NCBI GenBank assembly: GCA_020436025.1
Contig: JAGQYP010000003.1
Location: forward strand, 62,001-126,000
Reading direction: 5' to 3'
Origin: Crocinitomicaceae bacterium
GTDB lineage: Bacteria > Bacteroidota > Bacteroidia > Flavobacteriales_D > Crocinitomicaceae
Length of the DNA stretch: 64,000 nucleotides
The translations under genes were made by a program, and so were the position numbers. Shown here piece by piece: positions 1 through 64,000 of this stretch. The notes beneath the pieces were generated by a model. It saw only the letters and a program-made list of their open reading frames with translations. It was not told the origin of the DNA and made no database searches. The stretch's first letter is position 1. Every line of letters starts with the position of its first letter.

Positions 1-506
1 ATTTCCCCTTTGTATTTTTTCAATTGTTTTTTTAACCGTCTTTTTGCCTTGGAGTTTGGACCACGGTAATGTTTAATCACCTTTTTCCGAATAGATTGAA
101 ATGAAATGGGTTCTCCTTTTAGAAAGTTATAATAGGCCCATACGATCGTTGCCTTTATAGCTTGAGTATCGTAAATCTTTTTACCGGCAAAGTACTGAAC
201 CGTAGGAGAAAATATACTTTCAAGTCCAAAATCTCTTCGGATGTAATAGTCAAAAAATAATGGACCTCCTTGGCTTAATGTATCTGTATTTGCATTCAAA
301 AGAAGAGAATCTGTACGTTCATTTCCTGAAATAGCAATCAAGACTTCCTTAAAATTACTTGGAATAAAATTGGAAAACTGCATAAATGCCGATCCGGATG
401 CGTAATGGATTTTTTCTCTTTCTTCCTTTGAAAACTCAATGGCATCTTTCTGACTAAAGGAAATAATTGGAAAGCAACAAAGTAAAGGTAATAGCCAATT
501 TTTCAT
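1..506 (-). CDS. Secreted protein of unknown function (3' end outside window)
   Basis: An open frame starts at the ATG at 506-504 and runs off the left edge, giving 168 codons without a stop. The N-terminus MKNWLLPLLCCFPIISFSQ is a signal peptide with a likely cleavage before Q19. The rest is soluble, with a basic stretch (RRLKKQLKKYK) near the window edge. The part around FDYYIRRDFGLES...YYNFLKGEPI vaguely recalls small Bacteroidota DUF6794-like domains, which I cannot verify. Its start overlaps the stop of the preceding gene by 2 bases (ATGA at 506-503), so the two are probably translated from one message. Function unknown. Confidence 0.6.
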   Translation of the reverse strand, partial: MKNWLLPLLCCFPIISFSQKDAIEFSKEEREKIHYASGSAFMQFSNFIPSNFKEVLIAISGNERTDSLLLNANTDTLSQGGPLFFDYYIRRDFGLESIFSPTVQYFAGKKIYDTQAIKATIVWAYYNFLKGEPISFQSIRKKVIKHYRGPNSKAKRRLKKQLKKYKGE

Positions 507-880
507 TTAAAAACATTTTGATCAATCACTAGTCCATCTTCGAAAATGACAAATTTATCTTCATATACAAGCCATTTTCCTTGTTTCATGCCTTTCTTAT
601 ACATGCCTCTTTCCATAATGTTTCCATCTAAATCATAGAAAGTCCATTCCCCATTTCTCTTTCCTTTTTTATAAAGTCCTTTTGCATACAAGCGTCCTTT
701 TTCATCAAACAAAACCCATTGCCCATGAGGAATGACCCCTTTCAAGTTGCCAAAAGCTTCTAAATACCCCTTTTCAGGATGGTAACATTGTACGTTATAG
801 TCAGAAGAATCGATCTCAATTTTTTGAGAATAAGCCGATAAACCAACAAAAAATATAAAAGAAAGGTAAAATCGAAACAT
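503..880 (-). CDS. Secreted MORN-repeat (YwqK-like) protein
   Basis: This is a 125-residue protein with a signal peptide (MFRFYLSFIFFVGLSAYSQ) followed by at least three MORN-like repeats of the type GxWxxYDxxGxxxxxGxYKxGKxxGxW, seen at HGQWVLFDEKGRLYAKGLYK, NGEWTFYDLDGNIMERGMYK and QGKWLVYED. Such repeats are often annotated as a YwqK-type antitoxin in Bacteroidota, but there is no toxin partner here, so that label is only a family name. It probably lies in the periplasm or on the surface. The ATG at 880 sits 1 base from an 11-bp inverted repeat (882-918). Confidence 0.7.
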   Translation of the reverse strand: MFRFYLSFIFFVGLSAYSQKIEIDSSDYNVQCYHPEKGYLEAFGNLKGVIPHGQWVLFDEKGRLYAKGLYKKGKRNGEWTFYDLDGNIMERGMYKKGMKQGKWLVYEDKFVIFEDGLVIDQNVFK

Positions 881-881
881 A

Positions 882-918
882 CCAATGTAACGCTCAAAAA
901 GCTGAATCGTTACATTGG
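882..918. promoter_or_regulatory. Perfect 11-bp inverted repeat in the leader of the MORN gene
   Basis: CCAATGTAACG (882-892) is matched exactly by its reverse complement CGTTACATTGG (908-918) across a 15-nt spacer. It lies between two leftward genes and ends 1 base before the ATG of the MORN gene. No U-run follows on the minus strand, so it is not a normal terminator. It could be an RNA hairpin at the start codon or an operator. Confidence 0.6.
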
Positions 919-932
919 AAATGATCGAAATA

Positions 933-1271
933 TTATGATTTTACGCTAGCAATCAAATAGATTAATCCAAAAAGAATAGGCCCTAAAATCAGCCAACCCC
1001 AAACATATTTGAACTTGAATTTACCGTTCATTTGAGATTTGGCTTTTCTAAAATTTGCATCACTAGACTTCGCCTTCAATTGTGCGTCGCATTCAGGACA
1101 GGTAATGTAATATTTCTTTGAAGAAGGAAATAAAGGCAATCCATAAAGGAGAAAATATCCTTGATCAAAACTATAGATTGCTTTTGTCTTCTTGGAGCAG
1201 ATTTTACATTCCTCTTCACTGACACTTTCTACCTCTGCCAAGCGGTCGTATTTGGTTCCCCAGGAAATCAT
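933..1271 (-). CDS. Small zinc-ribbon membrane protein
   Basis: This 112-residue protein has two CxxC pairs, CKIC at about 22-25 and CPEC at about 58-61, separated by a hydrophobic YFLLYGLPLFP segment. That is the pattern of a zinc-ribbon protein. A C-terminal transmembrane helix (about residues 90-109, WGWLILGPILFGLIYLIA) anchors it. There is no signal peptide, so the ribbon is probably cytoplasmic. Its ATG follows directly on the stop codon of the 147-residue gene upstream (TAG-ATG), so the two are co-translated. Function unknown. Confidence 0.6.
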   Translation of the reverse strand: MISWGTKYDRLAEVESVSEEECKICSKKTKAIYSFDQGYFLLYGLPLFPSSKKYYITCPECDAQLKAKSSDANFRKAKSQMNGKFKFKYVWGWLILGPILFGLIYLIASVKS

Positions 1272-1715
1272 CTATTGACCGTGAAAAGCTCTGAATTCTT
1301 TACTCTTCCCTTTTCCCTTTGCCATGATCGAAGACCAATTGGTTCCACCGGTACTCATTCTTAAAGTATGCTTCCCTAAAAACCCTTTAAACTTGAATGA
1401 TTTTTTTTCTGATATTCTATGAACGTATTTCTCATCATCCTCCAATAATGCCATCATGGATTTCTCCAAATCTGCAGGAGTTTCTGAAGCGGCTATCAAA
1501 TCTGCTACACCTTGTTCAATAGACTTACCTTCAAACAATTTATGTGTTTTGATTGTATTCAAGACCACAAACATTCCAACTGTTTTCTTTGGAACATAGA
1601 ATACATAATCTTTAGTAGAAACAACACATACATCCACTTGTTTCATAGGTTGCTTCGAATTCATCATTAATCCGCTTTCATAAAAAACGTAATCCTGGTT
1701 TTCAGTTAATGCCAT
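1272..1715 (-). CDS. Hypothetical protein, 147 aa
   Basis: I do not recognise this soluble 147-residue protein. It has no signal peptide or membrane segment. The N-terminal half is rich in beta-type sequence (DYVFYESGLMM, DVCVVSTKDYVFYVP), the middle is helical (about residues 60-95), and the C-terminus is basic and glycine-rich (STGGTNWSSIMAKGKGKSKE). The beta-rich start followed by a helix is loosely PH-like, which is only an impression. It directly precedes the zinc-ribbon membrane gene with no spacer, suggesting the two act together. Confidence 0.5.
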   Translation of the reverse strand: MALTENQDYVFYESGLMMNSKQPMKQVDVCVVSTKDYVFYVPKKTVGMFVVLNTIKTHKLFEGKSIEQGVADLIAASETPADLEKSMMALLEDDEKYVHRISEKKSFKFKGFLGKHTLRMSTGGTNWSSIMAKGKGKSKEFRAFHGQ

Positions 1716-1754
1716 TTGAGTATTTTTTTAAATTTCAATTATTATGGCTTTAAT

Positions 1755-2285
1755 TTAGGATAAATTTTCAGATATCCTTTCTAGAGATTTTAAAATATTT
1801 CGAGACCTTGCGGCCAAAGCAGGAGAATAATTTTTTTCCCCATTTTCAATAACTCCTTTCAATTCTGTGGCCAACTCTGGATATTTCTTACAATACATAA
1901 ATAGAATCTGCATAGCGTGTACTTTCACGGCTATTTCATAATCTAGTTTGATCAGATAATGAAAACACAAATCAATCCATTCCGATTCATTCTTTTGAGG
2001 GGCTTCATGCTGACTCACTGAGCGCAACATAGATCTTAAAATTCCTTGAGTTTGACACTCTGGTAACCATAAAATCAAATCATCAACAAACAAAGCAATT
2101 TTCTTTTTGTCCTGATCCATTTTATTAGTGAAAATCCAGGAGGCATAACTCCCTTTTGGATTATCATTGGATCGAATCAATTCATAAAGTCTTTTTAAGT
2201 CCTTTTCCGAGAGTTCCACAGAAAGAAGATAATCTCTCTCCCTTCTGCGATCATCACCATCCAATATTGTAAAAAAATCAGACAT
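1755..2285 (-). CDS. Hypothetical helical-repeat (HEAT-like) protein
   Basis: The 176-residue protein is almost entirely predicted helix with short turns, e.g. WIDLCFHYLIKLDYEIAVKV and ALAARSRNILKSLERI, and has the hydrophobic spacing of HEAT/ARM-type repeats. It has no signal peptide, membrane helix or catalytic motif. It sits 25 bp downstream of the ABC permease gene in the same direction, and may be cotranscribed with the exporter. The specific role is unknown. Confidence 0.5.
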   Translation of the reverse strand: MSDFFTILDGDDRRRERDYLLSVELSEKDLKRLYELIRSNDNPKGSYASWIFTNKMDQDKKKIALFVDDLILWLPECQTQGILRSMLRSVSQHEAPQKNESEWIDLCFHYLIKLDYEIAVKVHAMQILFMYCKKYPELATELKGVIENGEKNYSPALAARSRNILKSLERISENLS

Positions 2286-2310
2286 CGAACTTAGAACTTA
2301 GAACTTAGAA
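2286..2310. repeat. Heptamer tandem repeat (GAACTTA)n
   Basis: The gap between the HEAT-like gene and the ABC permease gene is almost filled by about 3.7 copies of the 7-mer GAACTTA. The same heptamer (as TTCTAAG on the other strand) occurs twice near 22170. Confidence 0.75.
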
Positions 2311-3501
2311 CTAAATTACCACATTCGTTTCCTTAGAATATTGCTTATGTGAGAAGAAAATAGCAATTCCGGCCAATATCAAAGAAGATAAAAACACAAT
2401 ACCCAAATAACCATAATTAATGGTTCCCGCGATGATCTCTTTGGTTGATAATACAATATTCACTACTGGAATAAAACTGGTTGTTAAGTTCAATTCGATT
2501 CCAGGGAAAAACCCTACCATTGCGGGTAAGATAACAATCATGTTTAAGGGAGTGATGATACTTTGTGCTTCTTTAAATGACTTGGCATAAACCGCTATTG
2601 GAATCATGATTCCCGCGAAGAAAATAGTCAATGGAATCAATAGTAAATACAGCGTAAGAATGAACTTAGGTGAAAGAATTCCAGTGATCACTTCCATTAA
2701 TTTTGGATCTTCGATTACGGTTCCCATGTTCAAAGTGAGAAATAATCCAAGAAGTGATAATGTAGCCGCTAACAAACCACTGCAAACCACTACGCCCATT
2801 TTTCCTATTAACAATTGAACTCGAGTAACTGGTACTGTTAAAATAGTTTCAATCGTCCCTCTTTCCTTCTCACCAGTGAAAAGATCAATTGCTGGATACA
2901 TGCAACCTATAAAACAGAAAATGATAAAAAAGTAAGGCAAAATCCCACCCGCAATCTTTCCTATTTTCTCTTTATCGGATGCCACATCCTGGAATTCAAG
3001 TTCCACTGGATTGATATTTTCTTTGGTAATATTCAGCTTTTTCAATCTGGATTCTTCTAAGGCTTTGGTTTTCATTTCCAGAATCATTTCCAACTGTTCC
3101 TTATAACCCAACTTTGTTGAATTGTGAAATATTTTAACTTTTCCAGTTTGATTTCCATTCAATGAAGAGTTGAAATCTTCTGGGAAAATCACTCCAAAAT
3201 GAATGGTATTTTCTTTGATTTCGGATTTTAACTTATTGGAGTCCTCATAGGCTATTAACTCTATTTTTCCTGAAGTTTGCAAAGTGTCCAGAAAAGCAAG
3301 GATTTCATTATTATCCTGTCCTTCCAAAACCCCAACTTTCAGAGTTTTTTCTGCCAAATCCTTAGAATACGATTTTGAGATTGAGGTAAAAACTGTCATG
3401 ATCAAAGGAAAGATTACCAATGGAATGATCACCATGGCCATCAAAGTTCTTCGATCTCTTAAGGTATCAATCAGTTCTTTTTTGAATATTGTGAAAATCA
3501 T
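2311..3501 (-). CDS. ABC-2 type transporter permease (NatB-like)
   Basis: This 396-residue protein is the membrane half of an ABC exporter. It has one N-terminal membrane helix (about 20-40) preceded by the typical start MIFTIFKKELIDTLRDRRT, a large extracytoplasmic domain (about 45-185), and a cluster of five or so helices (about 185-390). This is the NatB/ABC-2 layout with an inserted loop; the GEKERGTIETILTVPV motif after helix 2 is characteristic. It overlaps the ATPase gene by 4 bp (ATGA). By family, NatAB exports sodium in Bacillus, but related pairs carry other substrates, so the cargo is unknown here. Confidence 0.85.
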   Translation of the reverse strand: MIFTIFKKELIDTLRDRRTLMAMVIIPLVIFPLIMTVFTSISKSYSKDLAEKTLKVGVLEGQDNNEILAFLDTLQTSGKIELIAYEDSNKLKSEIKENTIHFGVIFPEDFNSSLNGNQTGKVKIFHNSTKLGYKEQLEMILEMKTKALEESRLKKLNITKENINPVELEFQDVASDKEKIGKIAGGILPYFFIIFCFIGCMYPAIDLFTGEKERGTIETILTVPVTRVQLLIGKMGVVVCSGLLAATLSLLGLFLTLNMGTVIEDPKLMEVITGILSPKFILTLYLLLIPLTIFFAGIMIPIAVYAKSFKEAQSIITPLNMIVILPAMVGFFPGIELNLTTSFIPVVNIVLSTKEIIAGTINYGYLGIVFLSSLILAGIAIFFSHKQYSKETNVVI

Positions 3502-4268
3502 TGTGCTCTTTTTTCGTTTACGATTCTAATAAATTCTCCGGTCAGTGTTTTCTCTTTCATTTCAGATCTAAATTGATCCATGGTACCAGAAAACAGAATT
3601 TCTCCCTGATCAATAATAGCCATGTCATCACAAAGTAAATCTACTTCTGACATGATGTGAGAAGAAAAAATAACCGTCTTGCCCTGATCTTTGCATGATT
3701 TGATCAACTGAATGATGTTTTCAGAAGTGATCACATCCAATCCAGAAGTTGGCTCATCAAAAATGACTACCTCCGGATCATGAATCATTGTTCGAGCAAT
3801 AGAAACTTTTTGTTTCATTCCAGTAGATAATTTCCCTAGCCTTTTGTTCTGAAAACTTTCCATGTCCAAAAGCGAGTACAATTCAGATTTTCTTTGATTG
3901 ATTTCAGTGTCACTGAGCTTGTACAATTTCCCAAAATAGTTCAGTATTTCATTGGGTGTAAGCCTTTGATACAATCCGGTTGAGCCCGTTAAAAAACCAA
4001 TTTTTTTTCGAATGGCTAATTCGTCTTTTTGGGTATCCAAACCACACACTTTGATACTTCCATCTGTTGGTTTGAAAATGGTTGATATCATTCTAAGGGT
4101 TGTTGTTTTACCGGCACCGTTGGGACCTAATAATGAAAATACTCTTCCCGGCTGACAAGTAAAACTGACATTTTTTACGGCATGGGAAAATTCATCTTTG
4201 GTATTCAATTCCTTCTTTTGCTTCTTCGATAATTTGAAGGTTTTAGATATATTTTCTACTTCGATCAT
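3498..4268 (-). CDS. ABC transporter ATP-binding protein (NatA-like)
   Basis: This 256-residue ATPase powers the adjacent permease. Visible motifs are Walker A GPNGAGKTT (about 49-57), signature LSTGMKQKV (about 146-154), Walker B VVIFDEPTSGLD (about 167-178) and the switch histidine in FSSHIMSEV. The short N-terminal insertion KKQKKELNTKDEFSHA is common in Bacteroidota NatA homologues. The gene overlaps the permease by 4 bp. Upstream, the minus-strand sequence contains TATCTTCG, a one-mismatch form of the TAnnTTTG -7 box, so a promoter in 4269-4336 is plausible. Confidence 0.9.
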   Translation of the reverse strand: MIEVENISKTFKLSKKQKKELNTKDEFSHAVKNVSFTCQPGRVFSLLGPNGAGKTTTLRMISTIFKPTDGSIKVCGLDTQKDELAIRKKIGFLTGSTGLYQRLTPNEILNYFGKLYKLSDTEINQRKSELYSLLDMESFQNKRLGKLSTGMKQKVSIARTMIHDPEVVIFDEPTSGLDVITSENIIQLIKSCKDQGKTVIFSSHIMSEVDLLCDDMAIIDQGEILFSGTMDQFRSEMKEKTLTGEFIRIVNEKRAQ

Positions 4269-4336
4269 TGTTTATCAAATATTTAGCTCGTTCTTGAGCT
4301 TTTAGACGAAGATAATTGATCTAAACGAATTGAGGC

Positions 4337-5338
4337 TTATTTTTTCCTTGTCTTCACAAATAAAATGACAAGCAGTAAAATAACTAGAAGACCGGTAGTA
4401 ACAATGAATCCTTTGGACATCCAAAAAGATTCTTCTTCTTCCTTCTCAAATGGCGGAAGCTTGTATTTGGTAACATTTTCTTCCTTGTGTAACTCCTTTA
4501 TTGTTTCAGGATTAAATCTGCTCTTTCTTTTTTTCGGGAAGAAATTCTTAAGCGGTATCACTTCATACTTGGCGTCATTAATTTCCTTCTTAATAGCCTT
4601 CACTCTTTTTGCATTATCTGCTGAATCGTGATAATGCTTCCCTAGAGAGTAAGCCACATAAGTCATTGTTAAAGATAGATGTTGACGAATCACATCCCCC
4701 ATTTCAACGGCTAATTTTGCTAAAACAGGATCTCTTTGGTCAATGTATTGAATATGAAACCGCATCACCAATTCTCCTCCTTCCAATGGATGAATGACTT
4801 CCCTCAAAAAAACGTCTGAGTTCTTTTCAGCCTCCGAATAATGCTTTTTATCATGGATTTCAAAAACTGTTTCGTATTTGAGATTCTTTTTGAGATCGCG
4901 TAAATCTTTTCTCAGCTGAATCATGTGCAACCAAATCCTTTTAGCATTTTTAAGTTCGGGCGTATCTGCCTTAAATCTTTTTAACCATTTCTCAGCAATG
5001 TCATAACGCTGATTCAACTGGTAAATCATAGTTAAATGAGCAGCATCTTGATTGTTTGTATACTTCAAAGGGATTTTTTTGAGCAAATTATACGCTCTTG
5101 AGTAATCTCCTAATTTGGCTACATTAATTGCATATTGCAAGGAGTCCTCATATCCCCATAATTTACTATCCTTTTGAACCAAGGTATCCATGGATTCATC
5201 CACCCCAGTGAAACTTCTCTCAAAAGGCTCAAATTCAAAGTATTTTATTTTCTCTTTTCGATAGACGGTTGGATCATTTTGCCCAAGAACCATTGTACCG
5301 AATAAAACAAATAATATGGCTAACCAATTAAATCTCAT
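4337..5338 (-). CDS. TPR-like membrane-anchored periplasmic protein
   Basis: The 333-residue protein has a signal peptide (MRFNWLAILFVLFGTMVLGQ), a helical repeat region resembling TPRs (about 65-130: YAINVAKLGDYSRAYNLLKK, LTMIYQLNQRYDIAEKWLKR), and a C-terminal membrane helix (about 312-330) followed by KTRKK. The bulk is therefore periplasmic and tethered at its C-terminus. Its start overlaps the DUF4159 gene by 4 bp, so they are co-translated. It is the last gene of a long leftward gene run. No enzyme motif is visible, so a scaffold role is a guess. Confidence 0.65.
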   Translation of the reverse strand: MRFNWLAILFVLFGTMVLGQNDPTVYRKEKIKYFEFEPFERSFTGVDESMDTLVQKDSKLWGYEDSLQYAINVAKLGDYSRAYNLLKKIPLKYTNNQDAAHLTMIYQLNQRYDIAEKWLKRFKADTPELKNAKRIWLHMIQLRKDLRDLKKNLKYETVFEIHDKKHYSEAEKNSDVFLREVIHPLEGGELVMRFHIQYIDQRDPVLAKLAVEMGDVIRQHLSLTMTYVAYSLGKHYHDSADNAKRVKAIKKEINDAKYEVIPLKNFFPKKRKSRFNPETIKELHKEENVTKYKLPPFEKEEEESFWMSKGFIVTTGLLVILLLVILFVKTRKK

Positions 5339-5985
5339 CTATTAAATGCGTATTGAATAATGTTTGCTCCCATTTTTAATGCTTCGGTTCTTTTGTCTTC
5401 CGGATCATTATGAACTTCTTGGTCTTCCCATCCATCCCCTAAATCTGTCTCATAAGTATACAGGCATAAAAGTCTTCCATTCTCAATTATTCCAAATGCT
5501 TTTGGGTCTTTATCATCGTGTTCATGAATTTTAGGCAATCCATTTTTAAAATAATATTTCTGATTGAAAATAGGGTGATCAAAAGGCAATTCTACAAATT
5601 CATTATTTGGGAAGACCTTTTTGATTTCATCTCGAATGTATTTATCCATTCCGTAATTGTCATCGATATGCAAAAATCCACCACCTCGAAGGTAATTCCT
5701 TAAATTCTCAGCTTCTGAAGTTGAAAAGATTACATTTCCGTGTCCTGTCATGTGAATAAAAGGATAATCGAATAGCTCCGGCGAACCCACTTCCACATAA
5801 GGTGTTTCCTTATCGATGTTCATATTCAGATTCTGATTACAGAATTTTGCTAGATTGGGTAAAGAGGTTGGATTGGCGTAATAGTCCCCTCCTCCACTGT
5901 ACTTGAGAAAGGCAATTTTCAAATTGGAACTCTGACTAAAAGCAAGTCCAAAACAAAAAGCTATGGTCAATAAAACAATTCTCAT
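5335..5985 (-). CDS. DUF4159 domain secreted protein
   Basis: A 216-residue secreted protein with signal peptide MRIVLLTIAFCFGLAFSQ. The body matches the DUF4159 pattern: KIAFLKYSGGGDYYANPTSL near the start, then FIHMTGHGNVIFS, LRGGGFLHIDDNYG and ELPFDHPIF. The family resembles a glutamine-amidotransferase-like/Rossmann fold and its function is not established. Overlaps of 4 bp with both neighbours (rsmE upstream, the TPR-like gene downstream) place it in a tightly coupled set. Confidence 0.8.
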   Translation of the reverse strand: MRIVLLTIAFCFGLAFSQSSNLKIAFLKYSGGGDYYANPTSLPNLAKFCNQNLNMNIDKETPYVEVGSPELFDYPFIHMTGHGNVIFSTSEAENLRNYLRGGGFLHIDDNYGMDKYIRDEIKKVFPNNEFVELPFDHPIFNQKYYFKNGLPKIHEHDDKDPKAFGIIENGRLLCLYTYETDLGDGWEDQEVHNDPEDKRTEALKMGANIIQYAFNR

Positions 5986-6680
5986 TTCATGTTAAATGCG
6001 GCACTAGCATATATTCCTGCTGTTTCAGTTCTTAATCTGGATTCACCCAAACTAACAGGAATATATCCCTTTTGCAACGCTAATTTAATCTCATTTATTG
6101 AAAAATCCCCTTCAGGTCCAATCAATATAGTGGTCTTTTTCGAAGGATCGAGTTCTTTAACAAAGTTTCGCTTTTCCTCTTCTTCACAATGTGCGATGAA
6201 TTTGCATTCTGAATTATCCTGGTCTAAAAATGTCTCGAATTTTGTTAACTCCTTTAGTTCAGGCAAGTACAAACGCTTCGATTGCTTCATGGCTGAAACC
6301 AAAATTTTCTCCAATCTTTCCTCTTTCACGACTTTTCTTTCAGAATTGGAGGAAAGAATGGGGACAACTTTTCCTAAACCAATTTCAGTTGCTTTCTCCA
6401 GAAAAAACTCAAAACGATCCATGTTTTTGGTCGGAGCAATGGCAATTGTGAGATTTCCAGACGGATCATTCTCTTCAAAGCACAGATTTTGAAGTTGAAC
6501 AGAAATTTTTTTACCAGTAAAACCAATGATCTTTCCTTCAGCTTGTAATCCCTTCCCATTTAGCATCCCGATCACATCCCCCTCTTTTTTTCGCAAAACC
6601 TTGTGAATGTGCTTCGACTCTTCTTCTGAAAGTTCGACCACCTGATCATTTTCTTGAAATTCCTGATAGAAATAGTTCAT
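5982..6680 (-). CDS. rsmE: 16S rRNA (uracil(1498)-N(3))-methyltransferase RsmE
   Basis: RsmE methylates N3 of U1498 in 16S rRNA. The 232-residue length is normal. The N-terminal PUA-like domain (about 1-70, with LSEEESKHIHKVLRKKEGD) is followed by a SPOUT domain containing the knot motif ILIGPEGDFSINE (about 180-192) and the C-terminal LGESRLRTETAG. It overlaps the DUF4159 gene by 4 bp. A 53-bp gap separates it from the glycosyltransferase gene upstream, with TATCTTTA and TACTTTTA as weak -7 candidates. Confidence 0.95.
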   Translation of the reverse strand: MNYFYQEFQENDQVVELSEEESKHIHKVLRKKEGDVIGMLNGKGLQAEGKIIGFTGKKISVQLQNLCFEENDPSGNLTIAIAPTKNMDRFEFFLEKATEIGLGKVVPILSSNSERKVVKEERLEKILVSAMKQSKRLYLPELKELTKFETFLDQDNSECKFIAHCEEEEKRNFVKELDPSKKTTILIGPEGDFSINEIKLALQKGYIPVSLGESRLRTETAGIYASAAFNMK

Positions 6681-6733
6681 GGTTAAAAGTATGCCTTAAA
6701 GATAATGCTTCCTTTGGGAATGGAAAAAACATT

Positions 6734-8077
6734 CTACACGTTTGAGTCCTTTAACAATTTAGCTTTTATCTCATAAATCCCCAATCCAAGAACACATGCC
6801 GTTTCAATTCCCACCAAAGTATAATACATTCCCGCATTCATGTCTTCTGAATAGAAATAATAGGATAAAAAGGCCATGAAGGACCATACGAGAGGAAACC
6901 AATAATTTGTAAATAGCGATAAAATCAATAAAACTCCAATGTACCAGGGATGTATTGTCGTACTCAAGCTTAAAAAGATTAAAAAGGCGATGGTCCAGAC
7001 TTCAAAACCTTTTAAAATTGGTGCTTCCCAATTCCTAAAATACCAGATCAAAATAAGAATCAGACTAACAAATGCTAAAACGGGACCCACATAGGCAATA
7101 GGATTAAACCCTGTAAACATCCACCCTATTTCTCTAATCAAATAATAGATTCCGGCGTTGAATTCGAATTGCTGAAAATACAATGCATTGGCTTTTTGAT
7201 AGCCTTCCAAACCTGAATTCATGAAGAAAGGATAAGCAAAAACTAGAGTAAACAGTAGAGTCATTCCGATAAAGGTCAGGCCACTTTTCCATTCCTTTTT
7301 TCGGATGAAGAAGGGCAACAAGATTAGCGTAAAGACTTTCAACAAAATGGAAAAAGCTAAAAAGAAGGAAGCAAGTAGCTTCATGTCTTTCAAATAGAGC
7401 CAAGTTCCAACTAAGAAAAAGCACATCATCACCCCTTCAAAATGCAAATTGCCTGTAAACTCTAAAATTATAAAAGGATTGATGGCAAACAGCAGCATCT
7501 TTTTCATTGGTAGTTCCTTCATTTTTAATAGGTTCAATCCCACCAGTACGATGACCAAATCAGAGAGAATTATAAAAATGCGAAGAATCATGATTTTGGA
7601 GGAAAGTGTGGTTCCTAATTTACTTGCGATCAAAAATAAGAGTTCATTTAGTGGTGGATAGTTGGAATAATTAGAACTGCTTAACTCCCCCATTCCATGA
7701 TACAAAGCTCTGAATTCCGCATTTTGAAAAATCTCAGGTGAGGAGGAAATAATTTCATCTGGAGTTTTCACATAAGGCAACATCCCTAATTTCATCATTT
7801 CTCCATCCCAAATAAAGCGATAGAAATCCTGACTTAATTCGGGCGTCACATTGATCATCAAAAAGCGGACAAGAAAACCTCCTATCAGCAAAAACAAAAG
7901 ATCCTTGGTTTGAGCAAATTGGTAGCTAATCAATAAACCGGCAAAACCCAAACCATACAATCCTATCAAAGCAGCAAAATTCTCCCTGGGAACTTCAAAG
8001 GAAATATACAATGTGGCAAAGGCAACTAACAAGAATCCAGTTAAAGTCAGGATTTTATTTCGGATGATCTCACTCAT
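6734..8077 (-). CDS. GT-C type polyprenol-phosphate-sugar glycosyltransferase (membrane)
   Basis: The 447-residue protein has about 10-12 hydrophobic segments. In the first large loop it carries the acidic motif SQDFYRFIWDG (about 80-90), then YVKTP and NYSNYPPLNELLF. This is the layout of GT-C/GT87-like mannosyltransferases that take sugar from a polyprenyl-phosphate donor at the outer face of the inner membrane. The gene overlaps the GT2 gene upstream by 4 bp, and the third gene in the set is Dpm1-like, which could make such a donor. Sugar and acceptor are unknown. Confidence 0.7.
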   Translation of the reverse strand: MSEIIRNKILTLTGFLLVAFATLYISFEVPRENFAALIGLYGLGFAGLLISYQFAQTKDLLFLLIGGFLVRFLMINVTPELSQDFYRFIWDGEMMKLGMLPYVKTPDEIISSSPEIFQNAEFRALYHGMGELSSSNYSNYPPLNELLFLIASKLGTTLSSKIMILRIFIILSDLVIVLVGLNLLKMKELPMKKMLLFAINPFIILEFTGNLHFEGVMMCFFLVGTWLYLKDMKLLASFFLAFSILLKVFTLILLPFFIRKKEWKSGLTFIGMTLLFTLVFAYPFFMNSGLEGYQKANALYFQQFEFNAGIYYLIREIGWMFTGFNPIAYVGPVLAFVSLILILIWYFRNWEAPILKGFEVWTIAFLIFLSLSTTIHPWYIGVLLILSLFTNYWFPLVWSFMAFLSYYFYSEDMNAGMYYTLVGIETACVLGLGIYEIKAKLLKDSNV

Positions 8078-9579
8078 ATTTTATCTATTGAAGCTAGTGT
8101 TTTACTCTTCTTTTGGTTCAATCTCCACCACAATCGGATTGAGAAAGACCAAATTATTAAAAATCCTAATGCAACCGCACTATGAAAGATTGTCATGATT
8201 ACATCACCATAAACCAGATCAAAGTAGGTGGCAATTAAAAAATAAATTCCAAAAACAAATTCTAAAATCTCAATAAAACCGACCTCAGCCTTGACATATT
8301 CATTTTCCTCCCAAACTTCATTTTCCTCTACAATATTAAACTTCGGAGTACGGACAAATCCCGATTGAATCCCCATCCAACCCTCCAATACCGCTAAAGT
8401 ATTATGGATGGTCAGACCAAAAGACAAAAATAAAAACATGAAAAATTTAGGTAAAAACAGAGGGAAAGACTTCCAATTGACCTTATGTGTTCTGGAAAAG
8501 CCAATCCAGTAAACATACATCAATAGAAAATTCAATCCCAAAAAAATCCAGCTGAACTGAAAGTAATCCCTTAATTCAGAATTTTCTCTCGTTATCATCG
8601 CTACCGGAAAGGAAGCTATCAAAGCAAACAAAACAAATATATAAACCGATGAATTCATCAAATGCAGTATCCCATGAATTCGATCGGAAAGTCGCATTCT
8701 TTTATTTGATAAAATTTGAAATAAATGCTTTCTTAAATTCTGAGCTCCACCTTTATTCCATCGGAACTGCTGCTTTTTGAGAGCAAAAATATTTACTGGC
8801 AATTCGGAAGGTGTTTCGATCTCTTCAAGGTATTTGAATTTCCATCCTTTAAACTGAGAGCGATAGGAAAGATCCAAATCCTCAGTTAAAGTTTCAGGGC
8901 TCCAGTTGCCCCCATCCAGAATGCATTGCTTTCTCCAGACCCCTCCTGTTCCATTGAAATTGATAAAATGATGGTATTGATTTCTTGCGGTCTGCTCTAG
9001 CGTAAAATGGGCATCCAAAGCTAAAGTTTGCAAAGAGGTTAAAATGGAATATTCACGATTAATAAAACCCCAACGTGTTTGCACCACTCCAATTTTAGGA
9101 TCTTGAAAACAACCAACCGTTTTGATTAGAAAGTCTGAATCAGGAAGAAAATCAGCATCAAAAATAGCGATCAACTCTCCTTTTGCAGATGCCAACCCTT
9201 CTTTTAGGGCTCCAGCTTTGTATCCAGATCTTTCTTTTCTTCTGATCAAAAGAAATTCCAGCGGTCCTTCGTATGATTCCAACCACCGATCAATAATCTC
9301 CACAGTATCATCATCAGAGTCATCCAAAATCTGAATCTGCAATTTTTCTTCAGGATATTCCATTTCTGCAATGCAATTCAATAAACGATGAACCACATAG
9401 CGTTCGTTATAAATAGGAAGTTGAATCGTAACAAAAGGAAAAAAGGATTTTTTTTGAGCAGAATTGACAGCAGAATTTTTTCTTCCAAATCGATAGAGAA
9501 TCGCCAAATAAAACTGATAACTGGCGTAAACAAATACGCCCACCAAAGCTACGATATAGATCCAGATCAATACGATCAT
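8074..9579 (-). CDS. Processive GT2 glycosyltransferase (cellulose-synthase-like)
   Basis: A 501-residue membrane glycosyltransferase with one N-terminal helix (about 3-25) and about four to five C-terminal helices. The cytoplasmic catalytic domain has all the usual motifs: DDSDDDT (86-92), DAD (141-143), TED (232-234) and QQFRW (270-274). These are the D,D,D,QxxRW residues of processive beta-glycosyltransferases. It lies within four overlapping genes (trmD, GT2, this gene, GT-C). It may act as a lipid glucosyltransferase or make a short polysaccharide; the product is unknown. Confidence 0.85.
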   Translation of the reverse strand: MIVLIWIYIVALVGVFVYASYQFYLAILYRFGRKNSAVNSAQKKSFFPFVTIQLPIYNERYVVHRLLNCIAEMEYPEEKLQIQILDDSDDDTVEIIDRWLESYEGPLEFLLIRRKERSGYKAGALKEGLASAKGELIAIFDADFLPDSDFLIKTVGCFQDPKIGVVQTRWGFINREYSILTSLQTLALDAHFTLEQTARNQYHHFINFNGTGGVWRKQCILDGGNWSPETLTEDLDLSYRSQFKGWKFKYLEEIETPSELPVNIFALKKQQFRWNKGGAQNLRKHLFQILSNKRMRLSDRIHGILHLMNSSVYIFVLFALIASFPVAMITRENSELRDYFQFSWIFLGLNFLLMYVYWIGFSRTHKVNWKSFPLFLPKFFMFLFLSFGLTIHNTLAVLEGWMGIQSGFVRTPKFNIVEENEVWEENEYVKAEVGFIEILEFVFGIYFLIATYFDLVYGDVIMTIFHSAVALGFLIIWSFSIRLWWRLNQKKSKTLASIDKI

Positions 9580-10265
9580 TTTCTAGCGTATTTCATTATG
9601 GTGTACAATATCTTTATTCCCGCCATGAATGCTCCTTTTACCGTTCCAGAAACCTTCGAAACTCCGATTCTTTTCTTATAGTCGACAGGAACCTCACAAA
9701 ATTTCATTTTATGCTGGGCCACTTTCACTTGCATTTCTACGGTCCATCCATAGGTTTTATCCTGCATTTGGATTTTGTTCAAAGAGGATAGTTTAATCGC
9801 TCTGAAAGGGCCTAAATCTGTGAAATTTGCTTTGTAAATCCATTTAAGTAGCTTTCCCGACAACCAGTTTCCGAATCTCTGGGGAATTGTCATGCTCCCC
9901 TCTTCCTGATTTCCTAAGGCTCTAGATCCAATCACCAAATCCATGTCTTCCTCTAAAATGGGACGAACCACCTCAACCATTTGTTCAGGATAATCTGAGT
10001 AATCCCCATCTAAAAAAACAACAATATCTGTCTCAGGATAATTTTGATTGATGTACTGAATTCCTCTCAAACACGCATAGCCATAACCCATTAAAGGTTC
10101 ATTCAAAACTGTTACCCCAGCATTGTTGGCTTCTTTTTCTGTTTGGTCTGATGAATTATTATTGCAAACAATTACTTCTTTTACCAAATCTTTTGGAATC
10201 TCCTGGATGACTTTTCCAATGGATAGTTCCTCATTATAGGCTGGTATGATTACTCGAATGATCAA
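9576..10265 (-). CDS. Dpm1-like GT2 family glycosyltransferase
   Basis: This 229-residue soluble glycosyltransferase has a GT-A fold with [14 protein letters not shown] at the start, CNNNSSDQT (about 34-42) and the metal-binding DGD (86-88), then VIGSRALG and YGWTVEMQ. That pattern is close to polyprenyl-phosphate mannose/glucose synthases (Dpm1/DpgS). It has no C-terminal membrane helices. It overlaps trmD and the processive GT gene by 4 bp each. It may supply lipid-linked sugar to the downstream GT-C enzyme, which is an inference from order alone. Confidence 0.85.
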
Positions 10266-10939
10266 TCTTCCAGTAAATCGGGTCTTTTTTCTTTTGTGAT
10301 TTTAAGGGCTTGTTCTTCTCTCCAGGCATCTATTTTTTTCTGATCTCCGCTTAACAATACATCAGGAACCTTGTGTCCTTTAAATTCTGCTGGTCGGGTA
10401 TACACAGGTGGAGCTAACAAACCATCTTGAAAAGAATCAGTTAATGCTGAAGTTTCATCATTGATTACTCCGGGGATTAATCGAACAATCGCATCTACTG
10501 TAACGGCCGCAGCCAATTCACCACCTGTTAATACATAACTTCCAATGGAAATTTCACGGGTCACATACATTTCTCTTATTCGGTGATCAATCCCTTTGTA
10601 ATGACCACAAATAATCATCAAATTTCCTAACAAAGACATTTCATTGCAATCCCTTTGATCCAAAACTTTTCCATCTGGTGTCATATAAATGATCTCGTCG
10701 TAAGTTCTGTCTTTTGTTAGGCTTTCAATACAATCTGAAAGGGGTTGTGGTGCAATGACCATTCCCGCTCCACCGCCATATTGATAATCATCTACATTCT
10801 TATTGGAGTGTGTAGAAAAATCTCTGATATTATGAATATGTATCTCAACGAGTTCTTTCTCGGCCGCTCTTTTTAATATGGATTCTTTGAGTGGTCCCTC
10901 CAGCAATTGTGGAAGAACAGTTAAAATATCAATTCGCAT
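10262..10939 (-). CDS. trmD: tRNA (guanine(37)-N(1))-methyltransferase TrmD
   Basis: TrmD makes m1G37 next to the anticodon and prevents +1 frameshifting. The 225-residue protein has the SPOUT knot motifs [13 protein letters not shown] (about 50-62), [11 protein letters not shown] (about 110-120) and [11 protein letters not shown] (about 132-142), and a C-terminal helical domain. All expected regions are intact. It is followed directly by the glycosyltransferase gene (4-bp overlap). It lies 11 bp after the SDR stop and not in the usual rpsP-rimM-trmD-rplS order. Confidence 0.97.
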
Positions 10940-10950
10940 AAGTCACTCTT

Positions 10951-11628
10951 TTAAGGAGTCGACAAAGATACAGGTAATATTTTCCCGTTAAAATATTTTG
11001 AACCGTTGATTGCGAAATCAGCAATAAACTTTGCCATTTCTGCAGGTGATGTGGGCGCTTGGTAACCAGGAAAAGCCTCTTCCAACATCTCCGTTTGCAC
11101 TGCCCCAAGAGCCAAGCAATTGACAGCAATTTCCTTTTCTTTAAGTTCCTCTGCAAGCAATTCAGTTAAATTTGCAATTGCAGCTTTAGATGAAGAATAA
11201 GCCGATAAACCAGGAAACTTGGCACTACCTTGGAATCCGCCCATAGAGGAGATATTGACCACATGACTTCCCTTTTTCAATTTGGGTAAGGCCGCTTGAA
11301 TCAATCTAAAGGGACCAAAAACATTGACTTCATAGGAGCGAAGTAAGTCCTCCTTAGATAACTTTTCAAAAGGCTGATTGACAAGGAATCCAGCATTATT
11401 GATAATCACATCTACTTCCTCGATTTCCTCAATCAGCATTCCTAGTTTTTCATCCAGGGTCTCATCAGAAAAATCAATCGATTTATGCATCACATTCGAT
11501 GCACCCAATTTTTCGATTCTATCTAGATTTCGAGATACGGCGTAGATTTTATTATCAAAATTGGAAGAGAGTTTTTTTACTAACTCAAATCCAATTCCTC
11601 TTCCTGCACCTGTGATAATGATATTCAT
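10951..11628 (-). CDS. SDR family NAD(P)-dependent oxidoreductase
   Basis: A short-chain dehydrogenase of 225 residues. The cofactor motif TGAGRGIG is at about residues 5-12, NNAG follows in the middle, and the catalytic S...YxxxK is in HVVNISS...AYSSSKAA. I use the ATG at 11628 and not an in-frame start 51 bases upstream, because MNIIITGAGRG is the normal N-terminus and the ATG overlaps the upstream stop by one base (TAATG). It follows the ferredoxin-reductase pair; the substrate is unknown. Confidence 0.88.
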   Translation of the reverse strand: MNIIITGAGRGIGFELVKKLSSNFDNKIYAVSRNLDRIEKLGASNVMHKSIDFSDETLDEKLGMLIEEIEEVDVIINNAGFLVNQPFEKLSKEDLLRSYEVNVFGPFRLIQAALPKLKKGSHVVNISSMGGFQGSAKFPGLSAYSSSKAAIANLTELLAEELKEKEIAVNCLALGAVQTEMLEEAFPGYQAPTSPAEMAKFIADFAINGSKYFNGKILPVSLSTP

Positions 11629-12686
11629 TATTCGTCGAAAGTCAGTTTTAATGTATCTGAAGTTGCCACAGCCTGACAAGTCAAAATGTAACCTTCTTCA
11701 ATTTCTTTATCCGTCAACGAAAGATTCAACTTCATTTCTGCTGATCCTTCCTGAACTTTTGCTTTGCACGTACAGCATACCCCACCTTTACAAGAGAAGG
11801 GAGCTTCCATTCCATTTTTGTAGAAACTATCCAATAACATTTTAGAAGTATCCACATCCATTTCATTGGTTTCGCCGTTCAATGTCACTGCCACATGACA
11901 AGTTGCACTTCCTGATTTAATGTCCTTTGCCTTTACACTTACCGGAGTGGTAAACAATTCAAATCGAATTTTATTTTCAGGTACACCTTTTTCAACAAGA
12001 AAATCTTTGGTAGAGAAAATCAACCCCTCTGGTCCACACAAATAAAAAGCATCCGAATTCAAATCAACTTTTTCTTCCAGTGTTTTTGGTGTAATTCTTC
12101 CTTCAATAAATCCATCTTTATTCTCTCCAGAAAGAAAATAATTTTTACTGATTTTATCTGAAGTCCGGTCTATCTCCGATTTAAAAATCTTTTCATTTTC
12201 ATTTCGACTACCATAAAACAAGTCCATCTGACCTCCAACTCTTTCAATATACTGAATCATGGACATAATAGGCGTAATTCCAGAACCTGCGCAGATAGCA
12301 GTTACCTTTTTTGCGTTGGAATCCAATATGAAATTCCCTTCAGGTTTCATGAATTCAATTTGGGTACCAGCTTGTAACTGATCATTAATATGGCTACTAA
12401 CTTTTCCTCCCTCAATTTTTTTACAAGCAATTTGTATCGTGCTATTATCAGCTGAATCGCTGCATATAGAATACGATCGATGGAAATTCCCTTGAGAGGT
12501 TTTAAAGTTTCCTGTTAAATACTGACCAGGTTTAAATTGAAAAGTAGATCTTAATTCCTCTGGAATAGTTAGTGAAACGACAGCTGTATCACTTGTATTC
12601 TTTTCCACTTTGTCAACAGTAAGCAAATAGAACCCTTTCGATACTTTGTCTTCCTTTTTGCTGAAAATTTTCTTAAATAGAGCCAT
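11628..12686 (-). CDS. PaaE-like ferredoxin reductase with 2Fe-2S domain (copy 1)
   Basis: A 352-residue electron-transfer flavoprotein. Order of domains: FAD-binding barrel with HRSYSI (about 70-75), NAD-binding domain with CAGSGITPIMSMI (about 130-142), and a C-terminal plant-type ferredoxin with Cys ligands in CKGGVCCTC plus a fourth Cys in ILTCQ. This is the architecture of the phenylacetyl-CoA epoxidase reductase PaaE. No paaABCD genes are nearby, so the partner oxygenase or desaturase is elsewhere. It is 4 bp downstream of a close paralogue, pointing to tandem duplication. Confidence 0.85.
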   Translation of the reverse strand: MALFKKIFSKKEDKVSKGFYLLTVDKVEKNTSDTAVVSLTIPEELRSTFQFKPGQYLTGNFKTSQGNFHRSYSICSDSADNSTIQIACKKIEGGKVSSHINDQLQAGTQIEFMKPEGNFILDSNAKKVTAICAGSGITPIMSMIQYIERVGGQMDLFYGSRNENEKIFKSEIDRTSDKISKNYFLSGENKDGFIEGRITPKTLEEKVDLNSDAFYLCGPEGLIFSTKDFLVEKGVPENKIRFELFTTPVSVKAKDIKSGSATCHVAVTLNGETNEMDVDTSKMLLDSFYKNGMEAPFSCKGGVCCTCKAKVQEGSAEMKLNLSLTDKEIEEGYILTCQAVATSDTLKLTFDE

Positions 12687-12690
12687 AGTT

Positions 12691-13749
12691 TTAATATTCG
12701 TCGAAACTAACTACTAAATTATCGGACTCGGGATGTGATTGACAAGTAAGAATAAACCCTTGTTCTACTTCATCAGGATCAAGAGCATAGTTCTGGATCA
12801 TTTTAGCCTTCCCTTCCATAACTTTTGCCTTACAAGTACAGCATACACCTCCTTTACATCCAAAAGGTAAATCTGCTCCTGCTTCAGCTCCTGCTTCAAG
12901 GATAGTTGGACCGTTCATTGCCAATTCAAATTCAAACTCCTCATCATCTATGATCATGGTAACTCTAGAAGTTCCAGTTGCCAAATTGGATTCTGCTTCT
13001 TTCGCTTCTTCAGATTCCGCCACAAAAAACAATTCAAAATGAATTTTATCTTTTGGAACACCCATAAATTCGAATTCCGTTGAAGTATTCTTGACCATAT
13101 CCTCTGGGCCACATAAGTACACTCCAGAGATTTCTGACTTATTAATGCTTTCAGTTACCGTCTTTACAATCTCCACATTGATTCTTCCTTTCAAACCATC
13201 GTAAGAATCATCTCTGGAGATTACATAATTCATTTGAAGTCTGTCCCCATAAGTGTCCATCAATTTCTCAATTTCTGCCTTATAGATGACGCTATTCATA
13301 TTTTTATTCCCATAGATCAAAACGGCCGTTTGATTTGTATTGCTCAAGGTTTCTTTAACCATGGATAACACTGGCGTAATCCCAGATCCAGCAGCTACAA
13401 AGACTGAAATTGAACCATTTCCTTGATTCTTCAATACAAAATTTCCAGTTGGTGGCATGACTTCCATTTCCTGTCCTACCTTAAGCTCTTGATTTGCATA
13501 AGTAGAGAAAACACCTTTTTGAATTTGTTTTACAGCCACTTTCAATCCTTCCCCTTTGCCAGAGGAAATTGAATAAGATCTTCTGATATCTTCGCCATTG
13601 ATCATGGCTTTCAAAGTCAAATATTGACCTGGAATAAAATCAAATTTTGAACTTAATGTTGGATCTACATCAAAAGAGATGGAAACAGTATCTTCTGTTT
13701 CTTTTGTAATATTTGAAATTTTTAAGGAATAAAAATTGGTATCTATCAT
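12691..13749 (-). CDS. PaaE-like ferredoxin reductase with 2Fe-2S domain (copy 2)
   Basis: A 352-residue paralogue of the next gene, with the same order: FAD domain (RRSYSIS at about 55-61), NAD domain (AAGSGITPVLSMV) and C-terminal 2Fe-2S ferredoxin (CKGGVCCTC, then ILTCQS). It takes electrons from NAD(P)H through FAD to the Fe-S centre. I choose the ATG at 13749. The frame can be extended to a TTG 18 bases upstream, but that TTG is the end of a TATTTTTG -7 promoter box. It is probably the first gene of the run leading toward trmD. Confidence 0.85.
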   Translation of the reverse strand: MIDTNFYSLKISNITKETEDTVSISFDVDPTLSSKFDFIPGQYLTLKAMINGEDIRRSYSISSGKGEGLKVAVKQIQKGVFSTYANQELKVGQEMEVMPPTGNFVLKNQGNGSISVFVAAGSGITPVLSMVKETLSNTNQTAVLIYGNKNMNSVIYKAEIEKLMDTYGDRLQMNYVISRDDSYDGLKGRINVEIVKTVTESINKSEISGVYLCGPEDMVKNTSTEFEFMGVPKDKIHFELFFVAESEEAKEAESNLATGTSRVTMIIDDEEFEFELAMNGPTILEAGAEAGADLPFGCKGGVCCTCKAKVMEGKAKMIQNYALDPDEVEQGFILTCQSHPESDNLVVSFDEY

Positions 13750-13764
13750 TTCAAAAAATTTGTG

Positions 13765-13772
13765 CAAAAATA
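13765..13772 (-). promoter_or_regulatory. -7 promoter box TATTTTTG upstream of the reductase genes
   Basis: The minus strand reads TATTTTTG, matching the Bacteroidota -7 consensus TAnnTTTG, about 15 bases before the ATG at 13749. No convincing -33 TTG is seen at the right distance. The inferred leader is about 10 nt. Confidence 0.5.
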
Positions 13773-13837
13773 CAATTTTCTTCTAAACTCTTTCCCGGGT
13801 AAAGATTATAAAGAAAAGTAATGAAAGTCAAAAATGT

Positions 13838-14125
13838 TCAACCCGAAAACCATAAAGTGGACCAAACAACAAAACCAATGATGGCCATGTAGACAACATA
13901 AAAGGTTTTCAGAATACTGTAAAGCATTAATTTGAATGGGTTTTGACTCTCTTTAAGTCTTTCCAACCAGAGTTCAAACTTAGAGGGTTTTTCATCCTCA
14001 AAAAGTTGAAATCGTTTTTCTTCTCTCTCAATTTCTTCAATCTTCAGAGAAACCCCACAATTGGTACAATTTTCAAGGTCAGCATTTGTCCAGGTACTAC
14101 ATTCCCTACACTTAATTTCCTTCAT
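13838..14125 (-). CDS. Small zinc-ribbon protein with C-terminal membrane helix
   Basis: This 95-residue protein starts with a zinc ribbon: CREC (6-9) and CTNC (20-23). A charged helical middle (about 30-62) leads to a C-terminal membrane helix (about 68-92, LYSILKTFYVVYMAIIGFVVW). It is likely a tail-anchored inner-membrane protein with a cytoplasmic ribbon. It starts right after the stop of the HU/SPOR gene with no gap, so the two are coupled. The function is unknown. Confidence 0.6.
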   Translation of the reverse strand: MKEIKCRECSTWTNADLENCTNCGVSLKIEEIEREEKRFQLFEDEKPSKFELWLERLKESQNPFKLMLYSILKTFYVVYMAIIGFVVWSTLWFSG

Positions 14126-15604
14126 CTATTTCTTTTTGAAAATCCAGGCTCCTTTATATTCAGAAAAACTACTTAAATCAGATTTTGCAGACTGCATATC
14201 ACCATAAGATTTTATGGATACCAAACTCAATCCGCTATAAGTACCTAAATTTTGAGCTGGATATCCTTTGCCTTGCAATTCTGCCACCAATCGATCCGCA
14301 TTGGAATTATCAGAAAATCCTCCAACAATTACGTGGTAGGATCCCGATGAAGTCACATTTTGAATTTTTGGTTCTTCTTTAACTACTGGTTCCTCCTTAA
14401 CAACTTTTTCCTCGACTACTGGATCATTTTGTATCGGTTCTTCAACATTTTCTACATTATTCTCATCTACCTGATTTTCATCTGTAGCAGTAGTGTCTTG
14501 GGTTTCTTTGACCACTTCATCCTGATGTTCTTCATCTTGATGGTCATTGGAAGCCGTATCATGATTATGATTATCTTTATCTTCAGATCCATCGGTGGTT
14601 TGTTCCATTCCAATCCAACCTTTCACCATATCCCATTTGAAAATCGTAAAAGATCCCGCTCCTAGAACCAATAGAACCAAAATAATCAAAACAACCTTAA
14701 GGGCTTTATTCCCTCCACTTTCTTTAGCTTCTCCTTCTTTTCCAGAGGGCTTTTTCTTTTTGGCTTCTAGTTTCTTTTGTCTTGCCTCTTCTTTTGCTTT
14801 CTTCTGAGCCTCTAATTTCTTTCTTTTTTCTTCTTCCGCTTTAGCTTTAGCCATTTTAGCGTCATCCGCTTTTTTCTTCTTTTCTTCAGCCGCATTTTGT
14901 TTGACTGCCTCTGCTTTAGCTTTTGGATCTTCTTTAGGCTTAATTGCTGATTTTGCCTCTTCAGCTTTTACAGCATTTGTCGAAGCCGCTGCAGCAGGAG
15001 CTTCCGTTTTCGGTTTAATTTCAGATTTTTTCTCCTCAGGTTTCTCTGATTTTGGCTCTTCTATTTTAGGAGTAATGATATTCTTTGGCTTTTCTGCTTC
15101 TTTTACCGGATCAACTGACTTATCTGCTACTTTCGCAGGTTTTGCTGGCTCTTCAGACTTGGCTGTAGGTTTGACCTCCTCTTTCTTAGGTGTTTCTTTC
15201 TTTACTTCCGTTTTTGCTTCTTCCTTCTTTACCTCTTCTTTTTTAGGTTCCTCTTTCTTTGGTTCTTCCTTCTTGTCTGCAACATCCTTTAATTGATCCC
15301 ATGATTCAAAATCAATAGAACCATCATCTCCTTTGAAGAATCTTCCTAAACCAAATATATCATAGGTTTCTCCCTGGTCTAATTTTGCGTTAATTTCTCT
15401 AACTAATTTTGCTACACTATTCGCAGCTTCCTGGGCATCAACACCATCACTTTTGGAAATATATTCTTCTAATTTGTGATCGTTGATTTTCAGGTATTTA
15501 TTAAATACAAAGGTCCCATCAATTGCCCCATTCATTAGAGCACCCAATCCAGGAATAATAACTGTTGATTCGACTTTGAGTAGTTCAATGATATACTTAT
15601 CCAT
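14126..15604 (-). CDS. HU-CCDC81/SPOR domain membrane protein
   Basis: A 492-residue bitopic protein. Residues 1-105 form an HU-CCDC81-like domain typical of Bacteroidota (VESTVIIPGLGALMN...VFNKYLKIND). Residues 110-300 are a long Lys/Glu/Ala/Pro-rich charged linker with repeated KKEEPKKEE blocks. Residues 301-322 are a membrane helix. The periplasmic part has an acidic linker and a C-terminal SPOR domain (about 418-492), which in other proteins binds denuded peptidoglycan at division sites. It may link the chromosome or cytoplasm to septal wall, which is an inference from domains. Confidence 0.85.
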   Translation of the reverse strand: MDKYIIELLKVESTVIIPGLGALMNGAIDGTFVFNKYLKINDHKLEEYISKSDGVDAQEAANSVAKLVREINAKLDQGETYDIFGLGRFFKGDDGSIDFESWDQLKDVADKKEEPKKEEPKKEEVKKEEAKTEVKKETPKKEEVKPTAKSEEPAKPAKVADKSVDPVKEAEKPKNIITPKIEEPKSEKPEEKKSEIKPKTEAPAAAASTNAVKAEEAKSAIKPKEDPKAKAEAVKQNAAEEKKKKADDAKMAKAKAEEEKRKKLEAQKKAKEEARQKKLEAKKKKPSGKEGEAKESGGNKALKVVLIILVLLVLGAGSFTIFKWDMVKGWIGMEQTTDGSEDKDNHNHDTASNDHQDEEHQDEVVKETQDTTATDENQVDENNVENVEEPIQNDPVVEEKVVKEEPVVKEEPKIQNVTSSGSYHVIVGGFSDNSNADRLVAELQGKGYPAQNLGTYSGLSLVSIKSYGDMQSAKSDLSSFSEYKGAWIFKKK

Positions 15605-15655
15605 AAGTTTGAAATTAGTTAGAGACTGAAATATAAATATTTATTTTGACTTCCC

Positions 15656-16510
15656 TTAAAACATATCTTTAAAATTCAAGGCATTATCAAGTCTAACGCC
15701 TTTTTCTGCGTTTTTCAAAGTACAAATTTCATTTACGGAATCATGTTCCAAGAAAAGAACATATTCCTTTTCCGATGCCGTATTTAAAAATCTACCCTTT
15801 TCATCCATCGTAATTAAAGGTCGGGTATCGTATCCCATTACATATGGCAGTGGAATATGACCAGTACTTGGGAGCAAATCAGCCATAAACACCAGAGTTT
15901 TTCCTTTATAATGAATATGAGGAATCATCTGGCTTTCGGTATGCCCATCAACAAAAAGTACATCAATGTTCTGGAACACATTCTCAGTAAAATCTCCTTT
16001 TCTATCCACAAACTTCAATTGGCCACTTTCTTCGATCGGCATGATGTTTTCAGACAAAAAAGAGGCTCTTTCTCTTGGGTTGGGTTTGGTAGCCCAATTC
16101 CAATGCTTTTCGGTGCTCCAATGAATCGCGTTTTTAAATACCAATTCAAATCCAGTTCGAGACGAATTCCATTTCACGGCTCCACCACAATGGTCAAAAT
16201 GCAAATGTGTCAGAAAAACATCAGTGACGTCCTCTGGTGAAAAACCCAATTTTTTTAAATTCAAAATCAACTGATCTTCTCCAAATAAGTAGTAATGGCT
16301 AAAGAATTTTTCACTTTGCTTGTCTCCAATCCCGCAATCTATTAACATTAACCGATCCCCATCTTCAATCAACAAAGAACGCATCGCCCAAGAGCACATA
16401 TTGTTTTCATCGGCAGGATTTGTTTTTGACCATAATGTTTTAGGAACAACGCCAAACATAGCCCCACCATCTAACTTGAAATAACCTGTATTAAGAGGAT
16501 AAATTGTCAT
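15656..16510 (-). CDS. MBL fold metallo-hydrolase
   Basis: A 284-residue metallo-beta-lactamase-fold enzyme. The metal site HxHxDH is complete in TDVFLTHLHFDHCGGAV (about 97-113). Further metal ligands are likely His in FVDGHTESQM and the late His in FLEHDSV. There is no signal peptide, so it acts in the cytoplasm. Family members include lactonases and thioester or phosphodiester hydrolases; the exact substrate is not readable. It is divergently transcribed from mpl. Confidence 0.85.
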   Translation of the reverse strand: MTIYPLNTGYFKLDGGAMFGVVPKTLWSKTNPADENNMCSWAMRSLLIEDGDRLMLIDCGIGDKQSEKFFSHYYLFGEDQLILNLKKLGFSPEDVTDVFLTHLHFDHCGGAVKWNSSRTGFELVFKNAIHWSTEKHWNWATKPNPRERASFLSENIMPIEESGQLKFVDRKGDFTENVFQNIDVLFVDGHTESQMIPHIHYKGKTLVFMADLLPSTGHIPLPYVMGYDTRPLITMDEKGRFLNTASEKEYVLFLEHDSVNEICTLKNAEKGVRLDNALNFKDMF

Positions 16511-16645
16511 ATTGAATTTTAAGCTAAAACTAACAATTTGTTTTTAGTCGGATAGAAATAATTAAATGAAATCTGTGAAGAAAAGGTAGAGTTCTTATTG
16601 ACTTAACATTAAAATAATTCGCAAATTTCCAAAAACATTAAAAGT

Positions 16646-18007
16646 ATGAGAGTTCACTTTATTGCCATAGGAGGTGCAGCCATGCATAATTTAGCCATTG
16701 CCTTAAAGCGCAAAGGTGATCATGTAACTGGATCTGATGACGAAATTTTTGATCCGTCTAAATCAAGATTGCAGCGCGAAGAATTGCTTCCGGACCGAAT
16801 TGGATGGAATCCTGAGATCATCAATTCTGATCTAGATGCTATTATTTTGGGCATGCATGCCAGAGCAGACAACCCGGAATTGCTGAAAGCACAGGAACTT
16901 GGACTAAAAGTGTATTCTTACCCTGAATTTATTTATGAGCAAAGCCTAGAAAAGAAAAGAGTAGTTATTGGAGGTTCTCATGGAAAAACAACGATTACTT
17001 CAATGGTATTACATGTTCTGAATCAAACACAGTTAGAATATGATTACATGGTGGGTGCTCAATTAGAGGGATATGATTGCATGGTCAAACTATCAGATGC
17101 TCCAATCATTATTTTGGAAGGCGATGAATATTTGTCTTCTCCTATCGATCGTAGACCTAAATTTCACTTATATCATGCTCATATTGGTCTGATTAACGGA
17201 ATTGCTTGGGATCACATAAATGTTTTTCCTACCTATGAGAATTATGTAGATCAATTTCGAATTTTCATAGACTCAATCGAATCACAAGGGAGTTTGTTTT
17301 ACAATTCTACGGATGAAGAAGTAGTTAAAATTTGCACTGAAAGAGATTTACCAGGGCTTTCTAAAATAAAATCATATGGAATTCCGAAACACAATATAAT
17401 TAATGGTCGAACAATTGTAGAGACTGCAACTAAACAGTATGAACTCAATGTTTTTGGTCAACATAATCTTCAAAACATGGAGGGCGCAAAATTAATTTGC
17501 ATGGATCTCGGGGTTTCAGAAGATGATTTTTACACAAGCATGCAAACATTTTCAGGAGCATCAAAACGATTAGAATTGGTAAAAGAAACGGAAGAATCTG
17601 TTTTCTACAAAGACTTCGCGCATTCTCCTTCTAAGTTAAAGGCCACAACTAAAGCCTTAAAAGAACAATTTCCAGAAAGAACATTAATCGCTTGTATGGA
17701 ATTACACACTTTTTCCAGTTTGAAAACAGATTTTCTTCCCTTATATGAAAACTCCATGGCCGCAGCTGATAAAGCCTACATATTTTTTGATCCAAAAGTA
17801 ATTGAACACAAAAAATTAGAACCCATAGATTCGGATTTTGTTAAAAAATGCTTTAAAAGTGACAACGTAGAAGTATTTACCAGTTCCAATGATTTAATCG
17901 ATAAACTGAAAAATGAACAGTGGCATGAAAAAAATCTGCTCATGATGAGCTCTGGTAACTTTAATGGTGTTAAATTTGAAGAATTAGCAAAAGAGCTATT
18001 TAAATAA
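16646..18007 (+). CDS. mpl: UDP-MurNAc:L-Ala-gamma-D-Glu-meso-DAP ligase Mpl
   Basis: Mpl is a peptidoglycan recycling enzyme that joins the murein tripeptide to UDP-MurNAc. The 453-residue length is normal. The N-terminus (HFIAIGGAAMHNLAIALK) is the Rossmann domain that differs from MurC by GGAAMHN. The ATP site GGSHGKTT is at 109-116, EGDEYLSSPID at about 158-168, and the C-terminal domain holds KDFAHSPSKLKAT. In Bacteroidota this gene is often labelled peptidoglycan synthetase. The tRNA repeat block begins 10 bp after its stop. Confidence 0.93.
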   Translation: MRVHFIAIGGAAMHNLAIALKRKGDHVTGSDDEIFDPSKSRLQREELLPDRIGWNPEIINSDLDAIILGMHARADNPELLKAQELGLKVYSYPEFIYEQSLEKKRVVIGGSHGKTTITSMVLHVLNQTQLEYDYMVGAQLEGYDCMVKLSDAPIIILEGDEYLSSPIDRRPKFHLYHAHIGLINGIAWDHINVFPTYENYVDQFRIFIDSIESQGSLFYNSTDEEVVKICTERDLPGLSKIKSYGIPKHNIINGRTIVETATKQYELNVFGQHNLQNMEGAKLICMDLGVSEDDFYTSMQTFSGASKRLELVKETEESVFYKDFAHSPSKLKATTKALKEQFPERTLIACMELHTFSSLKTDFLPLYENSMAAADKAYIFFDPKVIEHKKLEPIDSDFVKKCFKSDNVEVFTSSNDLIDKLKNEQWHEKNLLMMSSGNFNGVKFEELAKELFK

Positions 18008-18017
18008 GATCATAAAT

Positions 18018-18219
18018 GGGGATGTAGCTTACCGATAGAAGATTTCTAACTCATTCTTCGAAGAAATCTAACATCGGCACGGGCAACTTCGCTATGAATT
18101 GTATGCAAAAACACAAATGGGGATGTAGCTTACCGATAGAAGATTTCTAACTCATTCTTCGAAGAAATCTAACATCGGCACGGGCAACTTCGCTATGAAT
18201 TGTATGCAAAAACACAAAT
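18018..18219 (+). repeat. Two identical 101-bp units carrying the 5' end of tRNA-Ala
   Basis: Units 18018-18118 and 18119-18219 are identical as read. Each begins with GGGGATGTAGCT, the first 12 nt of the tRNA-Ala gene that follows at 18220, and then continues into about 89 nt of unrelated sequence. That part holds an inverted repeat (CCGAT/ATCGG outside, AGATTTCT/AGAAATCT inside) with the palindrome TTCTTCGAAGAA near its loop. The tRNA itself starts where a third unit would start. Confidence 0.9.
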
Positions 18220-18293
18220 GGGGATGTAGCTCAGTTGGCTAGAGTGCTTGACTGGCAGTCAAGAGGTCGTGGGTTCGAATCCCATCTTCTCCA
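18220..18293 (+). tRNA. tRNA-Ala (anticodon GGC)
   Basis: The 74-nt sequence folds as a cloverleaf. The acceptor stem GGGGATG pairs with CTTCTCC, including the G3:U70 pair that marks alanine tRNAs and one U:U mismatch. The D arm is GCTCAGTTGGCTAGAGT. The anticodon stem is CTTGA/TCAAG with loop CTGGCAG, giving GGC. The T arm is GTGGG-TTCGAAT-CCCAT, and the discriminator is A. CCA is not encoded. A terminator follows at 18297. Confidence 0.95.
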
Positions 18294-18296
18294 CAG

Positions 18297-18325
18297 AAAG
18301 CAAGTTATAATGACTTGCTTTTTTT
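18297..18325 (+). terminator. Rho-independent terminator of tRNA-Ala
   Basis: Stem AAGCAAGT/ACTTGCTT of 8 bp with a 7-nt loop (TATAATG) and a T-run. It begins 3 nt after the tRNA discriminator. Confidence 0.9.
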
Positions 18326-18445
18326 ATTTCTAATATTTATGCGTTGTAGACATAAATGTACGCTTATCGTGGGTTCGAACCATGACGATATCTTTGATAT
18401 GTCTTGGTGCTGACCTTTTGCGTCAGCATCCCATCTTCTCCACAA

Positions 18446-18476
18446 AAAGCAAGTTATAATGACTTGCTTTTTTTTT
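18446..18476 (+). terminator. Second copy of the tRNA terminator
   Basis: Same AAGCAAGT/ACTTGCTT stem and TATAATG loop as after the tRNA, with a longer T-run, inside the second downstream unit. Confidence 0.8.
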
Positions 18477-18596
18477 ATTTCTAATTTTAATACGTTGTAT
18501 ACATAAATGAACGCTTATCGTGGGTTCGAACCATGACGATATCTTTGATATGTCACGGTGCTGACCTTTTGCGTCAGCATCCCATCTTCTCCACAG

Positions 18597-18625
18597 AAAG
18601 CAAGTTATAATGACTTGCTTTTTTT
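18597..18625 (+). terminator. Third copy of the tRNA terminator
   Basis: Same 8-bp stem, loop and T-run, in the third, truncated downstream unit. Confidence 0.8.
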
Positions 18626-18773
18626 ATTTCTAATATTTATACGTTGTATACATAAATCTTCGCTTATCGTGAGTTCGAACCATGACGATATCTTTGATGT
18701 GTCACAGTGCTGTCGGCTATTTCGCCCCATAATTTGGACTTCAAAATTTATATGATACGTTAAATTTTCAGCA

Positions 18774-18802
18774 TAAAAAAAGCGCGATCATTTGATCGCG
18801 CT
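18774..18802 (-). terminator. Rho-independent terminator of the T9SS propeller gene
   Basis: AGCGCGATCA/TGATCGCGCT is a perfect 10-bp stem with a 2-nt centre at 18781-18802. Read leftward it is followed by a T-run (A-run 18775-18781 on the plus strand). It lies 26 bp after the stop of the large secreted gene. Confidence 0.9.
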
Positions 18803-18828
18803 CTTCAGTTATTTGCAGTTATTTACTT

Positions 18829-21800
18829 TTATCTAGCTTTAATGAACTTGGCAGTTTCTCTGTGATCTCCTGCTACAAATTCAATTAGATATGTTCCAAT
18901 TGGTAATCTTGAAACATTGAAGTCGATAATGTTGTTTCCTTTAGGCATTCCTGACTTTGAAACATTCATTACTAACTTCCCTGAAAGGCTATATACATTT
19001 ACATATACATCAGCATTGTCATCAAGATCGAACTTTAAAAATCCAGTTGAAACCATTGGGTTTGGATACACTAATAAATTAGTTTTGAAAGTTTCCTTTT
19101 CTATACCAATATTCATGTCATCTGGCATGGCAAGCAATGTAGACGAACTCCAAATTCCTCTACCATGTGTTCCAGCATAGATTTTACCAGGCGCCCTAGA
19201 ACCTTCATTCCAAGTTCTCCAGTCTTGTCTTAAAGCATGAACAGGAGCTAATCCAAATCCATCTGAAGAGTTTTCCCAAAGAACTGATCCTGCAGAAACG
19301 TTAGACGTTGCAAGCACTCCGTACTCAGTTGCAAGAGCTACAAAGTTCGGATCCTCTCTATCAATAATTGCATCATAAACAGGATACTGAATCTCTCCTG
19401 CTGCATGGATCGCTGAAGCATTAGCTCCACCTACACCACAAGTAGATGCATTTGTAATCTCGTAAGCATGGATAAAGTTTCCAAATCCACCTAAACAAAC
19501 CACTAGGTGATCTCCATCAGGAGAAGATGAATTGTAATCAACACCAATACCAGTAACAACTTGGAAACCTCCACCTGGAGCAGACCAGATCAAATCCCAG
19601 TTTGCTGTCGAAGAACCGTTTCCAGCTACAATTGACCATCCTTGAAGTGAATCTACAATTCCTGGAGTAGAAGCATAGTATTGGTTAAATCCAGATAATC
19701 TGAATAAATCTCCTCCTCTAGTTCCTACGTACAAGAAATCTCCATTTCTCGAGAATTCCATACATTGTACTTCAGAGCTTCCTACTTGAGGAACCACGTT
19801 TAACCAAATCTCATTTGCTCCAATATTGTCGCTAAATCTTTTCGCATAACGAGTCATCCAAATACCAAGATCTCTCTGTGTATTGTTAACCCATCTTCCT
19901 GTTCCAATACCTAAAGCTAACCAAGAAACATATGGATCTTGCGCTTTGATGGTATCCCAAGCAACATTATACAATACTGAATCAATATGCATGGCAATTG
20001 TATCATTGCTAATTGGATCGGTTGCATAATAGAATCTGTAAGGGATTGTATCACAAACAATGATTGTATCATCGTCAGAGATGTCAATAGGATCATTGTA
20101 AAGGATAATTGAATCTCCTAAATCAGGAGGATAGTTTCCAGAATTTAAGTTTGTCCAAGGATGCTCTATCCCTAAATCTCTGTTTGCAGACGAAATACAA
20201 TCAGTAACAGTATATTCAATAACATAGATATTTGGATCATAATAAACCGTATCCTCAAATCTAATTGTATCAGGAGCGATATACAAGATAGAATCTCCTG
20301 TTGAGTTCGACTCCACAATAATAGTGTCCCCCATGGAATACCCTTGACTTGGTATTACATACACTGAATCGGTTGAATTCAAATCATACACCTCATGGAA
20401 TCTGATTACTGTATTAAAATTACCAGGTCCACTAACAGATCCAGGAGTTAAACTCGCTGCCAACTGTTGAGGGTAAAATGGGTATTGTGTAAACCCTGCA
20501 TCACTTGATCTAAATAACCCTGAATAATACAAAGTTGTAAACACCATATTTCTGTTTGTTTGAGAAATATCACAATCAAAACCATCACCACCTAGTATCT
20601 CTGCAAAATCTTGCCATTGGAAATTGGTATGATCATTATAAAGTGATCCATTATCCTGTGCACCACCCAAAACATCTCCATGGGCAGAATAAGCAACAGA
20701 ATAGAATTGAGTTACATTGTAACCTCTGTTTGCCGGGATGAATGTTTGTCCTTCATCGTCAGAATAACCAACTCCTCCATCATTTCCAATATACAATCTT
20801 CCCATGTTATCCCACTTCATTTCGTGTTGATCCGCGTGAGCATAGATAGGAGACGTTGGATTCGCTGCCCAGTTTGTATTTTGATTCCAACTTCCGAAAG
20901 TTGGGTTATCAGGATCAGCAATCCATCCATAAATATCTATACCTCCAATAAAAGCTTTTTCAGGATGACCAGGCACTACAGTTGTAATGTTGTCGTATCT
21001 ACCTTGGGAATTAAATGGGTTAAAAGCTCCTGACCCTCCATTACTATTAGGAGCTATTTCATACCAATCCTGACCTGAATTTGACGAAACATAGGCTCCT
21101 TGGAACGTTCCATCTCCAGCCGCATTCAAGGCATAAATGAAATACTCTCCATTGTATCTCTCATGAGAAATAGAATACTCTACTCTTCCTTGAGCGTTTG
21201 GTAATGTATTTGAACCTGTGGTCGCTGCGTTGAAGAAAGTACTTCCTCCATCCAACGATATCTTCGCTTGTCTACTCTGATTAGCAATACATAAAACTTG
21301 TCCATCTTTAGATATTACCCCAGCAGAACTATTAGATGATCCTACTGTAGAAGAAACATCTGTTAAAGTACCATTGTCCGTGTTGTAAGTCCAAACTCCT
21401 GAGGAATTCATGATCCAAACCAGGTTGTTAATGGTATCACAGATCACTTCATTGATGAAAGTCCATGATTCAGTTCCAGCAACTAAAGTGGGTGCTGTGT
21501 TAATATCTCCAGTTGGATAAACATAAAGACCATATCCATAAGCCCCAGAATCTCCACCAGAGTAACCAACAATACCTTCAGCAAAATGCCCAGTGGCAAC
21601 AACCAATGCACCGTTTTTTGTTTGACATATAGATGAAACAGCTAAATTATCAGCAAAAGACTCCACTTTCACCCAATAGTTCCCTCTACTTCCAGATACC
21701 CAAAGACCACCGGATACAGATCCTGCATAAACAGTGTATTGGTTATTTACATCAACTTGAATGGCTCTAGTACGACCACCAATATTGTATGGTCCCTCTT

Positions 21801-22077
21801 CATCCCAAGTAATTATACCTGCTCTTGAACGATTTTCTGCAATAGCTCTTGCTCTTTGCACATCATCAATATCAACAACGCCTGTCCAAGGGTTTCTTTG
21901 AAGAACATTTCTGTATTCCAACGCATCGTTAGCATTTCTTTTCTGTCCATCCAACTTTGAGGATTTTCTTGGAGCATATTTTCCATCTACTTCACCATCC
22001 TGAAATGGGCTTAAAAAAGCAAAAGAAGCTAACATAGCTGTAGTCACTGTACCTACCAGTAAGTATCTGTATTTCAT
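18829..22077 (-). CDS. Type IX-secreted beta-propeller protein (sortilin-like, T9SS type A signal)
   Basis: A 1082-residue surface or secreted protein. The N-terminal signal is MKYRYLLVGTVTTAMLASFAF. Residues 90-500 and 790-1000 hold BNR/sortilin-like propeller blades (GPYNIGGRTRAIQVD, GGLWVSGSRG, SSNSGQDWYEI, GTRGGDLFRLSG, GTHGRGIWSSS). An extra region at about 560-760 is rich in Asp, Tyr and Ser. The last 80 residues (LLVYPNPMVSTGFLKF...IGTYLIEFVAGDHRETAKFIKAR) are a type A T9SS sorting domain. It stands alone with its own terminator. The ligand is unknown. Confidence 0.85.
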   Translation of the reverse strand: MKYRYLLVGTVTTAMLASFAFLSPFQDGEVDGKYAPRKSSKLDGQKRNANDALEYRNVLQRNPWTGVVDIDDVQRARAIAENRSRAGIITWDEEGPYNIGGRTRAIQVDVNNQYTVYAGSVSGGLWVSGSRGNYWVKVESFADNLAVSSICQTKNGALVVATGHFAEGIVGYSGGDSGAYGYGLYVYPTGDINTAPTLVAGTESWTFINEVICDTINNLVWIMNSSGVWTYNTDNGTLTDVSSTVGSSNSSAGVISKDGQVLCIANQSRQAKISLDGGSTFFNAATTGSNTLPNAQGRVEYSISHERYNGEYFIYALNAAGDGTFQGAYVSSNSGQDWYEIAPNSNGGSGAFNPFNSQGRYDNITTVVPGHPEKAFIGGIDIYGWIADPDNPTFGSWNQNTNWAANPTSPIYAHADQHEMKWDNMGRLYIGNDGGVGYSDDEGQTFIPANRGYNVTQFYSVAYSAHGDVLGGAQDNGSLYNDHTNFQWQDFAEILGGDGFDCDISQTNRNMVFTTLYYSGLFRSSDAGFTQYPFYPQQLAASLTPGSVSGPGNFNTVIRFHEVYDLNSTDSVYVIPSQGYSMGDTIIVESNSTGDSILYIAPDTIRFEDTVYYDPNIYVIEYTVTDCISSANRDLGIEHPWTNLNSGNYPPDLGDSIILYNDPIDISDDDTIIVCDTIPYRFYYATDPISNDTIAMHIDSVLYNVAWDTIKAQDPYVSWLALGIGTGRWVNNTQRDLGIWMTRYAKRFSDNIGANEIWLNVVPQVGSSEVQCMEFSRNGDFLYVGTRGGDLFRLSGFNQYYASTPGIVDSLQGWSIVAGNGSSTANWDLIWSAPGGGFQVVTGIGVDYNSSSPDGDHLVVCLGGFGNFIHAYEITNASTCGVGGANASAIHAAGEIQYPVYDAIIDREDPNFVALATEYGVLATSNVSAGSVLWENSSDGFGLAPVHALRQDWRTWNEGSRAPGKIYAGTHGRGIWSSSTLLAMPDDMNIGIEKETFKTNLLVYPNPMVSTGFLKFDLDDNADVYVNVYSLSGKLVMNVSKSGMPKGNNIIDFNVSRLPIGTYLIEFVAGDHRETAKFIKAR

Positions 22078-22249
22078 AACTTTTTATGTAAAAATTGTAT
22101 TTTAAAACAACAAAGCAGCCGCCAATTTACAAATAATGTTTGAATTAACGACATTCTTACTTTCAAAAATTCTAAGTTCTAAGATACACGATTTTCTTCG
22201 GTACCTCGTTGGATATTTTGATGGTTTTTTTGAAAAATATACATGTCTG

Positions 22250-23104
22250 TCAAACCAAATGTTTTTCAGCATGATAAGAGGAACGAACAAGAGGGCCGGA
22301 CTCAACATATTTAAAGCCCATTTCTAATCCAATTTCTTTATATTTTTCGAATTTCTCAGGGGTAACGAATTCAGCAACTGGCAAGTGTTTTGGCGTAGGT
22401 TGTAAATATTGCCCTAAAGTAATAATCTGTACCCCGACTGCTTTTAAATCTTCAAGTGTTTCCAAAATTTCTTCTTCGGTTTCACCAATTCCAAGCATGA
22501 TCCCAGATTTTGTTCTCAATCCGGATTTTGATAGTCTTCTTAAAACTTCCAAGCTTCGGTCATATTTTGCTTGGATTCTTACTTCTTTCGTTAGCCTTCT
22601 TACTGTCTCTAGGTTATGAGAGACCACTTCAGGAGCCACTTCAATAATTTTTTCAAGGTTCTCCCATTTCCCCATAAAATCAGGAATTAAGGTTTCCAAA
22701 GTAGTTCCAGGAGATTGTCTTCTGATCGCACGTACCGTTGCCGCCCAAATTTTAGCGCCACCATCTTGTAAATCATCTCGATCTACAGACGTGATAACGG
22801 CATGCTTTACTTTCATTAGTTTAACGGATTGAGCCACCTTAGCTGGTTCAAATACATCAACTTCTTCGGGTCTTCCAGTAGAAACAGCACAAAACCCACA
22901 AGATCGAGTACAAACATTACCAAGGATCATAAAGGTGGCAGTTCCTTCTCCCCAACATTCACCCATATTAGGACAATTTCCACTTTCACAAATCGTATGA
23001 AGCTTGTGTTCATCTACCAAACCTCTTACCTTCTTGTAATTCTCCCCTGTTGGCAATTTGACTTTAAGCCATTTTGGTTTCCTTACCTTTTCTTCTGTAC
23101 TCAT
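22250..23104 (-). CDS. lipA: Lipoyl synthase LipA
   Basis: LipA is a radical-SAM enzyme that inserts two sulfurs into protein-bound octanoate. The 284-residue protein has both clusters: the auxiliary-cluster cysteines C39, C44 and C50 ([12 protein letters not shown]) and the radical-SAM CxxxCxxC at C65, C69 and C72. The C-terminal RSSYHAE supplies the conserved serine ligand. It follows the beta-barrel gene by 21 bp in the same direction. Between its stop and the next gene (22078-22249) I see only a double TTCTAAG heptamer. Confidence 0.96.
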
Positions 23105-23125
23105 TCTCTACCTCTATAATGTCAA

Positions 23126-23869
23126 CTAAAACAACTTTCCTCCGAATAGAATATTTGCATATAATGATGGAAATAAAAACTTGGAAGGTGAACCATGCAT
23201 CACTTCAATTTTCGAAAAATAGGTGTCCACCGAACATCCAAACTCTACTCCAAAGACCTTACTATGATTCGATGCGAAGTCGAAAAAGAATCCTGCTTTT
23301 GCAAATATTCCGGGATTAAAATTGGATTCACCGAATCCATTGAACCAGCCAGCTCTTCCATAAATATTATCTCTGTTATGAATAGAAGGATCATATCTTT
23401 CCTTGACCAAAATTTGCTGACTCCCCTCAAACTTTCGAACCTCCAAGTAAACGGGCTTAATTAAAGTTAAACTTGCTCCAACGCTCCACATGAAACTAAT
23501 CTCAACTCCTTTTTCCCGCAAGCGGTTAAACATGATCGCCTGTCCACCGTAATGAGGTCTAAAAGAAATTAACGAATTTAATTTACCATAGAAAAAGCCT
23601 TTTGCATCTTCATAATAAGGACTAAAAGACTTGACCTCTTTCTCGTGCTTAATATTTGCGGCAGTAAACCCAACAACTTGACGGTATTTATAGTTTTTCT
23701 GCCATCCATAGTTCAAAGTAATGCCCCATCCATTTGTCGCAACATTTACTCCTCCATAAATCACCTTTCGATACAATACCTTTACTTCATCTTTGTCTTC
23801 TTCCTGAGAAAATGACCAAGAAGCAACAAAAATGAAAATTAGAAGTATATTAAGGCTGCTTTTAAACAT
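23126..23869 (-). CDS. Predicted outer-membrane beta-barrel protein
   Basis: The protein is 247 residues from the ATG at 23869. A signal peptide (MFKSSLNILLIFIFVASWSFSQ) is followed by an acidic stretch and alternating aromatic/polar strands ending in an aromatic residue (LYANILFGGKLF), as in outer-membrane barrels. A longer frame starts at a TTG 9 bases upstream, but this is part of the TATTTTTG promoter box at 23876-23883. No family is recognised. It is divergent from osmC-like and upstream of lipA. Confidence 0.7.
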   Translation of the reverse strand: MFKSSLNILLIFIFVASWSFSQEEDKDEVKVLYRKVIYGGVNVATNGWGITLNYGWQKNYKYRQVVGFTAANIKHEKEVKSFSPYYEDAKGFFYGKLNSLISFRPHYGGQAIMFNRLREKGVEISFMWSVGASLTLIKPVYLEVRKFEGSQQILVKERYDPSIHNRDNIYGRAGWFNGFGESNFNPGIFAKAGFFFDFASNHSKVFGVEFGCSVDTYFSKIEVMHGSPSKFLFPSLYANILFGGKLF

Positions 23870-23875
23870 AGAAAA

Positions 23876-23883
23876 CAAAAATA
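23876..23883 (-). promoter_or_regulatory. -7 promoter box TATTTTTG of the barrel gene
   Basis: The minus strand matches TAnnTTTG and ends 6 bases before the ATG at 23869, so transcription would start at or next to the start codon (leaderless or nearly so). No clear -33 TTG is seen. Confidence 0.5.
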
Positions 23884-23895
23884 CGAAATTATATC

Positions 23896-24300
23896 ATGAA
23901 AACCTCACGAGTAGAATATCTTGGCGCCCTTCAAACGAAAATCACCCATTTAAAATCCGGAGACTCCTCCATCACTGATGCACCTGTTGATAACAACGGA
24001 AAAGGATCTCGATTTTCACCTACAGATCTTGCCGCAACTTCTTTAGCATCCTGCATGATTACTGTAATTGGCATACACTGTGATCAAAATGAAATTCAAT
24101 TCACTCACGCAGATGCATATGTAAAGAAAATAATGGGAAGTAATCCTAGAAGAATTATAGAAATTCAAATTGAGCTAGACCTTAGCGGGAATAATTTCCC
24201 AAAAGAAATTCATGATAGAATTACACGAATAGCAAAGACCTGTCCGGTAGCAAATAGTTTGCATCCAGAAATAAATCAAGTGCTAAATATCAAATATTGA
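23896..24300 (+). CDS. OsmC family peroxiredoxin-like protein
   Basis: A 134-residue OsmC/Ohr-family protein. Family members reduce organic hydroperoxides using two cysteines. Both are present here: SLASCMITVIG (Cys about 53) and KTCPVANSL (Cys about 115). The N-terminal strand region and the middle helix fit the OsmC fold. It has no signal peptide, so it is cytoplasmic. It is divergent from the barrel gene with a 26-bp gap, and convergent with the small lipoprotein gene. Confidence 0.88.
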   Translation: MKTSRVEYLGALQTKITHLKSGDSSITDAPVDNNGKGSRFSPTDLAATSLASCMITVIGIHCDQNEIQFTHADAYVKKIMGSNPRRIIEIQIELDLSGNNFPKEIHDRITRIAKTCPVANSLHPEINQVLNIKY

Positions 24301-24331
24301 TGAGAGAGTAGTAGACGTAAAAAAGGCGCGA

Positions 24332-24481
24332 TTACTTTGCCTCTGCCAACTCGATATCCGAGTTTGAATCAGCGTCTACGCTTCCATATGCTGGACATTT
24401 ATGACGTCCTGAACCACAAGAAGTAAGTACAGTAACTACAGCTACAACAGCCAACATCTTTACAGCGAAATTCTTTTTCAT
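24332..24481 (-). CDS. Very small lipoprotein, 49 aa
   Basis: A short frame starts at the ATG at 24481 and ends at TAA 24334-24332. It begins MKKNFAVKMLAVVAVVTVLT and then has the lipobox cysteine (LTSC, Cys22). The mature part is only 28 residues (CGSGRHKCPAYG, then Asp/Ser-rich and ELAEAK). The CGS...KCPAYG pattern recalls tiny lipoproteins common in Flavobacteriia. Upstream, TATTTTAG is a one-mismatch -7 box. Function unknown. Confidence 0.7.
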   Translation of the reverse strand: MKKNFAVKMLAVVAVVTVLTSCGSGRHKCPAYGSVDADSNSDIELAEAK

Positions 24482-24620
24482 CTTTGTTTGTTTGTTCGTA
24501 AATAATCGTTTTCCAAGGTGGGGCTAAAATAACACTTTTTTTCGATATTTATTGAATCACTTAGTTCTAAAGTAATTTTTTTTTCGAAAATTCGTATTGA
24601 TATAGTGCGAATTAGACGAA

Positions 24621-26351
24621 ATGTTACAAATTAGATCTCTCTTAATTTTAATACTGTTCCTTGGGACTACGCTGTCTTTTGGCCAACAAAAAATTGAATT
24701 GGAGATCATTGATTCAAAAAAATTACATCCTAAGCCCTCTTTCAAATACTATCATAAAGACTCTATTAGTGCAATAAAATATCTGAATAGCGTCAATCAG
24801 TATTATCAAAACAAGGGATACCTACTTTGTCGCTATGTCATAGAAGAGAATGTGAATTCAAAATGGAAAGTGAATATCATTCCTTTTGAAAAATTTCAGT
24901 GGGCACAGTTAAGGAATGGAAATTTAGATGATGAAATGATCCGTTTAACTCGCTTTCGAGAAAAACTTTACAATAATGCTGACTTTAGTCTTAGTGATTA
25001 TCAGGAATTCACATCTAAACTATTGGAAGATATGGAGAATAAAGGATATCCTTTTGCGAAGGTATGGCTGGACTCCATTCAAATTGGGAATCAGAAAATA
25101 AGTGGGAAGCTCATGATCGACAAAGGTCCTTATGTCACCATTACCAAAATTAATGTCAAAGGATCCAAAAAAATATCACCAAAATTTATTGCGACTTATC
25201 TACGTCTGAAGGAAGGAAATCCCTATTCTGAAAAAACATTGAGTCAAATTACAAACCGACTAAAAGAGATCAGTTTTGTTAAGGAGATAAGGGAACATGA
25301 GATTTTGTTTACGCCGGAAGGAGCGGAAGTATATATCTATGTCGAAACCATTAAAAATTCAAATTTCAATGGAATCATTGGTGTTCAGCCGGATGATGTA
25401 ACCGGAAAGGTGAATATCACAGGAGAATTGCAATTAAGGTTAAAAAATCTACTTAAACATGGAGAAATGCTTAACGTACATTGGAGAAAACTGCAACCTA
25501 AAACGCAAGACCTAAAAATTGAAATCAATTGGCCATTTTTATTTAAAACCCCCTTTGGTTTAGATGGAGGCTTTTATTTGTACAAGCGAGATACCTCTTA
25601 TTTAAATTTAAGAGCAAGAGTAGGTGTTCAATATTATTTGAAGGGTGGAAATTATATTAAAGCTTTCTATGAATTTTTCTCAACAGACATTTTATCTACA
25701 AGCCTGATTAATATTCCCTCAGATCTAACACAATTAGCAGATGCGAGGACTAATTCGTACGGTATCAACTATTATAACCGAAGTTTGGACTATATTTTTA
25801 ACCCTCGAAAAGGGATTGTTGTTGATTTAGAAGGTGCTGTTGGGTTAAAAAAAATCAGAAAAAATCCTGCTTTTGATGATAGTTTGTACGCTGATGTCAA
25901 TCTTAAATCAACAAATTACAGGCTGGGTGGGAGTATTGAAGGCTATATTCCTCTTGCTAAAAGACATGTTGCCAAAATCAACACCATTACTGAAACCATC
26001 TTGGGAAATCAAATTTTGGAAAATGAGATGCTGCGGTTTGGCGGACTCAATTCTCTGAAAGGTTTTGGAGAAGAATCTTTTCAAGCCACCTTTTACTCGA
26101 TTATAAATATCGAATACAGATTTTTACTTGACCGAAATTCGAATGTTTTTGCATTTTTCAATGCTGCTTATTATGAAAAAAATCTTGCAAATAGCTATTT
26201 CAACGATATGCCATATGGTTTTGGAGTAGGAATTAACTTTGCTACAAAATTTGGGACATTTTCACTGGTTTACGCTTTAGGATCTCAACAAAAACAGCCC
26301 ATTCTTTTCAGAAATAGTAAGGTCCATTTTGGATATATTGCTTATTTTTAA
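24621..26351 (+). CDS. BamA/TamA-like outer-membrane protein
   Basis: A 576-residue Omp85-family protein. A signal peptide (MLQIRSLLILILFLGTTLSFGQ) is followed by POTRA-like segments (about 45-110, 110-165 and 168-250; GPYVTITKINVKGSKKISP is a clear POTRA start) and a 16-strand-type barrel. The barrel has ITETILGNQILENEMLRFGGLNSLKGF, the usual loop-6 region, although the canonical VRGY is here LKGF. It ends in a terminal aromatic (HFGYIAYF). It heads an operon with the GWxTD gene 7 bp downstream. It likely inserts or translocates outer-membrane proteins. Confidence 0.8.
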   Translation: MLQIRSLLILILFLGTTLSFGQQKIELEIIDSKKLHPKPSFKYYHKDSISAIKYLNSVNQYYQNKGYLLCRYVIEENVNSKWKVNIIPFEKFQWAQLRNGNLDDEMIRLTRFREKLYNNADFSLSDYQEFTSKLLEDMENKGYPFAKVWLDSIQIGNQKISGKLMIDKGPYVTITKINVKGSKKISPKFIATYLRLKEGNPYSEKTLSQITNRLKEISFVKEIREHEILFTPEGAEVYIYVETIKNSNFNGIIGVQPDDVTGKVNITGELQLRLKNLLKHGEMLNVHWRKLQPKTQDLKIEINWPFLFKTPFGLDGGFYLYKRDTSYLNLRARVGVQYYLKGGNYIKAFYEFFSTDILSTSLINIPSDLTQLADARTNSYGINYYNRSLDYIFNPRKGIVVDLEGAVGLKKIRKNPAFDDSLYADVNLKSTNYRLGGSIEGYIPLAKRHVAKINTITETILGNQILENEMLRFGGLNSLKGFGEESFQATFYSIINIEYRFLLDRNSNVFAFFNAAYYEKNLANSYFNDMPYGFGVGINFATKFGTFSLVYALGSQQKQPILFRNSKVHFGYIAYF

Positions 26352-26358
26352 GGGTTAA

Positions 26359-27573
26359 ATGAAAGCAATCTTAATTCACATATTTAGTTTATTTCTTCTT
26401 TTTGGTAATACTGTCTGGAGTCAGCCAACCAACAACATGGATTTTCATTACAAGATCTTCCATAAGGACTCTGTGAACTCCACCATATTCATTAAGATGG
26501 ATCTAAACACCTATCTAGCGACAAAAGTAAATGACTCGAAATATGTCAAAATCGGTTTATCTGCTGTGCTCACAAACACCAAAAACAACACAAGTTACAA
26601 GGTCACCCGAGAATTCAACCTGGACCTATCTACTATGAAAAATGGAATTCATGAAAGTTCTTTTGACGTAGCCATGGAAGACGCAGACTACGAGCTTAAG
26701 TTAACCATAGAAGACTTGAATTTCAACAAAAAGAAAGAGGAAGTCCGCGGTTTCTCCAAAAATAAAAAATGTAATGCCGAGAACTTCATGATTTTCAACC
26801 CGGATTCTTCTATCGTTTACTTCCAGGAGAATCCAAGTTCAGAAAGTATCAGAGTATTTGGGACATATTTGAATTGCGACACACTTGAGGTAAGAATTTA
26901 TGATGAAATTCAAACGATTGCTCTGCCTCCTTTTGCCAGTAAAAGAAACTACCCGGATTTCGGAAGTTATTCTAGTAAAGTATATCAAATTTGCCCAAAC
27001 ATAGATTTTGAGTTGACTAAAATCAAGAATAAAACTCTTTACATCTCTACAGAAAATTCAAAAGGAGAAGATGGTTTTTTATTCACCCGATTTGCCAATC
27101 ATTACCCAAAAATCAAAACTGTAGATCTACTTGTGGAACCTTTAAGATATATTAGTTCCAGAGATGAGTATGCCGTTTTGACCGACACAACGGTTCACCG
27201 AAGAGCTGAATTTGAAAAGTTTTGGTTAGACAAGAGCCGACAGAATAAAGACCAAGCCAGATACCTCATTAGAGAATATTATTCAAGAGTTGAATTTGCC
27301 AATGAGCATTTTTCAACTTACAAAGAAGGATGGAAGACTGATAAGGGAATGGTTTTGATTGTTTTCGGGATTCCTGAGCGAATTGAAAATGAAGGAGGAC
27401 AAGAAGAAAGATGGATCTATGAAGGAAAATCCGGACGAAGCAGCATGTCGTTCAGTTTCTACAGAGAAGAAGGGAATTTTCAAGAAAATGACTACGCTTT
27501 GATTAGAAACCCTATTTTCCGAGGGCAGTGGTATGACGCTGTTGATAGCTGGAGAAGCGGGGTACCATATTAA
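26359..27573 (+). CDS. GWxTD domain secreted protein
   Basis: A 404-residue protein with signal peptide MKAILIHIFSLFLLFGNTVWSQ. The C-terminal GWxTD domain starts at GWKTDKGMVLIVFGIPERI (about residue 324) and includes EERWIYEG and SFSFYREEGNF. The GWxTD domain is named from its motif and its role is not established. The front part is beta-rich. It is 7 bp after the BamA/TamA-like gene and 8 bp before the 145-residue membrane gene, so the three probably work together at the envelope. Confidence 0.85.
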   Translation: MKAILIHIFSLFLLFGNTVWSQPTNNMDFHYKIFHKDSVNSTIFIKMDLNTYLATKVNDSKYVKIGLSAVLTNTKNNTSYKVTREFNLDLSTMKNGIHESSFDVAMEDADYELKLTIEDLNFNKKKEEVRGFSKNKKCNAENFMIFNPDSSIVYFQENPSSESIRVFGTYLNCDTLEVRIYDEIQTIALPPFASKRNYPDFGSYSSKVYQICPNIDFELTKIKNKTLYISTENSKGEDGFLFTRFANHYPKIKTVDLLVEPLRYISSRDEYAVLTDTTVHRRAEFEKFWLDKSRQNKDQARYLIREYYSRVEFANEHFSTYKEGWKTDKGMVLIVFGIPERIENEGGQEERWIYEGKSGRSSMSFSFYREEGNFQENDYALIRNPIFRGQWYDAVDSWRSGVPY

Positions 27574-27581
27574 TATCAATC

Positions 27582-28019
27582 ATGGAGAATCGAGTTTATT
27601 TTTACGCGATTAAATCGGGTTTACTTGCTGGGGCTATAAATGGTGTGTTTCTTTCGCTTCACTTAATGTACTTTTTCCCTTTTGGTTTTTTGATTCACTA
27701 TCTCATGCTTTTTCTGACCCCTATTGTATTGGTTCCCATCCTTCAATCGGGGTTAATCAGAAATTATCAGGTGAAAGAGCGAATGTATTTAATTGGTTTA
27801 GGAGTACTAGGTTTGTTCCTCGCATTATTTACATATTACTTTATCCCTTCACTTTTGGAAGTAGGTTTTGATGGTAAAAGTTTGGCGCTTTTTATTCGAA
27901 TTGGATTTCATCTTACATGGAGTGGTTTACTCTATTCTGCAATTGTCGCGCATCTATTGTTGGCCAGAGAAGAAAAGAAAAAAGAATATGGCGTAAATGA
28001 AGATTTACTGGATGATTGA
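27582..28019 (+). CDS. Four-helix inner-membrane protein, DUF4199-like
   Basis: The 145-residue protein has four hydrophobic segments (about 10-30, 34-54, 66-87 and 100-127) and a charged C-terminal tail (LLLAREEKKKEYGVNEDLLDD). The arrangement resembles small Bacteroidota DUF4199-type proteins, but I cannot confirm the family. It is third in the Omp85-GWxTD operon. Its stop is 2 bp from the stop of the convergent lpxH gene, with no terminator visible between them. Confidence 0.55.
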   Translation: MENRVYFYAIKSGLLAGAINGVFLSLHLMYFFPFGFLIHYLMLFLTPIVLVPILQSGLIRNYQVKERMYLIGLGVLGLFLALFTYYFIPSLLEVGFDGKSLALFIRIGFHLTWSGLLYSAIVAHLLLAREEKKKEYGVNEDLLDD

Positions 28020-28021
28020 CG

Positions 28022-28795
28022 TTAACCTTTTGTGATTTTAGGATCTGTCTCAAAGGCTAAAAGTTCTAATTTTTCACCATCAAACACAGCATAGGTATTA
28101 TATTTAATCCATTCCCCTAAATTGATGTATTTTGATGATCCATTCTTGAGCGTAATTTCCATAGGGAAATGTCGGTGGCCAAACACGAAATAATCAACTT
28201 TTTGTATATCTAGTATTTCATTGGAATAGATGACCAACCATTCTTCATTTCCAAAATATTGCTCATCTGCATCCCCGGTCATTTTTCTACTTCTACGAGA
28301 AAAGAAGTTAGCTAAACCGATTCCAAAATTTGGATGTAGTCGTGCAAAAAGCCATTGGCAAACTTTAGAAGCAAAAACCTTTTTAATGAATTTATAGCCT
28401 TTATCACCTGGCCCTAAGCCATCACCATGTCCAATGATGAATTTTTTACCATTGTATTCTCTTTCAACTGGAACTCGATACAATTCACATCCGATTTCTT
28501 TGGGCAGATAATCAAAGATCCACATATCGTGATTACCTGTGAAAAGAGTGATTTTAATTCCCGAATCTGCAATTTCAGCGAGTTTTCCAAGTAAGCGAAT
28601 ATAACCTCTAGGTACAGCATGCTTGTATTCAAACCAAAAATCAAAAAGATCGCCTACCAAATAGATCTCTTCCGCATCCTTTGAAACCTGATCTAACCAT
28701 CTAACGACACGATCTTCTCTTACTCGGCTAGATTGGTAGTCAGGAACTCCTAAATGAAAATCAGATGCGAAATATATTTTCTTGCCCGATTGCAT
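28022..28795 (-). CDS. lpxH: UDP-2,3-diacylglucosamine diphosphatase LpxH
   Basis: LpxH cleaves UDP-2,3-diacylglucosamine to lipid X in lipid A synthesis at the inner membrane. The 257-residue calcineurin-fold protein has all metal motifs: SDFHLG (11-16), GDLFDFW, FTGNHDMW, IGHGDGLG and FGHRHFP. The tail after HRH is short. It is the last gene of the leftward run from lpxK, which fits a lipid A context. A YbbF-type phosphoesterase with other specificity is possible but less likely. Confidence 0.88.
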   Translation of the reverse strand: MQSGKKIYFASDFHLGVPDYQSSRVREDRVVRWLDQVSKDAEEIYLVGDLFDFWFEYKHAVPRGYIRLLGKLAEIADSGIKITLFTGNHDMWIFDYLPKEIGCELYRVPVEREYNGKKFIIGHGDGLGPGDKGYKFIKKVFASKVCQWLFARLHPNFGIGLANFFSRRSRKMTGDADEQYFGNEEWLVIYSNEILDIQKVDYFVFGHRHFPMEITLKNGSSKYINLGEWIKYNTYAVFDGEKLELLAFETDPKITKG

Positions 28796-28801
28796 AAAAT
28801 A

Positions 28802-29944
28802 TTAGAAACCGAAGATCTCCTTCAATTTTTCTTCCAAGGCAAATCCTCTTAGGTTTTTACCTATGATTTTCCCTTCTTTATCCAATAAAAAAGTAGAAGG
28901 TATCGAACCTACCCCGTATAATTTTGCAGCGGTGTTTTTCCAACCAAGTAAATCGCTCACGTGGTTTTCCCAAACCAATCCATCTTGTTTGATCGCTCCC
29001 ATCCATCGTGTTTTATCCGTATCCAAAGAAACCGAAAACACTGTAAATCCTTTATCCTTATATTTTTGATAGAGCTTCACTACTGTTGGATTTTCTCTTC
29101 TACAAGGTCCACACCAAGATGCCCAAAAATCTAACAAAACAACTTTCCCTTTCAAATCGCTCAACTTTCTTTCGTTTCCATCCACATCATTTTGAACGAT
29201 GTCTGGTGCTTCCGCTCCATAGGCAGTCATTTTTGTTCGATCCCATTTCACCTTTGTTTTCTGGTATTGCATATTGATATTTAGCCCAGTTGGAGTATTG
29301 TTATAAATTCCACTTAGTTTTTCCAGGATCTGTACACGCAGTTCCATTTCCTGCTCTTCTTCTACTCCATTCAAAGCAGCTATTAAGGCAGGTGAATTGG
29401 AATTGTTTTGGATGTAGGTATTTCTAAATTGCATCCATTCTGTAGAAATTGGTTTAAATTTTTCATTCACAAGAGCATCCGTACCTGGATTTGCTCTCAA
29501 ATAAGCCTTAGCTGAATCAAATTTGGCTTTATAAACCGAATAGGTTGTCATATATTCCCAAACTGCTTTAGTAGGTTCAGAACCTCTAATCTCTGTTGTC
29601 TCAATAAAATTATTCGCGTCAGCATACAGCTCGATGGTATCATTCATTTGAAGAATCATATTCAGCTGCTTATTCGCGTCGTATCTGAAGTAAAAAATGT
29701 CTTTAGATGGAATATTACAATGCATTAGAAAAGTTCCATCAGCGTTCAATGAATCCTCACAAAAGGGCACCAGCATTTTGCCATCGAACTGACTCAAATG
29801 CAGACTTTTGATTTTTGCATTCAGGATTTTTCCTTTGATAACAACTGGCACCAATTCTCTCACTTGTTGTGAAAATGCAAGAGATTGAAACGCTAAAACG
29901 ACAATAAATAGAATACTTTTACTCAGTGAATTTTTTAAAACCAT
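28802..29944 (-). CDS. TlpA/ResA-like thiol-disulfide oxidoreductase (paralogue 1)
   Basis: A 380-residue exported protein with signal peptide (MVLKNSLSKSILFIVVLAFQSLAFSQ), a DUF4369-like beta-rich N-terminal half, and a C-terminal thioredoxin domain. The redox motif is CGPC in DFWASWCGPCRRENP (about 270-284), and the cis-Pro loop is GSIPSTFLLDKEGK. It probably reduces or isomerises disulfides in the periplasm. It is followed after 6 bp by lpxH and preceded after 17 bp by a paralogue of the same design. Confidence 0.85.
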   Translation of the reverse strand: MVLKNSLSKSILFIVVLAFQSLAFSQQVRELVPVVIKGKILNAKIKSLHLSQFDGKMLVPFCEDSLNADGTFLMHCNIPSKDIFYFRYDANKQLNMILQMNDTIELYADANNFIETTEIRGSEPTKAVWEYMTTYSVYKAKFDSAKAYLRANPGTDALVNEKFKPISTEWMQFRNTYIQNNSNSPALIAALNGVEEEQEMELRVQILEKLSGIYNNTPTGLNINMQYQKTKVKWDRTKMTAYGAEAPDIVQNDVDGNERKLSDLKGKVVLLDFWASWCGPCRRENPTVVKLYQKYKDKGFTVFSVSLDTDKTRWMGAIKQDGLVWENHVSDLLGWKNTAAKLYGVGSIPSTFLLDKEGKIIGKNLRGFALEEKLKEIFGF

Positions 29945-29961
29945 ATCTCAAATCTACCATT

Positions 29962-31206
29962 TTATAATAAAGGAAGCAATTTTTGTTCCAATGTTGCTCC
30001 TCTTACATTCATGGCTCGAATGATTCCGTTTTTATCAATTAAAAAAGTTGCTGGAATACTGCTCACCTTATACAATTGAGCCGCTATCGAATTCCATCCT
30101 TGAAGATCGCTTACATGATTCTCCCAAATCAAACCATCGGTCTGAATTGCTTGCTCCCATTTGTCTTTCTTTTCATCCAACGAAACTGAAAATACGGTAA
30201 ACCCTTTGTCTTTGTATTTGTGATAAATATTTACCACGTTTGGATTTTCCTTTCTGCATGGTCCACACCAAGAAGCCCAAAAATCAAGTAAAACCACTTT
30301 CCCTTTCAAATCTGAAAGTTTGATTTCTTTTCCATCAGGAGTATCTAGAAAAATATCAGGGGCTGGTTTGCCAATGCGGATATCACGATTTAGATTTCCA
30401 TATCTTTTAATGCGCTCCTTTTGTTTTTGAACATTAACCAATTGCGACTCCCATGAAGAAATATCTGAAGCCAATTTTTTAGTCAATGGATTATCCGGAT
30501 ATTTTGTTTCAATAGCCTTTAAAACTAGCTTGTGATAATCCAAATTCTCAATGTCCCAATTAATCAAACCTTGACTCGGTCCTAGATATTGTAAAAACAC
30601 GTACATACCAGGCTCATCTGGGTTTTCATTGATTTTTTCTTTGATCCAATCATTTAAGCCTTTTAAGATCTGATCCAACTCACTTTTAATCTGATCCGCT
30701 TGGGCAGGGTTGGCGACCTTCAACTCATTGTATTTTCTGGAAAGCCCCATCATTTCTTCCCTTTTAGCAAGAACTTTTTGAATATATTGATTGAATACTT
30801 TCATTGTCACAGATCCATCCAATGTCACATTCTGGATTAAATCATCACGATTAGAATTCACTTGAACATTCTCTCCTGCTTGAACCAACAGACCCATGTT
30901 TTGCCCAAAATAATTCATGGAAACATAACCTATTCCATTAATAGGAACGCTAATTGAAAACTCACCATTTTCATTGGTTTGAGTTCTTCCTATTTCCTCT
31001 GGTTGGGCATTTGGAAGATTGATAGAGAAAAGAATCTCTTCATTTGCAGAACCTTCAATTTTCCCAGAGATGGTGACCTTTCCTTCTGATGAGGGAACCT
31101 GCTTTTGCTCTATTTTTTCGTCATCCTTTTTATCAGACTTCGCTTCTTCATTTCCACAAGAAATCAGAAAAAGGGATGTTAGTATAAATGCTAGTATAAA
31201 TCTCAT
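29962..31206 (-). CDS. TlpA/ResA-like thiol-disulfide lipoprotein (paralogue 2)
   Basis: A 414-residue lipoprotein: MRFILAFILTSLFLISC gives a lipobox with Cys17, then a Lys/Asp/Glu-rich linker (about 20-42), a DUF4369-like domain, and a thioredoxin domain with the same DFWASWCGPCRKENP motif and SSIPATFLIDKNG loop as the downstream gene. The two copies are tandem duplicates, one with a signal peptidase I type signal and one lipid-anchored. Its start is 2 bp from the gatB stop, so translation is coupled. Confidence 0.87.
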   Translation of the reverse strand: MRFILAFILTSLFLISCGNEEAKSDKKDDEKIEQKQVPSSEGKVTISGKIEGSANEEILFSINLPNAQPEEIGRTQTNENGEFSISVPINGIGYVSMNYFGQNMGLLVQAGENVQVNSNRDDLIQNVTLDGSVTMKVFNQYIQKVLAKREEMMGLSRKYNELKVANPAQADQIKSELDQILKGLNDWIKEKINENPDEPGMYVFLQYLGPSQGLINWDIENLDYHKLVLKAIETKYPDNPLTKKLASDISSWESQLVNVQKQKERIKRYGNLNRDIRIGKPAPDIFLDTPDGKEIKLSDLKGKVVLLDFWASWCGPCRKENPNVVNIYHKYKDKGFTVFSVSLDEKKDKWEQAIQTDGLIWENHVSDLQGWNSIAAQLYKVSSIPATFLIDKNGIIRAMNVRGATLEQKLLPLL

Positions 31207-31208
31207 AT

Positions 31209-32672
31209 TTATTGTTCTAATAATTCTCGAATTAGTTTGTTCGCTGATTTTGGATCGGCTTTTCCACCAGAAACCTTCATTAATTGCCCCATGAAGAATC
31301 CTACCAATTGCTTCTCACCCCCTTTATATCTTTCAACTTCAGATGGGTTGTTTTCGAATACTTGCAGGATATAATCTTTTATGGAATCTTCGTTAGAATC
31401 TTGAATCAAATTGTTTTCTTGAGCAATTTCCAATGGAGATTTTTCCGGAGAGGCAATCATTTCTGGGAATATCTTTTGCTTGGCCACCGAATTTGAAATT
31501 TTACCATCATCAATGATATTCACCAATTCAGCAACAGATTTTGGCTGCACCGGGAACTCCTCCAGATCGATCGCCTTTTCATTCAAATAACTTTTAATAT
31601 CCCCGATCAACCAGTTTGCACAAGATTTGTAATTTTTCGAATGTTGGATCAATTCCTCAAAATAAAGTGCCACTTCTTTAGAATCCGTTAAAATTCTTGA
31701 ATCGTAATCACTCAATTGAAGTTCACCAGTAAACTTCTGATAAAGAGCATCCGGAAGGGGTGGCATCGTTTTTTTTACCTCGTTTACGTATTCTTGAGAA
31801 ACTCGAATAATTGGCAAATCTGGTTCAGGAAAATAGCGATAATCATTATCGGATTCTTTCGATCTCATGGATAATGTTCTATTCTTCAAAGCATCATAAG
31901 CTCTTGTTTCCTGTTTGATTTCCTCCCCATTTTCATTTGCCAAAATCTGACGACGAATTTCGAATTCAATCGCTTTTTGTACATTTCTCATGGAGTTCAT
32001 GTTCTTCACCTCGACTTTGGTTCCAAATGTTGTTGAACCTTTAGGCATGACAGAAATATTAGCATCACATCTCAAAGATCCTTCCTCCATGTTTCCATTA
32101 CAAATTTCGAGATATCGCACCAGCTTTCTTACCTCATACAAATAGTTGTAAGCTTCTTCCGAAGTTTTAATATCCGGTTCAGAAACAATCTCCAATAAAG
32201 GAACTCCGGCTCTGTTCAAATCCACTAACGTATTGAAAGGATCCAAATCGTGAATAGATTTCCCAGCATCTTCTTCCCAGTGAATTCGTGTTAATTTTAT
32301 TTTCTTATCCTGACCAGAATCATCTTTAATTTTGATAGATCCACCAGTACATATAGGGGTTTTATCTTGAGTAATTTGATAACCTTTAGGCAAATCGGGA
32401 TAGAAATAATTCTTTCTGGCAAAGTTCATCTTTTCTGTGATTTTGCAATCCAAAGCCACACCCAATTTCACCGCAAAATTCATCACTTGCTTATTAAATC
32501 TAGGTAAAGCACCTGGATGGCCCAAAGAAATAACCGATACATCCGTATTTGGAGGATCGCCATAGTTGTAACGATCAGATGAATAAGCCTTGGTTACCGT
32601 ATTTAACTGAATATGCACTTCCAGTCCGATAACAGCCTCATATTTTTCAAGTAAACTCTCGTTAAACTCCAT
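31209..32672 (-). CDS. gatB: Aspartyl/glutamyl-tRNA amidotransferase subunit B
   Basis: GatB is the tRNA-binding kinase subunit of the GatCAB complex, which converts misacylated Glu-tRNA(Gln) or Asp-tRNA(Asn). The 487 residues show the standard N-terminus (YEAVIGLEVHIQLNT), RCDANISVMPKG, NMNSMRNVQKAIEFEI and DNDYRYFPEPDLP, plus the C-terminal GatB/Yqey domain ending in VGFFMGQLMKVSGGKADPK. gatA and gatC are not in this window. It is 3 bp after pnp. Confidence 0.96.
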   Translation of the reverse strand: MEFNESLLEKYEAVIGLEVHIQLNTVTKAYSSDRYNYGDPPNTDVSVISLGHPGALPRFNKQVMNFAVKLGVALDCKITEKMNFARKNYFYPDLPKGYQITQDKTPICTGGSIKIKDDSGQDKKIKLTRIHWEEDAGKSIHDLDPFNTLVDLNRAGVPLLEIVSEPDIKTSEEAYNYLYEVRKLVRYLEICNGNMEEGSLRCDANISVMPKGSTTFGTKVEVKNMNSMRNVQKAIEFEIRRQILANENGEEIKQETRAYDALKNRTLSMRSKESDNDYRYFPEPDLPIIRVSQEYVNEVKKTMPPLPDALYQKFTGELQLSDYDSRILTDSKEVALYFEELIQHSKNYKSCANWLIGDIKSYLNEKAIDLEEFPVQPKSVAELVNIIDDGKISNSVAKQKIFPEMIASPEKSPLEIAQENNLIQDSNEDSIKDYILQVFENNPSEVERYKGGEKQLVGFFMGQLMKVSGGKADPKSANKLIRELLEQ

Positions 32673-32675
32673 TTT

Positions 32676-33488
32676 TTAAATTCTGTTTATTAGTTCCTTC
32701 ATGATCTGAGTCATCAACGGTTCCTGACGACTAGCCACTTCGATCACATCTTGAACTGAAACCTTTTTAATTTTTCCTGGAACTCCAAGATCCGTGACAA
32801 TAGAAACGCCAAAAACTTTCATTTCCATATGTCTTGCTACAATTACTTCAGGAACGGTTGACATTCCTACTGCATCTGCACCTAAAACTCGAACCATTTT
32901 ATATTCTGCAGGAGTTTCAAGTGTCGGACCAGTAAGCCCTAAATAAACACCTTGAGAAACTTTAATCCCTAATTCATCCGCCACTTCAACTGCCTTTTCG
33001 ATCATCTCTTTGTCATAGGCATCGCTCATATCGGGGAAACGAGGTCCTAATTCATCCAAATTTTGACCAATGAGTGGATTTCCTGGGAAGAAATTAATAT
33101 GATCATTGATAATCATAATCTCTCCAATCTCAAAATCAGGATTTACACCACCCGAAGCGTTTGAAATCAATAACTTCTCTACTCCAAGCAATTTAAATAC
33201 TCGAATTGGAAAAGTACATTGTTGCAAAGAATAGCCCTCGTAATAATGAAATCGACCACGCATGGCAATTACTTTTTTCGAACCTATCTTTCCAAAAATC
33301 AATTCCCCCGAGTGAGACTCAACAGTAGAAACAGGAAAATTCGGAATTTCTTCGTAAGGGATTCTTTGTTCAATTTCAATCTCATTTACAAGTCCGCCCA
33401 AACCTGTACCTAAAACAATTCCGATTTCAGGTTCAAAACCTGTTTTATCTTTAATGAACTGAGTCGTTTCTTTTATTGCTTTCAACAT
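32676..33488 (-). CDS. Purine-nucleoside phosphorylase
   Basis: A 270-residue trimeric-type (PNP/PunA) phosphorylase that splits purine nucleosides with phosphate. Motifs are IGIVLGTGLGGLV (phosphate site), VESHSGELIFG, MRGRFHYYEGY and LISNASGGVNP, with the base-specificity region near ADAVGMSTVPEV. The start at 33488 is supported by the family-like N-terminus (MLKAIKETTQFIKDKTG). This makes the gene overlap the end of lpxK by 38 bp in another frame, which is unusually long for this operon. Confidence 0.93.
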   Translation of the reverse strand: MLKAIKETTQFIKDKTGFEPEIGIVLGTGLGGLVNEIEIEQRIPYEEIPNFPVSTVESHSGELIFGKIGSKKVIAMRGRFHYYEGYSLQQCTFPIRVFKLLGVEKLLISNASGGVNPDFEIGEIMIINDHINFFPGNPLIGQNLDELGPRFPDMSDAYDKEMIEKAVEVADELGIKVSQGVYLGLTGPTLETPAEYKMVRVLGADAVGMSTVPEVIVARHMEMKVFGVSIVTDLGVPGKIKKVSVQDVIEVASRQEPLMTQIMKELINRI

Positions 33489-34506
33489 AGTTTATAATTC
33501 CCTGTAGGAACTCTTTTTCGTTATCTATTTCAATGGAAATATCAAGGTAGTGAATCTCATTTTGGTAATCTTCACAAAACTTCTTAAAAATCCTTAATCG
33601 CATCAAATCTTTGACGGTTGTCAGGATGATTTTATTTCCGGCCGCAAAATTATCAAATAAATCGGTTATTTTCTCAATATCTCTTGCCTTAAAACGGTAA
33701 TGATCCGGATATTCCAAATGCTTCACATTTTTCCCCTTTAAATAGTCCAAGATTGGTTTGGGTTTAGCAATACCGGTCACAAGTAAAATATTCTCTGGGA
33801 GGGATTCCAGTTTCTGCCCATCAAAATTGAAGATTCCTTTATAATTGATGGAAGAAAAAAACACTTTTTGAATTGAATTTGGTTGAATTCTTTTGGTTAA
33901 AATCATTTTTTCCTCTTCAGATAAGTTCTTTGGGCATTTGGTCATTACAATATAATCTGCCCTGTTTTTTCCGGATCTAAATTCCCTTAAATCTCCAACC
34001 GGCAAAATAAAATCGCTGAAAAAAGGTCTGGAGTAATCCGTCAGTAAAATATTAAACCCCGCTTTAATCGAACGATGCTGGTAGGCATCATCTAATAGAA
34101 TCAATTCTGTTTTTGGTTGATCCCCTGCAATCCGAATCACCCCTTCAATTCTTTCTTCTGCCACTTGCACGGAAACCTTTTTACCAAATTTGAAGAAATA
34201 TTGCAAGGGTTCATCTCCGACATCTTCCCATGTAGAATTTGGACTCGCTTGAACGTATCCTTTTGTAAGTCGCTTGTAGCCTCGACTCAGCACTCCAATC
34301 TGGTATTGCTCACTTAATTTTTCAATAATCAATTCAGTATGAGGCGTTTTACCAGTTCCACCAGTAGATAGATTTCCAATACAAATAATAGGCAAATCGA
34401 AAGCCACCCCTTTTCGAAACCCCTTCTTAAATAGGAAATTACGAATCAGAATGATCAAGCCGTAGATCAGTGAAAATGGAAAAAATATGAAGCGTATCAA
34501 ATTCAT
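33451..34506 (-). CDS. lpxK: Tetraacyldisaccharide 4'-kinase LpxK
   Basis: LpxK phosphorylates the 4' position of the lipid A disaccharide at the inner membrane. The 351-residue protein begins with one membrane helix (about 7-25) and has the P-loop CIGNLSTGGTGKTPHTELI (about 42-60), ILLDDAYQHRSIK and VMTKCP. The last 12 or so codons overlap the beginning of pnp. It is the first gene of the leftward run lpxK-pnp-gatB-tlpA-tlpA-lpxH and has a -7 box at 34519-34526. Confidence 0.93.
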   Translation of the reverse strand: MNLIRFIFFPFSLIYGLIILIRNFLFKKGFRKGVAFDLPIICIGNLSTGGTGKTPHTELIIEKLSEQYQIGVLSRGYKRLTKGYVQASPNSTWEDVGDEPLQYFFKFGKKVSVQVAEERIEGVIRIAGDQPKTELILLDDAYQHRSIKAGFNILLTDYSRPFFSDFILPVGDLREFRSGKNRADYIVMTKCPKNLSEEEKMILTKRIQPNSIQKVFFSSINYKGIFNFDGQKLESLPENILLVTGIAKPKPILDYLKGKNVKHLEYPDHYRFKARDIEKITDLFDNFAAGNKIILTTVKDLMRLRIFKKFCEDYQNEIHYLDISIEIDNEKEFLQGIINYVESNKRNDSVH

Positions 34507-34518
34507 TTTATAGTTTTA

Positions 34519-34526
34519 CAAAAGTA
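34519..34526 (-). promoter_or_regulatory. -7 promoter box TACTTTTG for lpxK
   Basis: The minus strand TACTTTTG matches TAnnTTTG and ends 13 bases before the lpxK ATG, giving a predicted leader of about 7 nt. A -33 TTG at the usual spacing is not evident. Confidence 0.5.
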
Positions 34527-34544
34527 AACTTTTAGTCAAGATTT

Positions 34545-35639
34545 ATGAGAATTCGAGAAGTAATCCACTATTTAGAATCGCTAGCACCTTTAAGCAGTCA
34601 AGAAAGTTATGATAATTCAGGGCTCATTGTAGGTGATGCAAATACTGAAGTTCGTGCAGCACTAATTTCGCTGGATTGTACAGAAGACATTATCGATGAA
34701 GCACTTCGGAAAAATTGCAATCTAATCATTGCTCACCACCCTATTGTATTTAAAGGACTCAAATCCTTTACGGGTAGAAATTATGTGGAAAGAACCGTCA
34801 TTAAGGCCATCAAAAACGACATTGCCATTTATGCCATACACACAAATCTTGACAATTATTTAAACGGTGTCAATTTTGAAATCGGAAACCATTTGGGACT
34901 TCAAAACTTAAAGATTTTAGCTCCTACATCGGATGCACTTACAAAATTGGTTGTGTACTGCCCTGAAAAGGAAGCTGACAATTTGCGAGACACACTATTT
35001 GAGGCAGGTGCAGGAAACATCGGTAATTATTCTGATTGCAGTTACAATTTGGTTGGAGAAGGCACGTATAAAGGCAATGAAAACTCCAACCCAACACTTG
35101 GTGTCAAAGGAAACCGACATAGTGAAAAAGAAATCAGAATAGAAGTTTTGGTAAGCAAGCATAGAGAAACGAATGTAGTGAATGCCATGCTTCAGGCTCA
35201 TCCCTACGAAGAGGTTGCTTATGATCTGATTCCTTTAAAAAACAAAAACAAATACGAAGGCGCTGGAATGATTGGTGAGTATGCTGAACCCATGGAAACA
35301 GAAGACTTTTTAAAACACTTGAAAGAAGTTTTTCAAGTCCCTTGCATTCGCCATACAGCTTTGGTGAAAAATCGAATTCGAAAAGTCGCCTTTTGCGGAG
35401 GAAGCGGAAGTTTTTTACTTGGTAAAGCAAGATCCAAACAAGCTGATATTTACGTTACTGGTGATTTTAAATATCACGAGTTTTTTGACGCTGAAGATCA
35501 GATCATTATCGCAGACATTGGACACTATGAAAGCGAGCAATACACGAAAAATTTACTCTATGATATATTGTCGAAAAAATTTCCTAAATTTGCCGTTCAT
35601 TTAGCGGAGATAAGTACGAATCCGATTAATTATTTTTAG
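34545..35639 (+). CDS. Nif3-like dinuclear metal protein with PII-like insert
   Basis: A 364-residue Nif3/YbgI family protein, often annotated as GTP cyclohydrolase I type 2 homologue. The metal-binding motifs are NLIIAHHPIVFKGL (about 63-76), IYAIHTNLDN and the late DIGHYESEQ. The middle (about 130-235: KLVVYCPEKEADNLRDTLFE...HPYEEVAYDL) is the YqfO-type PII-like insertion. The true substrate is unknown. The next gene follows after 4 bp, a pairing that is common in Bacteroidota. Confidence 0.9.
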   Translation: MRIREVIHYLESLAPLSSQESYDNSGLIVGDANTEVRAALISLDCTEDIIDEALRKNCNLIIAHHPIVFKGLKSFTGRNYVERTVIKAIKNDIAIYAIHTNLDNYLNGVNFEIGNHLGLQNLKILAPTSDALTKLVVYCPEKEADNLRDTLFEAGAGNIGNYSDCSYNLVGEGTYKGNENSNPTLGVKGNRHSEKEIRIEVLVSKHRETNVVNAMLQAHPYEEVAYDLIPLKNKNKYEGAGMIGEYAEPMETEDFLKHLKEVFQVPCIRHTALVKNRIRKVAFCGGSGSFLLGKARSKQADIYVTGDFKYHEFFDAEDQIIIADIGHYESEQYTKNLLYDILSKKFPKFAVHLAEISTNPINYF

Positions 35640-35643
35640 TAAT

Positions 35644-36453
35644 ATGGCCAAAAAAACAATAGGGAAAGATTCAACTGTATCAGAGAAATTAGAAGCATTA
35701 GCCAATCTTCAAAACATTGATTCAGAAATAGATAGAATCAAAACGATTAGAGGTGAGCTTCCTTTAGAAGTTCAAGATCTAGAAGATGAGCTAGAGGGAT
35801 TGACTACCAGAATTGCCAACCTTGATGAAGAATCAAAAGAATTAGACGCAGAGATCAGTAATCGTAAAAATGCGATTAAAGAATCGGAAGCTTTAATTAA
35901 GAAATACAAAGAACAACAAAACAATGTTCGAAATAACCGTGAATTTGACTCTTTAAGCAAAGAGATTGAATTCCAAGAGTTAGAGATTCAATTATCGGAA
36001 AAGAAAATCAAAGAAGCTAAAGCTAAGATCGATTCTAAGAAGGAAGTAGTAACTGAAGCTAAAACTGAATTAGAAGAGCGAACAAAAGATTTAGAAGCTA
36101 AGAAAAATGAATTGGATGAGATCGTTAAAGAAACTCAGAAAGATGAGGACGATTTACTTTCAAAATCAAATAAAGCTAGAGAGGTAATCGATGATAGATT
36201 ACTTATGGCTTACGACAGACTAAGAAACAATCTTAGAAACGGACTAGCTGTTGTTAAAATCGAAAGAGATTCTTGTGGAGGATGTTTTAATAAAATCCCA
36301 CCTCAGAGACAATTGGACATCAACTCCAAAAAGAAAATCATTGTTTGTGAGCACTGTGGAAGAATTTTAGTTGACAACCCAGAAGCAATGAAAGAAGCTG
36401 AAGAAGCTCCAAAGAAGAAAACTTCAAGAAAAAAGGCTGAAGCAGAAGATTAA
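35644..36453 (+). CDS. Coiled-coil protein with C4-type zinc ribbon
   Basis: The 269-residue protein has a long antiparallel-type coiled coil (about 15-180, high in Glu/Lys/Leu heptads) and a C-terminal zinc ribbon with CGGC (in RDSCGGCFNKIPPQRQ) and CEHC (IVCEHCGRILVD), about residues 212-245. It ends in a basic tail (KKKTSRKKAEAED). Homologues occur in most Bacteroidota next to Nif3. The function is not firmly known; nucleic acid or ribosome binding is plausible. A terminator follows 27 bp after the stop. Confidence 0.88.
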   Translation: MAKKTIGKDSTVSEKLEALANLQNIDSEIDRIKTIRGELPLEVQDLEDELEGLTTRIANLDEESKELDAEISNRKNAIKESEALIKKYKEQQNNVRNNREFDSLSKEIEFQELEIQLSEKKIKEAKAKIDSKKEVVTEAKTELEERTKDLEAKKNELDEIVKETQKDEDDLLSKSNKAREVIDDRLLMAYDRLRNNLRNGLAVVKIERDSCGGCFNKIPPQRQLDINSKKKIIVCEHCGRILVDNPEAMKEAEEAPKKKTSRKKAEAED

Positions 36454-36480
36454 TCTTAGGCTGAAGTAAAGAAATAAAAA

Positions 36481-36510
36481 AACCCGATTCTTATTGAATC
36501 GGGTTTTTTG
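36481..36510. terminator. Bidirectional rho-independent terminator
   Basis: AACCCGATTC/GAATCGGGTT forms a perfect 10-bp stem with loop TTATT. A T-run follows and an A-run precedes it, so it can end both the zinc-ribbon gene (rightward) and the small Cys-rich gene (leftward). Confidence 0.92.
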
Positions 36511-36578
36511 TTGGCCAAAATAAAGCTCATAAAAAAAGTGATCCCTGAAGAATCGCTTTCCTATTTTGAAATAAGATC

Positions 36579-36821
36579 TTACTTCTTAGAACAACAAGAT
36601 TTTCCTGTTGTATTTGAATTACAAGATTTAGTGTTTGTACCAGTTGCAGTACAAGTTTTCTTACTTGCATTGGCATCTTTACACTTCTTACAATTTTTGT
36701 CTTTGCATTTTTTCGCATCATGCTCTCCTCCGATTTCTGTATTTACAGCATCAAATGAAGATGCAATTGAATATGTTCCAATGAAACCTGTAAGTGCGAT
36801 TGCTAAAGCTAATTTTTTCAT
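36579..36821 (-). CDS. Small Cys/Lys-rich secreted protein
   Basis: An 80-residue protein with an N-terminal signal (MKKLALAIALTGFIGTYSIA). The mature part is dominated by lysine and has seven cysteines in close pairs (KCKDKNCKKCKD, then TC, SC, SCC). This suggests metal binding or disulfide cross-linking outside the cytoplasm, which is only an inference. It stands alone between a bidirectional terminator and the psd gene. No family is recognised. Confidence 0.65.
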   Translation of the reverse strand: MKKLALAIALTGFIGTYSIASSFDAVNTEIGGEHDAKKCKDKNCKKCKDANASKKTCTATGTNTKSCNSNTTGKSCCSKK

Positions 36822-36872
36822 AGTTCAAATATTTTAGTTATGCTATTGAAACGTAAAGGTAGGTAAAATCTT

Positions 36873-37526
36873 TCAGTACTTGGCTAAAATTGTCTGTTTG
36901 GCCTTTACCACTTGTTCCAATTCAACTTGAATTTTGGAGTCCACCGGAACAAAAATATCTAATCGAGAACCAAATCGTATAAAGCCCATTTCAGATCCTT
37001 GAGATATTTGATCATCTACTTTTTGAAACCATCTTATCCTTCTTGCAACCGCTCCTGCGACTTGTCTGAATAGAATTTCACGCCCCATTTCATCTCGAAT
37101 GACTGTGGTTGTTCTTTCATTTTCAGTTGAGCTTTTGGGATGCCAGGCTACTAAGAATTTGCCTGGATGGTATTTGAAGTATTGAACCTTCCCTCCTATC
37201 GGATTATAATTTGCATGGACATTTAAAGGCGACATGAAAACAGAAATCTGGATTCTTTTATCATTGAAATATTCCGTCTCTTCAACTTCCTCGATTACCA
37301 CGACTTTCCCATCTGCTGGACTCAAAATCCCATCAGTCTGAATATTAATTGCCCTTTTAGGAACTCTGAAAAAATAAACTATTAAAAAAAAGAAAATGGC
37401 CGCTGCTAATACCAGGATTCCCCATAACCAAATCCAAGGAATAAAGAGAATAAAAACAGTTGATAATCCTCCTAAAAGTAAAAGAGCGATTGTGATGATA
37501 CCATACCCTTGTTTGTGAATTTTCAT
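36873..37526 (-). CDS. psd: Phosphatidylserine decarboxylase family protein
   Basis: Psd turns phosphatidylserine into phosphatidylethanolamine. The 217-residue length is that of the short Bacteroidota type. There are two N-terminal membrane segments (about 10-30 and 31-51), then ILSPADGKVVVIEE, SVFMSPLNVHANYNPIGG and HPKSSTENERTT. The self-cleavage site is GS in MGFIRFGSRLDIFVP (about 183-197), which replaces the classical LGST and creates the pyruvoyl group. It lies 46 bp after cdsA, which makes its precursor substrate. Confidence 0.9.
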   Translation of the reverse strand: MKIHKQGYGIITIALLLLGGLSTVFILFIPWIWLWGILVLAAAIFFFLIVYFFRVPKRAINIQTDGILSPADGKVVVIEEVEETEYFNDKRIQISVFMSPLNVHANYNPIGGKVQYFKYHPGKFLVAWHPKSSTENERTTTVIRDEMGREILFRQVAGAVARRIRWFQKVDDQISQGSEMGFIRFGSRLDIFVPVDSKIQVELEQVVKAKQTILAKY

Positions 37527-37572
37527 AAGGCGAAAATAAGCTAAAAAAATTTATAGGGAATTGGAAGAGGAA

Positions 37573-38400
37573 TTATTTTATCAATTGAAAAATAAAAATC
37601 CAGGAAAATGTCGCAGGTACTGTAAACAACATGGCATCTATTCGATCAAGGATCCCACCATGCCCTGGAATCAAATTACCAGAATCTTTGACACCTGCAG
37701 TTCTTTTAATTAAAGACTCAAAAAGGTCACCTAAGATTCCAAAAACAGGAACAATCAGACCCAAAACCATCCAAAACAAAAGAGATCTATTGTCATCGAA
37801 AATAGAAATCAAATAAGAAGCAAGCAGACTAAAAGCCACTCCTCCCATTACGCCTTCCCACGTTTTCTTTGGACTAATCCGCTCAAACAATTTAGTTTTT
37901 CCAATGAATCGACCAGTTAAATAAGCAAATGTATCAGAGGTCCATGTCAATATCATCATCCCCAAAACTGGCCAGTAATCTAAGATTTCACCATCTGTTT
38001 TTGCTGCATATAAGAAATGAATCAAGATAAAAGGCAGTAAAATGTATAAATACCCTCCCAGTCCTAAAATTGCTGACAAAACCGCATTTTTATCATCTTG
38101 AAACAGAGAATATACCAAAATAGCCATGGCGAACAATGGAAGAACTCCCCACCATAAAGCTGAAATATAGTTCATGCCTGCCAAGGCAAATAAAACATAA
38201 ATCAATACACCGATTATCAGATAGGATCTTTGGTCATTTTCATACCCAAGTGGTTGGAGCAACTTGTTGTATTCCATCAAACCAAGAGCAGCCATGACAC
38301 CGAATACCAGGAATGCGATTTGGGAATAAAAGAGAACTGCACAAATTAATATTCCCAAATAAACTCCTCCGAATATTGCCCTTGTCATCAGGTTACTCAT
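37573..38400 (-). CDS. cdsA: Phosphatidate cytidylyltransferase CdsA
   Basis: CdsA makes CDP-diacylglycerol from phosphatidate and CTP in the inner membrane. The 275-residue protein has about eight hydrophobic segments and ends with the signature SLIKRTAGVKDSGNLIPGHG followed by GILDRIDAM (about 230-258). SPKKTWEGVMGG is also present. It starts inside the end of the DUF2007 gene (8-bp overlap), and psd follows. The operon thus groups phospholipid synthesis with the membrane protease FtsH. Confidence 0.95.
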   Translation of the reverse strand: MSNLMTRAIFGGVYLGILICAVLFYSQIAFLVFGVMAALGLMEYNKLLQPLGYENDQRSYLIIGVLIYVLFALAGMNYISALWWGVLPLFAMAILVYSLFQDDKNAVLSAILGLGGYLYILLPFILIHFLYAAKTDGEILDYWPVLGMMILTWTSDTFAYLTGRFIGKTKLFERISPKKTWEGVMGGVAFSLLASYLISIFDDNRSLLFWMVLGLIVPVFGILGDLFESLIKRTAGVKDSGNLIPGHGGILDRIDAMLFTVPATFSWIFIFQLIK

Positions 38401-38599
38401 CGTCGTCCTCCTCTATAATTCTGATCGCTTTTATGGCATTTTCAGGTTTGACGTAGATCTTAATATCACCAAAATTATTGTAAAGAGAATCCTGTTGATT
38501 TAGAACAACAACTGAAATCCCCTTTTCTTCCAATAGGTGCTTTTTCATGTTTGCCAAAGCCGAGGAAGTAGTTGAATATATTTGAGTCCAGCCTTCCAT
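38393..38599 (-). CDS. DUF2007-like small protein
   Basis: A 68-residue cytoplasmic protein with the pattern MEGWTQIYSTTSSALANMKKHLLEEKGISVVVLNQQDS...NFGDIKIYVKPENAIKAIRIIEEDDDE. This is a single ferredoxin-like/GlnB-like DUF2007 domain (called putative signal transducing protein in databases). It is placed between ftsH (8 bp) and cdsA (8-bp overlap), which is a conserved arrangement in the phylum. The function is unknown. Confidence 0.75.
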   Translation of the reverse strand: MEGWTQIYSTTSSALANMKKHLLEEKGISVVVLNQQDSLYNNFGDIKIYVKPENAIKAIRIIEEDDDE

Positions 38600-38607
38600 T
38601 AAAGCGT

Positions 38608-40719
38608 TTATTCCTCAGAAGGTTTGTCTTCGTTTTCAGTAGATTTCTCTTCCTTTTTGGATCCTGAATTTGCCAAAGACTGAGCCGAAATCTCCTCATC
38701 AGATAATTTCTTCTCCTCCTTTTGCTCTTCTTTTTTCTCCTCTAATTCTTCTTTCAAGGCCTCTTTCTTGATCTCTTCAACTACTGGTTCTTCTACTCCC
38801 CAAGGTCTTTTACCGAAAATCTCTTCCAGATCTTCCTTAAAGATTACTTCTTTTTCCAATAGTTTGGTAGCCAATTTTGTCAAGCCTTCTTCATTGTCTT
38901 TTAACAATTGGATAGCTCTCTTGTATTGTTCTTCTATAATCTTTGAAGATTCCTCATCTATCAATTTGGCTGTATCTTCAGAATATGGTTTGTTAAAGGT
39001 TTCTCTACCCTGTGAATCATAGTAAGATCTGTTTCCAATCTTGGCATTCAGACCGTAAATTGACACCATCGCGTAGGCCTGTTTTGTTACCTTTTCCAAA
39101 TCTGAAAGTGCTCCTGTAGAGATTTTCCCAAACATCACTTGTTCTGCGGCTCTTCCACCCAAGGCAGCACACATTTCATCCAAAATCTGTTCGGTAGTAG
39201 TGATTTGTCTTTCTTCAGGTAAATACCAAGCAGCTCCTAATGATTGCCCTCTCGGAACAATAGTTACTTTAACCAAAGGATGTGCATGTTCCAACAACCA
39301 AGAAACTGTAGCGTGACCTGCTTCGTGGAAAGCGATCGTTTTCTTTTCTTGTTTGGAGATGATCTTGTTCTTTTTCTCCAATCCTCCGATAATTCGATCC
39401 ACAGCATCCAGAAAGTCTTGTTTTTCAACAGCTTTCTTTTTCTTTCTTGCAGCGATCAAAGCCGCTTCATTACATAAGTTTGCAATATCTGCACCCGAGA
39501 AACCAGGAGTTTGTTTTGAAAGGAATTCAATATCTATTCCCTTATCTAGTTTCAGTGGTTTTAAGTGCACTTGGAAAATTTCTTTTCTTTCGTTCAAATC
39601 TGGCATATCCACATAGATCTGTCTGTCAAATCTTCCAGCTCTCATCAAAGCTCTATCCAAAATATCTGCTCTGTTAGTTGCAGCCAAAATGATCACACCT
39701 GAATTCGTTCCAAAACCATCCATCTCAGTCAATAACTGATTCAGTGTATTTTCTCTTTCATCGTTGGATCCCATGGAAGCCGATTTTCCTCTGGCTCTAC
39801 CAATGGCATCAATCTCATCAATAAAGATGATGGCAGGTGCTTTTTCTTTGGCTTGCTTGAACAAATCTCTTACACGAGAAGCTCCAACTCCTACAAACAT
39901 CTCCACGAAATCTGAACCAGACAAGGAGAAGAAAGGTACTTTTGCCTCTCCCGCAACCGCTTTAGCCAATAAGGTTTTACCTGTTCCCGGAGGTCCTACC
40001 AGCAATGCTCCTTTCGGAATTTTAGCTCCCAGTTCAGTGTATTTCTTAGGATTTTTAAGGAAGTCTACGATTTCTTGAATTTCTTCTTTCGCTCCTTCCA
40101 GGCCAGCTACATCAGAGAAGGTCACATTCGTCCCTTTTCCCTTTTCGAAGACCTGAGCTTTTGATTTCCCAATATTGAAGATTTGACCTCCGCCACCTCC
40201 AGCGCCACCGGTCATTCTTCTCATGATGAAAACCCAAATAACAATGATGATGATCAATGGTAACAACCATCCCAAAATGGTTCCAAACCAATCTTCCTTA
40301 GTTGTAGATCTAAATTCGATTTCGTTCAATCCCCTTTTGACAATGGTATCATTAACGATGTCGAACTTTTCTTCAAACTTTTCAGCAGAACTAATTTCAA
40401 AACTCAATGTTGGCGTCTTTCCACCAAAACCTTTGTCTTGTTTTTTTATGTTTTTGAATTCCTTCTTGTATTCTGCCAGTGAAGGAATAGAATCTTCCAC
40501 TACGTAAACCTCAACCTTTTTTCCGTTAACGATTACAACTTCTTCCACCCAACCTTTCTCTGCAACATCAAAGAAATCATTTTGGGAAATTTCCCTCGCT
40601 CCTCCGCTCATGCTGAAAAGCTGAAAACCAATGATCACAAAAATGATCACTGCATAGATCCAATAAAAATTGAATCCTTTTTTCTTTTTATTGTTGGTAT
40701 TATTCTGATTTTCTGCCAT
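38608..40719 (-). CDS. ftsH: ATP-dependent zinc metalloprotease FtsH
   Basis: FtsH extracts and degrades membrane and regulatory proteins. In the 703 residues: membrane helix at about 18-36, periplasmic domain 37-144, second helix 147-167, a Gly-rich hinge, then the AAA module with Walker A GPPGTGKT (242-249), Walker B IIFIDEID (297-304), and the second region of homology [13 protein letters not shown] (359-371). The zinc site HEAGH is at 465-469. The C-terminal tail (about 645-703) is Glu/Lys-rich and variable. It follows rsfS by 3 bp. Confidence 0.97.
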
Positions 40720-40722
40720 TAT

Positions 40723-41097
40723 CTAAAAAATATCTTCGTAATCTGTTCTTTCTGCGTCTGCCCACAAATCCTCGAGATCATAAAAATCTCTTACTTCTTT
40801 ATAAAAAATATGGACGACAATGTTCACATAATCTAACAAAATCCACTCTGAATTTTGTGTTCCTTCTGCATGCCAAGGTTTTTCATGCAAAATCTCTCTT
40901 GTTTTTCTTTGGATGGAATTATTGATTCCCTCGACCTGAGTGCTTGATTCCCCACTACAAATAATGAAATAATCACAAACTGCATTGTCAATTTTTCGCA
41001 AATCCAGCTTGGTAATCGACTTCCCTTTCACATCCTGAATGGCATCCACTATTACTTCTGCCAATTTTTCCGAAGAGATAACTTTTTCTTTGATCAA
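40723..41097 (-). CDS. rsfS: Ribosome silencing factor RsfS
   Basis: RsfS binds ribosomal protein uL14 and blocks subunit joining in starved cells. The 124-residue protein matches throughout: VDAIQDVKGKSITKLDLRKI, VCDYFIICSGESSTQVEGI, KPWHAEGTQNSEWILLDYVN and VVHIFYKEVRDFYDLEDLW. It is the first gene of the rsfS-ftsH-DUF2007-cdsA-psd set and is divergent from birA over a 67-bp space that has only weak -7 candidates. Confidence 0.95.
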   Translation of the reverse strand: MIKEKVISSEKLAEVIVDAIQDVKGKSITKLDLRKIDNAVCDYFIICSGESSTQVEGINNSIQRKTREILHEKPWHAEGTQNSEWILLDYVNIVVHIFYKEVRDFYDLEDLWADAERTDYEDIF

Positions 41098-41164
41098 TTA
41101 TAAAAAATTTTAATCCCGTAAATCTAATTAATTTTAAACTATATTCGTCTAAAAGTCCTAATAA

Positions 41165-41917
41165 ATGAAGAATCCTGAGACATTATTCATTGGTCAACAT
41201 ATTATTCATTTATCCGACGTAGATTCTACGAACAATTTTGCTGCCAAGTTGGTAAAGCAGACAAAAGTAATATCCGGCACTGCTATTTTGGCAGAGAATC
41301 AATCCGCAGGAAGAGGTCAGTCAGGCAATGTCTGGATTTCCAATCCAGGAGAAAATCTCACTTTTAGTTTGGTTCTTCAACCAAAATTAGAAGCGAAAAA
41401 TCAGTTTTTAATTAGTAAAATCATTTGCCTTGCACTGATTGAAACACTACAATCTCTAAAAATAGAAGCACGAATAAAGTGGCCGAATGATATCTTAATT
41501 AGAAACAAAAAGATTGCAGGAATTCTGATTGAAAACACTTTAAAAGGCAAACAAATTGACAACAGTATTATTGGAATTGGCTTCAATGTGAATCAAGCAT
41601 TTGGAGGAGATTCAAATGCCACCTCCATCATGCTGGAAACAGGGAAATTGAATGAATTAAAATCCATCTTGTTTCTACTTTTTCAAAAAATAGAAACATG
41701 GTATTTTCAATTAGAACAGTCTAAAACCTTTTTAATTGATGAGGCCTATGAAAAGGTTTTGTTTGGACTTGGTGAAAAACGCAATTATTTTAAAAATGAT
41801 CAATCCTTTTCTGGAACAATTATCGGAGTAAACGAAATTGGACAATTGAAGATACAATCAGAAACAGGTCGGATTGAATTGTACAATAATCAGGAAATCA
41901 AATTTGATTTAGCTTAA
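41165..41917 (+). CDS. birA: Biotin-[acetyl-CoA-carboxylase] ligase
   Basis: This enzyme attaches biotin to carrier proteins. The 250-residue form lacks the N-terminal DNA-binding domain of E. coli BirA, so it is not expected to repress biotin genes. The catalytic loop GRGQSGNVWISNPGENLTFS (about 50-69), IKWPNDILIRNKKIAGILIE and IGIGFNVNQ are intact, followed by a C-terminal SH3-like domain. On the plus strand, TATATTCG shortly upstream is a one-mismatch -7 box. Its end overlaps the convergent SRPBCC gene by 4 bp. Confidence 0.93.
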   Translation: MKNPETLFIGQHIIHLSDVDSTNNFAAKLVKQTKVISGTAILAENQSAGRGQSGNVWISNPGENLTFSLVLQPKLEAKNQFLISKIICLALIETLQSLKIEARIKWPNDILIRNKKIAGILIENTLKGKQIDNSIIGIGFNVNQAFGGDSNATSIMLETGKLNELKSILFLLFQKIETWYFQLEQSKTFLIDEAYEKVLFGLGEKRNYFKNDQSFSGTIIGVNEIGQLKIQSETGRIELYNNQEIKFDLA

Positions 41918-42315
41918 GCGTGAATCTCTTTTAATTTAGTCGACATGTAGTTGAATAAATTGGTCAACGGTTTTTCCACCATCATTTTAAGGAAGGCATT
42001 TACCTTACCATCAAAAACCAAAAATCCTTCACATTCCCCATTTTCCATTTCAACAATGGAGATGGTTAGCGTAAAAGGAAATGGGGACTTCTCGCCCGAC
42101 TTCATTAAAAGTTTAGAAGGAGCTTCCACACTTTCTTTTACCAGAGAAATGATAGCCGTGTTTTGCACTTTGAAAGAACAATCGTCCGAAGTGGATTTCC
42201 ATTCTGAAACCTTATCTTGAGGCAGCAGATTGATGATATTATTCATATCCGAAACATAGGAAAAAACCGTTTCCCTAGACGCACTAACTATTACTTTTTC
42301 TGATTCAATTATCAT
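41914..42315 (-). CDS. SRPBCC (START-like) family protein
   Basis: A 133-residue protein with the START-like ligand-binding pattern: an opening strand and helix (SEKVIVSASRETVFSYVSDMNNIINLLP), a long beta-sheet middle, and a closing amphipathic helix (FLKMMVEKPLTNLFNYMSTKLKEI). There is no signal peptide. It lies 1 bp from the pyrE stop and would be cotranscribed with it. Members of this family bind hydrophobic ligands or act as polyketide cyclases; no specific role can be assigned here. Confidence 0.75.
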   Translation of the reverse strand: MIIESEKVIVSASRETVFSYVSDMNNIINLLPQDKVSEWKSTSDDCSFKVQNTAIISLVKESVEAPSKLLMKSGEKSPFPFTLTISIVEMENGECEGFLVFDGKVNAFLKMMVEKPLTNLFNYMSTKLKEIHA

Positions 42316-42316
42316 A

Positions 42317-42958
42317 TCAATTCTTCCATTTTGCAGGATCCTCTCTCCATTCCTTTAAGCTACCAAGATCAGATTCATTAATATAACCCAATTTCAAAGC
42401 TTCTTCAATCAAATGATCGTAATCTGAAATGGTCACCAAATTGCATTTTGCCTTTTCCATGTTCTCTTTGGCCACTTTAAATCCGTAGTCAAAGATAGCA
42501 ACCATTCCTTTTACATTCATTTTGGCTTCTCTCAATGCTTCAACGGCCTTCAAACTTGAACCTCCCGTGGAAACCAAATCTTCAATCACCACTACATTCT
42601 GACCTTCCATGAAATCCCCTTCGATCATGTTTTGCATACCATGACCTTTTGCTGAGGAACGAACATAAATAAAAGGAATACCTAATTCTTGTGCGATCAA
42701 AGCTCCTTGTGCGATTCCTCCAGTTGCTACACCTGCAATCACTTCAGGTGAACCAAACTCTTCCCGAATGATTTCAGTATAGGCTTGTCGAATGTAAGTT
42801 CGAATTTGAGGATAAGACAAAGTTTTTCTGTTATCGCAATAGATAGGCGACTTCCATCCGGAAGCCCAGGTAAACGGGTTAGAAGGTTGAAGTTTAACTG
42901 CCTTGATTTGTAGTAAAAATTCTGCTACTTTTAGGGCTCTATCTTTATTTGTAATCAT
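42317..42958 (-). CDS. pyrE: Orotate phosphoribosyltransferase PyrE
   Basis: PyrE makes orotidine 5'-phosphate in UMP synthesis. The protein is 213 residues from the ATG at 42958. The frame is open for another 51 codons upstream, but MITNKDRALKVAEFLLQI is the normal N-terminus and the extension would run through the divergent Nudix gene. The PRPP motif is VVVIEDLVSTGGSS (about 122-135), with FTWASGWKSPIYCDNR near the start. The start lies 7 bp from the ATG of the Nudix gene on the other strand. Confidence 0.96.
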   Translation of the reverse strand: MITNKDRALKVAEFLLQIKAVKLQPSNPFTWASGWKSPIYCDNRKTLSYPQIRTYIRQAYTEIIREEFGSPEVIAGVATGGIAQGALIAQELGIPFIYVRSSAKGHGMQNMIEGDFMEGQNVVVIEDLVSTGGSSLKAVEALREAKMNVKGMVAIFDYGFKVAKENMEKAKCNLVTISDYDHLIEEALKLGYINESDLGSLKEWREDPAKWKN

Positions 42959-42962
42959 ACGG

Positions 42963-42970
42963 CAAATGTA
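42963..42970 (-). promoter_or_regulatory. -7 promoter box TACATTTG for pyrE, containing the Nudix start codon
   Basis: The minus strand TACATTTG fits TAnnTTTG and ends 5 bases before the pyrE ATG, so the pyrE message is probably leaderless. The plus-strand ATG of the Nudix gene (42966-42968) is inside this box. A TTTG lies about 22 nt upstream, slightly far for a -33 element. Confidence 0.55.
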
Positions 42971-43565
42971 TAAAGTTTTTATTGAATCGAGACAAATAAT
43001 TCTGAGCAAAATATCAGAAAAAATACTAACAAATATCAGGATTTCGGATAGTCCGGAAACCCGAAAAAATTTAAGCGAGCTCATCTTTAACTCGAAGGAG
43101 GACTTCACCATTACTACCGACGATTTAGACTCATTATGGTCTGATTTTCAATCGCATTTCAAACTAATTATTGCTGCTGGTGGCATCGTTGAAAAAGATG
43201 GAAAGTATTTATTCATTGTTCGACACGGAAAATGGGACATTCCGAAAGGCAAGCTGGAAAAAGGTGAAGATGAAAAAGAAGGAGCCATTCGTGAAATTGA
43301 AGAAGAATGCAATATTCATAATCCAAAAATCAAGAAGAAAATTTGCGATACTTACCATTGCTATGAACTTAATGGTAAAATGATTCTAAAGAAAAGTATC
43401 TGGTATTATTTGAAATACAAGGGCGAAGATGATTTAATTCCGCAAACTGAAGAGGGGATTTCTGAAGTAAGATGGTTGAAAAAGAAAGAATTTGAGCTTG
43501 TTAGATCCAATACCTACGGCAGTATTCAAGAGGTTTTGGATGTGTTTGAACGTGAGATTCTTTGA
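42966..43565 (+). CDS. Nudix hydrolase
   Basis: The protein is 199 residues from the ATG at 42966; I reject an in-frame start at 42903 because it lies within pyrE. The complete Nudix box GX5EX7REUXEEXGU is seen from GKLEKGEDEKEG through AIREIEEECNI (about 95-117), where the box Gly is replaced by Cys (EEECNI). An N-terminal extension of about 60 residues precedes the Nudix fold. It hydrolyses some nucleoside diphosphate derivative; the substrate is unknown. Confidence 0.87.
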   Translation: MYKVFIESRQIILSKISEKILTNIRISDSPETRKNLSELIFNSKEDFTITTDDLDSLWSDFQSHFKLIIAAGGIVEKDGKYLFIVRHGKWDIPKGKLEKGEDEKEGAIREIEEECNIHNPKIKKKICDTYHCYELNGKMILKKSIWYYLKYKGEDDLIPQTEEGISEVRWLKKKEFELVRSNTYGSIQEVLDVFEREIL

Positions 43566-43617
43566 TTTTTAGATTTCTGGAGATTGGATTTCTGAAGACT
43601 GGACTTTGACTATTCTT

Positions 43618-44457
43618 TTAATTTCTGATGAACCTGACTAAATTTCCTCTTGTCAGACTTTTCCCTGAGGTGCTTGTTGTAGTTAATTCACCTACTTCAA
43701 AGCTTCCTTTGTGTTTGTGCGGATCTAAAATCTGTTTTAGTTTTTTGAGAGGTAATTTCGGGGAATAAGTATTGATGATCAGAAATCCTCCCGGCTCCAG
43801 AAGATCAATTCCAAGTTGAGTCAACTCTTCAATATTGTCTTCAATCTTCCATTTCTCGCCCTTTGCACCAAAACCAAAAGCAGGGGGATCCATGATGATT
43901 CCATTGTACTTTCGATCTCTTTTCAGTTCTTTTCTGGCAAATTTCAACGCATCTTCAACCACCCAGGAAATAGAATCCAATTGATTCAGCTTGGCATTCT
44001 CTGAAGCCCATTGGACTATTTGTTTGACCGAATCGACATGCACCACTTTTGCTCCCACTCCCGCCGCCACAATTGAAGCAGCCCCGGTATATCCAAATAA
44101 ATTCAAAAAACGACCTTCTGCTTTTAGGTTTTGCTTTATAAATCTCCAATTGATCTCTTGCTCTGGAAATAGACCAATATGCTTGAATTTGGTGATTCTC
44201 AATTGAAATTTAAAGTCATCAAAATGTATTTCCCATTCTTTTGGATCGGCATTTTTGATCCATTTTCCAGAAGTAGAATCGGTTTCTTCAAAAACAAAAT
44301 CACATTCTTTCAACCAATTTGTCTGATTCAAATTTGATTTGAAATAAGCCAGTGATTCTGGACGGATGGTATAAACAGAGCCAAAACGTTCGTACTTCTG
44401 CCCCCCACCCACATCAATTAATTCATAGTCTTCCCAAAGATTGGATTCGAATTTCAT
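43618..44457 (-). CDS. Class I SAM-dependent methyltransferase (RlmI/RlmK-like)
   Basis: A 279-residue methyltransferase. The SAM site is FLNLFGYTGAASIVAAGVGA (about 117-136), followed by VDSVKQIVQWASENAKLN and the catalytic IIMDPPAFGFG (motif IV, DPPAF) at about 187-197. This is the pattern of COG1092-type 23S rRNA cytosine/guanine methyltransferases, though the N-terminal PUA domain of RlmI is missing. An rRNA target is likely but unproven. A -7 box lies 33 bp before the start. Confidence 0.85.
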   Translation of the reverse strand: MKFESNLWEDYELIDVGGGQKYERFGSVYTIRPESLAYFKSNLNQTNWLKECDFVFEETDSTSGKWIKNADPKEWEIHFDDFKFQLRITKFKHIGLFPEQEINWRFIKQNLKAEGRFLNLFGYTGAASIVAAGVGAKVVHVDSVKQIVQWASENAKLNQLDSISWVVEDALKFARKELKRDRKYNGIIMDPPAFGFGAKGEKWKIEDNIEELTQLGIDLLEPGGFLIINTYSPKLPLKKLKQILDPHKHKGSFEVGELTTTSTSGKSLTRGNLVRFIRN

Positions 44458-44489
44458 ATAACGTTTTCGCGTAAGAAAAATTTAATAGA

Positions 44490-44497
44490 CAAATATA
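44490..44497 (-). promoter_or_regulatory. -7 promoter box TATATTTG for the methyltransferase gene
   Basis: The minus strand TATATTTG is an exact match to TAnnTTTG about 33 bases before the ATG at 44457. No clear -33 TTG is seen. Confidence 0.5.
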
Positions 44498-44564
44498 GGT
44501 TTTTGCATTAGGCCATGGGATATATTTTTTATTTTCGAATCGGATTTCATTCAGATTCAAGCTT

Positions 44565-47381
44565 TTGAAAAAGAGACATTACAGATATATGATATGGGTT
44601 TTCGCCGTAATGATGGTGTTCCTGCTCATTTATGTTTTTTTACCTGAGTCTGAAGAATCACAATCGGAAGAAGAAATTAAGCCCGTAGCTATTGAGTTTT
44701 TGGATGTTGATCCAACACTCGCCGACTCCCTAATGGTTGGATTAAGTGACGAAGAACTCATTCTACAACATATTGTTTGGCGTATTCCTGCAGACTCAAA
44801 TTTTGAATTAAAGGGAATCCAAGGTGGAGGATTTATCGTTGATGCGGATCTCAAAACTTTGGAACAAATTCTAAATCTGCTGGATACGTCCAATAAAATA
44901 GCTCCTTATCTATTTATTCAGGCCAACAGACAATTTTTGGGTGTTCCGAGAAACATGAATCAGGATCTGTTGAATGTCAATTCGAAAAAAATTCATTCCA
45001 AGTACCGTCAATTGCTGAATCGACTGTATCGAAACGAGAATATTACCGGGTTTCTTTTCGACTTCAATCATGAAGCATTTGGGTTGGATTACAATGCCTT
45101 GAATGAGGAGAAACCAAAAATTTTAGAGGATTATTATGCTCTATTAGACACCATTCGAAAGCAAAAAGGGTTGATTTGTTTTGATTTCGGTAAAGACCTA
45201 TTTCAAGATAGCTCCTATTTTAAGAAGCAATTTTCTTCACTCACAAAAAAAGGAGTTCCATTTATATTAACTGATGGCGATTCCCTAGACGCCAAGCTAG
45301 ATTTAAGGGAACATTTGAAATCACTCCAATTTAATGGACTCATTGGAGTAAGTTCAAATACACCTAAAAACCTCAACCAATTAATCGATCAGGGAGCAGA
45401 CCTCATTGTATTGGACTACCATCCGGAAGTCTATAAAAAATTGATGGAGGACATGCTCATGATGGAGTTAAAAAAGGAAAAACTCTCTTATTCCATTAAA
45501 AGAAATTTACTTGCGAAAACCTGGATTAAAAATGGATTGATTAAAGATAGTAGTCTGACAATTCCAGACTCACTAAAAAAGCCCATTACGGACAATGAAA
45601 TACAATCGTTTGCTTATTCCATTGCTGAAAATGCATCCGTTTTAGTCAACAACAAAATATTCAGTATCAGTAATTTAAAGAAAGGATTTACGGTATTATC
45701 CAACTCCAATCCAAGTCGTTTTGTCAGAACCATCAATCAGTATTCCAGCTTCCGTTCAGTTAATGTAAAAGATTGGAATGCAAAAGTGATTAAGGATGCA
45801 GTTAAATCCAAAGTCTACACGATTCTGATTTTGGAAAACATAGATCTAGACACTTGTAAAAAAGAACTTAGGGAAGCTTTTATTGAGGCGGGTAAATCCA
45901 AAGACATCATCTTGCTAGTCGTCGGAAATGCTTCCAATCTAATCCCACTGAATCAAGCACAGAACTTGATTTACACGAGTCACTTCATGGATAAAAACCA
46001 GTATGTCTTGGCCAAACAAATCTGTGGTGTTTTGTCTTTCAACGGGAAACTTGGATTTTATGAGAAAAAACTTGGGAAAGAAACCGGAATTAAGGTAAAG
46101 CGCTCCAGAATGGGGACGGGCAGACCCGAAGAAGTGGGATTGAATTCTGATACTTTGGCTCGAATCGATTATTTGGTCAGAAGTGCCATGAATGGTCGTG
46201 CTTTTCCTGGTTGCCAAGTGCTTGTTGTCAAAAATGGGCAGATTGTTTACGATAAGAATTTTGGACATGACACCTATGACCGAACAAATGCAATAGACGA
46301 CAATGATGTCTATGATATCGCTTCACTTACAAAAGTCGTTGCCACCACCATGGTAGCCATGAAATTGTATGAATTAAAAGCCTACCGATTAGATGATTCG
46401 CTCTATAAATATTTACCCGAAGATACTTTACGAGATCATTTGAGAAGAAGAAAATCTTCCATTCGCGATATCCGATTTGATGAAATATTGACTCACAAAT
46501 CAGGTTTGCCAGAGGGAGCTCCAATCATTCAATATCTAGATTATATTGACCGACAAAAAGAAATTGGTCGCTACGATCGCTACTACTGCGATGAGAAGGA
46601 CGATACGATTTTCTGTGTTGAAATTGCTAAGGATTATTATTTGGATGGTTCGTATTTGGACTCCATGTGGCTCCGAATGAACTCGCTTTATGTCAATCCC
46701 ACAAAAGAGTACAAATATTCTGATGTCAACATGAATTTGCTTTACAGAATTTTCAAAAGCATCATCGCGAAAAAGAATTATGTTCGCGAACCAAGAAAAG
46801 CCAATTACGATGTTTTCTCAAGATTTCTGGATTCTTGTTTCTACAGACCTTTAGAAATGAAAAGAACCACCTATTTACCGCGTATGCGTTTTGATACGCT
46901 GGATATTGTCCCAACGGAAGATGACAAATGGTGGAGAAATCAATTATTGAGAGGATATGTGCACGATCCAAATGCCGCTTTATATGGAGGAATTGCTGGA
47001 AATGCAGGAGTCTTTTCGAATAAGACCGATTTAGCCAAATTATTCCAAATGCTTTTGGATGGTGGAACATTTGAAGGGAAAAGATATTTACAATCCGAAA
47101 CTGTCGAATTATTTACCCAGGCCTATGGCGATTCGCATAGAGGATTAGGATTCAACAAGCAATCTGCAGGAAAGAAAACATTTGGAATTTCTCCACTTGC
47201 TCCAAGTTCTTTGTTTGGTCATACTGGATTTACTGGAACCTGTGTTTGGGCCGATCCGGACAATGAAATCATTTTGGTTTTCCTATCCAACAGAGTCCAC
47301 CCAAAAGTGAATAAGAGAATCTACAAATTTGGGGTAAGGAAGAATATTCACGATTATATTTATCGGGCTATTATTGATTAG
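44565..47381 (+). CDS. GH3-like/beta-lactamase-fold fusion protein with degenerate GH3 half
   Basis: A 938-residue membrane-anchored periplasmic protein. It starts at TTG (44565; an ATG nine codons later is possible) with a basic stretch and a membrane helix (about 9-27). Residues 55-500 align in order with a GH3 N-acetylhexosaminidase, but the usual KHFPGHG loop is replaced by ICFDFGKDL and the nucleophile loop (TDALNMK in relatives) by GVSSNTPKN. Residues 520-938 are an apparently intact class C beta-lactamase/esterase domain: S587-LT-K590, YSD (718-720) and GHTGFTG. Likely wall related. Confidence 0.8.
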   Translation: MKKRHYRYMIWVFAVMMVFLLIYVFLPESEESQSEEEIKPVAIEFLDVDPTLADSLMVGLSDEELILQHIVWRIPADSNFELKGIQGGGFIVDADLKTLEQILNLLDTSNKIAPYLFIQANRQFLGVPRNMNQDLLNVNSKKIHSKYRQLLNRLYRNENITGFLFDFNHEAFGLDYNALNEEKPKILEDYYALLDTIRKQKGLICFDFGKDLFQDSSYFKKQFSSLTKKGVPFILTDGDSLDAKLDLREHLKSLQFNGLIGVSSNTPKNLNQLIDQGADLIVLDYHPEVYKKLMEDMLMMELKKEKLSYSIKRNLLAKTWIKNGLIKDSSLTIPDSLKKPITDNEIQSFAYSIAENASVLVNNKIFSISNLKKGFTVLSNSNPSRFVRTINQYSSFRSVNVKDWNAKVIKDAVKSKVYTILILENIDLDTCKKELREAFIEAGKSKDIILLVVGNASNLIPLNQAQNLIYTSHFMDKNQYVLAKQICGVLSFNGKLGFYEKKLGKETGIKVKRSRMGTGRPEEVGLNSDTLARIDYLVRSAMNGRAFPGCQVLVVKNGQIVYDKNFGHDTYDRTNAIDDNDVYDIASLTKVVATTMVAMKLYELKAYRLDDSLYKYLPEDTLRDHLRRRKSSIRDIRFDEILTHKSGLPEGAPIIQYLDYIDRQKEIGRYDRYYCDEKDDTIFCVEIAKDYYLDGSYLDSMWLRMNSLYVNPTKEYKYSDVNMNLLYRIFKSIIAKKNYVREPRKANYDVFSRFLDSCFYRPLEMKRTTYLPRMRFDTLDIVPTEDDKWWRNQLLRGYVHDPNAALYGGIAGNAGVFSNKTDLAKLFQMLLDGGTFEGKRYLQSETVELFTQAYGDSHRGLGFNKQSAGKKTFGISPLAPSSLFGHTGFTGTCVWADPDNEIILVFLSNRVHPKVNKRIYKFGVRKNIHDYIYRAIID

Positions 47382-47390
47382 ATTTCTAGA

Positions 47391-47415
47391 CCCTTCGACT
47401 ATCGCTCAGGGCAAG
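47391..47415. repeat. CCCTTCGACTATCGCTCAGGG-type intergenic element
   Basis: This 25-bp GC-richer element begins CCCTTCGACT and ends CTCAGGGCAAG. It resembles short dispersed intergenic sequences often seen in Bacteroidota genomes. A partial copy (ACTATCGCTCAG) is at about 55764-55775 in this window. Confidence 0.45.
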
Positions 47416-47442
47416 TTACTGGAGGCTGGACTTTTGGATTTT

Positions 47443-47479
47443 TTGATGAATGATTTATGACTCATGATGCATGACTAAC
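47443..47479. repeat. Degenerate heptamer tract (ATGAnnn)n
   Basis: ATGA recurs mostly every 7 bp (ATGACTC, ATGATGC, ATGACTA and two looser copies before them) in the space between the fusion gene and dgkA. TTTTGAC-TTTCGAC follows directly. Confidence 0.5.
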
Positions 47480-47502
47480 GGCTTTTGACTTTCGACAGAC
47501 CC

Positions 47503-47910
47503 CTACCAATCTATCTTTGGAAGAAAAATCATTAGCCCTACAATAAACGACGTTAATGCTGCTATCAATACAGCTCCTGCAGAAAGATCTTTAATTTTTT
47601 TGATTTGATCGTGTTTTTCGGGTGAGACGAAATCGCACAAAATCTCAAGAGCGGAATTGACAGCCTCGAGAGCTAGTACCAGTCCAATAACAATAATTAT
47701 GAGCATCCATTCTCCCCGGGAAATCTCTAAAACAAAACCCAGAATAATAGCCAGAACAGCTGCAAACAAATGAACCCAAGCATTATGTGTGTTTTGAATT
47801 AGTAAACGCACCCCGTTCATGGCGTAAGGGAAACTTTGAAATCGCTTTTTAAGAGAAAACCTTGGATTTTCTGAACTTTTCGATTTTTGATTATTTGGAT
47901 TGCTTGACAT
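47503..47910 (-). CDS. dgkA: Diacylglycerol kinase family protein (DgkA-like)
   Basis: A 135-residue membrane enzyme that phosphorylates diacylglycerol or, in many bacteria, undecaprenol. Three membrane helices are seen (about 45-62, 67-88 and 108-130). The signature LALEAVNSALEILCDFVSPEKHDQIKKIKDLSAGAV (shown here by its parts EAVNSALE and KIKDLSAGAV) contains the catalytic Glu and Asp. The N-terminal 25 residues are polar and variable. It is preceded by fahA's terminator, so it is its own unit. Confidence 0.9.
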   Translation of the reverse strand: MSSNPNNQKSKSSENPRFSLKKRFQSFPYAMNGVRLLIQNTHNAWVHLFAAVLAIILGFVLEISRGEWMLIIIVIGLVLALEAVNSALEILCDFVSPEKHDQIKKIKDLSAGAVLIAALTSFIVGLMIFLPKIDW

Positions 47911-47923
47911 ATGGAAATCAAGA

Positions 47924-47952
47924 TAAAAAAAAGCCCCCAGACTTGGAGGCTT
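47924..47952 (-). terminator. Rho-independent terminator of fahA
   Basis: Read leftward: stem AAGCC/GGCTT plus TCC(A)A pairing with one mismatch, then a T-run (A-run 47924-47932 on the plus strand). It lies 25 bp after the fahA stop. Confidence 0.8.
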
Positions 47953-47977
47953 CCTTAGTATTTTTAACTTTTTCCTT

Positions 47978-49252
47978 CTATTTCGCTGGAAGTAATTTGG
48001 AGCTTACTTCACCAAATCCGATTCTTACACCGTCTTTTTCAGCATAACCTCTCATAATTACTGTATCCATGTCATTGATGAATTTTCTTTCGGATGCATC
48101 ACTCATCTTAAATGGTTTGGTTCCTTTCCAGGAGATTTCCAACATTGAACCGTACTGTCCTTCTTCTGGGCCTGAGATCGTTCCGGAAGCCATGCAATCT
48201 CCTGTATTGATATTACATCCATTCACTGTATGATGCGCCAATTGCTGGTTCATATTCCAATACATGTGCTTGTAATTAGAAGTACAAACTAAATTCTCTT
48301 CTCCACCTTCCGGCTGGATTAATACTTCCAATTTGATATCAATATGCTTGTTTCCTGAATATTCTAAATAAGGAAGAATTTTGGGATCATCTTGTTTGGG
48401 TCCTGGAACTCTGAAAGGCTCCAAAGCATCTAAAGTCACGATCCAACAAGAAAGTGAAGACGCAAAGTTCTTTCCTAAAAAAGGTCCAAGTGGCACATAT
48501 TCCCATCCTTGAATATCTCTAGCACTCCAGTCATTGAACAAAGCCATTCCAAAAATATAGTCATCAGCTTCCTGAGTGGTAATTGAATCTCCAAGAGGTT
48601 TTCCTTGATAAGTAAAGAAAGCTACTTCCAATTCAAAATCCAGTAATGTAGAAGCTCCAAAAACCGGTACTTCGTCTGCAGGTCCTTTTTTCTGTCCTTT
48701 TGGTCTGTGAATAGCTACACCAGAAGGAATGATGGAACTTGCTCTTCCATGGTATCCAACCGGAATATGTTTCCAGTTTGGAAGTAAAGCGTTGTTTGGA
48801 TCTCTGAAAAGACACCCCACATTATAGGCATGTTGCTCACTTGAATAGAAATCGGTGTAATCTCTTGTATAGATTGGCAAAAGCATTTCAACTTCCTTCA
48901 CATCAACTAATACTTGCGCTACGTGTTGTTCGTTATTTTTAAGATCCGGAAAATCTTCTCTAAAAAGCTTTGAAATTCTGTTTCTCAAATCTCTTGTCGC
49001 TTCTTTTCCTTTTTGCATGATATTGTTCAGATACTCCGTTTTGAAGTCTTCCGAATCAAATGGAAGATTGGCCATATAACCTAGAACAAACAAGGCGTTT
49101 AGATCAATCACCATATCCCCAATTCTGGAACCTACTCTCGGACCTTCATCTTTGGTTTTAAAAATCCCAAAAGGAATATTTTGAATTGGAAAGTCAGAGT
49201 CCTTTGCTACAGGAATCCATGATTTTAGTTTGGGGTCATTTGCTTGTAACAT
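47978..49252 (-). CDS. fahA: Fumarylacetoacetase FahA
   Basis: FahA hydrolyses fumarylacetoacetate to fumarate and acetoacetate, the last step of tyrosine/homogentisate breakdown. The 424-residue size is normal. Visible: N-terminal domain (SWIPVAKDSDFPIQNIPFGI), DFYSSEQHAYNVG with the catalytic His, DFELEVAFFT, FNDWSARDIQGWEYVPLGPF and CMASGTISGPEEGQYG. The rest of the pathway is not in this window. It is divergent from the HTTM cassette. Confidence 0.95.
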   Translation of the reverse strand: MLQANDPKLKSWIPVAKDSDFPIQNIPFGIFKTKDEGPRVGSRIGDMVIDLNALFVLGYMANLPFDSEDFKTEYLNNIMQKGKEATRDLRNRISKLFREDFPDLKNNEQHVAQVLVDVKEVEMLLPIYTRDYTDFYSSEQHAYNVGCLFRDPNNALLPNWKHIPVGYHGRASSIIPSGVAIHRPKGQKKGPADEVPVFGASTLLDFELEVAFFTYQGKPLGDSITTQEADDYIFGMALFNDWSARDIQGWEYVPLGPFLGKNFASSLSCWIVTLDALEPFRVPGPKQDDPKILPYLEYSGNKHIDIKLEVLIQPEGGEENLVCTSNYKHMYWNMNQQLAHHTVNGCNINTGDCMASGTISGPEEGQYGSMLEISWKGTKPFKMSDASERKFINDMDTVIMRGYAEKDGVRIGFGEVSSKLLPAK

Positions 49253-49274
49253 GATATTAATATTTTCGATTTAG

Positions 49275-49282
49275 TATATTTG
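49275..49282 (+). promoter_or_regulatory. -7 promoter box TATATTTG for the HTTM cassette
   Basis: An exact TAnnTTTG match about 18 bases before the ATG at 49300, giving a predicted leader of about 12 nt. No -33 TTG at normal spacing. Confidence 0.5.
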
Positions 49283-49299
49283 AGAGACAAAGTTAATGT

Positions 49300-49890
49300 A
49301 TGCAGGAAAAGAATCGAAGAAATAAGAAAAAAATACGCTTGATACTGGCTTTTTTCGGATTGGGGTTCTTGTTTCTGCACTTCACAGCTACCTTTTTATT
49401 TACATCACCTTTAAAAAATCACGAAAACGAAACGGTGCATTATTTTGTAAATGGCTACATGCATCCTTTATTCTGGCAAAATTGGAGTTTGTTTGTTCCT
49501 GCACCGAAAGACAATAAGCAAATTGAAATCTCCTTTCGGGAATCAGATTCCAGTTATACCGAATATGCCAATCCCATTGCCCATGAATATGCTGTTTTCA
49601 AATGGTTGCGATATGGTCCGCAAGGAAAAATCATTTTAGGTTTTGACAATACGTTATGGTGGATTTACAATGATTTAAGAAGATTGAATACGGCCTGGGA
49701 CAGGGAATTGATCGGCACGGAAGAATTGCATTTTAAAAAGTTGAATGGGTATTACATGCTCAGAAATTTAGTGCTGACGGCTTTCAAAAAGCGATTTGAT
49801 GGGCCTTTTTTAGGGGCGAAGGTCAAATTTATTGTGGAAGATGTTGAGCTTAGACAAGAATATTATTTAATCCTAAACATTGAAGAATAA
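49300..49890 (+). CDS. DUF5819-like membrane protein, partner of HTTM gene
   Basis: A 196-residue protein with a basic start (MQEKNRRNKKKIR), one membrane helix (about 14-34) and an extracytoplasmic body containing YMHPLFWQNWSLFVPAPKDN, a motif of the DUF5819 type. It overlaps the HTTM gene by 11 bp. DUF5819-like and HTTM proteins are often neighbours, so they probably act together at the inner membrane. The function is not established. Confidence 0.65.
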   Translation: MQEKNRRNKKKIRLILAFFGLGFLFLHFTATFLFTSPLKNHENETVHYFVNGYMHPLFWQNWSLFVPAPKDNKQIEISFRESDSSYTEYANPIAHEYAVFKWLRYGPQGKIILGFDNTLWWIYNDLRRLNTAWDRELIGTEELHFKKLNGYYMLRNLVLTAFKKRFDGPFLGAKVKFIVEDVELRQEYYLILNIEE

Positions 49891-50752
49891 GGTTTTCAAT
49901 TATATCAGCTTTTGGTTCAATCAGGATTTTAGATATGCTGATCGCATTGCTTTATTTAAGAAGCTACTCATGCTTTTTATCATTTTGAATTCCTTCATTG
50001 TTTTATTGGCGAGTAGTTCTATTTTGGGTCCGGACGCTTATTTTCAGTCTGCTCCACCTCAAATGAATGGCATCGTACCCCTTATTTCTTTTTGGAACTA
50101 CCCGGCTCTTTTGCCTTACAATTGGGTTTTCCTTATTCTGTTGATGGTCTTTGCTGCTATGGTTTATTTGGAAAAATACGAAAGGTGGATGACCTTGCTT
50201 GTCTTCATTTTCTGGATGAATTTTCTTAGTAGAACTACGGTAATCAATACGGGTGGCGAAGTATTAGTGGGCTTGTTTTTATTTTATTTAGTCTTCATCG
50301 GAAAGTCGAAATCGAAAGATGAAAATGTGCTTTTGGTTCAGAATGCCTTAAACAATACTTTCACTTATGCCATTGTGATTCAGTTTCTTTCGGTTTATAT
50401 CATTTCTTCTTGGTGGAAGCTCCTGGATGAAGGCTGGATGGGAGGATTTGCATTTTTGCATGCTATCAATATTGATGCTTATTCCTTCTTTGGTTTAGGT
50501 GATTTCTTGTACGAACATCTTTGGATTGCTCAAACCCTGACCTATTTATCGATTTTATATCAGATTTCTTTTCCAATATTGGTTTGGAACAAAAGAATCA
50601 AACCTTATTTATTGATCGCCGGAGTCCTCTTTCATTTGGGAATTGCAATCCTGATGGGGATTTTTTCTTTTGGATTGATCATGATTATTAGTTACTCTCT
50701 TTTTCTGGATGACAAACAAGTAGAAAAAATTGGGAAGAAGATTAGAATATAG
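49880..50752 (+). CDS. HTTM domain membrane protein
   Basis: A 290-residue polytopic protein with about seven hydrophobic segments. The region SSWWKLLDEGWMGGFAFLHAINIDAY, LTYLSILYQISFPILVWNKR and GVLFHLGIAILMGIF is typical of HTTM domains, related to the membrane part of vitamin K-dependent gamma-carboxylase. It starts at TTG, overlapping the previous stop by 11 bp. By itself the fold does not prove a carboxylase. It forms a three-gene unit with both neighbours. Confidence 0.75.
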   Translation: MKNKVFNYISFWFNQDFRYADRIALFKKLLMLFIILNSFIVLLASSSILGPDAYFQSAPPQMNGIVPLISFWNYPALLPYNWVFLILLMVFAAMVYLEKYERWMTLLVFIFWMNFLSRTTVINTGGEVLVGLFLFYLVFIGKSKSKDENVLLVQNALNNTFTYAIVIQFLSVYIISSWWKLLDEGWMGGFAFLHAINIDAYSFFGLGDFLYEHLWIAQTLTYLSILYQISFPILVWNKRIKPYLLIAGVLFHLGIAILMGIFSFGLIMIISYSLFLDDKQVEKIGKKIRI

Positions 50753-50755
50753 ACT

Positions 50756-52141
50756 TTGGAGAGATTTTTTTACATATTGATTTTTGTTTCCTTGGTGGGG
50801 TTTGGTCAGACCGATACCACTCATTTTTTTGATCGCCCTCAAATTATAGATGGAGTTTACATTCCAGAGCCAGACCCAAATACCAATTCTTGTTTTACCG
50901 AAACAAAATTCAAGGAAATCTGGCAAGCGGTTCAGTATAAAAAATGGGAAGAGATACAGAGTGAAAAGATTGCTTTTGAAGAAGGCTATTTGTGTCCTGA
51001 AATTGCAGTAGAATTGTATGGGAAGGAGTTGGACTACATGTTAACCAAGCATTACAGTCATGTAACGGAAGAAGAAAGAGCATACATCAGAGAAAACACA
51101 GGTCGAATCATTTTCGAACTCTATTTAATGATCACAGATCGAAACCCAATTGTTAGAGCAAAAAGCACTTTTTTACTGGGTCATGAAGTACTTCAATACA
51201 GTGGGAACAACGTAAAGAGAAAAGTAGGATTTCTCTCTGAATACATTGAATTACTCAATAAAATGCCACATATATTGGAATCCGGACAAAATTACGGACC
51301 CAATCTACTCGATTATCGTTCCACCTTATGGATGCTGATTCCAAGCGTAGCCAAATACGGAAGCAAAGAACTGGGACTGAAATTCATTAATTATCTCAAA
51401 CAGACTTATGTGCATGCTGATTTCGATGCTAAAACCATTATCAATTTTGCTTATTATTTTGCCATAACTGGATATCCGAAAACATCAGAGACTTATCTTA
51501 AAAAAGTGCAACCAGAAATTTCCAAAAGATATTATGATGGAGCCTATGATGGTTATCTCGAAACTCGAATGATCAATTTACTGAATACGCACTTTAGTCC
51601 TAAACTACTCAAAGAAAAAATCAATGAATACGAAAACACCTTCATCGAAGGAAGAAGTCGAATTCAATATAGAAACAAATTGAAAGTTAAAAATACTAGA
51701 GAAGTTTTATTTGACTATGATTATGACCCCAGTATTGATTCAACATACAGATTAATAAAATTTATACAAGGGAATTATATAGTGTTATTTGAAGGAAATG
51801 GTATGGGGTATTGTAATTCCTTTATCGTATATAAAAAAGGAAAGTTGAAATGCATCCAATACCGAGCTCCTTTAATTTCTAATATCAATCCCCCCAATCA
51901 ATTCACAGTATGGTTTGACAAAGAAGGCATGGTAGAAAGCGTAACCATCCACACCATAGACGGTCACACCCTCCGAGCCGATTACAAAGGAAAGAAAGCT
52001 TCTTATTTGTTGGATAAAAAAGAAATCAAACAAAAGAAAATAGGCTTCGACATGCTCAAAAACTACTTCATGCAACAAGGATTTCAAAACTGGTACAAGT
52101 ACAATATTCCAGGAGCCTATGAAGAAATTTATGGACTTTAG
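50756..52141 (+). CDS. Secreted protein of unknown function, 461 aa
   Basis: It begins at TTG, 3 bp after the HTTM stop, with a signal peptide (MERFFYILIFVSLVGFGQ). Residues 60-280 are helical and repeat-like, and residues 330-440 are beta-rich (FEGNGMGYCNSFIVYKKGK, FTVWFDKEGMVESVTIHTID). No known domain is recognised. Position and coupling suggest it works with the HTTM and DUF5819-like proteins, perhaps as their exported substrate or partner, which is inference. Confidence 0.6.
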   Translation: MERFFYILIFVSLVGFGQTDTTHFFDRPQIIDGVYIPEPDPNTNSCFTETKFKEIWQAVQYKKWEEIQSEKIAFEEGYLCPEIAVELYGKELDYMLTKHYSHVTEEERAYIRENTGRIIFELYLMITDRNPIVRAKSTFLLGHEVLQYSGNNVKRKVGFLSEYIELLNKMPHILESGQNYGPNLLDYRSTLWMLIPSVAKYGSKELGLKFINYLKQTYVHADFDAKTIINFAYYFAITGYPKTSETYLKKVQPEISKRYYDGAYDGYLETRMINLLNTHFSPKLLKEKINEYENTFIEGRSRIQYRNKLKVKNTREVLFDYDYDPSIDSTYRLIKFIQGNYIVLFEGNGMGYCNSFIVYKKGKLKCIQYRAPLISNINPPNQFTVWFDKEGMVESVTIHTIDGHTLRADYKGKKASYLLDKKEIKQKKIGFDMLKNYFMQQGFQNWYKYNIPGAYEEIYGL

Positions 52142-52292
52142 AATGTAGAATTATGAATTATGAATGTAGAATTATGAATTTAGAATCGTGTACTTCCCTT
52201 ATTCAGGTTGACCACTTTGATAAATAACCCCCATCATTAATTCTTAACTCTTAATTCCTAATTCTTAACTCTTAACTCTTAATTCTTAATTA
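52141..52292. repeat. Two facing heptamer tracts (GAATTAT-type and TTAATTC-type)
   Basis: 52141-52188 holds seven consecutive 7-mers of the form GAATnTn (GAATGTA, GAATTAT, GAATTTA). 52237-52292 holds eight 7-mers of the form TTAAnTC. The second type is the reverse complement of the first, so the two arms can pair across a 48-bp spacer. Confidence 0.75.
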
Positions 52293-52409
52293 ATCCCAAT
52301 TTTTCCCTTTTCAGGCAACCCCTACTCCTATATAGATGTCTTAGAATTGAACATTTGAGGGTCTTGTTAATGTTTTGTTAAAGAAAATTAACAGTCTTGA
52401 GATTGTTCT

Positions 52410-52417
52410 TATATTTG
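52410..52417 (+). promoter_or_regulatory. -7 promoter box TATATTTG for DUF1573 copy 1
   Basis: An exact TAnnTTTG match 33 bases before the ATG at 52450. The nearest TTG elements do not have normal -33 spacing. Confidence 0.5.
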
Positions 52418-52449
52418 AAAAAGAATGATTGTTAAAAATTAGAAACATT

Positions 52450-52905
52450 ATGAAAAAGTTTATTTTATCACTTGGGCTAACAGCAATGGCGATCTTGTTT
52501 ACAGGAGTAGTTTCAGCACAAACTGAGACTCCAGTTGTACAGAGTAACGCAAAAATCGAATTTGACAAAGACGTACATGATTATGGTACGATTGATCAAG
52601 GTGGAAACGGAGAATGTGAATTCAAATTGAAAAACACAGGAACGGAGCCATTAGTAATTAGAAACGCAAGAGGATCCTGCGGATGTACAGTTCCAACTTG
52701 GCCAAAAGAGCCAATCGCACCAGGAGCTTCAGCAGTGATCAAAGTGAAGTATGACACTAAAAGAGTTGGGGTAATCAACAAATCGGTTACGGTAACTTCA
52801 AACGCTTCAAACGAGCCAACTAAAATCCTTAGAATTAAAGGAACAGTTAAAGGAGCTCCAGCTGGCGGATCACCAGTAAACAACGGTGGACCAGCCAACA
52901 ACTAG
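52450..52905 (+). CDS. DUF1573 secreted protein (copy 1)
   Basis: The protein is 151 residues from the ATG at 52450; a TTG seven codons upstream is rejected because MKKFILSLGLTAMAILF is a normal signal peptide start. The mature part is one DUF1573 (immunoglobulin-like, ASH-type) domain: DKDVHDYGTIDQGGNGECEF, NTGTEPLVIRNARGSCGCTV and KVKYDTKRVGVINKSVTV. A Gly/Pro/Asn-rich tail follows. Near-identical to the gene at 55233. Likely periplasmic or surface; function unknown. Confidence 0.9.
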   Translation: MKKFILSLGLTAMAILFTGVVSAQTETPVVQSNAKIEFDKDVHDYGTIDQGGNGECEFKLKNTGTEPLVIRNARGSCGCTVPTWPKEPIAPGASAVIKVKYDTKRVGVINKSVTVTSNASNEPTKILRIKGTVKGAPAGGSPVNNGGPANN

Positions 52906-52943
52906 AAAAAGGCAAATTTTTCGCGATCATAATAACAGCAATG

Positions 52944-52981
52944 AATTCCGCTCGGTACTCCGTAGCGGAATTTGTTTTTTA
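52944..52981 (+). terminator. Rho-independent terminator of DUF1573 copy 1
   Basis: AATTCCGCT/AGCGGAATT forms a 9-bp stem that continues with CGG/CCG inside, and a T-run follows. It is 38 bp after the stop. Confidence 0.9.
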
Positions 52982-52991
52982 TTGGGGTTGA

Positions 52992-53039
52992 TTTTATGAC
53001 TTTATGATCTTATGATTCTATGATTTAATGAATTAATCG
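52992..53039. repeat. Octamer tract (nnnnATGA)n
   Basis: Five 8-mers ending in ATGA (TTTTATGA, CTTTATGA, TCTTATGA, TTCTATGA, TTTAATGA), then a diverged sixth (ATTAATCG). The constant half is ATGA and the variable half is AT-rich. Confidence 0.65.
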
Positions 53040-53142
53040 GCTGTTAAGATAGTAACCGTAGCCAAACCAAAATATTCATTACCTTAGACCTAAATCGACC
53101 TTTATGAGTAATCAAAGAAAATTTTCGAGGAACCTGCTTTTG

Positions 53143-53188
53143 TTTCGATACGAGCGTGACGCTCGCACAAGCTGGGGGAGGATCGAAA
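53143..53188. repeat. Nested inverted repeat (REP-like)
   Basis: Outer arms TTTCGAT (53143-53149) and ATCGAAA (53182-53188) enclose the near-palindrome CGAGCGT-G-ACGCTCG (53151-53165) and CACAAGCTGGGGGAGG. It is much richer in GC than its surroundings. It lies just upstream of the DUF4304-like gene and resembles dispersed palindromic elements of Bacteroidota. Confidence 0.6.
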
Positions 53189-53200
53189 TCATATTAATAA

Positions 53201-53683
53201 ATGGAATCAAAAGAATTTAAAATATTATTTGGAAAAATTGCTACGGACAACGGATATTGTTCTGCATTTGGTGCTTGGTACAAATTTGAAGATGAAGCAA
53301 CAGTAATAATAAAGCTTCAAAAGTCAAATTATGGAAATTATTTTCAATTACTTATGAAGTTTTATTATTCAAATGTATTCAATCATTCTATCAATAAAAT
53401 GGATAAAGAACTAGTTAACCATAGTGTTTCTCATCTTACTTTTTCAGAGCCAAAAGATATGAGAGATACGTTTGATTTAGATGTTGAAATCTCTTCCCAA
53501 CAGAGAAAAGCAAATTTAACCGAACTATTTAATATTCATTTAAATGTAATTTTAGAAAAAGCTAAAACAAAAAATGGAGCATTAGAGATGAATGAGCGAG
53601 AAGAAGTATATATACTACCAGGTGTAAAAAATGAAATAATAAATTCTTTACATAATACTGGCGATTCCTACAATGATATTTAA
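53201..53683 (+). CDS. DUF4304-like protein
   Basis: A 160-residue soluble protein without signal or membrane segment. The start MESKEFKILFGKIATDNGYCSAFGAWYKFEDEA with the pattern of a small helix, a WYK strand and a YFQLLMKFYY strand recalls DUF4304 proteins, which are often found alone in Bacteroidota. The gene is AT-rich compared with its neighbours and sits between repeat elements, so it may have been acquired. Convergent with the next gene. Function unknown. Confidence 0.55.
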   Translation: MESKEFKILFGKIATDNGYCSAFGAWYKFEDEATVIIKLQKSNYGNYFQLLMKFYYSNVFNHSINKMDKELVNHSVSHLTFSEPKDMRDTFDLDVEISSQQRKANLTELFNIHLNVILEKAKTKNGALEMNEREEVYILPGVKNEIINSLHNTGDSYNDI

Positions 53684-53701
53684 ACTTTATCTAGCTCTTC
53701 C

Positions 53702-55036
53702 CTATCGAATCACCTGAATCATTCCATTAAATGATTTTCTTTCTCCGTCTACATCTACTTCGTATACAAAGAAATATACTCCAGTAGCGGCTATTTTTCC
53801 TTGTTCGTCGGTTCCTGTCCAACCTTGATTCCCGTCGGTTGTTGCAAACACTGGTGTTCCCCATCTATTAAAAATAGTGGCTTTGAAAGGTAGATCACAA
53901 GAATTTGCGAAACTGATAACTTCATTTATTCCATCTCCATTTGGTGTGAAAACATTGGCAATTGTTAAGGTACATCCTGCTTTTAATTCAAATGTATTTG
54001 GACTTCCAGGGTTGTTTGGATCTGTATTACCTCCTTGAGGTTGTGGTAAAGTAGTTTCATTTTCAACTCCCTGTGCTACCAAGAATCGAGCAACATGCAC
54101 TACGTTGGTATCTACCGCAATACTGTGCCATACTGTGGTTGGATCAATGATTCCCCAGCCTTGTGGCGCAACGGCACTTACAGTATAGTTTCCTGGATCG
54201 ATATCCATGAAGAAGTAAAATCCATTGTTATCTGTCACGGAAGTTTGCAGTACATTGTTATTCAAATCCAATAAATTTACGGTCCAACCAAAAGCAAATG
54301 GGTCTGTCGCGTCTAAAGTCTGATTCCCATTTCCATCTTGATTTACAAAACCTGCACACATTCCTTTAGGTCGGCAACTGTTGTTAGAAAGCATGGCTGA
54401 ACTGTAGATCATTCCATCTAAGTTTACCCCCATGATCACTAATTTATTTCTGTGTACCAATCTCAACTTATAAGTTCCATTCCCTAATTGTAAAGTCTGC
54501 TGAATAGTAGTTGGTGAGGTCATGAAATTAGAAGTCACATATTGATAAGGTTGCGACATCAACAAAGTTTGATTTCCTGCTGGATCCACCAAATAAAGCT
54601 CTGCCCAATTGTCTGCATTGAGAGCCAAATCAAATATTACTGGTGCAGTCGACCCTGAATTTCCATTTTCAATACAAACACAAAATTCTCTTTCATAAAT
54701 ATAAGCCGGAGTAGACTGACTCCAGTTATCCGTCAAAGCCTGAGCTGTTGGGTAAGCATTGATATATTTTGAATTATTAGAGCCTGCATAAGACCAAGGT
54801 GAAGTTAAAGGTACAATCACCGCCGGACCACCAATGTTTGATGTCCATCCCGGAGGATCTGCAGGAGCTTGAACTAATCTCCACATGGGATCAAATCCAT
54901 AATCAGCTACCTGGCTACCTGTATTAGGATCGTGCCCAGTGCTCACAACAAGAAATTGAACATTTCCATCACAGCTTTGCCCAAAAGTGAAACCTGAAAT
55001 GAATAAAGAAACCAGAAAGAGATAAATGAATTTCAT
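53702..55036 (-). CDS. Type IX-secreted protein with SdrD_B-like domain and T9SS type B signal
   Basis: A 444-residue secreted protein with signal peptide MKFIYLFLVSLFISGFTFGQ, a lectin- or CBM-like beta region (about 25-215), and an SdrD_B/transthyretin-like domain (about 230-310: NQDGNGNQTLDATDPFAFGW, DNNGFYFFMDIDPGNY). The last 90 residues are the gliding motility-associated (type B) C-terminal domain (VFTPNGDGINEV, IFNRWGTPVF, GTYFFVYEV-like, SFNGMIQVIR). Type B cargo is often attached or large. Role unknown. Confidence 0.88.
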   Translation of the reverse strand: MKFIYLFLVSLFISGFTFGQSCDGNVQFLVVSTGHDPNTGSQVADYGFDPMWRLVQAPADPPGWTSNIGGPAVIVPLTSPWSYAGSNNSKYINAYPTAQALTDNWSQSTPAYIYEREFCVCIENGNSGSTAPVIFDLALNADNWAELYLVDPAGNQTLLMSQPYQYVTSNFMTSPTTIQQTLQLGNGTYKLRLVHRNKLVIMGVNLDGMIYSSAMLSNNSCRPKGMCAGFVNQDGNGNQTLDATDPFAFGWTVNLLDLNNNVLQTSVTDNNGFYFFMDIDPGNYTVSAVAPQGWGIIDPTTVWHSIAVDTNVVHVARFLVAQGVENETTLPQPQGGNTDPNNPGSPNTFELKAGCTLTIANVFTPNGDGINEVISFANSCDLPFKATIFNRWGTPVFATTDGNQGWTGTDEQGKIAATGVYFFVYEVDVDGERKSFNGMIQVIR

Positions 55037-55232
55037 GAGTAATAGTTTGAGTGTTTATTCAAATACTAAGACATTCAAATTTTCATTTTGGTTGCTTTGA
55101 GGTCTAATTTTCTTTAGCAACTTGTTAATTCCGTTAAGAAGTTCCTAATGTCTGCTAAGTTCTAGTTAATTCTCAGAAATAGAGTCCACTATGCACTACT
55201 TTGGTCTTGTTAATCATAAAAAACAAGAACAA

Positions 55233-55625
55233 ATGAAAAATCTATTAATTGCAATGATCGTTTTAGCATCGGGAACGCTTTTCGGTCAACAAAATGTAAC
55301 TGCCTTTCAAAATGGGGCACAAATGGAATTTGATAAAGACGTGCACGATTACGGTACTATCCAAAAAGGAGCCAACGGGGATTGTGTCTTCATCATTAAA
55401 AACACTGGCAACCAGCCATTAGTAATTCGCGATGCTAAAGGATCCTGCCAATGCACGGTTCCAGAATGGCCAAAAGACCCCATTGCACCAGGGAAATCGG
55501 CAGAGATCAAAGTAAAATACAATACCACTCGTGTAGGAGTCATCAATAAGAGTGTCACGATCACGTCAAATGCGACCAACGGAACCACTAAGGTTTTAAA
55601 GATACAGGGAACTGTGGTGGAGTAG
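55233..55625 (+). CDS. DUF1573 secreted protein (copy 2)
   Basis: The protein is 130 residues from the ATG at 55233 (MKNLLIAMIVLASGTLFGQ signal). I reject an upstream ATG at 55191 because the residues between are not signal-like. The domain is nearly the same as in copy 1: DKDVHDYGTIQKGANGDCVF, GNQPLVIRDAKGSCQCTVPE and NKSVTITSNATNGTTKVLKI, but it stops right after the domain without the Gly/Pro-rich tail. Confidence 0.9.
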   Translation: MKNLLIAMIVLASGTLFGQQNVTAFQNGAQMEFDKDVHDYGTIQKGANGDCVFIIKNTGNQPLVIRDAKGSCQCTVPEWPKDPIAPGKSAEIKVKYNTTRVGVINKSVTITSNATNGTTKVLKIQGTVVE

Positions 55626-55635
55626 AGTTATTTCG

Positions 55636-55659
55636 TTTTTTAGTTTTTTAGTTTTTTAG
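55636..55659. repeat. Tandem octamer TTTTTTAG x3
   Basis: Three exact head-to-tail copies of TTTTTTAG, 10 bp after the DUF1573 copy 2 stop. Confidence 0.8.
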
Positions 55660-55707
55660 TTGGAAAATGGGGTTATTTCGGTGATCCCTTTTTTTAGTTG
55701 TCATAAT

Positions 55708-55817
55708 AATTCTTAATTCCTAATTATTAATTCTTAATTATCTCCTTATCAGTCAATGAGCTCACTATCGCTCAGTTCTTAATTCTTCATTTTTAATTTT
55801 TAATTCATAATTCATAC
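55708..55817. repeat. Degenerate TTAATTC heptamer tracts
   Basis: Two stretches (55708-55741 and 55776-55817) of 7-mers close to TTAATTC, separated by a segment containing ACTATCGCTCAG. They run into the promoter of the YARHG lipoprotein gene (TATCTTCG at 55818-55825, a -7-like box). Confidence 0.65.
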
Positions 55818-55847
55818 TATCTTCGTTGAAACAAAACTTGAATTACA

Positions 55848-57404
55848 ATGCAACGACAATTCCAATTTACACTTTTACTAGCTGCCTTACTTTTATTTTC
55901 TTGTTCGGAAAAAGAGCCACAGGAAACCAATGAATCTAAAAATACAGAGGAAAAAAGCACGGAGACGGATCTAATTGTTACAAAAACAGAAGAAATTCAG
56001 GATTTTGATACGACTATCACTTATATAAATTTCTTTGACGGAAAAGAAGATTTAAAAAGTAAACTTCAGGCATTGGCTCCCTCTGCTAAATCATTCCCTT
56101 TTGTCCTTTCTTGTTCAAATGAATATTACTATATCTCTTCAAATCAAAAAGAAAATGAGTCATTTTATGAGCTCAATCCATCCATGGTTTTTGGTCTGAT
56201 TAAAGGTGATTCCCTAGTGCTTCTTCCTATGGAATATGAAAGAATCGGGAACCCGAATATGGTTGCTCAAAACTGTGTAGAATTCAGAAAAGGAAATTTG
56301 TATGGATTGCTCGATCTTAAATCAAATCTTAAAACAGAAGCTTATTTCGAATATATCATACCTAACACAAAAGTTGAGAACACTACTTTGTACGGAAATC
56401 GATCTGGAAAATGGTATAGCATTGACACAAAAACAATGAAAGTATCAGAAGTTGCAGATTTCAAGCCATCTATCCAAACCTTTGAAATGGGCTTACCAAA
56501 TTTGAACAACCCAGCCACATGGATTGCTAGAACAATTGTAGAGAATTCTGATGATTGGGCTTATGGTTCAAATATCGTTTTAATTCCTTCCTATATTCAA
56601 AAATTAAAAGTTTTAGGCGATACTTATTTTGGTAATTACATTCCAAAAAATCAAAAAGGGGCGAGTTCCGGAACAGAAGCATTGAGTATGAATGTGGACC
56701 GGATTAAGCAAATAAGTAAGAATCTCGTTTATTTCATTTCGTTTACGGCTCAAGAAGAAATGGACGTGAGAGGATGGCAAAGTAACAATCAGTATTTGAG
56801 CATGCAAAACAGTGCTACAGGAGAAATTCAAACGGTAGCTATTGGACGAAATTCTGACTACAATTACTGGTGTGATGGATTGGACTATAAATTTTTAAAT
56901 GATACGCTTTTAGAAGTGCACATATCTGGAGAGAATGACACCAAAATTAAGTATGGCTATAATTTTGAGAATGTCTATGATTATTATGTTTTAAGTCCGG
57001 AAGGAAAAATTATCCATCCTGAAACCAATCGAAAATTCAGTTTCACCAAGTTTGTTTATATCGATGAAACTTACTTTCAAGGATGTTTTTGCAAATTTAC
57101 AGGTGAAGAATTTGAAGAAGGAGGAGCTGAAATTGTGAAAACTGCCCACTTATCTTTAGAAGATTTAGACGTGATGCGTAACGAGATTTTTGCAGAATAC
57201 GGGTATATATTCAAATCTGAAAAATGGCAAAAATATTTCAAGCAATTTGATTGGTATCAACCAAAACATGAGAACGTAGATGACCAATTATCGGAAATGG
57301 ATAAAGCGAATATCAAGGTAATAGTGGAGATGCAAAAGCAGATGAAAGGACAGGAGGAGAAATACACAAAACCTTCAGTTTCAGGATATGTTGCGGCTGG
57401 TTAA
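55848..57404 (+). CDS. YARHG domain lipoprotein
   Basis: A 518-residue lipoprotein. The N-terminus MQRQFQFTLLLAALLLFSC gives a lipobox with Cys19, then a Glu/Thr/Lys-rich linker. Residues 60-420 are beta-rich and unrecognised (possibly a propeller). The C-terminal 75 residues are a YARHG-type domain: LDVMRNEIFAEYGYIFKS, YFKQFDWYQPK and LSEMDKANIKVI. YARHG domains are proposed extracellular peptidoglycan- or partner-binding modules. The gene overlaps the next one by 17 bp. Confidence 0.75.
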   Translation: MQRQFQFTLLLAALLLFSCSEKEPQETNESKNTEEKSTETDLIVTKTEEIQDFDTTITYINFFDGKEDLKSKLQALAPSAKSFPFVLSCSNEYYYISSNQKENESFYELNPSMVFGLIKGDSLVLLPMEYERIGNPNMVAQNCVEFRKGNLYGLLDLKSNLKTEAYFEYIIPNTKVENTTLYGNRSGKWYSIDTKTMKVSEVADFKPSIQTFEMGLPNLNNPATWIARTIVENSDDWAYGSNIVLIPSYIQKLKVLGDTYFGNYIPKNQKGASSGTEALSMNVDRIKQISKNLVYFISFTAQEEMDVRGWQSNNQYLSMQNSATGEIQTVAIGRNSDYNYWCDGLDYKFLNDTLLEVHISGENDTKIKYGYNFENVYDYYVLSPEGKIIHPETNRKFSFTKFVYIDETYFQGCFCKFTGEEFEEGGAEIVKTAHLSLEDLDVMRNEIFAEYGYIFKSEKWQKYFKQFDWYQPKHENVDDQLSEMDKANIKVIVEMQKQMKGQEEKYTKPSVSGYVAAG

Positions 57405-57990
57405 GTATTTCTATTTTCTTTTAGCGCTTTATGTTTGTTTCGAGATCATTCGCATCTCGGTTCCTTATTATACTCCCGATTTTAGTCGTGGCTTTTTAGT
57501 GGATAAAGAGGAAATCTGGCACTTTTATCAATATGCTTTGTATTTACATATCATTTTTGCTCCTATTGCTTTCCTTTTAACTATTCCGCAGCTAGTCTGG
57601 AAATACACAAAATACCATCCATTTATAGGGAAAGCATATGTTTCCATTGTTCTCTTTCTTGCGGGTCCTTCCGGATTGATCATGTCTTTTTACGCTTTTG
57701 GAGGTGGCTTTGGAAAAATCTTATTTTTATCCCTCTCAGTGCTTTGGATAACCTATACTTATTTGGCCAATTCTCATATTCGAAAAGGAAATTCCCGAGC
57801 GCACATTCATTTTGCAAGAGGAAGTTTTATTTTGTGCAATTCAGCTATCCTTCTGAGGTTGTTTCATTATCTCAATATAAAACTTGACTTGATTCATTCT
57901 GAACACACTTACTTAATTTTGAGTTTTCTTTCTTGGGTTCCTTTTTTGGTTGGGTATGAAATTTACCATAAGCTGAAAAAGAGTGCGTGA
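57388..57990 (+). CDS. DUF2306-type membrane protein
   Basis: A 200-residue protein with about five to six membrane segments. HIIFAPIAFLLTIPQLVWKY, HPFIGKAYVSIVLFLAGPSG and IRKGNSRAHIHFARGSFILC with conserved His and Arg are typical of DUF2306, a family related to heme- or quinone-type membrane proteins. It starts inside the end of the YARHG gene (17-bp overlap), so the two are coupled. Function unknown. Confidence 0.75.
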   Translation: MLRLVKYFYFLLALYVCFEIIRISVPYYTPDFSRGFLVDKEEIWHFYQYALYLHIIFAPIAFLLTIPQLVWKYTKYHPFIGKAYVSIVLFLAGPSGLIMSFYAFGGGFGKILFLSLSVLWITYTYLANSHIRKGNSRAHIHFARGSFILCNSAILLRLFHYLNIKLDLIHSEHTYLILSFLSWVPFLVGYEIYHKLKKSA

Positions 57991-57997
57991 TTTTTTT

Positions 57998-58034
57998 ACC
58001 GCAGAGGCGCAAAGAAGGCGCGGAGAGCGCAAGG
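57998..58034. repeat. GC-rich interspersed sequence (GCAGAGGCGCAAAG type)
   Basis: ACCGCAGAGGCGCAAAGAAG and GGCGCGGAGAGCGCAAGG form a purine/GC-rich strand, unlike the AT-rich surroundings. It lies between the DUF2306 stop and the ORF6N stop. Very similar strings (CGCAGAGGCGCAAAG) recur in unrelated bacterial genomes. Confidence 0.55.
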
Positions 58035-58035
58035 T

Positions 58036-58557
58036 TTATTTTTTGAAACCAATTCTATCTCTTTCTGAATTACCTTTTTGATGTAAGCTTTGAATATATC
58101 TAAATATTTGCTCTAGCTTTTCATCATGATCTTCTACTTTATTTTTAAGCTCTTGAATAGAAAGCTTCAAATTGGATTGATCTAATAGCAGTTCCCTTAT
58201 TCTGGTAAAAAGCCTGATGATCTGGATGTTAACTTTTATCGCTACCTCACTTTTCAAAACACTTGAAAGCATGGCGACTCCTTGTTCGGTAAAACACATG
58301 GGTAAATATCGTAATCCCATTAAATCTGAATTGGAGGTCACAAATTGTGACCTCCAATTATGGAATTCATCTTTCGTCATTTCAAACATGAAGTCTTCAG
58401 GAAACCTCTCCATATTCCTTCTTACTGCTTGTTTTAAGTGCTTTGTTTCAACTTGGTATAATTCTGCCAAGTCTCTGTCGAGCATTACTTTCTGACCTCT
58501 AATTTCATAGATTTTATTAAGGATGACGCGATCCGTAATGGTAGCTTGATTTTCCAT
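58036..58557 (-). CDS. ORF6N domain protein
   Basis: A 173-residue protein with an N-terminal ORF6N domain (about 8-100): ILNKIYEIRGQKVMLDRDLA, ELYQVETKHLKQAVRRNMERFPEDFMFEM and MCFTEQGVAMLSSVL. ORF6N/KilA-N family proteins are phage antirepressor-like DNA-binding proteins, common as single genes in Bacteroidota. A coiled coil (about 130-160) follows. No phage genes are near. Its upstream space holds the palindrome GCGTTTAAACGC (58608-58619). Confidence 0.85.
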   Translation of the reverse strand: MENQATITDRVILNKIYEIRGQKVMLDRDLAELYQVETKHLKQAVRRNMERFPEDFMFEMTKDEFHNWRSQFVTSNSDLMGLRYLPMCFTEQGVAMLSSVLKSEVAIKVNIQIIRLFTRIRELLLDQSNLKLSIQELKNKVEDHDEKLEQIFRYIQSLHQKGNSERDRIGFKK

Positions 58558-58623
58558 TCATTGTGATTTAGATACCACAATAATAATGGAATGAAAATGA
58601 AATAGCCGCGTTTAAACGCTTAT

Positions 58624-59418
58624 TTATAAATCTGCCGCAGTCGCGATCATTTCAGCGATATCCAGAACTTTAATTTCGTTTTCTTTTTCGAAATTCTTTA
58701 TTCCGTCTGTCATCATGGTATTGCAGAATGGACAACCCGTTGCGATGAAGTTTGGTTTTGTTTCCAAAGCCTCTTCAGTTCTTTCGATATTGATTTCTTT
58801 GTTTCCTTTTTCGGCTTCTTTGAACATTTGTGCTCCACCTGCTCCACAACAAAGTCCTTTAGAGCGACATCTTTTCATTTCCACTAACTCAGAATCGAGT
58901 TTGGCCAGAATTTCTCTTGGCGCCTCATAAACATCATTTGCCCGTCCTAAATAGCAAGGATCGTGGAAAGTAATCTTTTTACCTTTGAAATCTCCTCCAC
59001 CCTTTACTGCTAACTTTCCTTCTTTGAACAAAGATTCGATTAATTGTGTGTGGTGAACCACCTCGTAGTTTCCTCCAAGTTCAGGGTATTCATTTTTAAG
59101 GGTATTGAAGCAATGCGGACAAGCAGTTACGATCTTTTTCACCTCGTAACCATCCAAAACCTGAATATTCATCATGGCTTGCATTTGGAAGGTAAATTCG
59201 TTTCCGGCTCTTTTAGCAGGATCTCCCGTGCAAGATTCTTCCGTTCCCAAAACAGCAAACTTAACATTGCAATGATTCAGGATTTTTACCACAGCTTTGG
59301 TAATTTTCTTTGCTCTATCGTCAAAACTTCCGGCACATCCTACCCAAAATAGAATTTCAGGAGTCTCTCCTTTTGCCATCATTTCTGCCATTGTTGGCAC
59401 TACTAAAGCATTGCTCAT
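58624..59418 (-). CDS. Fe-S binding protein with CCG domain (HdrB/GlcF-like)
   Basis: A 264-residue protein. It has two cysteine-rich CCG-type motifs: the first around WVGCAGSFDD...ESCTGDPAKRAG...TACPHC, the second FHDPCYLGR...SKGLCCGAGGAQMF...TGCPFC. This is the pattern that binds the non-cubane 4Fe-4S of HdrB. It should receive electrons from, or pass them to, the membrane protein at 59856 in the same run. The real substrate is unknown. Confidence 0.85.
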   Translation of the reverse strand: MSNALVVPTMAEMMAKGETPEILFWVGCAGSFDDRAKKITKAVVKILNHCNVKFAVLGTEESCTGDPAKRAGNEFTFQMQAMMNIQVLDGYEVKKIVTACPHCFNTLKNEYPELGGNYEVVHHTQLIESLFKEGKLAVKGGGDFKGKKITFHDPCYLGRANDVYEAPREILAKLDSELVEMKRCRSKGLCCGAGGAQMFKEAEKGNKEINIERTEEALETKPNFIATGCPFCNTMMTDGIKNFEKENEIKVLDIAEMIATAADL

Positions 59419-59428
59419 AATTCCTTCC

Positions 59429-59854
59429 TTATTTTTTAAATACTTGAACTGTCTTTTTTACTTCAACCAGATCCGTAAACTTGTCTTTGTATCTCGTCGC
59501 TCTCACAATGTGGTTATCAATCCAATGGTAATTTCCTCCCCTGGGTTTGCCCATAACCATTCCGTGGTATTTGAAACCGTGATCGTTTAACCACTTTTCA
59601 GTTACTTCTCTGTGTTCTTCAGTACGCGAGGTGAAAAAAGTAATGATATGTCCTTCATCGTACCATTTATTCAAAGTCTCCAAAGCATCTGGAAACACTT
59701 TTGCTGTGGCCATTCTTTCGGGTTCCTCATTCGGGATATCGTCGCAAATGGTTCCATCGATATCGATCAAATAATTCTTTACACCCTCAGGTAGAACCGG
59801 AGATACATTTTCTCCATTTTCCTTCTTAGCTACTAGCTTTTCTTTTTTAGTCAT
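59429..59854 (-). CDS. HAD-like hydrolase (phosphatase)
   Basis: A 141-residue protein of the HAD fold. The catalytic DxD is in YLIDIDGTICDD (about 30-41), motif II Ser/Thr in FFTSRTEEH and motif III around HWIDNHI. It has no cap domain. Bacteroidota homologues are sometimes labelled phosphoheptose isomerase, which does not fit the sequence. It lies between two Fe-S protein genes with 10 bp and 1 bp spacings. Confidence 0.8.
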   Translation of the reverse strand: MTKKEKLVAKKENGENVSPVLPEGVKNYLIDIDGTICDDIPNEEPERMATAKVFPDALETLNKWYDEGHIITFFTSRTEEHREVTEKWLNDHGFKYHGMVMGKPRGGNYHWIDNHIVRATRYKDKFTDLVEVKKTVQVFKK

Positions 59855-59855
59855 T

Positions 59856-61172
59856 TTATGCTTCGTCTTTCCAGTTTAATCTATCTGCAGGTGAGAATTG
59901 CCAAGGTGCTTGATTATTTTCGATATTGGTTAACATTCCTGTGAGTTCCGTTGGAACTTTGGATTCTTCCATCACCAAATATCTTCTTAATTCGATGATC
60001 GGTTCCAAAGGTGAGTTATTCACCGGACATTCTTGTACGCATGCATTACAAGAAGTACAAGCCCAAATTTCTTCTTCAGAAATATAATCCAACAAAGATT
60101 TTCCATCTTCGAAATCCTTTCCATTTTTTCTTTTCGCTGCACCTAGTTCTTCAGCACGATCGCGAATGTCCATCATGATCTTTCTAGGTGATAATTTCTT
60201 ACCTGTGATGTTTGCCGGACATGAATCCGTACATCTTCCACATTCAGTACATGTATAAGCATCCATGATGTTTTTCCAGCTAAGATCCGTTACATCTTTT
60301 GCTCCAAATCTTTGAGGAACCGCGTCTGGGTCTGCTGCCGGAGCTGCAAATGGATCTGCGTTGGGATCCATCATCAATTTTACTTCATTGGTAACAGATT
60401 CCATATTCGAAAACTTCCCTTTAGCTCCCTGTCGAGTAAAATAGGTATTAGGGAAAGCCAAAATGATATGGAAATGCTTGGAATAAGGCAAATAGTTTAA
60501 GAAGGCTAAAACTCCGATAATATGAATCCACCACATCCCTCTTTCAATTCCCATTAAAGTAGACTCATTGGATGGTAAAACATCTACCAAAAACTGAGAG
60601 ATCCAAAAATCAGATTTGGCCATGGCTACATCTTTGTAATGCTCAGCTCCCATGATCATCAGCTTGGAATCCGCTGCATTCATCATAAGAAAAGCAGTCA
60701 TCAAGACTATTTCTGTAATCAGAATAATCATCGCATCTTGAGTTGGCCACTTCTTCATTTCCGGACCACCAAATCTTTTGATGTGTAAAACAGCTCTTCG
60801 GATGATAAATATCGCACAAGCTAATAAAACAAGTAAGGCCAATACTTCAAAGGCTCCGATGCAGAATTTGTAAAATCCTTCTAAAGAAGAGAAGACTCTA
60901 TGAGAACCCGTAATACCATCAATGACGATCTCCAACATTTCAATATTGATGATCACGAAGCCAGCATAAACCAAAATATGAAGAAACCCTGCAATTGGTC
61001 TTCTTGTCATTTTCGATTGACCTAAAGCCACTCGCGCCATGGTTCCAAAATCACCTTTTCCCTTGTAAGCACCTCCAAGGCTGATGTTGTATTTGATCTT
61101 AAGAATGTTTTTGGTGAAAAGTACAATTGCTGCCAGGAGCAATACGATAAAAATGATGTTTGCTATGCCCAT
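59856..61172 (-). CDS. Membrane (Fe-S)-binding oxidoreductase subunit
   Basis: A 438-residue protein with about five membrane helices (residues 1-250), similar to a quinone-interacting heme-b-type or NarI-like domain, and a C-terminal cytoplasmic part with two 4Fe-4S motifs: CTECGRCTDSCP (about 307-318) and CTSCNACVQECP (about 378-389). It likely transfers electrons between the quinone pool and the HdrB-like protein. Donor and acceptor are unknown. Confidence 0.85.
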   Translation of the reverse strand: MGIANIIFIVLLLAAIVLFTKNILKIKYNISLGGAYKGKGDFGTMARVALGQSKMTRRPIAGFLHILVYAGFVIINIEMLEIVIDGITGSHRVFSSLEGFYKFCIGAFEVLALLVLLACAIFIIRRAVLHIKRFGGPEMKKWPTQDAMIILITEIVLMTAFLMMNAADSKLMIMGAEHYKDVAMAKSDFWISQFLVDVLPSNESTLMGIERGMWWIHIIGVLAFLNYLPYSKHFHIILAFPNTYFTRQGAKGKFSNMESVTNEVKLMMDPNADPFAAPAADPDAVPQRFGAKDVTDLSWKNIMDAYTCTECGRCTDSCPANITGKKLSPRKIMMDIRDRAEELGAAKRKNGKDFEDGKSLLDYISEEEIWACTSCNACVQECPVNNSPLEPIIELRRYLVMEESKVPTELTGMLTNIENNQAPWQFSPADRLNWKDEA

Positions 61173-61190
61173 TTTTCTATTTTAGTAGTC

Positions 61191-62231
61191 TTAATTTCGT
61201 CCTGCCGTATCCAAAATGATACGTAATTTTTTCTCATCCGCAGGGGATAACTGAACGCCTTTAGCTTTCTTTCCAAACACACTGAAATGGATATATCTTT
61301 CGGGATGTGCCTGGAGATCGTCCACTAAATTCTGTAATCTTTTGTTGGTAATGATGAGTTCGGTATACAAACTATCGTCGTGAATCAACTTACCAATAGT
61401 TCCATTTCCTTCGTTGATACTTTTCAGCACGGAGCTTACATGGTGCAAGGTATTTTTCGCTTCTTGAATCACTAGTTTGAAGTCAGATTTTACAAGAGAA
61501 TCGGTCAAACCTTCCACATTCTGAATGATAGCCGTAATCTTAGCATTGGAAGCCTTTAGGTTAGATGTAATCCCTTCCACATTGGCGAAAATTCTACCCA
61601 ATCTTTCCGTTTCATTGTCAATCAATAAGTTGATCTTAGTTGCGGTCATGCTAAACTTTGAAATGGCCGCTTTTACCTCATATAAAGACTCATCAATAGT
61701 ATAAGCCGCTGAAGTATCCCAGAAGGCACCGATGGAAACAACAATATCATCAATCGAGCCCATTAAATTCTCCAGTTTTCTTTTAACTGGAGCCAATTCC
61801 TTATCTAATGCTTCCGCAATCGATGGGTCAATCAATCCAACAATTTTACCTCCATCTTGCACATAAACATCCGTGGTATCTGTCAATTCCAGATCAATGG
61901 AAACTTCCCCAAGTAAGGAAGAAGTGATTCGAGCTACAGATCCTTCTGGAATTCTTTGAGAAAGCTCCTCGTGGGTAATTCCAATCTCAACAATCACTTT
62001 GGAAGGATCGTCTGGATTGTATTTCGTAGATCTAACCTGTCCAACTCGAAGTCCTTTGTAATAAACTGGAGAAGAAGTATTCAATCCTTTGGAGACTACA
62101 TCATACTCTGCGTAGATAGTAAATTCACTGGAAAAGACATTGATTCCTTTAAGGAAATTCACACCAATTACAAGGGTTGCAATGGCTATGATGACTACTA
62201 GTCCGGTTTTGAATTCTTTAGAAACTTTCAA
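61191..62231 (-). CDS. MlaD/MCE family lipid transport protein
   Basis: A 346-residue inner-membrane protein with one N-terminal helix (about 9-27) and an MCE domain (about 35-120: YAEYDVVSKGLNTSSPVYYKGLRVG, VARITSSLLGEVSIDLEL). A long helical periplasmic part follows. MCE proteins form hexameric channels for lipid transport between membranes. The permease and ATPase genes (MlaE/MlaF) are not in this window. It follows the amidase by 7 bp. Confidence 0.88.
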   Translation of the reverse strand: MKVSKEFKTGLVVIIAIATLVIGVNFLKGINVFSSEFTIYAEYDVVSKGLNTSSPVYYKGLRVGQVRSTKYNPDDPSKVIVEIGITHEELSQRIPEGSVARITSSLLGEVSIDLELTDTTDVYVQDGGKIVGLIDPSIAEALDKELAPVKRKLENLMGSIDDIVVSIGAFWDTSAAYTIDESLYEVKAAISKFSMTATKINLLIDNETERLGRIFANVEGITSNLKASNAKITAIIQNVEGLTDSLVKSDFKLVIQEAKNTLHHVSSVLKSINEGNGTIGKLIHDDSLYTELIITNKRLQNLVDDLQAHPERYIHFSVFGKKAKGVQLSPADEKKLRIILDTAGRN

Positions 62232-62238
62232 ATCAGGC

Positions 62239-63369
62239 TTATTTTTCTGCTAATTTAATAGCTTTTTCCAAATTAATCCGATTTCCATTCTGAAAAGCCA
62301 CAACAAATGCCAATGGAAAATCCGAATCTTTCAATTCTTTCATCTTTGTTCGGGCCGCATCATAATCATTCACAAACTCTCCCAAGGTGTATTTATACAG
62401 TCCATCTTGTTCGTACTCTGCAACGGGATGACCTTTAAAAACCTTATCATCTGTTTTTATTTTTGTTTTTGATGCTTCCACTTGAACTTTAAAAACGACA
62501 GCATCAGGCGGAATATTTTTTAATTCTTCCTTTTTTACTTCTTCCTGAACCTTTTTTTCCTCTTCATTGATCTTTTTAATGGCATCTGCATCCTCCACCA
62601 TATGGTTCACTCCTTCGATTTCATTTTTATATTGTTGAAAGGCTTTGAAGATGGAATTCGCCATTTTAGCTTGATTGGTTGAATCCTTTAAAAATTTCTC
62701 TTCATCCGGGCGAGATAAAAATCCAGTTTCAATAAGGACACTTGGCATGGTCGTTTGATACAAAACCAAAAAACCTGCTTGTTTTACTCCCCTATCAAAT
62801 CTTCCTAAAGTTTTAAATTGAGATTGCACCTTCGAAGCAAAACTGATAGACTGATCCAGAAAGACACTCAACTGAATAGACCTCGCTATCAGGGCATCTG
62901 GAGACATATCAAAATCCTTGTATTTTTCTCCTCCATCCTCTTCCAAATAGATCGTCGAGTTTTCTCTTTCGGCAATTTGCTTTTGGGCTTCTGTTCTATG
63001 CAGACCTAAAACATAAGTTTCTGCCCCATAAGCTGAAGTAGGTCCTGCATTTGCGTGTATACAGATAAAAAGATCAGCCTTATTCTTATTTGCTATAGCG
63101 GCTCTTTCTTTTAATTCGATAAAAACGTCTTTCTTTCGGGTGTAAACCACCTTTATTTTAGGGTATTTCTTCTCAATATAAGCCCCTAGTTTTAAGGCGA
63201 TTGACAAACACACATCCTTCTCATGGGTATTTTTCCCGTGGCATCCAGGATCTTTTCCCCCATGTCCGGCATCAATAACAATGGTTTTTATCCCTAACTC
63301 TGACAGATTTTGTGCGTATACAAAACCCGAAAGATAAATTACTGATATTATAAGAATTAAGGTTCTCAT
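62239..63369 (-). CDS. N-acetylmuramoyl-L-alanine amidase (Amidase_3)
   Basis: A 376-residue periplasmic zinc amidase that cuts the peptide from MurNAc. It has a signal peptide (MRTLILIISVIYLSGFVYAQ), zinc ligands in IDAGHGGKDPGC, ICIHANAG and the catalytic Glu in VLIETGFLSRPDE. After a Lys/Glu-rich linker (about 260-295) there is a SPOR-like C-terminal domain (about 300-376, VVFKVQVEASKT...FPLAFVVAFQNGNRI). It is divergent from the LptD/OstA-like gene. Confidence 0.92.
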   Translation of the reverse strand: MRTLILIISVIYLSGFVYAQNLSELGIKTIVIDAGHGGKDPGCHGKNTHEKDVCLSIALKLGAYIEKKYPKIKVVYTRKKDVFIELKERAAIANKNKADLFICIHANAGPTSAYGAETYVLGLHRTEAQKQIAERENSTIYLEEDGGEKYKDFDMSPDALIARSIQLSVFLDQSISFASKVQSQFKTLGRFDRGVKQAGFLVLYQTTMPSVLIETGFLSRPDEEKFLKDSTNQAKMANSIFKAFQQYKNEIEGVNHMVEDADAIKKINEEEKKVQEEVKKEELKNIPPDAVVFKVQVEASKTKIKTDDKVFKGHPVAEYEQDGLYKYTLGEFVNDYDAARTKMKELKDSDFPLAFVVAFQNGNRINLEKAIKLAEK

Positions 63370-63393
63370 ACGTTTATTTCATTTAACTGCAAG

Positions 63394-63423
63394 TTTGGAG
63401 TGCAATTCATTACTCTATATTTG
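63394..63423 (+). promoter_or_regulatory. Canonical Bacteroidota promoter (TTTG-N18-TATATTTG)
   Basis: TTTG at 63394-63397 and TATATTTG at 63416-63423 are 18 bp apart, matching the -33/-7 consensus of the phylum. It is the best promoter seen in the window and drives the LptD/OstA-like gene. The leader would be about 40 nt. Confidence 0.75.
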
Positions 63424-63468
63424 CAAATTGTTTGCCAGAAAAGCTCAAACAAAAATAAGTCTTTAATA

Positions 63469-64000
63469 TTGCTGCAAAGTAGAGTACGAAACATAATTTT
63501 CCTCGTCGTATTGTTGATAATAACAATAGTCAATGTCGGCTATTCGCAAGATACGGTTGAGGTGGATACGACCTCGTACATTCGACCTGTTTTGAAAGAT
63601 TCGGTTAAAATCGATGAAGAATCTCTCGAAACGCCTATCAAATATGATGCACGCGACTCCATCATCACAGATCTACAAAAGGAAATCGTTTACCTTTATG
63701 GTGAAGCCGTGGTTGTTTATGGCGATATCAAACTTACCGCGGACATGATGATTGTCGACATGAACAAAAAAGAAGTTCAAGCTACTTATTCTCTTGATTC
63801 CTTGGGTCAGCCCGTTGGCAAACCTCATTTTACACAAGGATCCGAAGAGTTTATTGCAGATTCCATTCGATATAACATTGAAACGAAGAAAGGGTACATC
63901 CGAGAAGTTCGTTCCCAGTATGACGAGTTTTACGTTCAAATGAATCAATCCAAAAGACATCCCAATGGAGAAATTCATTTGAAAGACGGAAAAATCTCCA
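63469..64000 (+). CDS. LptD/OstA-like outer-membrane protein, N-terminal part
   Basis: A frame begins at TTG 63469 with a signal peptide (LLQSRVRNIIFLVVLLIITI, then VGYSQ) and stays open to the right edge (177 codons). After an Asp/Thr/Ser-rich stretch, the OstA-like region has YDARDSIITDLQKEIVYLYG, ADMMIVDMNKKEVQATY, EEFIADSIRYNIETKKGYIR and the repeating beta-jellyroll feel of LptD N-domains. LptD puts lipopolysaccharide in the outer leaflet. The barrel is outside the window. Confidence 0.75.
   Translation, partial: MLQSRVRNIIFLVVLLIITIVNVGYSQDTVEVDTTSYIRPVLKDSVKIDEESLETPIKYDARDSIITDLQKEIVYLYGEAVVVYGDIKLTADMMIVDMNKKEVQATYSLDSLGQPVGKPHFTQGSEEFIADSIRYNIETKKGYIREVRSQYDEFYVQMNQSKRHPNGEIHLKDGKIS

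Follow-up and report, generated by a model that had tools for sequence, protein, structure and literature searches.

Within the window, i.e. the whole 64,000-nt stretch of Crocinitomicaceae DNA analysed here, positions 18014–18712 hold an intact tRNA-Ala gene (anticodon GGC) between partial copies of both of its own ends. This block is probably a resident array of small stem-loop elements without a protein gene, lodged in and beside a working tRNA-Ala and of a kind mobilised by a nuclease. It would represent the protein-less form of a widespread, apparently undescribed group of Bacteroidota elements that combine a tiny GIY-YIG gene with stem-loops displacing the stem-loops of RNA genes; the open literature searched contained no description of such tRNA-linked hairpin/GIY-YIG elements.

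The anatomy of the block, all of whose features lie on the forward strand, is established by sequence comparison, confirming the coordinates and arrangement proposed in an initial annotation of this DNA, namely a tRNA-Ala flanked on both sides by tandem copies of its own ends. ARAGORN and Rfam (RF00005, 66.5 bits) identified exactly one intact tRNA (18220–18294), leaving the central copy as the only complete one, as had been claimed, and an Rfam scan of the block returned nothing but tRNA above the curated family scores. Two mutually identical units of 101 nt (18018–18118 and 18119–18219), spaced by exactly 101 nt, precede it. Each begins with tRNA nt 1–12 (18018–18029 and 18119–18130), a 12-mer (GGGGATGTAGCT) found at 18018, 18119 and 18220 only, the chance expectation being 0.008 copies for 64 kb and both strands. 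The initial annotation had recognised this 12-mer as the only tRNA part repeated upstream; the bulk of each upstream unit is formed by a structured stem-loop, here termed X (model matches at 18025–18090, with 69.5 bits, and at 18126–18191), followed by a spacer. The tRNA sequence passes directly into X, ...GCT being continued by TACCGAT...ATCGGCACGGGC....

Downstream, the tRNA terminator hairpin (AAAGCAAGTTATAATGACTTGCTTTTTTT; 18297–18327) is followed by three units of ~151 nt, two of them complete and the third breaking off near 18712. A complete unit comprises, in this order, tRNA nt 48–59 (the 5′ half of the T-arm), a double stem-loop termed Y (ACCATGAC..GTCTTGGT plus GCTGACCTTTTGCGTCAGC), tRNA nt 60–75 and the terminator, with Y inserted exactly at T-loop position 59/60 and zero tRNA bases lost. 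The T-arm half, Y, and the 3′ end with its terminator copy occupy 18367–18378, 18379–18427 and 18428–18476 in unit 1, and 18518–18529, 18530–18578 and 18579–18627 in unit 2; the truncated unit 3 (18667–18712) consists of a T-arm half with one change and a Y that is broken off, without a tRNA 3′ end. Across the block, the T-arm piece TCGTGGGTTCGA therefore recurs at 18267, 18367 and 18518 and, with one change, at 18667, the tRNA 3′ end ATCCCATCTTCTCCAC at 18279, 18428 and 18579, and the terminator hairpin, copied in every complete downstream unit, three times, at 18298, 18447 and 18598. The part that had been described as T-arm-like is genuine tRNA sequence, and the earlier view of the downstream units as this part plus the 3′ end and terminator holds for the two complete units, though not for the third.

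In agreement with the initial annotation, the block lacks protein-coding content: its units contain no ORF, no GIY-YIG ORF is present in the block, and no recognisable ORF remnant was found in the 151-nt units. A weak likeness to the start of the ORF at tRNA-His, noticed by eye in these units (13 of 18 nt), is not claimed as a GIY-YIG remnant. The neighbouring upstream gene, which ends at 18007, presumably encodes, judging by eye, murein peptide ligase (Mpl), and the large protein gene downstream, on the opposite strand, has a C-terminus that we take, again by eye, to be a type IX secretion sorting domain.

Similar arrays are present elsewhere in the same genome, with partial copies of their own ends near nine of the 28 distinct tRNA genes examined (a by-hand estimate from word length gives ~0.2 by chance) and GIY-YIG ORFs at the tRNA-His, -Asn, -fMet and -Pro loci. 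G001, the sole other sampled genome of the genus, carries two X units upstream of its tRNA-Ala that start with its own tRNA 5′ end (GGGGGTATAGCT) rather than with GGGGATGTAGCT. Since the flanks align on both sides (71–75%), the two tRNA-Ala loci are orthologous, whereas their downstream parts differ: in place of the ORF-less units of the window's genome, G001 has a 92-aa GIY-YIG ORF, behind which come a hairpin, the 3′ part of the tRNA starting at the T-loop, and a terminator. At tRNA-His (aligned flanks 74–77%) the situation is reversed: the window's genome carries an ORF cassette downstream and lacks 5′ units, and G001 carries two X units and lacks the cassette. These reciprocal differences imply that both kinds of array were gained or lost between close relatives; on comparison, relatives did not carry the block as intact, ordinary paralogous tRNA genes, an outcome that the initial annotation had considered. 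ORF-less units can arise through loss of the ORF, for which 95-nt units following tRNA-Ala in Mucilaginibacter straminoryzae (L105) provide direct evidence, as they retain the last GIY-YIG codons. Dispersal of remnants is likewise possible, given a solitary 3′ remnant of tRNA-Asn, carrying inverted X and a terminator, ~4 kb from the tRNA-Asn array (L240:1150–1310; G000 C133). ORF-less hairpin remnants were also seen in G000 on the 3′ side of elongator tRNA-Met, on both sides of tRNA-Cys and on the 5′ side of tRNA-Arg(ACG) (L252, L255, L265).

The initial annotation had proposed searching for the units in other genomes, and a covariance model of X matched 39 times, in 17 of the 150 genomes of the family, all of the matches inspected being located at a tRNA or tRNA remnant. 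In 5′ copies, X occupies the D-arm and reads forward; in 3′ copies, it occupies the T-arm and is inverted, its tRNA side ending in GCT at both sites. That both orientations occur speaks against a common RNA function and favours an element acting at the DNA level. Its ends are nearly invariant, as are most pairs of the outer stem, leaving little variation for a covariation test to score. Y, in turn, also occurs after tRNA-His, at the identical T-loop site. The small unknown element targeting D- and T-arms that had been suggested as one interpretation thus came close, in that the D-arm holds X, the T-loop holds Y and both stem-loops recur at other tRNAs; as a whole, however, that interpretation is only partly supported, having missed the phylum-wide group with its nuclease, the spread over tRNA genes of the same genome and the replacement rule described below.

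A profile built from seven GIY-YIG ORFs was run over 80 phylum-wide genomes and 60 family genomes. Among the 134 distinct high-scoring ORFs examined, 127 lay no more than 600 nt from a tRNA or remnant on the same strand, a proportion valid for this subfamily rather than for all GIY-YIG genes, as the profile was built on ORFs linked to tRNAs and the loci retrieved were mostly those with the best scores. An intact same-strand tRNA was near 96 of the 134 ORFs and an opposite-strand tRNA near none; among low-scoring GIY-YIG ORFs, the link was less frequent (6/12). The ORFs are placed between the intact tRNA and a truncated copy at two tight spacings, either starting mostly 40–70 nt after the tRNA, behind its terminator, or ending 0–16 nt before it, and the stop codon is often a TAG within the tRNA copy. 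ORF phylogeny groups by tRNA isotype across families (42 changes vs. 69.5 in shuffled data, 0/200), a clustering that simple vertical inheritance at orthologous tRNAs also fits.

Among the exceptions to the tRNA link, the RNase P RNA gene accounted for two ORFs, and a gene that, by eye, we take to be an IS91-type transposase for three. In the latter, found in three genomes (L163, L184, L187), the GIY-YIG ORF is bounded by terminal inverted repeats of 12–13 nt (CCCCGTTAGAAAT / ATTTCTAACGGGG). A further ORF lies 150 nt behind tmRNA (L091; G001 C271), which may be another host. One further locus has eight tandem GIY-YIG ORFs, each followed by a hairpin-bearing initiator-tRNA-Met remnant and a terminator (L191; G199 C34). 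A phage origin of the ORFs was considered and rejected: one query ORF had zero matches in 50,697 phage records, and viral contigs gave only four partial ones.

The encoded proteins are small (median 86 aa) and single-domain in all 124 ORFs, with no additional sequence-specific DNA-binding domain in this set. ORFs from related loci matched PF01541 (E 5.6e-14 and 1.7e-18), and the GIY-YIG catalytic core is conserved, Y6, Y17, G19, R27, H31 and E65 being invariant in their alignment (A1). An AlphaFold model (pLDDT 91.6) and profile search ranked UPF0213 proteins and Slx1 best, with the I-TevI catalytic domain further down. Slx1 is a nuclease for branched DNA, and, going by this predicted fold, a structure-selective nuclease would fit hairpins that retain their pairing while changing in sequence.

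The broken tRNA copies show what such hairpins replace. In place of the missing tRNA segment, remnants carry perfect hairpins, mostly TCC...GGA, of 14–26 nt (detection required a stem of at least six pairs, so that the pairing of the hairpins is itself no independent evidence). The replaced positions are common to members of an ORF clade, and the segment follows the clade, two Asp clades having two different segments. In Pro, Val, Gly, Lys and Leu it is the whole 17-nt anticodon arm; elsewhere it is nt 38–47 (initiator Met), nt 33–43 (Asn) or eight T-arm nucleotides (Asp and Gly). At least three complementary terminal pairs were present in 41 of 51 missing segments, or 37 of 47 after subtraction of four unreplaced native stems, where about 1.4 would be expected from equal-length segments taken anywhere in that tRNA. 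As whole anticodon arms are stems anyway, the 18 distinct other segments were counted separately, revealing at least three pairs in ten and at least two pairs in 15, e.g. ACC-CGAA-GGT (fMet), GCC-GAGT-GGC (Cys) and CGA-GT-TCG (Asp T-arm). Most of the 18 are not tRNA helices, and the rule therefore points to the DNA rather than to the RNA cloverleaf.

Hairpin arms were more alike within an isotype across genomes than between isotypes (0/2000 permutations, relatedness being uncontrolled). The TCCGTCAGCTGACGGA hairpin has five copies in the window's 3.6-Mb genome, all in fMet, elongator Met and Cys remnants; in G001 (L276, L281), it adjoins a 5S rRNA gene, apparently in a 5S rRNA remnant. The idea that remnant hairpins confer 'immunity' against the element's own nuclease, made attractive by the agreement between replaced segment and ORF clade, was discarded, the intact tRNA having an unchanged sequence. 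The replacement rule rests on the TCC...GGA hairpins, and the window's own X and Y are clean insertions, which we would assign to the group not by this rule but by what their sequences share with it in location, recurrence and orthology.

RNase P RNA offers the clearest individual case of replacement, outside tRNA genes. The congeneric genomes G186 and G200 share 95–98% identity over 978 and 404 nt on either side of the P3 helix. Where G186 has an ordinary short hairpin (TCAGTTATAGCAATATAGTTGGGA), G200 has TCCCCGCACATAACATTTAA...ORF...TTAAATGTTATGTGCGGGGGGA (L125 / L298), the unaligned part being 302 nt vs. 18 nt. As judged from this alignment, the native P3 hairpin of G200 is displaced by a hairpin with a GIY-YIG ORF in its loop. 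G211 (L138 / L296) contains an independent-looking P3 version with perfect 21-nt arms and, again, an ORF in the loop. The rnpB P3 stems of the congeneric G000 (L288, CATGCCGA..) and G001 (L290, CATACTGAC..) are unrelated to each other, perhaps as a result of another hairpin exchange.

As to the chemistry of mobilisation, we infer that the GIY-YIG nuclease would recognise stem-loops or tRNA arms in DNA that is probably single-stranded or branched, cut there and thereby open the DNA at extruded tRNA arms or hairpins. Repair could then copy in or exchange a stem-loop, with or without an ORF, and duplicate one of the two ends of the tRNA gene, while always regenerating an intact tRNA, so that the host survives. 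Recombination between copies would expand or shrink the arrays and might also remove the ORF. The ORF-less units of the window may be mobilised in trans by ORFs at other tRNA loci, or may be inert remnants. Counting against this scheme, the sequence recognised by the nuclease would persist in the intact tRNA beside the ORF. A bolder reading, which we put forward tentatively, is that the group constitutes a new class of mobile element moving by stem-loop exchange: free-standing DNA hairpins would displace hairpins native to structured-RNA genes, or short inverted repeats in them, autonomous members would encode, within the hairpin or next to it, a structure-selective GIY-YIG nuclease, and the broken tRNA copies flanking one intact tRNA would be landing arrays.

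Alternatively, the arrays might stem from passive decay, i.e. ordinary tandem tRNA duplications that later acquired unrelated palindromic repeats (REP-, MITE- or Rickettsia-palindrome-like), the GIY-YIG genes being hitch-hiking junk. This seems rather unlikely. In several related genomes, TCCCGA..TCGGGA palindromes do lie away from tRNAs (0–34 per genome vs. 0–6 for a control pattern), and some hairpin copies in G015 sit within other large palindromes; in the window's genome, however, tRNA remnants hold three of the four TCCCGA palindromes listed and all five TCCGTC palindromes. Passive decay is further opposed by the end-to-end displacement of inverted repeats by hairpins, the strand-specific and nearly universal association of the ORFs with tRNAs, and the RNase P P3 hairpin replaced by an ORF-bearing one. 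We give little credence to the partial units being kept as functional RNA, be it as decoys for toxins that cleave tRNAs or as a structured leader controlling tRNA maturation: a single RNA function fails to account for X being forward in the D-arm and inverted in the T-arm, and presence is patchy, both for X among the family genomes and between orthologous tRNA-His genes, even though the downstream unit folds far better than shuffled sequences (z −4.85) and, at several loci, a Bacteroidota-type promoter (TATATTTG), recognised by eye, precedes the 5′ units, with the tRNA behind them, and cotranscription is expected.

tRNA 3′ ends are classic att sites, and the downstream units do repeat the 3′ end. 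Nevertheless, a scar left by an integrase-driven element, together with a separate duplication upstream, is a very improbable origin for a block in which both tRNA ends are repeated, with at least three copies each, in units of about 100–150 nt; no integrase gene was found in or beside it, the G001 locus having a GIY-YIG ORF instead, and the initial annotation was right in denying integrases an explanatory role. An assembly artefact might be suspected in a draft genome of 192 contigs with two identical upstream units, but is hardly credible, because G001 has diverged copies of these units at the orthologous tRNA-Ala and diverged array versions exist in other genera as well.

For an array of nuclease-mobilised stem-loop elements, the closest known systems are phage SegB and rRNA intervening sequences. 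SegB, a free-standing GIY-YIG homing endonuclease of phages T6/T4, is encoded beside tRNA genes and reportedly cuts inside them at the motif RAWTSGAAC; the same work describes tandem amplification of tRNA plus segB and finds the 5′ end of the tRNA to share microhomology with the 3′ end of segB (PMC13096335). In our own reading, this motif is the complement of the T-loop sequence GTTCSAWTY. The Bacteroidota loci resemble SegB in having a GIY-YIG gene beside a tRNA and ORF ends that run into tRNA sequence, but they are chromosomal rather than phage-borne, encode a single domain of ~86 aa, and keep one intact tRNA while other copies are split by stem-loops, with hairpin replacement. SegB provides a measured precedent for the cutting of tRNA genes and the tandem amplification of tRNA and nuclease genes. 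Homing endonucleases move by cutting an empty cognate site; the clean empty/occupied pair at rnpB and the reciprocal presence at tRNA-His may reflect such movement. Intervening sequences of 23S rRNA, e.g. in Coxiella, are selfish stem-loops that occupy a helix of a structured RNA and in some cases enclose an ORF, S23 (PMC4990558). The RNase P P3 cases in G200 and G211, both outside the window, likewise place a stem-loop in a native helix with an ORF in the loop; unlike in intervening sequences, the ORF encodes GIY-YIG rather than S23, the hosts are tRNA remnants and RNase P RNA, and tandem arrays of tRNA ends are present.

Other likenesses exist. Ssn proteins of Neisseria are small single-domain GIY-YIG nucleases for single-stranded DNA that are paired with NTS repeats. 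They share with the Bacteroidota loci the combination of such a protein with short repeats, and the palindromes are alike in style, whereas Ssn is not known to be linked to tRNAs. The rtT repeats following tyrT in E. coli are tandem downstream units that each repeat the tRNA 3′ end, as in the window, although Rfam RtT gave no match in the block up to E = 1 and the block differs in repeating both tRNA ends, in having stem-loops in the D- and T-arms and in the nuclease of its relatives. Rickettsia palindromic elements are small palindromes inside RNA and protein genes; in contrast to these, the Bacteroidota hairpins take the place of inverted repeats within tRNA copies and are linked with a nuclease gene.

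If this interpretation is true, tRNA genes throughout the phylum host a common, overlooked selfish element that is unable to self-splice and spares one intact tRNA. The replacement of hairpin for hairpin suggests an unusual mobility reaction by a nuclease of very small size, whose substrate may be single-stranded or branched DNA. Such elements would also account for many of the odd partial tRNAs and small tRNA-adjacent GIY-YIG genes in Bacteroidota annotations.
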